A stretch of DNA of 41,302 nt from NCBI GenBank assembly GCA_017651315.1, contig JAGCDE010000011.1:1-41302 (forward strand), read 5' to 3'. Below, one piece after another: positions 1 to 41,302 of the stretch (position 1 is its first letter; every line of letters begins with the position of its first letter). Position numbers and translations under genes: made by a program. The notes under the pieces are model-generated. The model was not told the origin of the DNA. It did not search any database and saw nothing but the letters and a program-made list of their open reading frames with translations. Source of the DNA: Bacteroidaceae bacterium. Lineage in GTDB: Bacteria > Bacteroidota > Bacteroidia > Bacteroidales > Bacteroidaceae.

Positions 1-276
1 AAGATTGAAATATTCAACTTCATGAGTTTGAGTTTTCCCCTCCATAGCACCATGTTGAGTGGTATTCGCAAATTTTGCGACTACCTCTTCGCCTTCCAGT
101 TCCTCCTTAAGAGCATTATTGATATGCTTACTGATAGTTTTATAATTACGATTAAACAAATCAGCTAATTGCTGACGTGTCAGCCACACAGTCTCACCAT
201 CCAGCCGGACATCAATCTGAGTCTGTCCGTCCTCTGTCTCATAGATTACAATCTGATTTTTCTCTTCGTTTTTCAT
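1..276 (-). CDS. RhuM-family (virulence RhuM) protein, N-terminal part only
   Basis: An open frame starts at the ATG at 276 on the minus strand and runs off the left edge, giving 92 residues. The protein begins MKNEEKNQIVIYETEDGQ and continues with TVWLTRQQLADLFNRN, then KTISKHINN and VVAKFANT. This is the recognisable start of RhuM-family proteins, which carry a winged or helix-turn-helix-like N-terminal segment and are often found on genomic islands and next to Fic genes. The molecular function of RhuM is not settled. A good Bacteroides-type promoter lies upstream at 348-380. The gene sits just beyond the 3' end of a tRNA gene, a common site for island insertion. That it marks an island edge is inference only, because the rest lies outside the window. 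Confidence 0.8.
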   Translation of the reverse strand, partial: MKNEEKNQIVIYETEDGQTQIDVRLDGETVWLTRQQLADLFNRNYKTISKHINNALKEELEGEEVVAKFANTTQHGAMEGKTQTHEVEYFNL

Positions 277-347
277 AATTAAAAAGTTTTGATGTTAGTA
301 AATAGTGTCTTGGTATCAAAATTCAATACTGCAAACACATGGCTATT

Positions 348-380
348 GCAAATATAAAAAATCCAAACAAATGTATCAAA
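348..380 (-). promoter_or_regulatory. Bacteroides-type promoter for the RhuM-family gene
   Basis: On the minus strand there is a -33 TTTG (377-380), a 20-base spacer and a -7 box TATATTTG(C) (348-356). This matches the Bacteroidota sigma-ABfr consensus TTTG-N19..21-TAnnTTTG. It lies about 70 bases before the ATG at 276. Just upstream (381-426) is an imperfect inverted repeat built on AACGAT/ATCGTT and GACGCA/TGCGTC that could be an operator. Confidence 0.6.
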
Positions 381-539
381 TGACGCAAAGCGAAACGATC
401 ATAATGCGTCATCGTTTTGCATCATCTGGCAAAAACATGAAATGGATAAATGGCAGGGCTTGTAAAATACGATAGTTTAACCTCAATTGTGTGACAAAAA
501 ATTTAAAATGGGGTACAAAAGTGGTACAAATTTGAATCT

Positions 540-578
540 TTAAAAATAAATGTGCCCCAGAAATACTTCTGAGGCACA
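540..578 (-). terminator. Rho-independent terminator of the tRNA-Arg gene
   Basis: A 12-bp stem (551-562 with 567-578, one G-U pair in the minus-strand RNA) and a four-base loop are followed on the minus strand by TTTATTTTTAAAG. It begins 6 bases after the tRNA 3' end, so it terminates the tRNA transcript. Confidence 0.8.
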
Positions 579-584
579 TTTTCG

Positions 585-658
585 TGATTCCGCCGGGATT
601 CAAACCCGGAACCTTCTGATCCGTAGTCAGATGCTCTATTCAGTTAAGCTACGGAACC
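585..658 (-). tRNA. tRNA-Arg (anticodon ACG)
   Basis: The minus strand folds as a complete 74-base cloverleaf: a 7-bp acceptor (GGTTCCG/CGGAATC), the D arm GCTT...GAGC, the anticodon stem TCTGA/TCAGA with loop CTACGGA (anticodon ACG), and the T arm CCGGG-TTTGAAT-CCCGG. The discriminator is A and CCA is not encoded. ACG reads CGN arginine codons after A34 is converted to inosine by TadA. A terminator follows directly, and the nearest promoter box is about 190 bases upstream, so the precursor has a long structured leader. Confidence 0.95.
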
Positions 659-676
659 AATCCTTAAGCCAAACGA

Positions 677-815
677 ACAAAGAAAACTTGTTTTTCTTTG
701 TATTCATTTGAAGCGACGGGAAAAAGGAACTCGTTCATTTTTCACGTTGATTCAAATGAATCAAGAGAGCTTGCTCTCTTTGTCGTGGCGTGGATTGGTC
801 GGACGAAGTCCAACC
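677..815 (-). other. Structured leader upstream of tRNA-Arg (several perfect hairpins)
   Basis: The stretch between the promoter box at 851-859 and the tRNA contains no gene but several inverted repeats. They are a 10-bp stem at 677-686/692-701, an 11-bp repeat at 702-712/751-761, an 8-bp near-palindrome at 763-770/773-780 and an 8-bp stem with a three-base loop at 797-804/808-815 (one mismatch). I do not recognise this as a known RNA family. It could be the 5' part of the tRNA precursor or a separate small RNA. Confidence 0.4.
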
Positions 816-850
816 ATCCTTTTGATGTGGCTTTAATTTCTTAAAGCGGT

Positions 851-859
851 GCAAAGGTA
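851..859 (-). promoter_or_regulatory. -7 promoter box TACCTTTGC, probably for the tRNA-Arg transcript
   Basis: The minus strand reads TACCTTTGC, an exact match to the Bacteroidota -7 box TAnnTTTG followed by C. The -33 region is only weakly conserved (TGTG about 20 bases upstream). It is the only strong box between trpA and the tRNA. Confidence 0.5.
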
Positions 860-917
860 CGTTTTTATTTCTACAATCGCACACTTCTTGACCTATTTTT
901 TGCAAGAAATAACGTTT

Positions 918-1691
918 TTATTTCTGCAGCGTATCATTAAGAGCATCAAATGCCTGATTAGCATCACCAAACTCCTCCAGCAACTGCACAAACTTACTGC
1001 CGATTATGCATCCGGCGGCGTTTGCCTGAGCGCTCTCTAAGGTCTGCTTGTTGCTTATTCCGAATCCTATCATGCGCGGATGCCTGAGCCCCATCCCGTT
1101 CACATGGTTAAAGTACTCCTGTTTCTTAAGGTCAAACTCCTTCTGGGCGCCGGTTGTGGCGGCACTGCTCACCATATAGATGAATCCGTCGGTATTTTCA
1201 TCTATGAATCGGATGCGCTCGTCGCTGGTCTCAGGTGTTATGAGCATGATGATACGCACGTCGTACTTATCGGCCACAGGTTTTACCTGGCTCAGATAGT
1301 CGTTGAACGGCAGGTCCGGAATAATCACGCCGTCTATCCCTACCTCGCTGCATTTCTTAAAGAACGCATCAAATCCATACTGGTAAATGGGATTAAGGTA
1401 GCCCATAAAGACCAGCGGCATCTTTACATCCTTACGTATGTCGGACAACTGCTCAAACAGCAGTCTGAGCGTCATTCCGTTGCGCAGGGCCTTGGTGGCT
1501 GCATCCTGGATTACGGGACCGTCGGCCATAGGATCGCTGAACGGGATTCCCACTTCAATCATATCGACTCCCTTACTCTCAAGGATGCGGATTATCTGCG
1601 CGGTACTGTCAAGCGTGGGGTGTCCGGCGCAGAAATAGAGTGAAAGTATGCCTTGTTTCTTCTCAGTGAACAACTTATTTATCCTGTTCAT
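918..1691 (-). CDS. trpA: Tryptophan synthase alpha chain
   Basis: TrpA cleaves indole-3-glycerol phosphate to indole and glyceraldehyde 3-phosphate and passes indole to TrpB in the cytosolic alpha2-beta2 complex. The 257-residue product has the usual TrpA length. The signature VDMIEVGIPFSDPMADGP carries the catalytic Glu (MIEVG) and Asp (MADGP), and the phosphate-binding glycine-rich segments near MIGFGISN and GCIIGS are present. I chose the ATG at 1691 (MNRINKLF), which overlaps the end of trpF by 17 bases. A longer frame from 1718 would add a non-conserved extension. It is the last gene of the trp operon. No obvious terminator hairpin was seen directly after it. Confidence 0.96.
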   Translation of the reverse strand: MNRINKLFTEKKQGILSLYFCAGHPTLDSTAQIIRILESKGVDMIEVGIPFSDPMADGPVIQDAATKALRNGMTLRLLFEQLSDIRKDVKMPLVFMGYLNPIYQYGFDAFFKKCSEVGIDGVIIPDLPFNDYLSQVKPVADKYDVRIIMLITPETSDERIRFIDENTDGFIYMVSSAATTGAQKEFDLKKQEYFNHVNGMGLRHPRMIGFGISNKQTLESAQANAAGCIIGSKFVQLLEEFGDANQAFDALNDTLQK

Positions 1692-2304
1692 AATTACGTA
1701 TGTTATTGATAAATACACTCAGTTTGTCAATCTCTTTAAGTCCGGGTTCCGTCTCAAAGCGGCTGTTCAGGTCGATGCCTGCGAACTGCGGGTGACCGAT
1801 GCATGAAACGCTATCCTCCATACCCGGCCCTATTCCGCCTGCCAGCAGGAACGGTTTGCAGCCCTGATATCTGTCCAGAAGGCTCCAGTCAAAACTCCGG
1901 CCGCTGCCGCCCCATCCGCTGCATTTGGTGTCAAACAGGAACATATCCACGCCGTCGGCACGCTCAAATGCGCTGCAGACATCAAAATCCGATGCCGATG
2001 CCACATGGATGGCTTTCATTATGGGCAGTCCCGTGGCCTTATGGATGGCGCTGCAGAGCTCCGGCGTCTCGGTTCCGTGCAGCTGTATGCGGTTGAGCCC
2101 CAGTTCACGAACCTTTAGGACCACCTCATCGGCCATGGGATTGACAAAGACCCCCACTCTGCACACATCGGGCAGGTAACCGGGCCGGCCGCTCACGTAA
2201 CGCTTGCTGCCGCTCCAGCACATAAACCCCATCATATCAGGGCGTATGCTCTCTACCTCCCTGATATTCTGAGCGTCACGCATTCCACAGACTTTGATGA
2301 TCAT
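1675..2304 (-). CDS. trpF: Phosphoribosylanthranilate isomerase
   Basis: TrpF performs the Amadori rearrangement of phosphoribosylanthranilate to CdRP, the third dedicated step of tryptophan synthesis. The 209-residue protein starts MIIKVCGMRDAQNI, where the Cys of KVCGMRD is the general base. The general acid Asp lies in LFDTKCSGWGGSGRSFDW. The C-terminal segments FLLAGGIGP and GIDLNSRFE match the phosphate-binding part of the TIM barrel. It is a separate gene, not fused to trpC as in enterobacteria. Its start overlaps the trpC stop by 4 bases, which suggests translational coupling. Confidence 0.96.
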   Translation of the reverse strand: MIIKVCGMRDAQNIREVESIRPDMMGFMCWSGSKRYVSGRPGYLPDVCRVGVFVNPMADEVVLKVRELGLNRIQLHGTETPELCSAIHKATGLPIMKAIHVASASDFDVCSAFERADGVDMFLFDTKCSGWGGSGRSFDWSLLDRYQGCKPFLLAGGIGPGMEDSVSCIGHPQFAGIDLNSRFETEPGLKEIDKLSVFINNIRNYEQDK

Positions 2305-3092
2305 ATCGCTGCAATGAATTCGGCAAGAGCCTTACCCGGGTCATTATTCTTCATGAAACACTCTCCCATCAGGAATCCGCGGAATCCGGCTGCACGCAAA
2401 AGGCGCACAGTATCTGGATTGCTTATGCCGCTCTCGCTCACTTTTACGGCATCTGTATCAATTTTCTCTGCCAAACGGAATGAGTTTGCCACATCAGTCC
2501 TGAAAGTGCCTAAATTGCGGTTGTTTATGCCCGCCATATCTGGATCACATTCCAGATAGTCAAGTTCCTCCTCACTGTGCATCTCCAGCAGGACCTCAAG
2601 TTTAAGGTCATGTGCTGTACGGGTCAGTGTGCGGCACTCTTCGCGGCTCAGGTCAGCAGCTATCAGCAATACGGCATCGGCACCTGCCTCCCTGGCCTCA
2701 AACAGCTGATACTCATCTATTATGAACTCCTTACGCAGTATGGGTATTTCAACCGCATCACGCACCTGAGGTATGAAATCAAGCCTCCCTCCAAAATATT
2801 CATTGTCAGTAAGTATGCTCAGGGCCGATGCCCCACCCTCAGCGTACTTGGGCACCACATCCACAGGCAGGGCGTTTTCATGTATCCAGCCTTTGGATGG
2901 GCTCTTGCGCTTGAACTCCGCTATGATGCCGTATGGACTGGCGGCCAGCGCGCGGCTCATGCTTCGTTCTGCTATGCCATCGGCCATAAGACGCTCCACG
3001 CGGGCATAGAGCTCACGTGGCGGGACCAGCTGTTTCTGCCGCTCCAGCTCAACCCGCTTATAGGCTACTATCTCCTGCAGTATATCGGTCAT
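2301..3092 (-). CDS. trpC: Indole-3-glycerol phosphate synthase
   Basis: TrpC closes the indole ring of CdRP to give indole-3-glycerol phosphate. The 263-residue product has the family signatures IIAEFKRKSPSKGWI (catalytic Lys), ILRKEFIIDEYQ, ELLEMH-like LLEMHSEEE, GINNRNLGTF and VSESGI in the expected order. The ATG at 3092 overlaps the trpD stop by 4 bases and the stop overlaps trpF. It is monofunctional, with a typical length of about 260 residues. Confidence 0.96.
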   Translation of the reverse strand: MTDILQEIVAYKRVELERQKQLVPPRELYARVERLMADGIAERSMSRALAASPYGIIAEFKRKSPSKGWIHENALPVDVVPKYAEGGASALSILTDNEYFGGRLDFIPQVRDAVEIPILRKEFIIDEYQLFEAREAGADAVLLIAADLSREECRTLTRTAHDLKLEVLLEMHSEEELDYLECDPDMAGINNRNLGTFRTDVANSFRLAEKIDTDAVKVSESGISNPDTVRLLRAAGFRGFLMGECFMKNNDPGKALAEFIAAI

Positions 3093-4084
3093 TGGTTAAT
3101 CTCTACGAATTTGCGGAAAGCCTTAAGCGCACGACCGCTGTTTATTGATTCACGCGCCATAGCCACACTGTCTTCTATGCTCATGTTACGGTCCATAATG
3201 CCTATTCCGCAGGCTGCGTTGGCTATTATCACGTTCTTCTGCGCATCAGTGGCCTTCCCCTCCAGCACGTTGTCGAATACGGTCTTTGCATCGGATATCG
3301 AGTAGCCTCCGAAAATATCTTCAGGCATTACATAATCCAGCCCCATATCCTTGGGAGTGAACACCTTCTCATAGTAATTGGTCACCACCTTGAATCCGCT
3401 TGTAAGTGAAATCTCGTCATAACCGTCATAACTCGTGATGACTCCGAAATTGTCACCTATACGCTGATGGATATTCACATAAAGCCTCAGCTGAGCTTGT
3501 GTGGCCGTTCCGTGCAGTGAGTTCCGGGGATGACACGGGTTCACGAGCGGACCCAGCAGATTGAAGCATGTGGGTATGCCCAAAGCCTTGCGGGTGGGCC
3601 CCACTGACTTCATCCCGTATGCGAATAGGGGCGCATGGAAATAGCATACGCCTGATTCGTCAAGTGAACGGCGCAGTTTGTCCTCATCATCAGTGAACTT
3701 CACTCCATGCTCCTGGAGTACATTACTGGCACCGCTCACGCTGCTGCTGCCGCTGTTCCCGTGCTTGGTAACCTTATATCCGGCACCTGCTATCACAAAT
3801 GCTGAGCATGTGCTTATATTGAAGGTATTCTTGCCGTCACCGCCTGTACCCACTATGTCAAGGGTGTTTTCCGAATCCAGGTCAATATGCTTACCTGTCT
3901 CAAGCAGTCCCTGACGGAACCCCAACAGTTCATCCACAGTCACTCCTCTGGTCTGGATGGCCATCAGAAGAGCGGCTATCTGCTGTTCATTGTACTTGCC
4001 GTCAATAATTGTCAGCATAATGGCGTGCGCCTCATCCTGTGTCAGTGTGACACCGTCAATCAGTTTTAAAAGGTACTGTTTCAT
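3089..4084 (-). CDS. trpD: Anthranilate phosphoribosyltransferase
   Basis: TrpD transfers the phosphoribosyl group of PRPP to anthranilate. The 331-residue product contains the family glycine-rich PRPP site DIVGTGGDGKNTFNIST at about 80, the KHGN motif, GSSSVSGASNVLQ and the GPTRKALGIPTCFNLLGPLVNP block. It is not fused to the glutaminase TrpG, which is encoded separately 14 bases upstream. The start at 4084 (MKQYLLKLIDG) gives the standard N-terminus. Confidence 0.96.
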   Translation of the reverse strand: MKQYLLKLIDGVTLTQDEAHAIMLTIIDGKYNEQQIAALLMAIQTRGVTVDELLGFRQGLLETGKHIDLDSENTLDIVGTGGDGKNTFNISTCSAFVIAGAGYKVTKHGNSGSSSVSGASNVLQEHGVKFTDDEDKLRRSLDESGVCYFHAPLFAYGMKSVGPTRKALGIPTCFNLLGPLVNPCHPRNSLHGTATQAQLRLYVNIHQRIGDNFGVITSYDGYDEISLTSGFKVVTNYYEKVFTPKDMGLDYVMPEDIFGGYSISDAKTVFDNVLEGKATDAQKNVIIANAACGIGIMDRNMSIEDSVAMARESINSGRALKAFRKFVEINQ

Positions 4085-4098
4085 AGTTTTTTATGTTT

Positions 4099-4668
4099 TT
4101 ATTTATTATTCAACCAGTTATTGATTATAGTCTTTCCCTGTGGAGTCAGTACGCTCTCAGGGTGATATTGTATTCCCCGTATATCATATTCACGGTGTCT
4201 GAGGGACATTATGTATCCGTCATCGCTGCGGCCGGTCACCTCTATGCATTCGGGCAGATCCTTGTCATTGACCACCCACGAGTGGTAACGCCCTACCTCA
4301 AACTCTGCCGGCAGGCCATTGAAAAGGTAATCCTGCGCCGTGACATGTACCGGCGTAGCCACTCCATGAACCACATTGCCTATGTTGAGCAGCCTGGCTC
4401 CGAAAGCCTCGCCAATGGCCTGATGCCCCAGACAGATGCCAAGAATGGGCTTGCGTCCGGCATACGCCATGATAACCTGAGGCATAAGTCCCGCCTCGCT
4501 CGGTATTCCGGGCCCCGGAGAGAGTACAATCCTGTCATACTGCTCCAGGTCCTCAATCCGGAACTTATCGTTACGTACTACAGTCACACCTGCTCCAAGC
4601 TCTTTCAAGAGATGGCTCAGATTGTATGTGAATGAGTCATAGTTGTCTATTATTACGGTCTTTATCAT
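4099..4668 (-). CDS. trpG: Anthranilate synthase glutamine amidotransferase component
   Basis: TrpG is the class-I glutaminase that supplies ammonia to TrpE. In its 189 residues I see the oxyanion segment SPGPGIP at 50-56, the nucleophile motif ILGICLGHQ (Cys79) and the His-Glu pair in QYHPESVLT near the C-terminus, so the triad is complete. It overlaps the trpE stop by 4 bases. The protein could in principle also serve para-aminobenzoate synthesis (PabA), but its place between trpE and trpD makes anthranilate synthase the main job. Confidence 0.95.
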   Translation of the reverse strand: MIKTVIIDNYDSFTYNLSHLLKELGAGVTVVRNDKFRIEDLEQYDRIVLSPGPGIPSEAGLMPQVIMAYAGRKPILGICLGHQAIGEAFGARLLNIGNVVHGVATPVHVTAQDYLFNGLPAEFEVGRYHSWVVNDKDLPECIEVTGRSDDGYIMSLRHREYDIRGIQYHPESVLTPQGKTIINNWLNNK

Positions 4669-6065
4669 AACTGCTCTGCCATTAAGATAGCCTTGCGCAG
4701 TGCGCCCAGCTTGTTGTTAACCTCCTGTAATTCATATTCCACATCGCTCTTGGCCACTATTCCGCCGCCGGCCTGGAACCAGAGTTCACCGTTGCGGCTC
4801 ACGAAAGTGCGTATGGTGATGGCCTGGTTCAGGTCACCGTTAAAGCCTATAAAGCCGATGCAGCCGCCGTAGGCACCGCGGTTGTGCGGCTCATACTCGC
4901 TGATAAGCTGCATGGCGCGTACCTTGGGGGCGCCACTCAGTGTGCCGGCCGGGAAAGTGTCAATGAATGCCCTTACAGGATCGGCATCACTGTCTAACTC
5001 TCCCGATACGCGGCTCACAAGGTGTATTACATGGCTGTAGTACTGCATATCCTTAAAGAAGTCAACATGTACGTCATGGCAGTTACGGCTCAGGTCGTTG
5101 CGGGCCAGGTCCACCAGCATAACGTGCTCGGCATTCTCCTTGGGGTCGTTCTTGAGGTAGAGGGCGTTCTCGCGGTCCTGCTCGGCATTACCGGTACGCT
5201 TAGTGGTTCCGGCTATGGGGTCTATGTATGCATGACGGCCCTGTATGCGGCAATGGGTCTCAGGGCTTGAGCCGAAAATCCTGAACCCTCCAAAGTCAAA
5301 ATAGAACAGGTACGGACTGGGATTGATGCTCCTCAGGGCGCGGTACAGCTGGAAGTCATCACCGGAGTATGCCTGCCTGAAACGGCGTGACAGCACAATC
5401 TGGAACACATCTCCGCGCTTGCAGTGGGCTATTCCGCGGCGTATGTTCTCGCGGTGCCCGTCATCGGTCAGGGTACTTGTGCAATCGCCTACCGCACGGA
5501 ATCCGAATGTGCGGAATGTATGGGAACTGAGGCTGTGCTCAAACCTGTCGAGCGAACCGGTCTCATTGTCAGCAAGCAGCTCGATAAGAGTCAGCTCGTT
5601 GCTGTAATGGTCAAATACCGCAATGCTCTTGAACAATGTATATTGCATATCGGCCGCATCATTCTCCTTCTGCGTCTCATCCTTGATCTCTATGTTCTCA
5701 AAGTAGCGTACGGCATTGAATGTGGTGAATCCGTACAGGCCGCAGTAGTTGCTGCCGTCACCCTCTATGCTGAAACGGCTCAGGAATTCATTTATGAGCC
5801 TCGCTGCGTCATAATCGGCATTAATGGCATGCTCCTGCATGGTTCCGTCAGGGAACAGCATGAATCCTGTCCCATGTGCTATGCTTACAGTCGCAACCGG
5901 GTTAATGGCGATGAATGACTTGGAGTTCTCAACACCGTGATAGTCTGAGCTCTCCATGAGTACGCTCTGTGAGTAAAGGTCTCGTACGTTGAGATATGCC
6001 GTCACTGGCGTAAGCAGGTCGCCGGCAACTTTCCGGCTTGCCGTATGGTAATTAAATTGCTTCAT
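4665..6065 (-). CDS. trpE: Anthranilate synthase component I
   Basis: TrpE makes anthranilate from chorismate and is the usual point of tryptophan feedback inhibition. The 466-residue product has the chorismate-binding domain signatures [79 protein letters not shown] and [11 protein letters not shown]. An N-terminal LLESSDYH-like motif is visible as [10 protein letters not shown], the usual tryptophan-inhibition site region. I chose the ATG at 6065 ([11 protein letters not shown]), which overlaps trpB by 14 bases. Upstream in-frame ATGs at 6077 and 6113 lie within trpB and add non-conserved residues. Confidence 0.95.
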
Positions 6066-7254
6066 AGTCAATCTCATCTTTATGTTTGAGGTATGTGTTA
6101 AGGTCCTTGTCACCGCGCCCGCTTACCGTAAGCACCACTACATCATTCTTTTGGAACTTCATCCTGGGCAGCATGGCCAGCGCATGACTGCTTTCAAGTG
6201 CCGGGATGATACCTTCCAGTCTGGTCAGCTCAAAGGCGGCCTGAAGGGCCTCGCTGTCGTTCACGGCCATCACCTGTGCGCGTCCCGTCTTATAAAGGTT
6301 GCAGTGAATGGGGCCGGTGCCGGGATAATCCAGTCCTGCCGATATTGAATACGGTTCGATTATCTGGCCGTCAGGAGTCTGCATAACCATGATGCGGCTT
6401 CCGTGTAATATTCCCGGAGTCCCTATCTCCATCGATGCTGCAGTCTGAGGGGTATCCATACCCATTCCTCCGGCCTCGCCAAGCACCAGCTTGACGCGCT
6501 CGTCATCAATGTAATGATATATCGTCCCTGCAGCGTTGCTGCCACCGCCTACGCAGGCCATCAGGTAATCGGGATAATCACGGCCCTCTTTCTCCATAAG
6601 CTGCCCCTTAATTTCGGCCGATATCACGCTCTGCAGTCTGGCCACCATATCGGGATAAGGATGCGGACCTACCGTGCTTCCTATTATGTAGAATGTATCG
6701 GCAGGATGACAGCACCAGTCGCGTATAGCCTCGTTGGTGGCGTCCTTGAGTGTCTTGTTGCCGCTATAGACCGGCATCACCTCAGCCCCGAGCATCCGCA
6801 TACGCTCCACATTCACCGCCTGACGCTCCACATCTAATGCACCCATATAAACCCTGCAGGGCATATTCATAAGCGCACATACGGTTGCTGTGGCTACACC
6901 GTGCTGCCCGGCACCGGTCTCGGCTATGATACGGGTCTTGCCCATCCGCTTGGCCAGCAGGATCTGCCCTATGGAGTTGTTTATCTTGTGGGCACCGGTG
7001 TGGTTCAGGTCCTCACGCTTCAGGTAGAGTTTGCAGCCGTACTTTTGGCTCATGCGTGATGCGTAATACAGCGGACTGGGACGGCCTACATAGTCGCGCA
7101 GCAGCGCATGGAACTCTTCCTGGAACTCACGGCTCTCAATGATGGGCAGGTAGCTCTCTTTCAGGGTCTCCACGGTCTTGTAGAGAATCTCGGGGATGTA
7201 GGCACCTCCAAACTCTCCATAGTAACCGTTACTGTCAATCTGATAAGTATTCAT
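6052..7254 (-). CDS. trpB: Tryptophan synthase beta chain
   Basis: TrpB condenses indole with serine using pyridoxal phosphate. The 400-residue product starts [21 protein letters not shown], a standard TrpB1 N-terminus. The PLP lysine is in [13 protein letters not shown] (about Lys90), and the phosphate-binding loop [10 protein letters not shown] and the ETGAGQHG segment are both present. I chose the ATG at 7254. The in-frame ATG at 7278 adds eight residues that overlap the leader terminator region. It is the first structural gene of the operon, directly behind the attenuator at 7279-7312. Confidence 0.96.
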
Positions 7255-7278
7255 ATTATGTTGTATGATTATTTGCAC

Positions 7279-7312
7279 AAAAAAAAGGCCCTTCGTGAGT
7301 ACCGAAAAGCCT
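7279..7312 (-). terminator. trp attenuator (rho-independent terminator between trpL and trpB)
   Basis: A 10-bp stem (7286-7295 with 7303-7312, two G-U pairs in the RNA) and a 7-base loop are followed on the minus strand by eight T residues. The 5' strand and loop contain GGTACTCACG, which can instead pair with CGTGAGGTA at the end of the leader peptide gene (about 7344-7352) as an antiterminator. With the Trp-codon leader peptide just upstream, this is a ribosome-mediated attenuator. Confidence 0.85.
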
Positions 7313-7349
7313 ATGTATTATGTTCATTTATGGATATATGGCCTCTACC

Positions 7350-7406
7350 TCACGATTTTATGTATCCTGAGTCCTGCCACCACCAGAATGAAACGTTCAT
7401 TATCAT
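7350..7406 (-). CDS. trpL: trp leader peptide (three consecutive Trp codons)
   Basis: A short minus-strand frame encodes MIMNVSFWWWQDSGYIKS and stops at TGA (7350-7352). The alternative ATG at 7400 gives 16 residues. Three consecutive TGG codons lie in its middle, and the stop codon overlaps the segment that can form the antiterminator. The promoter box lies about 20 bases upstream and the terminator about 40 bases downstream. By analogy with the enterobacterial trp leader, ribosome stalling at the Trp codons under tryptophan starvation would favour the antiterminator and read-through into trpB-E-G-D-C-F-A. Confidence 0.85.
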   Translation of the reverse strand: MIMNVSFWWWQDSGYIKS

Positions 7407-7424
7407 GTCTCCGTCGTTTGTGCT

Positions 7425-7459
7425 GCAAATTTATGAACAAAAAGTCAATATGTAACAAA
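7425..7459 (-). promoter_or_regulatory. Promoter of the trp operon
   Basis: The minus strand has a -7 box TAAATTTGC (7425-7433) and a TTTG (7456-7459) 22 bases upstream, close to the Bacteroidota promoter consensus. It places the transcript start only about 10-15 bases before the leader peptide ATG. Confidence 0.65.
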
Positions 7460-7476
7460 CAAAAGGATGTTTTTTA

Positions 7477-8097
7477 TCACGAATTTTTGTCCGAATGTAA
7501 TAATTTGGTAAGAATTATTGACAATTGGTCAGCATTCCCCGGGAATACTATTCCCTTCATCCCCACGGCAATCGCGGCGCTGACATTATCAGTGCGGTCA
7601 TCAATGAAAACACACTCCTCCGCATTTAGATTGAATTTGGACAACAACAGATTATAAACGGCCGGATCCGGTTTGACCAGTTTGACCGAACTGGAGACCA
7701 CATAGCTGTCTATGCTGGCCAATGTCCTGAAACGGCGGCGGGCCTCGGCAAATGTAGCTGCGGGCCAGTTGGTCAGGCCATATACCCCCACTCCGTCACG
7801 TTTAAGCTCTTGGATAAGCTCGTACATGCCCGGGATATCTCCGCGGCACATATCGAACCAGCGGTCACGGAACAGCGCCACAGTATCGGCGTATTCAGGG
7901 AATACGGCCTGGAGTTCAGCCACACACTTGTCCATGCTCTCACCGCGGTCCATACGGGTGAACCATTCACGGTTACATACATTCTCAGTAAAGTACCGGC
8001 ATCTCTCCGCATCGCCATTGAATACCGGCAGGAACAGGTATGCCGGGTTCCAGTCCACCAGAACGTTGCCGTAATCGAATATCACGTTTCTTATCAT
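7477..8097 (-). CDS. HAD-superfamily phosphatase (YihX-like)
   Basis: The 206-residue protein begins MIRNVIFDYGNVLVDWNP, the HAD motif I with nucleophile Asp8. As in YihX and other haloacid-dehalogenase-like members, the usual second Asp is replaced in a DYGNVL context. Motif II lies near VYGLTNWPA, and motif III/IV in KLVKPDPAVYN and ECVFIDDRTDNVSAA. YihX acts on glucose 1-phosphate, but the substrate here cannot be told from sequence. The gene starts 2 bases after the stop of the upstream M23 lipoprotein gene, so they are co-transcribed. Confidence 0.85.
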   Translation of the reverse strand: MIRNVIFDYGNVLVDWNPAYLFLPVFNGDAERCRYFTENVCNREWFTRMDRGESMDKCVAELQAVFPEYADTVALFRDRWFDMCRGDIPGMYELIQELKRDGVGVYGLTNWPAATFAEARRRFRTLASIDSYVVSSSVKLVKPDPAVYNLLLSKFNLNAEECVFIDDRTDNVSAAIAVGMKGIVFPGNADQLSIILTKLLHSDKNS

Positions 8098-8099
8098 CC

Positions 8100-9380
8100 T
8101 TACTGCTGGCTGTTTATGGAATCCGCCGGATTGGCGGCCACAATAACGGTATCAGGAACGGACAGTCCCACCATCTTCATATATCCGCTCACCGCACCCA
8201 AATACCGAGGCATGTCCTCCGGCTTGATGGGTTCCACAGCGGGAAGATCCATACTGAGCGGGTCTATTGCGGTGCCGTCCTTGAACACGCGGTAGTCCAG
8301 ATGCGGGCCTGTGGCCATTCCGGTGGCACCCACATAGCCTATCAGCTGGCCTTGTGACACATGCGTCCCCTGGTTTATGCCGCTGGCAAATCCGCGTAAG
8401 TGCATATACTCGGTGGTATATGTTGAGTTATGCTTTATCTTCAGATAGTTGCCGCCGCCTTTGCTGTCCCACCCCTTGGTTATGACCACACCGTCACCAA
8501 CCGAATAGACGGGTGTGCCGGACGGAGCGGCGTAATCAACCCCATGATGCGCACGTACAACCTTGGTTATGGGATGCACCCGGGCGTTGGAAAACCTGGA
8601 ACTTATGCGTGAATAGTTGAGCGGAGCCTTCAGGAACGCACGCCTGAGACTGTTGCCGTTCTCGTCAAAATACTCGCCCCGCTCATCCTCGTAGCGGTAA
8701 CGGAACGCGTAGTGGCTGTTGCCCGATGTTATGAAATTACTGGCCAGGATATTACCTGTGGCCACTCTCACGCTATCGGAATATATCTCCTCGTAGCAGA
8801 CACAGAAAGAGTCGTTTTTCTGTATCCCGAAGAAATCTATCGTCCATGAATAGACATCGGCCAGCATCCCGGCAAGACCGGGTTCGGCCCCCTGCTCCAT
8901 CATCGCGTTCCAGAGCGAAGTCTGTATGCTGCCGCTTATGAAATTGAGGACAGTATCGGTCGGAATGGAGCCGAGATAGCTGTAGATACTGTCTGTCAGC
9001 GAATAGACCACATAGTCAGTCCTGTTTATGTCATATACGAAATAGCGGGCGGTGGCTATAGAATCCCTGTCACGGACAATGTGATACGGCTTTCCTGCCT
9101 GTATCTTGCGCACGCTCCATGTGCTGTCTGACCTCCTGTCCAGGAAATGGATTGTCTGAGCCGACACGCCGATGTCCGACAGTATGCCGGAAAGCATCTC
9201 ATTGCGCCCTATCACTCCGTCAGTTATGTCAAGACTGTCAACGCAGATACCCCATCTGATGTCCGGTTCAGGCAGGACGGAGGGTTCGGTCTCGGCGACA
9301 GGCTCAACCCGGACATTCCTGCGGTTGCATGAGCAGACCGCAAGAACCGCCAGACCAACCAGAACCACCCGTAACTTCAT
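8100..9380 (-). CDS. M23-family metallopeptidase lipoprotein
   Basis: This is probably a cell-wall hydrolase or LytM-like factor acting on peptidoglycan in the periplasm. I chose the ATG at 9380, which gives 426 residues with a signal peptide MKLRVVLVGLAVLAVCSC (lipid-modified Cys probably residue 18). The long N-terminal half has no motif I recognise. The C-terminal M23 domain has HGVDYAAPSGTPVYSVGDG at about 278, YMHLRGF and GPHLDYRVF at about 362. The last motif is HLD rather than the usual HLH, which changes one expected zinc-site or catalytic His. Similar GPHLD motifs are, to my knowledge, common in Bacteroidota M23 proteins. It follows dapA by 122 bases and overlaps nothing. Confidence 0.88.
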   Translation of the reverse strand: MKLRVVLVGLAVLAVCSCNRRNVRVEPVAETEPSVLPEPDIRWGICVDSLDITDGVIGRNEMLSGILSDIGVSAQTIHFLDRRSDSTWSVRKIQAGKPYHIVRDRDSIATARYFVYDINRTDYVVYSLTDSIYSYLGSIPTDTVLNFISGSIQTSLWNAMMEQGAEPGLAGMLADVYSWTIDFFGIQKNDSFCVCYEEIYSDSVRVATGNILASNFITSGNSHYAFRYRYEDERGEYFDENGNSLRRAFLKAPLNYSRISSRFSNARVHPITKVVRAHHGVDYAAPSGTPVYSVGDGVVITKGWDSKGGGNYLKIKHNSTYTTEYMHLRGFASGINQGTHVSQGQLIGYVGATGMATGPHLDYRVFKDGTAIDPLSMDLPAVEPIKPEDMPRYLGAVSGYMKMVGLSVPDTVIVAANPADSINSQQ

Positions 9381-9502
9381 AATATCCCGAATCCCCAAGA
9401 AGACCAGTTCCCTACAATCCCCCGGAAACCGGAACCATAATGTCCGGAAATACCGATACCCCTGATTCCTGATATCCGGAAAACCATAGATTCACAATCC
9501 CC

Positions 9503-12497
<2,995 letters not shown>

Positions 12498-12507
12498 TTA
12501 TGCGAAT

Positions 12508-13185
12508 ATGCGAATAGATATTCTTACCGTATTCCCTGAGATGCTTGAAGGTTTCTTCAACTGCTCAATGATGGCAAGAGCCCGGAAGGCCGGCCTGGCT
12601 GAGATTCACCTTCATGACATAAGGGACTACACCACCGACAAGCACCATAAGACCGATGACTACCCTTTCGGCGGTTGTGCCGGCCTTGTCATGAAGATAG
12701 AGCCCATTGACCGCCTGATCACCGACCTCAAGTCACAGCGTGACTACGATGAGGTTATATACACCTCACCCGATGGCGAGCGGTTCTGCCAGAAGGCGGC
12801 CAACAGCCTGTCACTGCTTGAAAACGTCATTATCCTGTGTGGCCATTACAAAGGAATAGACTACCGTATCCGCGAACATTTAATCACCCGCGAGATAAGC
12901 ATAGGGGATTACGTCCTCACCGGAGGAGAGCTTGCGGCAGCCGTGATAACAGACAGTGTTGTAAGATTAATTCCTGGTGTACTCTCCGATGAGCAGTCCG
13001 CCCTGTCCGACAGTTTCCAGGACAATCTCCTCGCCCCGCCGGTCTATACCCGTCCCGCCGAATACAAAGGCTGGAGAGTCCCCGACGTCCTCCTTTCCGG
13101 CAATCAGGCCCTGATAGACGACTGGCAGTTCCGGCAATCCCTGGAACGCACCAGAAGACTGAGACCGGACCTTATAGATGATTGA
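12508..13185 (+). CDS. trmD: tRNA (guanine-37-N1)-methyltransferase
   Basis: TrmD methylates G37 next to the anticodon of tRNAs reading CNN codons and prevents frameshifting. The 225-residue product begins [16 protein letters not shown]. It carries the deep-knot SAM motifs [15 protein letters not shown] and [17 protein letters not shown], then RLIPGVL. I chose the ATG at 12508. The open frame extends upstream without conserved sequence. The gene is monocistronic here (no rimM or rpsP next to it) and converges on pyrD with a 3-base gap. Confidence 0.95.
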
Positions 13186-13188
13186 CAA

Positions 13189-14103
13189 TCAATCTGTATC
13201 CAGGATTCCTATAATATCCCGTACCGAAGAGAACCCGTGACAGGCAAGGTATTCTCCGATGCCGTCAATCACTTTCCCTGAAATTGACGGGTCGATGAAG
13301 TTTGCCGTGCCTATCTGAACGGCGCTTGCACCGGCAAGCAGGAACTCGATGGCATCGGTAGCTGAGCATATACCACCTAACCCAATGACAGGTATTTTTA
13401 CCGCTTTGGCAGTCTGCCAGACCATGCGTAAGGCTATCGGCTTGACTGCCGGCCCACTCAAGCCGCCGGTTATGGTGGAGAGTATGGGTTTACGCTTCCC
13501 GGCATCAATAGCCATACCCAACAGAGTGTTTATAAGCGATATACTGTCAGCACCGGCCCCTTCGACGGCACGGGCAATCTCAGTGATATCGGTAACGTTA
13601 GGCGAAAGCTTAACAATCAAAGTCTTGTCATAAACCTTTCTGACGGCACCCACCACTTGGGCGGCGCTGTCCGGATTCACGCCGAAAGCCATTCCGCCCT
13701 GCTTGACATTGGGACAGGAGATATTCAGCTCTATGGCGGGAATGTCATCGAGAGTATTTATGATGCTCGCCGTCTGAACATAGTCATCAATACACGAGCC
13801 GGACACATTGACAATTATGGATGTCCGGATTTTTCGTACTTCAGGATAGATATGGTCCACGAAATGGTCCACCCCTTTGTTCTGAAGCCCGACAGCATTG
13901 AGCATCCCCGACGGAGTCTCCACCATACGCGGATAGGGATTTCCCTGGCGTGGATTGAGAGTGGTACCCTTGACTATTATGGCACCCAGACGGCTGATAT
14001 CCATGAAATCGGAATATTCAGTGCCGTACCCGAATGTACCCGATGCAGTCATCACCGGGTTCTTGAGCTCAAGCGAGCCTATCTTTGTACTTAATGAAAC
14101 CAT
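13189..14103 (-). CDS. pyrD: Dihydroorotate dehydrogenase B, catalytic subunit
   Basis: PyrD oxidises dihydroorotate to orotate in pyrimidine synthesis. This is the NAD-linked class 1B type, as shown by the catalytic Cys in [17 protein letters not shown] (Cys130) and by the PyrK partner next door. The 304-residue product has the FMN-barrel segments [44 protein letters not shown] and VIGLGGI. The ATG at 14103 ([16 protein letters not shown]) overlaps pyrK by 13 bases. A longer frame from 14235 lies inside pyrK and is not conserved. Confidence 0.95.
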
Positions 14104-14870
14104 TTCAGTCTGTCTATATTGAATACCGGACCTTCCTTGCACACACACACATTGCCGCTGTCGGCTGTGTCCTCCACACAGCACAGGCAGGCACCTATTC
14201 CGCAAGCCATGCGATGCTCCAGCGAAACCTCGCAAGCTGTATCATGCTCCCTGGCCCAATGCCCCACAGCCTTCAGCATGGGGGTGGGACCGCAGGCATA
14301 GACCCTGTCAAAAGACTCGCTGTCAAGCAGAAGACTATGGTCTGTAACAAACCCTCTCTCGCCTGCCGAGCCGTCCTCGGTTGTCATGAACAGGTTACCG
14401 TATTTCATGAACTCCTCCTTGCGCAGGATCAGCTCCCCGTTGCGTCCCCCGAACAGGAAAGTTGGAATGATTCCGTTCCCGGCCAGTTCCTGACCGAGAA
14501 AGAGCAGTGGAGCCACTCCCACTCCGCCTCCTATCAGCAGCGGACGGGCCACATGGGTGCTCCGGTAGCTGAAACCGTTGCCGAGCGGCAGCAGGACATT
14601 CACGCTGTCGCCCGCCCTGAGTGCGGCAAGCGCTGCCGTACCATCGCCCACTATCTGGATCAGGAATCCTATTGTATTCCTCTCCTTGTCAATGAAATGA
14701 ATCGAAATGGGCCTGCGTAACAGGACTTTCGCCGATGGTACCAGAATCTCAGCGAACTGTCCTGCCACCATGTCCGGAAGTCCGTCCTCAGAACGCAGAG
14801 TGAGCAAAGTCACACCAGGACCAACCATACAGTTATCCTCCACCGCAAGGTCCAGCTGGAATTTCTTCAT
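14091..14870 (-). CDS. pyrK: Dihydroorotate dehydrogenase B, electron transfer subunit
   Basis: PyrK carries FAD and a 2Fe-2S cluster and passes electrons from PyrD to NAD. The 259-residue product shows the FAD-binding motif RRPISIH, a nucleotide-binding segment [13 protein letters not shown] and a C-terminal cluster-binding run with cysteines in [10 protein letters not shown] and NVCVC. It is the first gene of the pyrK-pyrD pair, and the coupling through overlap fits an equimolar complex. Upstream, TACCTTCGC (about 14894-14902, minus strand) is a near-consensus -7 box. Confidence 0.94.
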
Positions 14871-15001
14871 ACTTAATGTATTTTGAATCTGTTTTGCGAA
14901 GGTAGTCTATAAAAATGAGAATTGACGCGCAGAACCCGCGGAAAAATCGGAAAAAACAAGGCCGTAAGAAAAACATGAAAAAAAATAAAGTCAGATTATA
15001 A

Positions 15002-15038
15002 GAATCGTGCGGAAACAAAGCCGTTTTCCGCACGATTC
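15002..15038. terminator. Strong hairpin downstream of the LRR lipoprotein gene
   Basis: A perfect 14-bp inverted repeat (15002-15015 with 15025-15038) has a 9-base loop. On the minus strand it is followed after some 12 bases by a T-rich stretch. It most likely ends the lipoprotein transcript before pyrK. Apart from it and the pyrK promoter region, I see nothing in 14871-15148. Confidence 0.6.
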
Positions 15039-15148
15039 CAAATCCGTCTTCCCTCCGGTCAGGGACTCCCAAATACCGGATACAGGACGCTAATTCAGCC
15101 TTAAGGGGATAAAGCTGATGAAAGAGTCCTGCCCCCTCCGGATTCAAA

Positions 15149-16075
15149 TCAGAATTCCACCATATTCCTGAACTCTCCCCATTCAAGACGACGCTTGTAA
15201 TTGAAGAGCTGCCCCTTGGGGACATACACCTTGCAGTTCTGCTTGGTGGCATCCTCGAACACTGTGGGACAGTTATGTGGCGGGAAGATACCACGTGAGT
15301 TGATTGTGGTGAGCTTGTTGCAGCCGAAGAACGACTCCACACCGATAATCCTTACATTGCCGCCCAAGGTGACCTCCTCAAGAGCCGTGCAGTTCTTGAA
15401 TGCATAGTCACTGATAGCCGTAACGAAATTACCAACGGTGAGTTTCCTCAGATATGCGCAGTCCTGGAAAGCCTCCGGACAGATGAATGAAACCTCCTCA
15501 TTGATAATGTATTCCACAATGTTCCTCTTGGCAGGATACTTGATGAGCATCTTGTTGTCCTTGCTGAAAAGGATGCCGTCAACATCCATATACACAGGAT
15601 TGTTCTTGTTGACGGAAATCCTGGTGAGCGACGAGCAACCGCTGAAAGCATTGTTCAGGATGCGGTTGATGCTGTAGGGGATATTGACCGAAGTGACATT
15701 AGTGCAACCCTTGAAAGCATTCTCGTCAATCTCCACAACCCTGAAAGTGAACTCGTCATGTGCGCCGGAAACCACGAACGAAGGGATGTCTATGTCGCCC
15801 TTGTAGGCACTGTAACCCTCATCGGACGATTTCCTGCCGCCGGTACGGTCCCATGTGAAAGCCACATTGCCGAAATTGTCCAGAATCCTATAATACAAGG
15901 TAGTACCGTTATCGTACTTGGCAGTAATGATATCATTGTCAACCTTTGCATCAAGCTGCTTGACAAGAATTGTCTGCCAAACCTCGTTCTGGATGTTATC
16001 TGTAGCGTTTTTGCTAGTTTTGCAGCCACTCAACACAATGAGTGACAAAGCAATTATTGAAAAATATCTTTTCAT
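15149..16075 (-). CDS. BspA-like leucine-rich-repeat lipoprotein
   Basis: This is a surface or periplasmic lipoprotein. MKRYFSIIALSLIVLSGC is a clear lipoprotein signal with the lipobox LSGC. From about residue 110 it carries LRR_5 (BspA-type) repeats of the pattern IxxxAFxGCxxLxxVxxxxxV. Examples are IDENAFKGCTNVTSVNIP, RILNNAFSGCSSLTRISV, ISDYAFKNCTALEEVTLG and IGVESFFGCNKLTTI. BspA proteins of oral and gut Bacteroidota bind host matrix proteins or other bacteria, but the ligand here is unknown. The 308-residue protein is short for the family, with about six repeats. It has its own promoter at 16104-16112. Confidence 0.85.
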   Translation of the reverse strand: MKRYFSIIALSLIVLSGCKTSKNATDNIQNEVWQTILVKQLDAKVDNDIITAKYDNGTTLYYRILDNFGNVAFTWDRTGGRKSSDEGYSAYKGDIDIPSFVVSGAHDEFTFRVVEIDENAFKGCTNVTSVNIPYSINRILNNAFSGCSSLTRISVNKNNPVYMDVDGILFSKDNKMLIKYPAKRNIVEYIINEEVSFICPEAFQDCAYLRKLTVGNFVTAISDYAFKNCTALEEVTLGGNVRIIGVESFFGCNKLTTINSRGIFPPHNCPTVFEDATKQNCKVYVPKGQLFNYKRRLEWGEFRNMVEF

Positions 16076-16103
16076 AAGTAAGATTTGTTTATTGTTTCTG
16101 GTA

Positions 16104-16112
16104 GCAAACTTA
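16104..16112 (-). promoter_or_regulatory. -7 promoter box of the LRR lipoprotein gene
   Basis: The minus strand reads TAAGTTTGC, an exact TAnnTTTGC box, about 30 bases before the ATG at 16075. Confidence 0.55.
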
Positions 16113-16145
16113 ACTCCAATTCTTTAAAAAAACAAAAAAACAGTA

Positions 16146-16625
16146 TTAATTTTTTAATGAATTTGAAGAAAATTTCTGGTATGTCCCATCCTCATAAAAA
16201 ACCAGAATCTCCTTCACCCTCAAAGACTGCACTTGTGCGGCAGCGGTATTATCCTTGTCAACTGACTTGTTTTCAGTTCTTTTCCTTGTTTTTACAGGTC
16301 TGTCAACCGCCTCATGGCTTGAAAATTCGGGATTATTCCGGGGAACATTCGGGAATTCAGTATTCTCAACGTCCTTGAAGAGGGGGTAATCATCCGCCAT
16401 ACCTTTAGCTGGTTCACTCTTGAACGGCTTGCCGTTACCGGTCAGCAGCCAGTCCAGATCAACATCCGGCAGGGCAGCATGTATGCTCTTGAACACATTG
16501 AGGCTCGGTTCATTCCTTCCTCCGAGTATATGTTGCAGCGTAGAACGCTGAATTCCGATTGTCTGTGCGAACTGCGTGGGTGACATTCCCAACAGCACCA
16601 TAAGCTCATCAATACGTTCTCTCAT
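16146..16625 (-). CDS. XRE-family helix-turn-helix regulator
   Basis: The 159-residue protein starts MRERIDELMVLLGMSPTQF and has an N-terminal HTH_3 domain (residues about 1-60: PTQFAQTIGIQRSTLQHILGG as helix 2 and recognition helix). A polar, probably disordered linker follows, then a C-terminal segment RVKEILVFYEDGTYQKFS. I chose the ATG at 16625 because an upstream one at 16652 adds a non-conserved hydrophobic run. An inverted repeat over its own promoter (16658-16669) suggests autoregulation. Its target genes are not known. Confidence 0.8.
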   Translation of the reverse strand: MRERIDELMVLLGMSPTQFAQTIGIQRSTLQHILGGRNEPSLNVFKSIHAALPDVDLDWLLTGNGKPFKSEPAKGMADDYPLFKDVENTEFPNVPRNNPEFSSHEAVDRPVKTRKRTENKSVDKDNTAAAQVQSLRVKEILVFYEDGTYQKFSSNSLKN

Positions 16626-16657
16626 ATCAACAAAAAAAATGGGTAAAAACAATTCTG

Positions 16658-16669
16658 TTACAAATGTAA
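16658..16669 (-). promoter_or_regulatory. Palindromic operator over the -7 box of the XRE gene
   Basis: TTACA-AA-TGTAA is a perfect 5+5 inverted repeat that contains the minus-strand -7 box TACATTTG. Further TGTAA/TTACA half-sites follow in the AT-rich stretch up to about 16740. The arrangement fits repression by the gene's own HTH product. Confidence 0.45.
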
Positions 16670-17137
16670 TATTTCATTTTGTGTAATCCAAACTCCAAAT
16701 ATGCAATCCAAATGTAAACAAACAAATGTAACACAACAAATCTGTACCCAACTGTAAATACAGGTACAGGGTTACGCCGAAAGAAGGAGAAAATCACCCT
16801 GGAAATAACTTTCCGTTTTTAAATCAAAAATCTGAATTAGAATTGATTATTGACTAAAATATATCAATTGGGACAAAAATCGAAGGTTTTGCATAACAAC
16901 CCACAACCATTTAATCCACACGTTTATGTAATAGATTTTAAATGTACTGAAAAACAGATATTTATTGTATTAATGTCAAAATGTATAGAAAGTAAATACT
17001 ATTGTATAATACGTATGGATCGGATTATTCCCCCATGCACAATTGGAAACAGAAACATCCATACTGATTTGTGATTTATATTGAATACAAATATAAAAAT
17101 GGTATGAAAAGTACAATTGTAAAAGTTAATAAAAGCT
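16670..17137. other. AT-rich intergenic stretch without a convincing gene
   Basis: It contains repeated TACATTTG/TGTAA half-sites up to about 16740 and then AT-rich sequence. A 74-codon plus-strand frame at 16850-17074 has no recognisable similarity, biased composition and no promoter. I do not call it a gene. Confidence 0.5.
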
Positions 17138-17161
17138 AAAGCCGCTTTTTGGGGCGGCTTT
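17138..17161. terminator. Hairpin terminator downstream of holA
   Basis: AAAGCCGC (17138-17145) pairs with GCGGCTTT (17154-17161) across an 8-base loop. On the minus strand it is followed by a T-rich run (TAGCTTTTATTAAC). It lies about 160 bases after holA and is the first plausible stop for that transcript. Confidence 0.55.
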
Positions 17162-17320
17162 ATACTTAGAATCTTACTGATTCTTATTTATCCTGTGACC
17201 GGATCATGAACAGTTCATGACAAGTTTCACCCTAATCGCTGAGAATCGGATATTTCAGAGTGAATCCGGAATATGTACGGAATATCGGATTTTTGAAAAA
17301 ATGGCAAATTCAGGAAAAAA

Positions 17321-18373
17321 TCAGTGGAGAATGATGTAAAGCAGTTCGCGCAGCAACCCCTCACCTGTATTGCCGGTAGCATCCACACCCTTGGACTTGG
17401 CATCATATTTCCTGATGGCGCTGATGATGTTCATAGCCTGAGTCGCGGTATAGTTCTTCATCCCTATGACATAATCCTTAACCCCCCAGGTGGATTTCAG
17501 TCCAAGCTGGTCAGCAATACCGGCATCGGTCTTGTCAGGGGCATAGAAAGCCAGCATAAGGTTGGCGAAATACGGGAAAATGGCCGCCGTCACCAACTGA
17601 ATGGGGTACATCTTGGGATTGCTCTCGTAATAGGCGGCTATCCTGTTGGCCTTCAGCACATCCTTTTTTATCAGTGAATCCCTGAACTCGAATATGTTGA
17701 AATCCTTGCTTATACCAACACGCTCCTCAATGAATTCCGGGGTGATTTCGGTCTCTCCCTGAGGCATGGCTGTCACAAGCTTGTTCATCTCGGAGTTCAT
17801 CCTGCTCAGATCGGCACCCACAGCCTCTGTGAGCATGCCTATGCCTTTCGGTGATATTCTCATACCGTTCTCGTTCATGAACTCTGTCACAAACGACGGA
17901 AGAGCCTCCTCGCGTATCTTCCTGGACTCGAACAGGACACCCGCCTTCTCTATCTCCGCAGCCACCTTCTTACGGCGGTCCAGAGTCCCGTTCTTGTGAC
18001 AGAACACGAGTATGGTGCTCATCTGGGGCTGACGCAGATAGGATGAGAGTATATCCGCCGGGGTAGCCGGACCGGAGCCGTCGCCCTCCTTCTTCATTAT
18101 ATGCTGAGCCTCCTTGACGATTATCACCTGCCTGTCGGCCCCCATCGGGTATGCCCTTGCCCTCTGCACCACCTCGCTCATAGTCGTGTCATTACCGTAA
18201 AGGACAAGCTGGTTGAAGTCACGTGCCTCCTCCGGAAGAGCATTCTCCCTTATGTAGTCCGATAATGAATCTATGAAAAAAGGTTCATCGCCCATCAGAT
18301 AATATACAGGCTTGTAATTCCCTTTTTTCAGCTCAGCCAGAATCTGGCGATATGTTGTTCCCGATGTTGCCAT
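17321..18373 (-). CDS. holA: DNA polymerase III subunit delta
   Basis: HolA is the clamp-loader subunit that opens the sliding clamp. The 350-residue product has the N-terminal delta motif KPVYYLMGDEPFFIDSLSDYI at about 20-40 and QVIIVKEAQ. The middle SRMNSEMNKL segment and the C-terminal helical domain fit the family length of about 340. The start at 18373 (MATSGTTYRQILAELKKG) has a promoter box TATCTTTGC at 18417-18425. Confidence 0.92.
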   Translation of the reverse strand: MATSGTTYRQILAELKKGNYKPVYYLMGDEPFFIDSLSDYIRENALPEEARDFNQLVLYGNDTTMSEVVQRARAYPMGADRQVIIVKEAQHIMKKEGDGSGPATPADILSSYLRQPQMSTILVFCHKNGTLDRRKKVAAEIEKAGVLFESRKIREEALPSFVTEFMNENGMRISPKGIGMLTEAVGADLSRMNSEMNKLVTAMPQGETEITPEFIEERVGISKDFNIFEFRDSLIKKDVLKANRIAAYYESNPKMYPIQLVTAAIFPYFANLMLAFYAPDKTDAGIADQLGLKSTWGVKDYVIGMKNYTATQAMNIISAIRKYDAKSKGVDATGNTGEGLLRELLYIILH

Positions 18374-18388
18374 TTCAATCCGATTGTT

Positions 18389-18425
18389 TACCTTTGCCTC
18401 TCAGTTCAGGTATTATGCAAAGATA
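18389..18425. promoter_or_regulatory. Face-to-face promoter boxes of holA and the HsdR-N-like gene
   Basis: The plus strand has TACCTTTGC (18389-18397) serving the gene at 18428. The minus strand has TATCTTTGC (18417-18425) serving holA. Because the boxes point toward each other about 20 bases apart, the two predicted RNA 5' ends overlap by a few bases and the two promoters would interfere. Confidence 0.55.
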
Positions 18426-18427
18426 TA

Positions 18428-18877
18428 ATGAATCCTTTGAAATTGCCTCCTTTTGATGCCAAAATATGCGAACGGTCCGGCAAACAGGTTATTTGGGACC
18501 CTGTTCGCAGCAAGTGGGTCCGGCTCACCCCCGAGGAGCATGTACGTCAGGCGTTCATCTCCTTCCTTGTGAATTACAAAGGTTTTCCACTGTCCCACAT
18601 AGCCAATGAGCAGACCATCTCCCTGAACGGGATGAGCCGCCGATGCGATTCCGTTATCTATGACCGTAGCGGCACACCCCGCATGATCATCGAATACAAG
18701 GCTCCTGAGGTCACCGTCAGCCGGCAGGTTTTCAGCCAGATATCACGTTACAACCTGGTCCTGAAGGTTGATTGGCTGATAGTCACCAACGGGCTTTCCC
18801 ACTACTGCATCCGTATGGACTACGGCTCACATTCCTGGTCTTTCTGCAAGGAGATGCCAGACTACGGGGCACTGTAA
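18428..18877 (+). CDS. Small PD-(D/E)XK protein with HsdR N-terminal-like domain
   Basis: The 149-residue protein matches the type I restriction HsdR N-terminal domain (HSDR_N_2 type) standing alone. After TPEEHVRQAFISFL comes the nuclease core: SRRCDSVIYDRSGTPRMIIEYKAP. There the Asp and the EYK supply the PD-(D/E)XK triad, and VFSQISRYNLVLKVDWLIVTNG matches the following helix-strand. No helicase or methylase gene is nearby. As far as I recall, such proteins beside holA are common in Bacteroidota, so a housekeeping DNA role is as likely as defence. Confidence 0.75.
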   Translation: MNPLKLPPFDAKICERSGKQVIWDPVRSKWVRLTPEEHVRQAFISFLVNYKGFPLSHIANEQTISLNGMSRRCDSVIYDRSGTPRMIIEYKAPEVTVSRQVFSQISRYNLVLKVDWLIVTNGLSHYCIRMDYGSHSWSFCKEMPDYGAL

Positions 18878-18904
18878 GGGATTTTCATCCGGACAGGACA
18901 ATTG

Positions 18905-18928
18905 CCGTACGGGACTGTTTCCGTACGG
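18905..18928. terminator. Possible bidirectional terminator between convergent genes
   Basis: CCGTACGG occurs at 18905-18912 and again at 18921-18928 with an 8-base spacer, so it can fold as a hairpin on either strand. It sits between the converging ends of the genes at 18877 and 18980. There is no clear T run. Confidence 0.35.
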
Positions 18929-18979
18929 TTACGGTACAATTATCCCGCCGCCGGAGTACGGCTGATACACTCCTCCGGA

Positions 18980-19810
18980 TTATTCGGCATCGGCTGCGGC
19001 AGCCTTGCGGGTACGTCTCTTGGGAGTTGCCTCCGCCTGCTTGTGCTCCTCCTTTACACCTGCAAGCTCCGGGTCGATGATGATGCGTCCGCAGTACTCG
19101 CACACGATGATTTTCTTGCGCATGCGTATGTCGAGCTGACGCTGTGGCGGAATCTTGTTGAAGCAGCCGCCGCATGACTCACGCTGCACATAGACTATAC
19201 CAAGGCCGTTGCGGGTGTTGTTACGGATGCGCTTGAACGACTGAAGCAGACGCGGCTCGATGGTCTGCTCAAGGCTCTTGCAGCGCTCACGCAGCTTCTC
19301 CTCCTCCTGGCGGGTCTCCTCGATTATCTCCTCAAGCTCGCTCTTCTTTATCTCCAGGTCCTGCTGCTTCTCGGCAATCAGCTCCTGGCTGCGCAGCTGC
19401 TCCTCGTTCTTTGCGGCCATGGAAGCCGTGTATTCGCGGATATGTTTCTCTGCCAGCTCGATATTCAGCGTCTCGTACTCAATCTCCTTGTTGAGGGAGT
19501 CGAACTCACGGTTGTTGCGCACGTTGTTCTGCTGCTCCGTGAACTTGGCTATAAGGCTCTTGGACTTCTCCATAGCCACCTTGTTCTCTGCAATGCCCTT
19601 GGTAAGCTGAGTCACCTCAATCTGTATCTTCTCTATTCTGGTGCTCAGTCCGGCCAGTTCGTCCTCCAGGTCCTGGACCTCAAGCGGAAGCTCTCCGCGC
19701 AGTGTCTTGATCTTGTCAATCTCACTCAGCATGGTCTGCAGCTGATAGAGTGATGTCAGTTTCTCCTCCACCGAAAACTCGGCCGGGTCTTTCTTTGTCT
19801 CTTTTGCCAT
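18980..19810 (-). CDS. C4-type zinc-ribbon coiled-coil protein (CT398/DUF164 type)
   Basis: The 276-residue protein is almost wholly a long coiled coil (about residues 10-190, rich in Glu, Lys and Leu heptads). A zinc ribbon follows, CGGCFNKIPP...IVCEYCGRIIIDPE, with two CxxC pairs. A Lys/Ala-rich tail ends it. This is the CT398-like family (zf-RING_7), thought to bind nucleic acid or flagellar/transcription partners; the role is not settled. It lies 66 bases downstream of the Nif3-like gene in the same direction, a pairing often seen in this phylum. Confidence 0.85.
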   Translation of the reverse strand: MAKETKKDPAEFSVEEKLTSLYQLQTMLSEIDKIKTLRGELPLEVQDLEDELAGLSTRIEKIQIEVTQLTKGIAENKVAMEKSKSLIAKFTEQQNNVRNNREFDSLNKEIEYETLNIELAEKHIREYTASMAAKNEEQLRSQELIAEKQQDLEIKKSELEEIIEETRQEEEKLRERCKSLEQTIEPRLLQSFKRIRNNTRNGLGIVYVQRESCGGCFNKIPPQRQLDIRMRKKIIVCEYCGRIIIDPELAGVKEEHKQAEATPKRRTRKAAAADAE

Positions 19811-19876
19811 AAATGTATGTATTTGTAATAGTTAGCCTTAATCTGTCCAAATCCGTTTCCACGAATCCGGACATAT

Positions 19877-20650
19877 TCAATAATAATTAACCGGATTAGT
19901 CCTGAGGGCAGTCTTGAGCACCTTCAGTCCCGGGAATGACTCCTGCAGTATATCGGCCAGAAGATCCACAGTGAACTGCTCGCTCTCAAAATGCCCCGCC
20001 TCAATCAGCTTGATAGTGCCGTCATAGCCGAAGAAACGGTGATACCCTATCTCGCCCGTCATGAAAGCGTCGGCCCCCCGGGCTACAGCCTTGTCAGTCA
20101 GGAACGCACCTGCGCCTCCGCACACAGCCATACGCCGGATGGGACGACCCAGTTCCCCGTTATGTCTGATGCATGTCACACCGAACCTCTCCTTCACTAT
20201 GGCAAGCAGCTCCTGCCCGGAAAGGGGTTCAGGGAATGTGCCTATGATTCCAGCCCCGTTACCGTCAGGGTGCTCGTCAAGCGGCCTCACATCCGTGAGT
20301 CCAAGGACCCGGGCAATCCGAAGGTTCACCCCGTTGGAGACATTGTCCAGGTTGGTATGGCAGGCGTAGATGGTGATCCCAGCCCTTACGGCATCCATCA
20401 CGATGCTGCCGATACTGTCATCGGTCAGCCTTTTGAGCGGACGGAACAGCAGCGGATGATGCGACACAATAAGGTTACACCCGTTCCGAATGGCCTCATC
20501 CACAACCTGACGGGTCACGTCCAAACACAACAAAGCCCCCGAAACTTCCGTCTCTGTAGTTCCGACCTGCAAGCCTGAATTATCGTAGTCATCCTGCAGC
20601 GGCAGAGGCGCGAATCTCTCAAGGGCATCGATTATTTCCCTGATGTTCAT
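19877..20650 (-). CDS. Nif3-like dinuclear metal-centre protein
   Basis: This is a member of the NIF3/YbgI (DUF34) family of hexameric proteins with a two-metal site, sometimes annotated as GTP cyclohydrolase 1 type 2; its cellular function is uncertain. The 257-residue product shows LQDDYDNSGLQVG at about 20, NLIVSHHPLLFRPLK with the metal-binding His pair at about 65, YACHTNLDN and a C-terminal GHFESEQF motif. I chose the ATG at 20650. A longer frame to 20752 runs over the promoter box at 20673-20681 and a dispersed repeat, so it is not real. Confidence 0.9.
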   Translation of the reverse strand: MNIREIIDALERFAPLPLQDDYDNSGLQVGTTETEVSGALLCLDVTRQVVDEAIRNGCNLIVSHHPLLFRPLKRLTDDSIGSIVMDAVRAGITIYACHTNLDNVSNGVNLRIARVLGLTDVRPLDEHPDGNGAGIIGTFPEPLSGQELLAIVKERFGVTCIRHNGELGRPIRRMAVCGGAGAFLTDKAVARGADAFMTGEIGYHRFFGYDGTIKLIEAGHFESEQFTVDLLADILQESFPGLKVLKTALRTNPVNYY

Positions 20651-20672
20651 CACCTTTTCCTTAAAGTGCACC

Positions 20673-20681
20673 GCAAAGGTA
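20673..20681 (-). promoter_or_regulatory. -7 promoter box of the Nif3-like gene
   Basis: The minus strand reads TACCTTTGC, an exact consensus box, 23 bases before the ATG at 20650. Confidence 0.6.
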
Positions 20682-20692
20682 GTACAAAAAAA

Positions 20693-20729
20693 TGAGAAAA
20701 TCATGGAAACAGACCAAAACAGATTCCAA
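20693..20729 (-). repeat. Dispersed AGAATCTGTTT repeat, copy 1 (inverted)
   Basis: The plus strand reads GAGAAAATCATGGAAACA, then CCAAAACAGATTC, the reverse complement of the copies at 23221 and 23413. It lies between the divergent Nif3-like gene and the lipoprotein gene. Confidence 0.55.
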
Positions 20730-20785
20730 GTTCCGGATTTGGCACGATACAATATTATATCTAAATTCGCAGCATCAAAAAAATT

Positions 20786-21370
20786 ATGGAAATGAAAGGA
20801 AAAAAATTCACTTTAAGTTCACTGGCATTACTTCTATGCTTTCTGTTAACAGGATGTGAAGGTATCAACAACGATATCATTGTTGACTGGAGTCCGGTGG
20901 ATCTGTACATCTATGCTACCGGCAATGATGGAAAATCAATAATCCGGCCTGACATGCCGGGCATGACGCTGACCTTCAGGGGCGAGACCTACACGGTGAA
21001 AGACTGGAATGAGAGATACGACAGAATTGTCGGAAGCCATCGTTACCCTCATAACGACAGTATCATGACCACCAAAGCCTATCTTGCCGTCCTGTACGGA
21101 CTGTTTGCCCAGCCTTACACGGAGGGAAACGATGAGCCTCAATACAGACTCTATTTCGGCGAGATAGACGGAGCCGAGGATATGGACGAGGATATCATCC
21201 TGAAATGGCCCGACGGCTCCACCGACACCATCCACTACCACTGCTCTGACCACAGGGAAGGCAAAAACCCCAAATGCGACCGGAGCTGGAAGCTGAACGG
21301 AAAGAAGCATCAGGGCAACATATTCAACTTCAGCGGCAAGGGACTGGGACCGGGCCTCTCAATCAGATAA
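20786..21370 (+). CDS. Hypothetical lipoprotein
   Basis: The 194-residue protein begins with a lipoprotein signal (MEMKGKKFTLSSLALLLCFLLTGC in two overlapping pieces, lipobox LTGC at about residue 24). I do not recognise the mature part. It contains WSPVDLYIYATGNDGKS and FRGETYTVKDWNERY segments and looks like a small beta-rich surface protein. Its stop overlaps the convergent pncB stop by 8 bases. An ATG two codons later (20792) is equally good as a start. Confidence 0.7.
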   Translation: MEMKGKKFTLSSLALLLCFLLTGCEGINNDIIVDWSPVDLYIYATGNDGKSIIRPDMPGMTLTFRGETYTVKDWNERYDRIVGSHRYPHNDSIMTTKAYLAVLYGLFAQPYTEGNDEPQYRLYFGEIDGAEDMDEDIILKWPDGSTDTIHYHCSDHREGKNPKCDRSWKLNGKKHQGNIFNFSGKGLGPGLSIR

Positions 21371-22562
21371 GCCCGAGAATAACCTTGTAGCTGTGAACCT
21401 CGTCAGGATCCCCAAGCTCCTTGCCCGGAGTGTCGGACAGCTTGACGCAGCGATACACATGCTGGCGCGGGTTAACCTGGAAAGTCTTGAGCTTCATCAC
21501 TATGTTGAGCGGCTTGACCGTGCCCACATCGTTGGTAAGGTTGGTGCCGATGCCGAACGACACCTTGATACGGCCCTCAAAGTACTTCTGGATAGCCAAG
21601 GCGCGGTCAAAGTCCAGGGCATCGCTGAACACGATGGATTTTGTCATCGGGTCGATATGGTATGACTCGTACTTGGCTATTATCTTGTCGCCGAACTCGA
21701 ACGGGTCGCCGCTGTCATGCCGCACGCCGTCATACAGCTTGGCCATATCGAGCGAGAAGTTACGCAGGAACACGCGCGTGGTGAAGCAGTCCGGCAGCAT
21801 CGTACCCATGGCGCCGCCGTAAATCTCCGCCCAGTGCCTCATCACGTAGTAGTTGGCCTCCTTCGGCCCCATGAAAGCGGCCGTGGCCATCATCAGCTCG
21901 TGCGCCATAGTGCCAATCGGCTTCAGGTCCGGCCGTATGGACTGGTACTTCATGGCGAAATAGACTGTCGATGAACCTATGAAATACTTGCAGTTACGGG
22001 CCAGATATTCGGTAACATGAGCCTCCACCTCATGCGAGTACCGCCGCCGCATCCCGAAGTTGGCAAACTTCAGGTGGTTCTCATTGGATATAGCCACCTT
22101 CTTCTCAAGCTGACTGTCAATGTAGTCCCAGTCAGGCTCAGTCTTCTCGTAAGTCTTGTAATAGACCTCGGACACAGTGCTCAGGATGGGTATCTCGTAG
22201 AGAGTCACCTTATAGATAAGGTCCGTGGCCTCGATATGCAGGTGCCCCTCCTCATCGAGCGATATCCGGATAATGTCAGGGTTGAACCTGAACCCCATCA
22301 GCCACTCGAAATAGCACTGCGGAATGAAGTAGATATTCTCATGGCACCAGTTGAACTCCTCCTCCGTGAGGGCCAGCGTGGATAGTTTCCTCAACTCGCT
22401 CTTAAGAAGCTCCACGAACTCAGGGGTGAACTTCTGGCCGTTGCGGTCAGTGAAACTGAACGTACCCACGCCCTCCGGGGTGGTACGCTGATAATAATAT
22501 GACATGGAGAACTTGTAGAGGTCATTCTCCAGCATACTGATTACAGGGGTGCCATTATTCAT
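21363..22562 (-). CDS. pncB: Nicotinate phosphoribosyltransferase
   Basis: PncB converts nicotinate, PRPP and ATP to nicotinate mononucleotide in NAD salvage. The 399-residue product starts with the typical LENDLYKFSMSYYYQ. It carries the phosphorylated-His motif GVRHDSGDPFEFG at about 280, plus FSDALDFDRAL and SFGIGTNLTND. It begins 7 bases after the stop of a nicotinamidase gene, so the two form a nicotinamide-to-NaMN pair. Confidence 0.95.
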   Translation of the reverse strand: MNNGTPVISMLENDLYKFSMSYYYQRTTPEGVGTFSFTDRNGQKFTPEFVELLKSELRKLSTLALTEEEFNWCHENIYFIPQCYFEWLMGFRFNPDIIRISLDEEGHLHIEATDLIYKVTLYEIPILSTVSEVYYKTYEKTEPDWDYIDSQLEKKVAISNENHLKFANFGMRRRYSHEVEAHVTEYLARNCKYFIGSSTVYFAMKYQSIRPDLKPIGTMAHELMMATAAFMGPKEANYYVMRHWAEIYGGAMGTMLPDCFTTRVFLRNFSLDMAKLYDGVRHDSGDPFEFGDKIIAKYESYHIDPMTKSIVFSDALDFDRALAIQKYFEGRIKVSFGIGTNLTNDVGTVKPLNIVMKLKTFQVNPRQHVYRCVKLSDTPGKELGDPDEVHSYKVILGLI

Positions 22563-22569
22563 AATATCC

Positions 22570-23208
22570 TTATTTATAAATCTTTATGTTATTCTCGTTC
22601 ATGTAGCTCACAAGAGGCTCGTTACTCTCTATGCTTGCCACTCCCTCTAAATAGACAGAGAGCTCGAACCCTACCTCCTTGCTGAGGCGAACCAGGTTCT
22701 TAAGAGTCTCCAGAACGCAATACTCGGCAGCGATACCGCAAACCACCACCTTGTCGCCCTTCACGAACAGGTCCTGATCCTTGCCCTTAGTCTTCTCGAA
22801 CTGGCCGTACTCCTCCCTGTCCTGGTCCTGCCCTTTGGGAAGGAACCGCACATTATTTATATCCAGATTATCCAGGATACCGTCAGGAAGCGCAGCCCCC
22901 ACAGTGTAACGCACGCAGTGCTGCGGCCATATTCCGCCGTTCTCCTTGAACGAACAGTGATTCCACGGATGCCAGTCCAACGTGAAATATACCTTGTCGA
23001 ACTTGGGCAGAACCCTCTTCACAGGCTCCACCACGCGGGTACCGTCGGTAGCGGGCAGGTTTCCGTCTATGAAATCCTTCTGCAGGTCCACCACCACCAT
23101 AATGTTTGCAGGCTCACGATTTGTCATAACACTCTCTTTCCTGTTTCCGCCGCAAGCCGTAAGCACCACAGCCATAGCGGCAAAAATGATTCTGTTTAAC
23201 TTCATTGC
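22570..23208 (-). CDS. Nicotinamidase/isochorismatase-family lipoprotein
   Basis: By family and by its place before pncB it should hydrolyse nicotinamide to nicotinate. The 212-residue product has the catalytic triad of the cysteine hydrolase fold: Asp40 in VVVDLQKDF, Lys124 in RFLPKGQD and Cys163 in CGIAAEYCVLET. Metal ligands lie in DWHPWNH (Asp77, His79, His83). Unusually, MKLNRIIFAAMAVVLTACGG is a lipoprotein signal with the lipid Cys at 18, so the enzyme appears to work outside the cytoplasm. I chose the ATG at 23208. The longer frame from 23256 reads through the dispersed repeat at 23221-23306. Confidence 0.85.
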   Translation of the reverse strand, partial: AMKLNRIIFAAMAVVLTACGGNRKESVMTNREPANIMVVVDLQKDFIDGNLPATDGTRVVEPVKRVLPKFDKVYFTLDWHPWNHCSFKENGGIWPQHCVRYTVGAALPDGILDNLDINNVRFLPKGQDQDREEYGQFEKTKGKDQDLFVKGDKVVVCGIAAEYCVLETLKNLVRLSKEVGFELSVYLEGVASIESNEPLVSYMNENNIKIYK

Positions 23209-23220
23209 TTTTACAATCTT

Positions 23221-23306
23221 AGAATCTGTTTTGAATTGTTTCCATGATTTTCTCATAGTCTCTTTTACCCTCTGCTTTCATCGCTCCTCAGTCAGAATGG
23301 ACCTCC
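23221..23306 (+). repeat. Dispersed AGAATCTGTTT repeat, copy 2
   Basis: It begins AGAATCTGTTTTGAATTG, continues with TTTCCATGATTTTCTCATAG and ends in CTCTGCTTTCATCGCTCCTC. The first half matches the copy at 23413 and the second half the copy at 34137. Confidence 0.65.
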
Positions 23307-23360
23307 ATTATTCCCTCGGAAACGATAAAACCAGAGGATAATATAGCCCATAATCATCTT

Positions 23361-23394
23361 CATGGAACAAATTTAAACAGATTCTTATTCAAAT
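23361..23394 (-). repeat. Dispersed AGAATCTGTTT repeat, copy 3 (inverted)
   Basis: The plus strand reads AACAAATTTAAACAGATTC followed by TTATTC. Its reverse complement matches AATAAGAATCTGTTTAAATT of the copy at 34137. It lies between the two direct copies at 23221 and 23413. Confidence 0.55.
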
Positions 23395-23412
23395 TGCGAA
23401 GTTACTAATTTT

Positions 23413-23465
23413 AGAATCTGTTTTGATTTGTTTCCATGATTTTCTTATAGCCTCTTTTATTTCTC
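23413..23465 (+). repeat. Dispersed AGAATCTGTTT repeat, copy 4
   Basis: It begins AGAATCTGTTTTGATTTG followed by TTTCCATGATTTTCTTATAG, nearly identical to the first half of copy 2, in direct orientation and 192 bases away. The 390-base gap 23209-23598 holds only these repeats and the promoter at 23522. Confidence 0.65.
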
Positions 23466-23521
23466 TGTTTACATTGCTTTTGAAATTATATCCGGAGGAT
23501 GTAAAATCGGCAGATTTTATC

Positions 23522-23530
23522 TAAGTTTGC
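23522..23530 (+). promoter_or_regulatory. -7 promoter box of the FemAB-like gene
   Basis: TAAGTTTGC is an exact consensus box about 70 bases before the chosen ATG at 23599. It shows that the ATG at 23527 is inside the promoter and is not the start. Confidence 0.55.
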
Positions 23531-23598
23531 ATTTTTTATTGTGTTTTCCGGAGGTTACAGGCTCCGGAGTATTGAGACACAGGAAAAACCCGGACAAC

Positions 23599-24651
23599 AT
23601 GCAGTGCATTATCAAACAGCAGTCTGAAATAGAAGCCGAAGCATGGAACAGCTTCGTAAGGGCAAACAGTATGGGATGGGCCTACTTCCTGTACGAGATG
23701 ATAGGCATTGACCGGTACGCCTCGTACCGGAACCTCTCTTTTGCCATAGTCGATCGGGACAGCAGTGACGAGATACTCTTCATTATGCAGCTCCACCGGA
23801 CCAGCCGATACGGCATCCTGACCAGACTCGGCCTGCCCTTCTGGAGGGAGCGTCTGATAAGCCGTTGGGGATACGTAATAAAAGATGGTCTGGTCAGGAA
23901 ACACCAAAGGATGGTAAAAGAGTGTTATGAGCAATATATCGACAACCTCATCTCCACCCTCCCTGCCAAGCGCCTCTATATGGAACTGGCACCGCTCACA
24001 CAAGACCGCATAAACAGTCATAATGCAATTAATCCGCTGATTTTCTTTAACTTCAGGCCATTGGTCAACTATACATGGGTAGTTGACCTCTCCAAGCCCG
24101 ATGACCGTATGCTTGCCGACTGTGAGGAGACTACCCGTCAGGCAGTACGGAAGATAGAGGCATCAGGCCGTTATGTGTTCCTTGAGGCACAGCCATCCGC
24201 TGAGGACTGCCAGACCTACATCAGGCTTCACAAGGAGACCTATACCCGCACAGGTGCGGTACGGGACATCATTGCCGATGAATATCACCATAACATATTC
24301 TTCAACCTGATTCCAAAAGGCATCAGCCGGGTATTCTTCCTCAATGAAAAGGAGTCAGGCCAGACCGTAGCCACAGTGGCAGTCCTGATATACGGAAAAA
24401 CCGCCTATTACTGGTGGGGCGACTCTAAAAACGACAAAGAGGTAGGTGTTAATAAATATCTGCTGTTCAAGGTAATATGCCTCATCCGTGAAAGCTTCGG
24501 TAAAACCGGATATTTCGAGACAGGCGGCGCTTACCCCTATCTGCGGAAAGGCAAGAATAAAGGCCTGAATGACTTCAAGAAATGCTTCGGAACCTTCCTC
24601 ATGCCGATATTCGCGGGAGAGTATGTCAAGGTGAAACCCAAAACAAGATGA
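23599..24651 (+). CDS. FemAB/GNAT-fold acyltransferase-like protein
   Basis: The 350-residue protein resembles the Acetyltransf_6/FemAB-like group, which includes peptidoglycan-bridge enzymes that use aminoacyl-tRNA and acetyltransferases of surface polymer synthesis. The second GNAT half is visible from about residue 190 (ADCEETTRQAVRKIEASG, then RLHKETYTRTGA, YYWWGDS and a GGAYPYLRKGKNKGLNDFKKCFG C-terminus). No signal peptide is seen, so it is cytosolic. The substrate is unknown. Its stop is followed directly by the promoter box of the M3 peptidase gene. Confidence 0.7.
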   Translation: MQCIIKQQSEIEAEAWNSFVRANSMGWAYFLYEMIGIDRYASYRNLSFAIVDRDSSDEILFIMQLHRTSRYGILTRLGLPFWRERLISRWGYVIKDGLVRKHQRMVKECYEQYIDNLISTLPAKRLYMELAPLTQDRINSHNAINPLIFFNFRPLVNYTWVVDLSKPDDRMLADCEETTRQAVRKIEASGRYVFLEAQPSAEDCQTYIRLHKETYTRTGAVRDIIADEYHHNIFFNLIPKGISRVFFLNEKESGQTVATVAVLIYGKTAYYWWGDSKNDKEVGVNKYLLFKVICLIRESFGKTGYFETGGAYPYLRKGKNKGLNDFKKCFGTFLMPIFAGEYVKVKPKTR

Positions 24652-24652
24652 G

Positions 24653-24661
24653 TATTTTTGC
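24653..24661 (+). promoter_or_regulatory. -7 promoter box of the M3 peptidase gene
   Basis: TATTTTTGC matches the consensus and lies 27 bases before the ATG at 24688, directly after the stop of the FemAB-like gene. Confidence 0.5.
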
Positions 24662-24687
24662 GAATCAAAATATGCGAATCAATATAT

Positions 24688-26787
24688 ATGGACAAAACAA
24701 CAATTATCCTATCCGCAATGGCAGTCATGTTAACTATGTCATGCAATAAGAAGAGTACAAACCCCTTCTTCGTGGAGAGCAAGGCCCCGTACGGTGCCGT
24801 AGAGTTCGACAAGATCAGTTCAACAGACTATATGCCCGCCTTCGAGGAGGGCTTCCGTCAGTTCAAGGCCAATATCGACAAATTAGCCGCCTGTGCCGAT
24901 GACCCCACGTTCCAAAACACAATCGAGCCTCTGGAGTCGGCCGATGACCTGCTTGCCAGGGTAAGCAGCGTCTTCTACAATCTGATGGAGACCGATGCCG
25001 ACGACATCATGAAAGAGACCGAGGAGAAGGTCATCCCCATGGAGACAGAAGCTGATTCATACCTTTATATGAATGATGCTATATTCAAAAGAATCAAGAA
25101 GTTAAATGACAATAAGGATAACTTGGGCCTTACCGCAGAGCAGATCAAGGTACTTGAGAAATACTATCGCCGTTTTGTAAACGGAGGTGCCCGTTTGGAT
25201 GACAAGGCAAAAGCCCGTTTCGTGGAGATCCAGAACCGTCTCGGTGAACTCCGCATAAAGTTTGCCAACAACAATCTGGATGAGAGCAACAGTTACCTGC
25301 TCCATGTAACGGATATCAGAAGACTTGAAGGACTGCCTCAGGACCAGCTTGACGCTGCAGCCACACGTGCCAGGGAGAAAGGTCTGGACGGATGGGCGTT
25401 CAACGTACAGAAGCCCTGCTGGATACCGTTCCTGCAGAACTGCAAGGACCGTGACCTGCGCGAGCAGATGTACAAGGCCTATTACAGCCGCGGAAACAAC
25501 AATAACCAGTATGACAACAAGGCCATAATCAAGGAGATGCTCACTCTGCGCCTGGAAATGGCCAATCTGCTTGGATATGAGACGTTTGCCGATTACAAAC
25601 TGGAGGACCGCATGGCCAAGACGCCTGAGGCAGCCTATAACCTGCTTATGGAAATCTGGAAGTATGCCGTCCCTCAGGCCAAGCGCGAGCGTGACGAGAT
25701 GCAGAAGATAATTGATGCCGAGGGAGGCAAGTTCAAACTGGCAGCCTGGGACTGGTGGTACTATGCCGAGAAGCTGCGCAAGCAGAAATATGACCTGGAT
25801 GAGTCACAACTTATGCCCTACCTGAGCCTGGACAATGTCCGCAAGGGATCTTTCATGGTTGCCGAGACACTGTTCGGAATCAAGTTCCGTAAGGTTGACA
25901 ACCTGCCGGTCTATCATCCGTCAGTTGAGACATGGGAGTGCCTGGATGCTGACGGCAGCCACCTGGCCTACTTCTACACGGATTGCTTTGTACGCCCCAC
26001 CAAGCGTCAGGGTGCATGGATGAACGATATTACACCGCAGTTCAACTATGGCGGACGCAGCCAGCGCCCCACAATAATTAACGTATGCAACTTCTCAGTG
26101 CCCACCGATACCCTGCCCTGCCTGCTCTCTGTCGATGATGCCCGCACGGTATTCCACGAGTTCGGCCATGCCCTGCACGGAATGCTCACGCAGTGCCATT
26201 ATCCCACTGTAAGCGGTACTGCCACACCCAATGACTTTGTCGAGATGTGCTCACAGATAATGGAGCACTGGGCCATTGACCCCTCTATAATGAAGCAGTA
26301 TGCGCTCCACTACAGGACCGGCCAGCCCATCCCCGACGCACTGATTGAAAAGATGCAGAATGCCGGCCACTTCAACACCGGATTCGAGACTGTGGAGCTT
26401 GTCGGAGCCGCCCTGCTGGATATGGAGTACCACATGCTCAAGGATTACAGCGATTTCGATGACCAGAAGTTCGAGGATGCAATATCCGCCAAGCTTGGCA
26501 TGATACCGGAGATAGAGTACCGCTATCGCGGCACTTTCTTTAACCACATATTCAACAATGACTACTGCGCAGGCTATTACAGCTATCTCTGGGCCGAAGT
26601 CCTGGACTGCGACGCATTCCAGTGCTTCCAGGAGGAGGGCCTGCTTAATAAAGAGACCGGAATGCGCTACCGCAGGAACATTCTGGAGAAAGGCGGCAGC
26701 GATGACCTTATGAAACTGTACCGCCAGTTCCGTGGCAGCGACCCCAAGACCGAGGCAATGTTACGCAATCGTGGACTTATTGATTAA
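24688..26787 (+). CDS. dcp: M3-family oligopeptidase lipoprotein (peptidyl-dipeptidase Dcp type)
   Basis: This is a zinc metallopeptidase that trims peptides, removing C-terminal dipeptides if it is a true Dcp. The 699-residue product has the M3 zinc motif VFHEFGHALHG (HExxH at about residue 489) and the downstream glutamate ligand in FVEMCSQIMEHW at about 517. The Dcp-type C-terminus includes YYSYLWAEVLDCDAF. MDKTTIILSAMAVMLTMSC is a lipoprotein signal, so it sits in the envelope, as is common for M3 peptidases of Bacteroidota. I chose the ATG at 24688 to keep the signal at the N-terminus. Confidence 0.92.
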   Translation: MDKTTIILSAMAVMLTMSCNKKSTNPFFVESKAPYGAVEFDKISSTDYMPAFEEGFRQFKANIDKLAACADDPTFQNTIEPLESADDLLARVSSVFYNLMETDADDIMKETEEKVIPMETEADSYLYMNDAIFKRIKKLNDNKDNLGLTAEQIKVLEKYYRRFVNGGARLDDKAKARFVEIQNRLGELRIKFANNNLDESNSYLLHVTDIRRLEGLPQDQLDAAATRAREKGLDGWAFNVQKPCWIPFLQNCKDRDLREQMYKAYYSRGNNNNQYDNKAIIKEMLTLRLEMANLLGYETFADYKLEDRMAKTPEAAYNLLMEIWKYAVPQAKRERDEMQKIIDAEGGKFKLAAWDWWYYAEKLRKQKYDLDESQLMPYLSLDNVRKGSFMVAETLFGIKFRKVDNLPVYHPSVETWECLDADGSHLAYFYTDCFVRPTKRQGAWMNDITPQFNYGGRSQRPTIINVCNFSVPTDTLPCLLSVDDARTVFHEFGHALHGMLTQCHYPTVSGTATPNDFVEMCSQIMEHWAIDPSIMKQYALHYRTGQPIPDALIEKMQNAGHFNTGFETVELVGAALLDMEYHMLKDYSDFDDQKFEDAISAKLGMIPEIEYRYRGTFFNHIFNNDYCAGYYSYLWAEVLDCDAFQCFQEEGLLNKETGMRYRRNILEKGGSDDLMKLYRQFRGSDPKTEAMLRNRGLID

Positions 26788-26799
26788 AAGACTATAGAC

Positions 26800-27714
26800 A
26801 TGACATTTACAGGAATTCTGTTTCTGATCATTGCGACCATCCTGACCGCAATGTTCTCTATCGTATTCAAGATATTTCACCGCAAGGACATTGATGCAAA
26901 CCAGGCAATATTCTTCAATTACCTGACAGCATTTGTGCTTGGTGTACTCTTCTCACTGCAAGGCGGAGTCGTTGTAAACCCCTTGAAAGCTGACTGGCTG
27001 ATTGATGTCATCATTCTGGGATTCATTTTCATGGCCGGGATGGTGATGCTGTCGGCCTCCACACGCCGCGTTGGTGTGGCCATATCAACAGTATGCAGCC
27101 GTGCATCGATGGTGATTCCTATCATAGTATCATATCTGCTGATTGAGGGCAGCGCCAAGCCCAAATGGCTGCTGATATGCCTGGTACTTGTTGCCATGAC
27201 CCTTACAATATGGACCGATAAGCCCGAGGGCGGCCACAAATACACTCTGCTGGATATTCTGGCACCTGTCACAGTGTTCCTTATGTTCGGCGCCAGCAAC
27301 GCATACCTTAAGGTTCTGCAGCACCGTGTGACCGTAAACGATACCGCAGCCGGACTTTCCGAACAGGTAATCAACAGCGAGATATCACTTGTAACGGCAT
27401 CGGTCTTCTTTGTGGCAATGCTGATGTGCATATATTCGTTCTTCAAGAAAGGAGCTGACGGTAAGCGCTCCCCCCTGCTTCTTAAGAACGTAACAGGAGG
27501 CGTGGTCCTGGGTTTTGTAAACTATTTCTGCACCTACACCCTGATGCTCTCCATGAAGACCATTGACTCATCATTGCTCTTCCCGGTACACAACATAGGA
27601 ATAGTGGCAATAGGAGCCATAGTAGGTTGGCTTGCATTCAATGAAAGACTGAGACCGCACCAGGTACTCGGAATGGTACTCGCTGCGGTCTCAATCGCCT
27701 GGCTCTGCATATAG
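26800..27714 (+). CDS. EamA/DMT-superfamily inner-membrane transporter
   Basis: The 304-residue protein has about ten hydrophobic helices in two similar halves, beginning TFTGILFLIIATILTAMF. It ends with a conserved EamA half containing SSLLFPVHNIGIVAIGAI and LAFNERLRPHQVLGMVLA, where the NERL motif is typical. The family moves metabolites such as amino acids out of or into the cell. The substrate cannot be told. It begins 12 bases after dcp and is probably co-transcribed, which might suggest export or handling of peptide breakdown products (inference). Confidence 0.85.
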   Translation: MTFTGILFLIIATILTAMFSIVFKIFHRKDIDANQAIFFNYLTAFVLGVLFSLQGGVVVNPLKADWLIDVIILGFIFMAGMVMLSASTRRVGVAISTVCSRASMVIPIIVSYLLIEGSAKPKWLLICLVLVAMTLTIWTDKPEGGHKYTLLDILAPVTVFLMFGASNAYLKVLQHRVTVNDTAAGLSEQVINSEISLVTASVFFVAMLMCIYSFFKKGADGKRSPLLLKNVTGGVVLGFVNYFCTYTLMLSMKTIDSSLLFPVHNIGIVAIGAIVGWLAFNERLRPHQVLGMVLAAVSIAWLCI

Positions 27715-27766
27715 AACCTGTCCCGGCCTGTTTCGTCATAATTCCGGAACCAGGCGGAACAGGTTC
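27714..27766. terminator. Hairpin between the convergent transporter and TonB receptor genes
   Basis: GAACCTGT (27714-27721) pairs with ACAGGTTC (27759-27766), and an inner CCGG/CCGG pair lies between them. It starts within the stop codon of the transporter gene. No clear T run follows on either strand. Confidence 0.35.
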
Positions 27767-27792
27767 CCGGAACAAATCAAAACATATTATCC

Positions 27793-30700
27793 TCACTCAA
27801 AAAGAATCCGGACCCCGACCTGCAGGTACCAGCAGTTAGCGGATGACTTCAGCGGTTCGAATGTCTTGGAAACAAGACCTTCGGCATTTGTGGCCATAGT
27901 GAAGACCGGATGTCCGCTCTCATCGGTACGCACATAGTTGAGCAGCTTGCCGTTGTTGCAGGCCGAAGGAGTCTGTGACACCCCCCACTTGCTGTTGATC
28001 AGGTTCGCGGCATTCATAAGGTCGGCCGACAGCTCAATCCAGTTGGCCTTGCCTCTTACCCCGAACACCTTGAACCGTTCCCCCACGTGCAGGTCAAAAC
28101 GGTTCAGCCACGGCATCCGTGCCGCATTTGTCCCGGCATATACGCCCTTGTGCCTACTCAGATAAGCATCCTGGTTTACGAACGTCCAGAACGCCTCCTG
28201 TTGCTCTGCGGCAGTGATAGCGCCGTTATCGGCAAACAGGATCTCATCCTTGGCGGCCGGGACATAAATCAGGTCATTGTTCACCCCGTCCCCGTTCATG
28301 TCGTTGGAATAGACATAGCTGTACGTTCCTGCGGTATGGCCGGTGTAGAACACACCCGCACTGGTCTTCACATGGCGGCCGCTGAACGAGTACGTCAGGG
28401 CGGCGGTCACCTTGTCCGGTATCACATAACCCGAAATCCTCTCCACAGCCTCGTTCGGGCCGTTCACCGAGGCCGTGTTGCTCCATGTGGAATAGAGTGC
28501 CGAGCCCGTCATGTCCGATACCGAACGGGAATCTGCATGGATATATGACACCTCCGCATTCAGTCCCCTCAGCGGTTCCGCGGTGAGTGTCACTCCGGCC
28601 GTCCAGCTGTAGCCCTTGTCCGTGTTACGGATTATCATGGCTCCTCCCGACGGTGACACGCGGCCATCCACAAGAGGTGAACCGTTCAGGGTGCCATCGG
28701 CATTATGACGATAGTCGATACGGTTGTCCGCACCCCCGAAAAGGGCGAAGGACTCCCCGCTCCTGATATTCAGGTTCTCTGTATATACAGCATTGATATC
28801 CTTGTTCCAGATACCCTCCACCGTGATTGAGGCAGGGAACGGCAGCGGCAGCTTCAAGTCCGCGGCGAGGGATGCCTTCATAACCGACGGCAGCCTGAAC
28901 TCCGGATCCACACCGCACACCGTGGCGTTGCTTATCACCGTTCCGGTGCCGGACTGCATGGGATACAGACGGTTGCCCGAAGCATCGGTCAGCCCTGAGA
29001 TATAACTCCTCAGAGACTCCTCGTCATACCGGAAGCCATCGCCTGCAAGCCCTGAGAGCACTCCGTTCCTGTCATTGGTCACCATCACAGTGTTCTGCAG
29101 CATACCGCTGTAGTTGGGCACGCAGGTGAAGAAAACCAACGGAATCCGGCCCTTGAACACGCCTGCACCGCCGCGTACCACGGCATCGCCCGTCCCGGTC
29201 ACATCCCAGTTGAACCCCACCCTTGGAGACCACTGTACGCGTGTTTCCGGCCATCGTCCTGTATCTATCCGTGGCGGGACATACCCCTCCGGCGCCGTTC
29301 CCGAAGCATAGTAGTGGTCCGTGAAATCCAGTGTCATGAACAGTTCGTTGGTCTCTATCCTCTCGTAATACTGCATCAGGTCAGCCCTTATGCCGTATGT
29401 CACTGACAGCCTGTCAAACAGCCGCGTCTCAGCCTGCAGGAAAGCCGCGCTCTGGCCGAATGAGGTCCGGGAGGCCGGGTCGTCCACCCCTTCGTAGTTG
29501 TATGTCATGCCGAAAGCCACTGGTGCAGTGCGGTTTATGAAATCATCAAGGGATGCATAGCGGTAATATCCCGTACCGTACATACGGTAGTTTGTGGCAC
29601 CCTTCTGGTACTGGTAGCTCACACCTGCAGTGATTGTGCTGTGCCCCAGTACACTCCTTATATAGTCACTTGCGCTGTAAGTACGCACATAGTTGCCGGT
29701 ACCGTTAGAGAAGAGCTCATATCCCGCGCTCATGAACTGGTCCCCGTCCCTCCATATATCTATGTGCGGGAACCAGGCCGATTCCGAACCGCGAAGGTTG
29801 CTCACGTCGGACACCGTCACGCTCAGGTTGTTGTCCATCCTGCGCCCTATCCTGCTGTTCAGCTCGGCCACCCCGGACCATGCCACATCCTCCACGGTGT
29901 AGCAGTTGTTGCGGAAAGCGTACGCATTCCGGGAAATCCTCTCCGACGCAGCCTTGGTCCCCACCGTGCTCCTCGCATTGGGCGTGTTCCACTGCGTATT
30001 GCCCGTCCAGTTGTACCGCAGCATCAGGTTGTGCCCCTCGGCAATGTTCCAGTCTATCCTGGCCAGTATCTTGTTGTTGGTCTGGTCACCCTTGGAGAGG
30101 TCCGTGCTTCCGGCATCATATCCGTAGGCGGCCAGAGCATCGCTGAACCGTTTCATGTCCTCCTGCGTCACACGGCTCACCATAGCACCGGCATCGTCCT
30201 TACCGTCCTTGGAAAGCCTCCACTCCGTTATAGGTCCGGGCGTCGATACCCGCTCCGCGTTCACGAACCAGAAGAGCCTGTCCTTCACTATCGGGCCGCC
30301 CATGGTCAGGCCGTAAGTGCTCCGGCTCTCGCCCGGACGCTCACCTAACCAGCTGCCATCCACGCTGTTGCCCCGCAGCTCCTCATTATAGAAATATGTA
30401 TAGGCGCTTGCCTTGAAGCTGTTCGTGCCCGCCTTAGTCACCACGTTTATCCCGCCGCCGGTGAAATCGCTCTGCCGCACATCGTACGGTGCAATCACTA
30501 TCTGGGCCTCATCCACCGCATCGATCGAGATGGGAGTCCCGTTGCCCGGGAGGGCCGATGACAGGCCGAAACTGTTGTTCAGCACAGCCCCGTCGATAGT
30601 CAGCATAGTGGTACGCCCGTCGCGCCCCGCCATGGTGTTGCCGGCACCGCTGTATGGCGAGAGCCGCGCATAGTCCAGCAGGCTGCGGTCCGCCGACGGC

Positions 30701-31341
30701 AGCAGCTCAATCCTCCTGCTGTCCACATTATACGTCTGTCCCGTCCGGGTCTCCGTGAAATGCGAGTTTGAAGCTGTGATATCCACCTCCCCAAGCACAT
30801 TCTCGGATTCGCTCAGGATCACGTCAAGCTTGTACTGCTGCCCGGCCGACAGCACAATCTCAGAGTATTTCCCGGTCCTGTAACCTACAAAACTGACCAT
30901 AACCTCATACTCGCCCGGCCTCAGTCCCGAAATGGAATAGAGCCCGTAGCGGTTGGTTATGGTCCCCCACCGTGCCCCGGTCGCCACATTGGTAACCTGC
31001 ACGTTGGCAGCCTCCACAATGTTGGAGTAAATGTCACTGACCGACCCCGAAATACCGGCCGTAGTGGTGCTCTGTGCACTCACGCCCAAGCCATTCCACG
31101 ATCCGTACCGGATGCAGGAACCGCAACCTGAACCTGTCCCGGCAATAAAGTCATGGAACAGGCTGCATAGACCTGACCCTGACAGCATCAGGAAAGCAAG
31201 TAAAACGACTCTGAACGGGAACTGTTTTCCACAGCCGGATTTCTCCGGTTTTGAATCACTCACGGATGAACCCTCCAGGCACCTGGCCGGAACGGTTCGT
31301 GAAGGCGCTTCAACGCCCCACAGGATAGTTTTCTTTTTCAT
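27793..31341 (-). CDS. TonB-dependent outer-membrane receptor (Oar-like), FMN-riboswitch controlled
   Basis: The 1182-residue protein is a TonB-dependent receptor of the Oar-like type. After a carboxypeptidase-regulatory (CarboxypepD_reg) domain at about 95-175 (GISGSVSDIYSNIVEAANVQ, LYSISGLRPGEYEVMVSFVG) comes the plug (MLTIDGAVLNNSFG, DFTGGGINVVTKAG). A large beta-barrel ends in the typical C-terminal Phe-rich strand VGVRILFE. The signal peptide is odd: the hydrophobic core VVLLAFLMLSGSGLC begins only at about residue 45, behind a charged extension. The start at 31341 lies 4-5 bases after an FMN riboswitch. That switch makes riboflavin or FMN the best guess for the substrate (inference). 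The genes on either side do not deal with flavins. Confidence 0.9.
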   Translation of the reverse strand: MKKKTILWGVEAPSRTVPARCLEGSSVSDSKPEKSGCGKQFPFRVVLLAFLMLSGSGLCSLFHDFIAGTGSGCGSCIRYGSWNGLGVSAQSTTTAGISGSVSDIYSNIVEAANVQVTNVATGARWGTITNRYGLYSISGLRPGEYEVMVSFVGYRTGKYSEIVLSAGQQYKLDVILSESENVLGEVDITASNSHFTETRTGQTYNVDSRRIELLPSADRSLLDYARLSPYSGAGNTMAGRDGRTTMLTIDGAVLNNSFGLSSALPGNGTPISIDAVDEAQIVIAPYDVRQSDFTGGGINVVTKAGTNSFKASAYTYFYNEELRGNSVDGSWLGERPGESRSTYGLTMGGPIVKDRLFWFVNAERVSTPGPITEWRLSKDGKDDAGAMVSRVTQEDMKRFSDALAAYGYDAGSTDLSKGDQTNNKILARIDWNIAEGHNLMLRYNWTGNTQWNTPNARSTVGTKAASERISRNAYAFRNNCYTVEDVAWSGVAELNSRIGRRMDNNLSVTVSDVSNLRGSESAWFPHIDIWRDGDQFMSAGYELFSNGTGNYVRTYSASDYIRSVLGHSTITAGVSYQYQKGATNYRMYGTGYYRYASLDDFINRTAPVAFGMTYNYEGVDDPASRTSFGQSAAFLQAETRLFDRLSVTYGIRADLMQYYERIETNELFMTLDFTDHYYASGTAPEGYVPPRIDTGRWPETRVQWSPRVGFNWDVTGTGDAVVRGGAGVFKGRIPLVFFTCVPNYSGMLQNTVMVTNDRNGVLSGLAGDGFRYDEESLRSYISGLTDASGNRLYPMQSGTGTVISNATVCGVDPEFRLPSVMKASLAADLKLPLPFPASITVEGIWNKDINAVYTENLNIRSGESFALFGGADNRIDYRHNADGTLNGSPLVDGRVSPSGGAMIIRNTDKGYSWTAGVTLTAEPLRGLNAEVSYIHADSRSVSDMTGSALYSTWSNTASVNGPNEAVERISGYVIPDKVTAALTYSFSGRHVKTSAGVFYTGHTAGTYSYVYSNDMNGDGVNNDLIYVPAAKDEILFADNGAITAAEQQEAFWTFVNQDAYLSRHKGVYAGTNAARMPWLNRFDLHVGERFKVFGVRGKANWIELSADLMNAANLINSKWGVSQTPSACNNGKLLNYVRTDESGHPVFTMATNAEGLVSKTFEPLKSSANCWYLQVGVRILFE

Positions 31342-31345
31342 AAAG

Positions 31346-31454
31346 CTCTTCTTCCATCCAGACTGTAACTGTCGGTACCGTAGTTGCAACGGTTCGGCCC
31401 TTTCGGGTTCGCGGACTATACCGCCGGTCGGGAATCACACCCTGCCCTGAAGAT
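31346..31454 (-). promoter_or_regulatory. FMN riboswitch (RFN element)
   Basis: The minus-strand RNA matches the RFN consensus in order: AUCUUC (P1), AGGGCAGGGUGUGAUUCCC, GACCGGCGGUAUAGUCCGCG, a variable hairpin AACCCGAAAGGG, CGGUACCGACAGUUACAGUC, then UGGAUGGAAGAAGA closing P1 with UCUUC. FMN binding stabilises this fold. P1 ends about 4 bases before the ATG of the TonB receptor, so translation initiation is the likely point of control. A consensus promoter box precedes it at 31471-31480. Confidence 0.92.
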
Positions 31455-31470
31455 CATTTTCATTTCACGC

Positions 31471-31480
31471 CGCAAAGTTA
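31471..31480 (-). promoter_or_regulatory. -7 promoter box for the FMN-riboswitch transcript
   Basis: The minus strand reads TAACTTTGCG, an exact TAnnTTTGC box, giving a transcript start a few bases before the riboswitch P1 stem. Confidence 0.6.
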
Positions 31481-31491
31481 AGAAAAAAGAC

Positions 31492-31552
31492 ATTGGGGAC
31501 GGTTCCGTTCTACCCGTTTTTAACATTCGGGCCAAACGGTACCGTCCCCAAT
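31492..31552. terminator. REP-like hairpin, probable serB terminator
   Basis: Two 18-base arms (31492-31509 and 31535-31552, one T-T mismatch) begin ATTGGGGACGGT and end ACCGTCCCCAAT. An inner CCCG/CGGG pair lies in the loop. On the minus strand the hairpin is followed by TCTTTTTTCTT, so it can terminate serB transcription. The arm sequence AACCGTCCCC recurs at 40951-41011, so it also belongs to a dispersed repeat family. Confidence 0.65.
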
Positions 31553-31560
31553 AATCCAAG

Positions 31561-31612
31561 AAAACCTGTTTTGATTCAGATTCTTAGATTCATAAACAGA
31601 TTCTTAATCAAA
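31561..31612 (-). repeat. Dispersed AGAATCTGTTT repeat, degenerate copy 5
   Basis: Two core fragments are visible here, CAGATTCTTAG and AAACAGATTCTTAATCAAAG, both in inverted orientation relative to the copy at 34137. The serB stop codon lies in its right edge. Confidence 0.4.
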
Positions 31613-32837
31613 GCCGTCCCTGCTCCCCAAGATAAGAGTCCTTGAAGCCAAGGAAATAGAGCACGCCGTCCAGCCCTATCGTATTGATACTCTGCTCAGC
31701 ATTGGCCACTACGCGAGGCTTGGCGTGGAATGCAATGCCCAGACCCGCATCGGTAATCATCGGAAGGTCATTCGCGCCGTCACCCACAGCAATGGTCTGC
31801 GCCAGATTCACCTTCTCCACCTGGGCAATCAGCTTGAGCAGTTCCGACTTGCGCCGGCCATCCACAATCTCGCCCACATACCGGCCAGTCAGCTTGCCGT
31901 CATCGCCCACCTCCAATTGGTTAGCGTACACATAATCAATGCCGTACTTACGCTGCAGATACTCACCGAAATAGGTAAATCCGCCGCTCAGGATAGCAAT
32001 CTTGTAACCGCAAGTCTTAAGCACCGACATCAGCCTGTCCACGCCCTCAGTCATGGGCAGATGCTCGGCAATATCCCGCATCACGCTCACATCCAGCCCC
32101 TTAAGCAGCGCCACCCTGCGCGTAAAACTCTCCTTGAAGTCAATCTCGCCCCGCATCGCGCTCTCGGTAATCGCCCGCACCTCGGCACCTACACCGTTCC
32201 GCTCGGCCATCTCATCGATGCACTCCGTCTGAATCAGCGTCGAGTCCATGTCAAAGCATATCAGCCTGCGCATCCGCCTGAACATATCATCCTTCTGGAA
32301 CGAGAAATCAATCTCCAGAAGCGATGACAGCAGCATCAGTTTCTCCTGCATCTCACGCCGGTTTATCGGCTCACCGCGTAGCGAGAACTGAATGCAGGCA
32401 CGCGTATGCTTATCCAGGTTCTTTATGCTCCTCCTGCCCGTCAGACGGACAATCGAGTCTATATTAAGTCCCTGATCGGCAATAATCCGCGTAGCCGCAG
32501 CAATCTGTCCGGCCTCCAGCTGCCGCCCCATGACCGTAAGGATATACCGGTTCTTGCCCTGATGCCCCACCCAATCCTCATACTCATCATCGCCGATGGG
32601 TGAGAATCCGATGTTCACGCCCAACTCCGTAGCCTTGAACAGCAGCTCCTTCATAGCCAGCCCTGATTTCATCTCATCGATTCTGAACAAAATGCCCAAT
32701 GACAGCGTGTTATGAATATCCGCCTGACCGATGTCCAGGATGTAGGCATCATACCGGGCCAAAATCCCCATCACGGCCGCCGTCAGCCCTGGACGGTCCT
32801 GCCCCGTGATCCTAAGCAGTATCTGTTCCTCTTTCAT
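31608..32837 (-). CDS. serB: Phosphoserine phosphatase with N-terminal ACT domains
   Basis: SerB makes serine from phosphoserine, the last step of serine synthesis. The 409-residue product has an N-terminal ACT-type region (ITGQDRPGLTAAVMGIL at about 10-26, and a second ACT-like stretch ILTVMGRQLEAGQIAAATRI at about 100). A HAD domain follows with the nucleophile motif ICFDMDSTLIQTECIDE (Asp196, Asp198), AILSGGFTYF and AVGDGANDLPM. The two ACT segments fit the longer SerB type that is feedback regulated by serine. It lies 21 bases downstream of the deformylase-like gene. Confidence 0.95.
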   Translation of the reverse strand: MKEEQILLRITGQDRPGLTAAVMGILARYDAYILDIGQADIHNTLSLGILFRIDEMKSGLAMKELLFKATELGVNIGFSPIGDDEYEDWVGHQGKNRYILTVMGRQLEAGQIAAATRIIADQGLNIDSIVRLTGRRSIKNLDKHTRACIQFSLRGEPINRREMQEKLMLLSSLLEIDFSFQKDDMFRRMRRLICFDMDSTLIQTECIDEMAERNGVGAEVRAITESAMRGEIDFKESFTRRVALLKGLDVSVMRDIAEHLPMTEGVDRLMSVLKTCGYKIAILSGGFTYFGEYLQRKYGIDYVYANQLEVGDDGKLTGRYVGEIVDGRRKSELLKLIAQVEKVNLAQTIAVGDGANDLPMITDAGLGIAFHAKPRVVANAEQSINTIGLDGVLYFLGFKDSYLGEQGRL

Positions 32838-32858
32838 ACCTACAAAGATAAAATATTA

Positions 32859-33518
32859 TCACCACCACCCGGGACGGGTGTAGTCGTATTGTCTGAGCTC
32901 CTCCATCCAAGGCTGGTTGACATATACCGTATCGGCCCTGTCAACATACAGGATGCCTTCCAGATGATCGCACTCATGCTGGAAAATTACGGCCGTGTAG
33001 CCTTCAATCTGTTCTTTGACTTTATTGCCCGATTCAAGGTCCGAATATGATATGACCACATTGTTGTTGCGTGTAACCATACCCTGATAGCCCGGCACCG
33101 AGAGGCAACCCTCCGGACCGCGTCTTGTATCACCGAACAGGCTGTCAATACGGATATTGACATAACACTCAAAAGGTTCATCCTCCTTGTCAAGACGCTG
33201 CACCCAGATAATGCGCCTGTTTATACCGACCTGAGGAGCCGCAATCCCCACTCCATCCTGCGAAGGATCCGTCACAGTACGCAACATCTTGGCCATAAGG
33301 GTCTTCAACTCCTCAGACTGAAACTCCTCCGGGGCAACATCAACGCTTGGCGTGCGCAACTGAACGCTGTCCTCATGCCATGTAGTGACAAACATCACTG
33401 AATCAGACCTGAAAATGACAGTCCGCTCCCGCTCCGTCCAGCCACCGCCCGAACAACCCTGCAACAGAGTAACTAAAAGAATCAGAGCAAATCCCTTACC
33501 TATATCCCTAATCCACAT
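32859..33518 (-). CDS. Peptide deformylase-family lipoprotein
   Basis: The 219-residue protein carries all three peptide deformylase motifs: GVGIAAPQVG at 89-98, EGCLSVPG at 136-143 with the metal-ligand Cys138, and the HExxH motif as QHECDH at 180-185. Cytosolic PDF removes the formyl group from nascent proteins. This one instead starts with MWIRDIGKGFALILLVTLLQGC, a lipoprotein signal with lipid Cys22, so it is probably on the periplasmic side of a membrane. The housekeeping PDF must be elsewhere. Its substrate outside the cytoplasm is unknown; formylated peptides are possible. A promoter box lies at 33540-33548. Confidence 0.88.
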   Translation of the reverse strand: MWIRDIGKGFALILLVTLLQGCSGGGWTERERTVIFRSDSVMFVTTWHEDSVQLRTPSVDVAPEEFQSEELKTLMAKMLRTVTDPSQDGVGIAAPQVGINRRIIWVQRLDKEDEPFECYVNIRIDSLFGDTRRGPEGCLSVPGYQGMVTRNNNVVISYSDLESGNKVKEQIEGYTAVIFQHECDHLEGILYVDRADTVYVNQPWMEELRQYDYTRPGWW

Positions 33519-33539
33519 AATCCCGCAACTGTATCTTTC

Positions 33540-33548
33540 GCAAACTTA
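33540..33548 (-). promoter_or_regulatory. -7 promoter box of the deformylase-like gene
   Basis: The minus strand reads TAAGTTTGC, an exact consensus box, 22 bases before the ATG at 33518. Confidence 0.55.
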
Positions 33549-33582
33549 GAATCCAGCCTATTTTACGCCCCATGGCAAGAAT

Positions 33583-34035
33583 CTAACCGAGCACCTGAGC
33601 GGCGGCGTTCCTGGTATCCACCTTCTCTATGATGCGCTCCAGGATGCCATCATCCGAGAAGATAAAAGTCCTGCGCAGGGTACCTACCACCGTCTTGCCG
33701 TACATCTTCTTCTCGCCCCAGGCACCAAACGCCTGCAGCATCCCGGTATCGGTATCGGCCAACAGGCGGAACGGGAGTCCGTACTTGGACCTGAAGCCCG
33801 AATGTGACCTGGCACTGTCCTTGCTCACCCCTACTACATTGTAACCGGCAGCCGTCAGAGCGGCATAATTATCACGGAACGAGCATGCCTCTGCAGTACA
33901 CCCGGACGTATTGTCCTTAGGATAAAAGTAAATGACAGTCTTGCGGCCATGACCAATAAGATCCTCTGACCTCACTACAGTTCCGTCCTGATCCACCACC
34001 TCAAACGATGGCATCTTATCTCCAACTTTCAGCAT
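33583..34035 (-). CDS. bcp: Thioredoxin-dependent thiol peroxidase (BCP/PrxQ)
   Basis: BCP reduces hydroperoxides at the expense of thioredoxin. The 150-residue product has the active-site motif YFYPKDNTSGCTAEACSF with the peroxidatic Cys46 and resolving Cys51, five residues apart as in E. coli BCP. It has no signal peptide, so it is cytosolic. Together with the superoxide dismutase gene at 35269 it forms a loose oxidative-stress neighbourhood. A promoter box TATCTTTG is at 34064-34071. Confidence 0.94.
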   Translation of the reverse strand: MLKVGDKMPSFEVVDQDGTVVRSEDLIGHGRKTVIYFYPKDNTSGCTAEACSFRDNYAALTAAGYNVVGVSKDSARSHSGFRSKYGLPFRLLADTDTGMLQAFGAWGEKKMYGKTVVGTLRRTFIFSDDGILERIIEKVDTRNAAAQVLG

Positions 34036-34063
34036 AATTTCAGATTCTAAAAATCAACGGCCC

Positions 34064-34071
34064 CAAAGATA
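34064..34071 (-). promoter_or_regulatory. -7 promoter box of bcp
   Basis: The minus strand reads TATCTTTG, matching TAnnTTTG, 28 bases before the ATG at 34035. Confidence 0.5.
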
Positions 34072-34136
34072 GCACATTACTCAAAAAAATCAAACAGACT
34101 CCAATTGCAAAACCGGAACACATTCGTTTGACAATA

Positions 34137-34209
34137 AGAATCTGTTTAAATTTGTCTCCATAAATATCTTATACCCTCTGCTTTCTTCGCTCCTCAGTCA
34201 AAAAGGATC
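34137..34209 (+). repeat. Dispersed AGAATCTGTTT repeat, copy 6
   Basis: It begins AAGAATCTGTTTAAATTTG and ends in CCCTCTGCTTTCTTCGCTCC, TCAGTCA. Compared with copy 2 it lacks about 10 bases in the middle. It lies directly after the 3' end of the phytase-like gene. Confidence 0.65.
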
Positions 34210-34213
34210 TCAT

Positions 34214-35230
34214 TCATCTGAATATAATCACCTTAACAAAATCCCTGACCACTCCACCGGCACCATGCTGAGAATCGGAGATCAGAATAAGCGACCGGCC
34301 ACCATCCGGTACCAACGGCCCCAGGCACATCCCCTCATAGTCAGCAAACCTGCCCGATGCCGGTTTAGTGGAAAAACTGCACATCAGCGTCTTCCTCAAT
34401 ACTCCCGATGCGTCATCCGCCGGGTTCACCACGTACAGGTTCATCTGACTGAATGACTTACGTAACTTATCAATAGCATTCCCCTTAGGCACAAACACCT
34501 CACGTTCCAGCACAATCAGCCTCCCGTCATCAAGAGCCGCCATCGCAGGCACCCCAAACACGTACGATTCAGCCTCGGCAGCACTCTTTACAGGAGCATC
34601 CATCATATACAGATACCGGCCGGCAGGCTTCAGGTCCAAGCCGAAACTCTGCAGCCGCAACAGCCCCGGTGTATCAGCATCCGCAACCAGCACATCCTCG
34701 GCAGTAGTCCAGAACAACCCCGTAAACTCATTGAAAGTCAGCGCCTCAAAGCCCCTGTTACTCTTAATCCTACCCGATGCCATATCGTCCGGGACCGCCA
34801 TCATCCGTCCCGTAGGCACTCCGTCCAGCCCATACTCCCGGATAGACTGGTCCGCCTCGGCACTCACGAACAGAGTTCCAAGCCCGGTACCATCGGCCAG
34901 ATATGCCACCCCCTCATTGTCCCTATTGCTTAAATCCGATGTCGCCGTCCCCTCCGGAACAGTCACAGACACATCCCCGACCTTCCCCTTAAAGCTCACA
35001 TCCATGTCAACCAGCAGGATGCCGCCACCGCTCTTCTTGTCATCCACCACCGCATACCGCGTCCCGCCTATGTACGTGATACCGGAGTAATCACCGCTCC
35101 CCAGCATGGATGTCACCTTCCTGACATCGGTCTCAATCACTGTCTTGAAACCGTACCCCTTAACCGAATCCGCCTCATTACTGTCCGGCGGCAGGATAAA
35201 AACCGATGTCAAAAGCAACGTCAGCAGCAT
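34214..35230 (-). CDS. Secreted phytase-like esterase-domain protein
   Basis: The 338-residue protein has a short signal peptide (MLLTLLLTSVFILPPDS) and matches the 'esterase-like activity of phytase' family (PF13449). It has beta-propeller-like segments YSGITYIGGTRYAVVDDK, RDNEGVAYLADG, NRGFEALTFNEFTGLFW and FADYEGMCLGP...LILISDSQHG. Proteins of this family are periplasmic or extracellular and their substrates are mostly unproven. It lies 38 bases downstream of the sod gene and may share its transcript. Confidence 0.8.
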   Translation of the reverse strand: MLLTLLLTSVFILPPDSNEADSVKGYGFKTVIETDVRKVTSMLGSGDYSGITYIGGTRYAVVDDKKSGGGILLVDMDVSFKGKVGDVSVTVPEGTATSDLSNRDNEGVAYLADGTGLGTLFVSAEADQSIREYGLDGVPTGRMMAVPDDMASGRIKSNRGFEALTFNEFTGLFWTTAEDVLVADADTPGLLRLQSFGLDLKPAGRYLYMMDAPVKSAAEAESYVFGVPAMAALDDGRLIVLEREVFVPKGNAIDKLRKSFSQMNLYVVNPADDASGVLRKTLMCSFSTKPASGRFADYEGMCLGPLVPDGGRSLILISDSQHGAGGVVRDFVKVIIFR

Positions 35231-35268
35231 ACCATATTATTCCCCCCATATAGTGCAAGCCGATTGTA

Positions 35269-35844
35269 TCATTTGTACCTGTTTTCTATCACATTCCAGT
35301 CCACGATCTGCCACAAAGCCTCAAGATGGGCAGCCCGGCGGTTCTGGAAATCCAGATAATAGGCGTGCTCCCAAACATCGAATGTAAGCAATGGCTTCAA
35401 CCCCTGAGTGATGGGGTTCGATGCACCCGGCTCCTGGGTAATCACCAACTCTCCATCAGTCTTGGCCGATAACCACACCCATCCGCTGCCAAACAGCCCG
35501 ACACCCTTGGCCACAAACTCCGTCCGGAATGCCTCTACGCTACCCCACTGCTTTATAATCTGAGCCTTAAGCGCACCATCGGACAACGCCTTACCGCCCT
35601 TGCAGAACTGAGTAAAGTAAAGATTATGATTCAAAATCTGGCCGGCATTATTAAACAATCCGCCCTGAGCCTTGCACACAATCTCCTCCAGCGGCAGCCC
35701 CTCCAGGCCGCTTCCAGGCAGCAGCTTATTAAGATTATCCACATACCCCTGCAAATGCTTCCCATGATGGAAACCAATCGTCTTCTCACTGATCACGGGC
35801 TCCAGACCGGCCACCCCGTACGGTAACTTAATCAATTCAAACAT
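35269..35844 (-). CDS. sodB: Superoxide dismutase (Fe/Mn family)
   Basis: The enzyme dismutates superoxide in the cytosol. The 191-residue product has all four metal ligands: His in FHHGKHLQGYV, His in NAGQILNHNLYFTQF, and Asp and His in DVWEHAYYLDFQNRRAAHL. The GQ in NNAGQILNH is the second-sphere glutamine position used by iron-type and cambialistic enzymes of Bacteroidota, so I cannot say which metal it prefers. The start at 35844 (MFELIKLPYGVAGLEPVIS) is the family start. Confidence 0.95.
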   Translation of the reverse strand: MFELIKLPYGVAGLEPVISEKTIGFHHGKHLQGYVDNLNKLLPGSGLEGLPLEEIVCKAQGGLFNNAGQILNHNLYFTQFCKGGKALSDGALKAQIIKQWGSVEAFRTEFVAKGVGLFGSGWVWLSAKTDGELVITQEPGASNPITQGLKPLLTFDVWEHAYYLDFQNRRAAHLEALWQIVDWNVIENRYK

Positions 35845-36065
35845 AACTCAAAATATTAATAATCTGTTTCTATTGACGGACGCCACAGAATAGGTAAAAA
35901 TACATAATTCCGAAGATTTTCAATCAAAATTACCTAAGATTTTCAAAACGCACCTCCAATTATCGAATATTTTATGATATTTTGCCATTATTGTTGCACC
36001 GCGCGCGAGAAGTAGACACGAAAAGTTTTTTTTCGATAAGCGACCATGAAAGCATTAATAGCAAA
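35845..36065. other. Intergenic stretch before the accessory region
   Basis: No gene was found here. It is AT-rich, holds a partial TAATCTGTTTC core like the dispersed repeat at 35861, and marks a change from about 50% G+C housekeeping genes to the lower-G+C region on the right. Confidence 0.4.
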
Positions 36066-36107
36066 CAAAAAAACGCCCACAAGTATGCTGTCTTAAAAGA
36101 CGTACTT
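36066..36107 (-). terminator. Terminator of the STAS-like gene pair
   Basis: AAGACGTACTT-type arms (36081-36094 with 36097-36107, imperfect) are followed on the minus strand by GTGGGCGTTTTTTTG. A second possible stem, GCTGGC/GCCAGC, with a T8 run in its loop, lies between this and the gene end at 36145. Confidence 0.5.
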
Positions 36108-36144
36108 GAAGGGCTGGCTTTTAAAAAAAAGTCAAGACGGCGCC

Positions 36145-36501
36145 TTAAAACGCCAGCTGACTACAGTAATTGCAAAAATCCTCAACAGTATCAAAACTTT
36201 CAGCATCAGCAATCTTTTCCTGGCTTGGCTTACCGTTCTGAGTCTGCTTAACAACTTCAAGCATCTTTACAAGGTCATCGGGCATGTTCTCAAACTTAAT
36301 ATCAACGCCGGCAACAGGTTTCTTGATAAACACATTATAGAATTCATCAACAAAACTGCGCGTAGCAAATTCAACCTTGCTAAAGTCAAGCACAACCTTC
36401 TTCTCGCCGCTATTCTGAATCAACAGCAGCAAGTCATGAACCGTTGACCTTGATCTTAGATCAACCGCAATAACATTAGTTATGTCAATCGTGCGTATCA
36501 T
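36145..36501 (-). CDS. STAS-like domain protein (DUF4325 type)
   Basis: The 118-residue protein matches the STAS-like DUF4325 family: a beta-strand start (IRTIDITNVIAVDLRSR), then KKVVLDFSKVEFATRSFVDEFYN and a C-terminal helix. STAS domains usually serve as small regulatory switches, for example anti-anti-sigma factors that are phosphorylated by a HATPase partner. The segment following DFSKVEFATRSF has Thr/Ser at the place where a phosphorylated residue would be. It lies 25 bases after a STAS-HATPase gene in the same operon, so the two probably interact. No function is established. Confidence 0.75.
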   Translation of the reverse strand: MIRTIDITNVIAVDLRSRSTVHDLLLLIQNSGEKKVVLDFSKVEFATRSFVDEFYNVFIKKPVAGVDIKFENMPDDLVKMLEVVKQTQNGKPSQEKIADAESFDTVEDFCNYCSQLAF

Positions 36502-36526
36502 AACATCGGCAAATATAATAATTTTA

Positions 36527-37411
36527 TTACTCCCAATACCTATTCATTACAAAATTAGGATTATGGTACGGTATTCTCAATGCAACAACCGTGCCATTCA
36601 GTCTAACATACTCCGGGAAAGCAACAAGCCGATATCCGTTTCTGTTTTTAACATAAACGGCATTACCGGAAACCATCAAAAAACTGCCGCCCAGTCCTTC
36701 AATCAATGCTTTCTTAGAAGTATAGATTCCATATCCCCTATTCTCTGCATCAGGCAGATTTTTAGCAGAAATCTTCATGTTAGCAGCTTTCATAGCTTCC
36801 ACATCCGAGTCTATCTCATTGTACTTCTCTGAACGTTTATAACTACCCAACAATGATATTCCATTGTCCGATATGCACAAATCCAAGTAACCCTTATTGG
36901 AATACGCTTGTGCCAAAACAAAAGCACGTTTGGATTCAGAATGCTCAGTAATGTTGTCAACCAACTCTGAGATAAAGTACTTCAAGCCTTCACTAACATT
37001 CTTCTCAATATGTAACTGGCGGATTATAATATTCTCAACTGTTGTCAGGACCGAGTTCTTTACATCCTCATCAACAACGGTAACTGGAAAATCAATAATA
37101 GGTATGTATCTCTTTCGGGAGAATCTCTCCATCACCGCAACAAACTCACTACTTCTGATCCGGTCCGGCTGTAATCCTTCAGAGAAACAAATCACATTCA
37201 AATAATCCGGAAGATTAACTAATGAAACCTCCTTATCTAATTCCCTTAAAGTAACTAGTAAAACCGATATGAATAACGGCGATACGAATTTTGCTCCCTG
37301 AAAATCCAGTACAATAACATTTTCACCAGACTGGCGTATTTGGGACACAACAACCAAAGCCTTACTTAGGCCATCCAACAAATCATCGTTTACATTAACT
37401 GCTATATGCAT
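36527..37411 (-). CDS. STAS-like domain fused to a HATPase (GHKL) domain
   Basis: The 294-residue protein has an N-terminal STAS-like half (residues 1-80: NVIVLDFQGAKFVSPLFISVLL, the same DFxGxxFVS pattern as the next gene). The C-terminal GHKL ATP-binding half has the N box FISELVDNITEHS (Glu149-Asn153), the G1 box CISDNGISL (180-187) and the G2 box NRGYGIYTSKKAL (224-236). There is no phospho-acceptor His domain, so it resembles anti-sigma/serine-kinase type HATPases rather than sensor kinases. No sigma factor is nearby. The G+C content is lower than that of the core genes. A good promoter is at 37440-37469. Confidence 0.75.
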   Translation of the reverse strand: MHIAVNVNDDLLDGLSKALVVVSQIRQSGENVIVLDFQGAKFVSPLFISVLLVTLRELDKEVSLVNLPDYLNVICFSEGLQPDRIRSSEFVAVMERFSRKRYIPIIDFPVTVVDEDVKNSVLTTVENIIIRQLHIEKNVSEGLKYFISELVDNITEHSESKRAFVLAQAYSNKGYLDLCISDNGISLLGSYKRSEKYNEIDSDVEAMKAANMKISAKNLPDAENRGYGIYTSKKALIEGLGGSFLMVSGNAVYVKNRNGYRLVAFPEYVRLNGTVVALRIPYHNPNFVMNRYWE

Positions 37412-37439
37412 GGTTCAGATAATATTTGTACAAACAATA

Positions 37440-37469
37440 CAAAAATACTAGTTCTTCCATAAAACACAA
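37440..37469 (-). promoter_or_regulatory. Promoter of the STAS/HATPase operon
   Basis: The minus strand has TTG, 19 bases, then TATTTTTG, an almost perfect Bacteroidota promoter, about 29 bases before the ATG at 37411. It makes this pair independent of the broken nuclease gene upstream. Confidence 0.6.
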
Positions 37470-37510
37470 TGAAAAACTCCCAAGTATTTAATTGTGTCAA
37501 TATAGCATAC

Positions 37511-38340
37511 CTACATAATCACCATCTTCTCCCCACCCAAAGCATCCGCAAGAATAGCCCGGACAAACCGCCACGCATCAACAGAATAAGTTTGCTCATT
37601 CTTTGTATATTCACGCTCAAACTTGATCTCATCTATCTTCATAAGCCCCCAATATTCATTTTTGACATATGCGTCCTCAAAACAATAAATACTGGTGTTA
37701 TCGTCCGGGCGCTTATCAGGAGCATGTTTCTTAAGTTCCTCTATTGACAACAAAACACGGCCATCTGCATCTCTGATATTATCATCAACGGTACTCAATG
37801 GCAGATGGGTAGCATTTCTCCACTTTTCACTGTTCTGCACGCTATACATAGCAGTTCTCTCCCGATACATATTAATATCAAAGCCCCGCTTGGCAGCCCA
37901 CTCTTCATTTATGAGAAAGAGACAATGAGTAACGTCAATTTGAAACTGCATATTTAGCTCTCCAATAATAGTCTCACCATCCCTGGGTGCCCTCAGTTCC
38001 TTAAGAGAGATTCCATAGAAATCAGCAAACTGTTGAGCCCCTTTCTGATAACCAACCGTAGTCACCATAATGCCTTTCACATTTCCCAGGTCCGATATCA
38101 CTCCATAGAAGTCGCGCACCTTACCGATAGAAACACCGTAACTGTAGTTCTTACATTCTATTGCTACCCGATGCACTATCCCATCCTTGTTGTACTCCCA
38201 GTAAAATCAATCTGGTGATTCAGGCCTGACTTACCCCTCAGTTTTACGTTATGCACAGATGATGACTCAAGTCCTTTGTATAACGCCAATCGCTCACACA
38301 ACTCACGTGTGAACTTCTCATACTCTGTATTGGTATTCAT
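37511..38340 (-). pseudogene. Mrr-like restriction endonuclease gene, split by a frameshift
   Basis: The reading frame starts at 38340 (MNTNTEYEKFTRELCERLA) and continues to GLNHQIDF. It then shifts at a run of four T (minus strand, 38203-38206). In the other frame the protein continues YWEYNKDGIVHRVAIECKNY and IGKVRDFYGVISDLGN, to the stop at 37511. This is an Mrr_cat/PD-(D/E)XK core whose catalytic Asp (Asp45) lies just before the break and whose ECK lies just after it. One extra T would restore a protein of about 276 residues. It could be a true pseudogene, a phase-variable tract or a sequencing error. The C-terminal 150 residues have no recognised domain. Confidence 0.75.
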
Positions 38341-38350
38341 GATGCCGATT

Positions 38351-38515
38351 CTATCTCTCCAAAGCCCCCTCATCCATCAGGAACTCCTCAAGGCTCATAA
38401 TCAGGATGCCGTTCTCGTCATTGTGCCTCATAACGTTGTCTCTGGTTACTATCACTTTACGGAAGCCATCGCCCACACTCACCAACGGCCGCTCTTCCGG
38501 AATATCTGGAATATA
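38351..38515 (-). pseudogene. Remnant of an AAA_14/DUF4143-type ATPase C-terminus
   Basis: A 54-codon stretch without a start, preceded by an in-frame TAA, reads YIPDIPEERPLVSVGDGFRK and then VIVTRDNV...MSLEEFLMDEGALER and a stop. The GD-FRK-VIVTRD...GI..MSLEEFL pattern is the end of large AAA ATPases with DUF4143. Only this tail survives, 10 bases before the Mrr-like gene. The 64 bases between it and the SecB-like gene contain nothing I recognise. Confidence 0.5.
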
Positions 38516-38579
38516 TTACAGACGGCAAGCTTGCTCTGATTCTTAGTCAGGAATAGCCCGTCTGTGGCCCTCGGCGCAA

Positions 38580-39014
38580 TTAGGATACTTTAATCTCCAG
38601 TTTATCCTTTAAAGTAGCAACAAGATTAATTGGCGGTAGTACTATACTTGCTAATACGGATTGATTGAGTTCGCATCTGGCATGTATTTCGCCTCTGGCT
38701 GCTCCTACATTGATTGTGGCCAAATATTGCATAAATTCGGGCTCAAGAGTAAATACACCGTCCTTAATCATGCCTTCAAATGCCTGTTGTTCCACTTCAA
38801 ATGATGTTATTACATCTAACTTAATCAAGGCATTCTGTCCGCTCAAATAAGTATATGTACCTGTTATCCGCACTCTTTTTAACGGGAAACTCACACCAAA
38901 CATAAACTGCGTATTAACGTCTATGTTTTGACCTTCTGTCAATGTTGCTGACTTTTCAAGATTGAAATTCTGAGTCAGCAACTCTACTATTCTAAATGGT
39001 ATCGGATTACTCAT
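38580..39014 (-). CDS. SecB-like small protein (possible chaperone of a toxin-antitoxin operon)
   Basis: The 144-residue protein fits the SecB fold in length and strand order. A strand-rich middle (QFMFGVSFPLKRVRITGTYT, LDVITSFEVEQQAFEG) is followed by GVFTLEP. Then comes AARGEIHARCELNQSVLASI with VLPPINL, which lines up with the YARECI...LAPVNF end of E. coli SecB. Stand-alone SecB-like proteins of this kind act as chaperones of antitoxins in toxin-antitoxin-chaperone systems. It is the last gene of an overlapped operon, and its ATG shares one base with the preceding stop (TAATG). The SecB assignment comes from pattern, not from a search. Confidence 0.55.
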   Translation of the reverse strand: MSNPIPFRIVELLTQNFNLEKSATLTEGQNIDVNTQFMFGVSFPLKRVRITGTYTYLSGQNALIKLDVITSFEVEQQAFEGMIKDGVFTLEPEFMQYLATINVGAARGEIHARCELNQSVLASIVLPPINLVATLKDKLEIKVS

Positions 39015-39436
39015 TATGCTGCTTTTTCAACGATTGATTCACTCTGGGAATAAGTATATTCATACTCTTGTGGAGTATTAAATAACTTCCTGGTCATTAT
39101 ATATTGCTCCTCAATAATATCAACAAGGTTACTAACAGTTACATATAAATTCGGTGTAGCAGCCTTTATTATTTCAACATCTTCAGTAAAAGTAAAGTTC
39201 CTTTCTTCATCACAGAACAATGGAGCATTACTACCGTATTTTGCATTGAGTTCATCCTCAAACTTCATTGCATCAACGTTAAACTCATTACAATCATCTA
39301 TCTTGCTGGATGGTGAGAATGATACCAGGTACACTCCATACTTTTTGCTCAACTCATACTTTATGGTCAACCAATTGAACTTTTCAACCATCTCTTTGCA
39401 CCAAGGCAAAAGTATTTTTTCAATTTCTTTATTCAT
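39014..39436 (-). CDS. Hypothetical protein, possible antitoxin of the HEPN/SecB-like operon
   Basis: I do not recognise a domain in these 140 residues. It has a central acidic segment (NAKYGSNAPLFCDEERNFTF) and an aromatic C-terminal tail (LFNTPQEYEYTYSQSESIV). In toxin-antitoxin-chaperone systems the antitoxin is the middle gene and has a C-terminal chaperone-addiction tail. The position and this tail are consistent with that, but it is inference. It overlaps the HEPN-like gene by 4 bases (ATGA) and the SecB-like gene by 1. G+C is low, about 35-40%. Confidence 0.55.
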   Translation of the reverse strand: MNKEIEKILLPWCKEMVEKFNWLTIKYELSKKYGVYLVSFSPSSKIDDCNEFNVDAMKFEDELNAKYGSNAPLFCDEERNFTFTEDVEIIKAATPNLYVTVSNLVDIIEEQYIMTRKLFNTPQEYEYTYSQSESIVEKAA

Positions 39437-39870
39437 ACCGCAATACGTGTATACCTCTTTATATCGTTGATTAATCCTTCGGCCTGTGCTCTACATTCCA
39501 AACTTTCTTCCTGAGAAAATATCATCTCTCCGTAATCTGCCAGAACTCGTTTTTGTTTTAGACTCCTTATATCCTGCTTAAAAACCCTCACGTTTTTATC
39601 ACTAGTAATCATCCTGTTGGCTAGTTCATTGATAATATAATCATGAGAACCACCTTCTTGGCTGGTCTTTGCACGTTCTTCTTGTTCTGTATATGAAATA
39701 GCATGATCAACGTGAGCTAGTCTATGTTTCATAAACAACAAAACGGCATAGTAAAAACAATGGATACTTGAAGTATATGGACCGTTCTCAGATGGAGAAC
39801 TTAATACCACACCTGCAGACATGTTTTCTAGGTATTTTCTTTCTATGTTATCCATAACATATTCGCTCAT
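39433..39870 (-). CDS. HEPN-like domain protein, possible toxin
   Basis: The 145-residue all-helical protein has the look of a HEPN domain. A first helix contains SSIHCFYYAVLLFMKHRLAHVDH, written here in two overlapping parts of the family pattern (SIHCFYYAV and LLFMKHRL). A middle region holds SHDYIINELANRM. A last helix hairpin, QKRVLADYGEMIFSQEESLE, has the (R)xxADY pattern common in HEPN proteins. The canonical RNase motif Rx4-6H near the last helix is not evident. An RLAHVDH run in the first helix fits the spacing but is in an atypical place. It is the second gene of the four-ORF operon and overlaps the small ORF before it by 4 bases. Confidence 0.55.
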   Translation of the reverse strand: MSEYVMDNIERKYLENMSAGVVLSSPSENGPYTSSIHCFYYAVLLFMKHRLAHVDHAISYTEQEERAKTSQEGGSHDYIINELANRMITSDKNVRVFKQDIRSLKQKRVLADYGEMIFSQEESLECRAQAEGLINDIKRYTRIAV

Positions 39871-39983
39871 AGGATTGCAAATGTAGTTTTAATTACTCTT
39901 CCTATTGTTTTGTTTTGCAGGCTTTTTACTTCGTCTTTAAGAAGTTTTAACGAAGAATGAATTTTAGTTGGTATTTTCATCAT
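39867..39983 (-). CDS. Small ORF (38 aa) heading the HEPN/SecB-like operon
   Basis: MMKIPTKIHSSLKLLKDEVK and SLQNKTIGRVIKTTFAIL make up a 38-residue basic peptide whose TGA overlaps the ATG of the HEPN-like gene (ATGA). It could be a small regulatory protein, or the tail of a longer gene cut off by the IS66 remnant. The frame stays open upstream into the transposase remnant (antisense), so a truncation is possible. I see no clear promoter box in front of it. Confidence 0.4.
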   Translation of the reverse strand: MMKIPTKIHSSLKLLKDEVKSLQNKTIGRVIKTTFAIL

Positions 39984-40005
39984 TATTTCCACCGCTCCGG
40001 GCACA

Positions 40006-40022
40006 ATTGGGCGTTGCCCAAT
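40006..40022. repeat. Perfect hairpin at the junction of the TA-like operon and the IS66 remnant
   Basis: ATTGGGC-GTT-GCCCAAT is a perfect 7-bp stem with a 3-base loop, flanked by GGGC/GCCC (39999-40002 and 40026-40029). It lies exactly where similarity to IS66 transposase begins. It may be an end of a mobile element or a transcription stop. Confidence 0.4.
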
Positions 40023-40041
40023 AGAGCCCTCCTCTCCGCGC

Positions 40042-40789
40042 AGCAAAAGAACCGTGTATGACCTGCTGCGGCAGAAGATACTCTCCAGCGAGTACATCCA
40101 GGTTGACGAAAGTGTGATACCGGTGCTTGACGATGAGAAACACAAGGCAAAGAAAGGATACGAATGGTGTGTCAGGGACGGTCTGACAGGCGATGTCATG
40201 TTCTATTATGACCGTGGCAGCCGTGCCGGACGTGTCGCACGCGAACTGCTGGGCAGTTATCACGGCTTTGCCCAGACTGACGGATATGAAGTCTATGACG
40301 AATTTGAACAGCGTGAAGGCATCACGATGTGCGGATGCTGGGCGCATGCCAGGCGCAAGTTCGTTGACGCGTTGGACGAGAACAAGACACTGGCATCGGA
40401 AGGACTTTACTACATATCCCAGCTGTATGCCGTTGAGAGCAAAGCCGACGATGAAGACCTGACACCGGAAAAGCGTACGGAGCTAAGGAAGGAGAAGTCA
40501 TACCCTATAATACTGACTTTTGAGAAATGGATGCAGACACGCTTCTCTCAAGTGTCGCCGCAGAGCCGCATGGGCAGGGCCATCGCCTACACGTATGCGC
40601 TTCTTCCCAGACTGTCCCGCTACGTGAATGACGGCAGAATCAGCATAGACAACAACCGTATAGAAAACGCAATAAGACCGCTTGCTCTGGGCCGGAAGAA
40701 CTATTTGTTCTGCGGTAATGCTGCCACATAAATGGATAAGCAGACACCCCGAGGCAATCCTGAAAAAAGAGAAACAGGATAAGCAATAA
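40042..40789 (+). pseudogene. IS66-family transposase remnant
   Basis: The frame from about 40042 (KRTVYDLLRQ) encodes the IS66 DDE core: SSEYIQVDESVIPVLDDEKH, HKAKKGYEWCVRD, FAQTDGYEVYDEF, CGCWAHARRKFVDAL and the C-terminal RISIDNNRIENAIRPLALGRKNYLFCGN. After FCGN the frame breaks. The normal IS66 tail (LPHKWISRHPEAIL, ending KQDKQ) resumes in the next frame from about 40721 to 40789, so some tens of codons have been deleted. The N-terminal half (helix-turn-helix, zinc finger) and the companion TnpA/TnpB genes are missing. The element is dead. Confidence 0.85.
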
Positions 40790-40805
40790 TACAACTACAA
40801 CAAGA

Positions 40806-40852
40806 CAACAACAGCAGTTACATATAAAGGTGCGATGTAACTGCTGTTGTTG
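40806..40852. repeat. Perfect 18-bp inverted repeat downstream of the IS66 remnant
   Basis: The arms at 40806-40823 and 40835-40852 (CAACAACAGCAGTTACAT and its complement) are separated by 11 bases. It may be part of the IS66 right end or a transcription stop. No T run follows. Confidence 0.5.
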
Positions 40853-40895
40853 CTACTATTAGGTACTAACACCTGTACTTTATCGAATGCTTACA

Positions 40896-40931
40896 AAACA
40901 AAAAGGCTGAACTCTTTTAATGAGTCCAGCC
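40896..40931 (-). terminator. Terminator of the AAA/DUF4143 ATPase gene
   Basis: GGCTGaACTC (40905-40914) pairs with GAGTcCAGCC (40922-40931) with one mismatch, and on the minus strand is followed by TTTTTGTTT. It lies about 150 bases after the stop at 41081. Confidence 0.6.
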
Positions 40932-40950
40932 CTACCACCAAAAAATGCTA

Positions 40951-41011
40951 CCAAACAGAACCGTCCCCAATGGCAGCATTTTTGAAAATGATGCCAAACG
41001 GAACCGTCCCC
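40951..41011. repeat. REP-like element: two AACCGTCCCC direct repeats
   Basis: CCAAACAGAACCGTCCCC (40951-40968) and CCAAACGGAACCGTCCCC (40994-41011) are direct repeats. A third, partial ACGGAACCGTA follows at 41018. The same sequence forms the hairpin arms at 31492-31552. The rest of 40853-41080 contains only the terminator. Confidence 0.6.
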
Positions 41012-41080
41012 TTTGGTACGGAACCGTATCAATTGCTGTCTTATTTCTTCCAGCCTTTCAGTTGTCATTACATTTTTTCC

Positions 41081-41302
41081 TTACGGCCTCAACAAATTAA
41101 TGGGAGCCACAAACACCCCGTCATCTCTTTTGTAAGCACCGCCCACGGCAGTCAGCACCAGCAGGAATGAAGGAGCCTTCTCGTCGCTCTTTTCCACAAT
41201 CTTATCGCGTAGCTTCTTTAGCGACTCTGCACCATCATTTATCAGGTCATCGCCGCCTAACTTAATCTCAATACCACCCCAGCGGCCATCTTCCAAATGT
41301 AC
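41081..41302 (-). CDS. AAA ATPase with DUF4143 domain, C-terminal part only
   Basis: The frame is open to the right edge and stops at 41081. The 73 visible residues, VHLEDGRWGGIEIKLGGDDL and then ESLKKLRDKIV...PSFLLVLTAVGGAYKRDDGVFVAPINLLRP, are the typical DUF4143 end of ATP-binding proteins that combine an AAA_14 ATPase with a PD-(D/E)XK-like C-terminal domain. The EIKLGG segment is the (D/E)XK core strand. These proteins are common in gut Bacteroidota and are of unknown role. A terminator is at 40896-40931. Confidence 0.75.
   Translation of the reverse strand, partial: VHLEDGRWGGIEIKLGGDDLINDGAESLKKLRDKIVEKSDEKAPSFLLVLTAVGGAYKRDDGVFVAPINLLRP

What the first reader, a model, noticed from the sequence alone, without database searches (positions are those of the whole stretch)
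38580..39983. Four overlapping ORFs with a HEPN-like protein and a SecB-like protein: a candidate toxin-antitoxin-chaperone system
The sequence shows four ORFs (38, 145, 140 and 144 aa) joined by ATGA, ATGA and TAATG overlaps, at low G+C, between an IS66 remnant and broken defence genes. The second has HEPN-like features and the last has a SecB-like strand pattern. Known toxin-antitoxin-chaperone systems (HigBA-SecB in mycobacteria, CmdTAC in E. coli) have the order toxin, antitoxin, SecB-like chaperone. Here the order would be HEPN-like toxin, unknown antitoxin with an aromatic C-terminal tail, SecB-like chaperone. I know of no described TAC with this HEPN-like protein and a leading 38-aa ORF.
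Basis: partly seen in the sequence, partly recalled or inferred. Interest (0 to 1): 0.8.

Follow-up and report, generated by a model that had tools for sequence, protein, structure and literature searches.

The report
HEPN toxin-antitoxin-chaperone operon of Bacteroidota
Three overlapping genes encode what looks like a bacterial self-poisoning switch: an RNA-cutting type of toxin, an antidote that ends in the cell's own 'destroy me' tag or a shortened form of it, and a dedicated helper protein that keeps the antidote alive, probably so that a virus infection sets the toxin free.

Summary
Three minus-strand genes, T (39433-39870), A (39014-39436) and C (38580-39014), form a conserved operon. 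T is a HEPN-T protein with the alternative R..DY plus upstream His site. A has a folded N-domain and a disordered tail ending -AA. C is predicted to have a SecB fold. Relatives occur across the window's order and in viral contigs. Pfam SecB and PADLOC's CmdC models each match 17 of 21 C relatives; the window's own C is not matched and rests on AlphaFold2/Foldseek. Of 22 antitoxins 21 end -AA, against 1 of 20 T and 0 of 21 C. Many end NYALAA; two end in exactly the nine-residue tmRNA tag of their own genome. This is the anatomy of a toxin-antitoxin-chaperone (TAC) system, in which the chaperone protects a ClpXP-degradable antitoxin. The fourth, 38-aa ORF is not a gene but promoter DNA. T and A are unlike the HigBA, HicAB, MqsRA and CmdTA pairs described for TACs; my searches found no HEPN TAC in the held open-access papers. 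Toxicity, degradation and phage defence are inferred, not shown. Verdict: new variant of a known kind.

The parts
39433..39870 (-). T: HEPN-T (PF05168-like) toxin candidate, 145 aa; invariant Y40 Y41 H76 R108 D112 Y113
39014..39436 (-). A: antitoxin candidate, 140 aa; folded N-domain (about residues 1-95) and disordered tail
39014..39151 (-). A tail (about residues 96-140): candidate chaperone-addiction region ending ...SIVEKAA, a ClpXP-type -AA end
   Evidence: ClpXP reading of such ends in TAC antitoxins from PMC11618068 passages
38580..39014 (-). C: SecB-fold chaperone candidate, 144 aa
   Evidence: AlphaFold2 pLDDT 92.8; Foldseek top matches Rv1957 and SecB; PADLOC PDC-M64C 9.1e-4
39878..39885 (-). 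TACATTTG, Bacteroidota-type -7 promoter element 15 nt before the T start codon (consensus recalled)
   Evidence: TAnnTTTG within 100 nt upstream of T in 14 of the 18 loci examined; mononucleotide shuffles mean 1.4, max 6 of 18
39867..39983 (-).
40054..40731 (+). IS66 transposase fragment (C-terminal part), context only
37511..38373 (-). Mrr-type restriction nuclease gene split over two frames, context only

Best explanation
A tripartite toxin-antitoxin-chaperone (TAC) operon with a HEPN-T toxin. Under normal growth A binds and neutralises T. A's disordered tail is unstable and ends in an ssrA-like ClpXP degron; the dedicated SecB-fold chaperone C binds this tail and shields it. When C is drawn off, most plausibly by a newly made phage protein as T4 capsid does in CmdTAC, ClpXP destroys A. 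Free T, a HEPN ribonuclease using invariant R108, D112 and H76, then stops translation and aborts the infection. Shown here: operon conservation, families, predicted folds of A and C, disordered tail, -AA/ssrA-like ends, some phage-borne copies. Inferred: toxicity, neutralisation, chaperone binding, ClpXP degradation, trigger, defence.
For: Same T-A-C order in relatives. With the window group left out of the profile, the window's T and A are still found (E 1.4e-25 and 5.9e-8, search space 1000). HEPN matches 17 of 20 T; solved HEPN at 2.5e-8. Pfam SecB 17 of 21 C at E<=1, best 8.1e-16; PADLOC PD-T4-9_C (CmdC) 17 of 21 at E<=0.1, best 2.3e-32. Window C: pLDDT 92.8; Foldseek ranks 1-11 are all SecB or Rv1957, prob 0.99-1.00. 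A: N-domain confident, residues 102-127 pLDDT<50. -AA ends: A 21 of 22, T 1 of 20, C 0 of 21. A ends average 4.28 identities of 9 to tmRNA tags, T 0.49, C 0.33. Some copies lie beside terminase or other phage genes. CmdTAC mechanism and its LAA end: PMC11618068 passages.
Against: The window's own C is not linked to SecB by sequence: no Pfam hit, E 0.46 to a profile of the SecB-type rows, and only 18-20 columns aligned by hhalign at E 4.8e-4 to 1.5e-3, probability 17-32%. Its AlphaFold2 run used an alignment that included SecB-type rows, and Foldseek TM-scores are modest (0.42-0.59). The window's tail (EKAA) is far from NYALAA. T lacks the canonical Rx4-6H motif and is below Pfam's cut-off. No full tmRNA was found in the window's genome to compare. 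The window's copy sits between an IS fragment and a broken gene and may be a remnant; its neighbours were not scanned against PHROGs, and those scanned with Pfam are not phage genes.
Confidence: 0.85

Rival explanations
1. A HEPN/MNT-type two-component system (such as PDC-M05) with an unrelated downstream gene: T is neutralised by nucleotidylation and C has another role.
For: T matches PDC-M05B at 5.1e-5. Of 13 weak T-profile loci elsewhere, 11 have a 104-113-aa ORF directly before the HEPN gene, which I read as MNT without testing it.
Against: The only ORF that runs up to T here is the 110-aa frame antisense to IS66. A matches no nucleotidyltransferase family (22 A proteins, Pfam at E<=1). 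A has a disordered tail and an -AA end, and C stays beside A in all 22 loci (split in L001).
Confidence: 0.05
2. T is a catalytically dead HEPN protein; the operon acts through binding (for example RNA binding or translation block), still held by A and C.
For: The canonical Rx4-6H motif is absent; the invariant site is R108-x3-D112-Y113. The HEPN survey discusses non-catalytic HEPN proteins (PMC3710099 passages).
Against: The same survey describes HEPN-T members in which D replaces H and a conserved upstream H could serve as an alternative site; T has such an H (H76), invariant in 20 of 20 rows.
Confidence: 0.2
3. A decayed, non-functional remnant stranded by IS66 insertion.
For: IS66 fragment directly upstream and broken Mrr gene downstream; low GC; the L001 relative has an interrupted C frame.
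Against: All three frames are intact with the promoter element in place, and the comparison with L001 shows purifying selection.
Confidence: 0.1

Closest known systems
CmdTAC (PD-T4-9, E. coli)
   Same: T-A-C gene order, SecB-like chaperone (PADLOC PD-T4-9_C models hit 17 of 21 C proteins), antitoxin with unstructured C-terminus ending (L)AA, very variable antitoxin
   Different: CmdT is an ADP-ribosyltransferase, T here is HEPN; the A N-domain matches no known family in the searches made; the window's C is not detected by the CmdC models
HigBA1-SecB-TA (Rv1955-1957) and other HigBA/HicAB/MqsRA TACs
   Same: chaperone-addiction layout (PMC5105189 passages); Rv1957 (5mtw) is the top Foldseek match of C
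   Different: toxin and antitoxin families differ; A has no significant match to a known family
HEPN/MNT (PDC-M05, HepT-MntA)
   Same: T belongs to the broad HEPN-T/PF05168 group
   Different: no MNT partner; chaperone present; gene order differs
Two-gene HEPN + ~95-aa pairs in other lineages of the phylum
   Same: HEPN related at hhalign E 1e-15; partner directly after a HEPN ORF in 25 of 33
   Different: no chaperone, no long tail; homology of the partner to A not established (E 0.0034 to 0.09, probability under 10%)
PADLOC candidate PDC-M64
   Same: C matches PDC-M64C at 9.1e-4; one of 22 A matches PDC-M64B at 0.022
   Different: T matches no PDC-M64 model; no paper in the library names PDC-M64

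Membership tests
TAC (toxin-antitoxin-chaperone) | three-gene operon in the order toxin, antitoxin, chaperone | tested here: met
   (order and overlaps; transcription not tested)
TAC (toxin-antitoxin-chaperone) | third gene is a SecB-like chaperone | tested here: met
   by sequence in 17 of 21 C proteins; for the window's own C only by predicted fold, not by sequence
TAC (toxin-antitoxin-chaperone) | antitoxin with a variable, unstructured C-terminal extension (ChAD) | tested here: met
   (tail dN 0.86, N-domain 0.20 between window and L001; dS saturated); chaperone binding not tested
TAC (toxin-antitoxin-chaperone) | antitoxin ends in a ClpXP recognition sequence | tested here: met
   -AA in 21 of 22; degradation itself not tested
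TAC (toxin-antitoxin-chaperone) | toxin neutralised only when antitoxin and chaperone are both present | not testable with these tools
   needs expression assay
HEPN-T (PF05168) | HEPN family profile | tested here: met
   17 of 20 T at E<=0.1; the window's T itself is below the curated cut-off, 19.4 of 22 bits
HEPN-T (PF05168) | canonical Rx4-6H motif | tested here: not met
   R108-x3-D112-Y113 with upstream H76 instead, as described for the AF0298-type HEPN-T (PMC3710099 passages)
CmdTAC | ADP-ribosyltransferase toxin | tested here: not met
   T is HEPN
HEPN/MNT (PDC-M05) | MNT nucleotidyltransferase partner | tested here: not met
   only an IS66-antisense frame runs up to T; A matches no such family
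PDC-M64 (PADLOC candidate) | matches to its A, B and C models | tested here: inconclusive
   C weak, B one weak hit in 22, A none

The most novel reading that the evidence does not exclude
An undescribed TAC class of Bacteroidota, partly phage-borne, in which a HEPN-T toxin is held by a new antitoxin family whose tail is a gene-encoded copy of the host's own tmRNA (ssrA) tag, in two genomes identical over all nine residues. The switch would then read competition between the SecB-fold chaperone and ClpXP for a tmRNA-tag look-alike, so that phage proteins or overload of the tag-degradation pathway would set or delay the toxin.
Probability: 0.4. Interest if true: 0.78.

Novelty: new variant of a known kind. 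Interest (0 to 1): 0.64.

Why it matters
TACs are a young class of phage-sensing switches, described in the passages I read with HigBA, HicAB, MqsRA and CmdTA pairs. A HEPN-toxin TAC with its own antitoxin family, spread over an order and carried by some phages, would show that the SecB-chaperone/degron control module is combined with quite different toxins. The near-exact copies of the host tmRNA tag give a direct test of how the antitoxin is destroyed, and may hint at how such systems are tuned to a host.

Tried and rejected
Rejected: the 38-aa ORF as a component. MNT/HEPN reading. Host-specific matching of tail and tag: own pairing is not clearly better than shuffled pairing (443 of 5000 shuffles reach it); most tags end YALAA. 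Homology of A to the two-gene HEPN partner: not established. Fold of A: no Foldseek match at E<=1e-3; 7ae9 and 7ae2 chains from HEPN/MNT complexes at E 0.4 only. Plasmid and phage record searches with T and C at E<=0.01: no match. Viral-contig scans: window C, L003 T, L008 C and L006 A found nothing; L019 C gave five loci.

Dropped or unread rows: A6 (20 T) leaves out the partial or interrupted T of L023, L025, L029 and L042, and includes both HEPN proteins of L007 and L027's T; A4 (21 C) leaves out the split C of L001. The promoter count covers 18 loci and leaves out L023, L025, L029 and L042. In one search the loci L104, L105, L108, L109 (repeats) were skipped; they were read. In one search, 17 of 22 antitoxin loci were paired with a tag (none for the window, L001, L018, L021, L028); ten-residue tags were cut to their last nine, and L025 was paired with the tag of the genome's other tmRNA. 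Only loci that looked phage-like by eye (L009, L010, L014) were scanned against PHROGs; L001, L011, L012 and L013 were not.

Full report
OBSERVATION. T/A and s38/T overlap by four bases (ATGA), and A/C share one base (TAATG). The operon has 35.3% GC in a 50.0% GC window. Upstream is an IS66 transposase fragment on the plus strand (40054-40731), and downstream an Mrr-type nuclease gene split over two frames (37511-38373).

THREE GENES, NOT FOUR. L001, a contig titled uncultured Bacteroidales bacterium RUG14751, carries the same operon (T 62% identical over its best segment; its C frame is split). The DNA upstream of T is 82% identical there, but the 38-aa frame has an in-frame stop and no ATG; no other locus held at that point gave a tblastn hit below E 0.04. 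A TACATTTG element lies 15 nt before T. TAnnTTTG (the Bacteroidota -7 consensus, recalled) occurs within 100 nt of the T start in 14 of 18 loci examined, against a mean of 1.4 and a maximum of 6 of 18 in 1000 mononucleotide shuffles. So the 38-aa frame is promoter DNA. T, A and C evolve as genes against L001: dN/dS about 0.16, 0.15 and 0.11 (C: 79 codons of the 3' part) with saturated dS, and 65 of 124, 71 of 138 and 41 of 63 differences at third positions.

DISTRIBUTION. With T alone, 7 of 301 sampled genomes of the family match at E<=1e-3, the window's own included. With a T profile, 32 of 393 sampled genomes of the order match at E<=1e-3. Of the 16 strong hits (E<=4e-20), 15 show A and C beside T and the other (L027) ends at a contig edge; of 13 weak loci, 11 have a 104-113-aa ORF directly before the HEPN gene, read as MNT pairs. 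L042, a short T fragment, is followed by A and C. In a phylum sample 7 of 395 match at E<=1e-8; besides the window and G032, one (L082, same class) is a T-A-C operon with a tail ending QSAA, and the rest that I read are HEPN genes without C. Of five viral contigs with a C relative, two carry the whole operon (L076, L077), one carries A-C at its end (L078), and in two (L075, L079) no A or T was seen beside C. No match in 72,556 plasmid and 50,697 phage records with T or C at E<=0.01.

T. Pfam HEPN matches 17 of 20 T proteins at E<=0.1, best 1.9e-9. The window's T scores 19.4 bits, under the cut-off of 22. The family profile finds two solved 'HEPN domain-containing' chains at 2.5e-8 and 3.7e-7. 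Invariant in 20 of 20 rows: Y40, Y41, H76, R108, D112, Y113. There is no Rx4-6H motif. The HEPN survey (PMC3710099, passages read) says that in HEPN-T (PF05168) D replaces H in several cases, and that such proteins have a conserved H elsewhere that could contribute to activity, which is what T shows. T itself was not folded.

A. No significant match to any family, solved chain or fold. A profile of 17 other A N-domains finds the window's A at 5.9e-8 with the window group left out (search space 1000). AlphaFold2 folds about residues 1-95 well and leaves the tail disordered (mean pLDDT 78.8; residues 102-127 under 50). Of 22 A proteins 21 end -AA; the exception, L024, ends NLALTV. T ends so in 1 of 20 and C in 0 of 21. 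Among 332 mechanically called ORFs of 120 aa or more in the window and the loci then held (repeat loci counted again), the 31 that end -AA are A proteins or the second HEPN of L007. Five further A ends, L076, L077, L078, L082 and L102, also end -AA.

TMRNA TAGS. 14 of 22 A ends fit [YF][ASY][LI]AA and 7 end YALAA. ARAGORN read tags in 19 of 20 loci given to it (the gene in L066 and L025 is the same one). G032 and G489 have the tag GENNYALAA, and their antitoxins end in exactly these nine residues. Against 17 tags, A ends average 4.28 identities of 9, T ends 0.49 and C ends 0.33; over the 17 own pairs 78 of 153 positions agree. Matching to the own host's tag rather than to the common tag is not significant (443 of 5000 shuffles). 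The window's own genome (83% complete) showed no match over the tmRNA cut-off, and its tail ends EKAA only.

C. Pfam SecB (at E<=1, best 8.1e-16) and PADLOC PD-T4-9_C, the CmdC models (at E<=0.1, best 2.3e-32), each match 17 of 21 C proteins. A profile of all 21 finds solved SecB at 4.6e-6. The window's C is not among these matches: it gives PDC-M64C at 9.1e-4 only, and against a profile of 17 SecB-type rows it scores E 0.46. AlphaFold2 gives pLDDT 92.8 with four strands and a long helix. Foldseek's first eleven matches are SecB or Rv1957 (best E 2.6e-4, five at E<=1e-3, TM 0.42-0.59). The alignment used held SecB-type rows, so this is good but not independent evidence.

CENSUS. A C profile finds 58 places in 51 of 393 sampled genomes of the order. 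A script read all 58 (loci): 16 have the HEPN T upstream (one, L095, as a 54-aa fragment) and one more (L102) has A at a contig end; 15 have a toxin like seven seeds that I picked by eye as ADP-ribosyltransferase-like (Pfam gave no match for the two tested); 26 were not classified. So HEPN TACs are about as common as these in the sample.

PHAGE LINK. L009 has a terminase gene beside the operon (4.2e-8), L010 a tape-measure-like protein (1.6e-5) and L014 a portal-like protein (8.9e-4) (these three loci were chosen because they looked phage-like, four of their eight proteins scanned had a match). L076 has both terminase subunits just downstream. The window's neighbours were not scanned against PHROGs; those scanned with Pfam are not phage genes.

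MECHANISM. [quoted passage not shown] CmdC protects it; T4 capsid protein outcompetes it for CmdC; ClpP degrades CmdA; CmdT acts. Bordes 2016 (PMC5105189, passages): TAC antitoxins carry a variable C-terminal chaperone-addiction extension; TA pairs generally belong to HigBA, HicAB or MqsRA. The window's operon has each structural counterpart. Toxicity, C-dependence, ClpXP loss, trigger and defence are inferred.

NOVELTY. Ten full-text searches of the held open-access library were made; four of them paired HEPN with SecB or chaperone terms and listed 10 different papers. I looked at passages, not whole texts, of all ten (PMC10440598 among them): none describes a HEPN-toxin TAC; in PMC8165232 12 of 19 places were shown. 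The other searches' papers were mostly seen as listings. Preprints and most subscription papers are not held, so absence from print is not shown. PADLOC's PDC-M64, which no held paper names, may be related. I class it as a new variant of a known kind: TAC layout and chaperone known, toxin family new to TACs in what I could read, antitoxin family without a match.

Noticed in passing
L025/L066 (G456:C530) 402-786: A second tmRNA gene (tag GNFNSIVLAA) lies about 70 nt upstream of a HEPN toxin whose antitoxin ends SIILAA; the same genome has another tmRNA with GENNYALAA. An element-borne tmRNA resembling its own antitoxin's end, or a contaminant contig.
   Followed up: partly
L008: C is 43% identical to the window's C while T and A are only 20-24% identical: the chaperone gene may have been exchanged.
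   Followed up: no
L007 (G066:C96): Four-gene layout HEPN-A-C-HEPN; the second HEPN protein itself ends -AA.
   Followed up: no
G968, G960, G1085, G1134 and others (L083, L085-L089, L148-L177): A HEPN gene followed by a ~95-aa partner without chaperone, up to 11 partner matches per genome, in other lineages of the phylum; possibly a chaperone-free relative.
   Followed up: partly
L106, L113, L116, L118-L120: TAC-like operons with an ADP-ribosyltransferase-like toxin (label by eye) and upstream ORFs also ending -AA, e.g. SENNYALAA in L106.
   Followed up: partly
window 36145-37411: A STAS-like/DUF4325 ORF next to a HATPase ORF that matches DrmA at 3.5e-8.
   Followed up: no
L001 1361-1787: The C gene is split into two ORFs in this contig (sequencing error or real break).
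   Followed up: no
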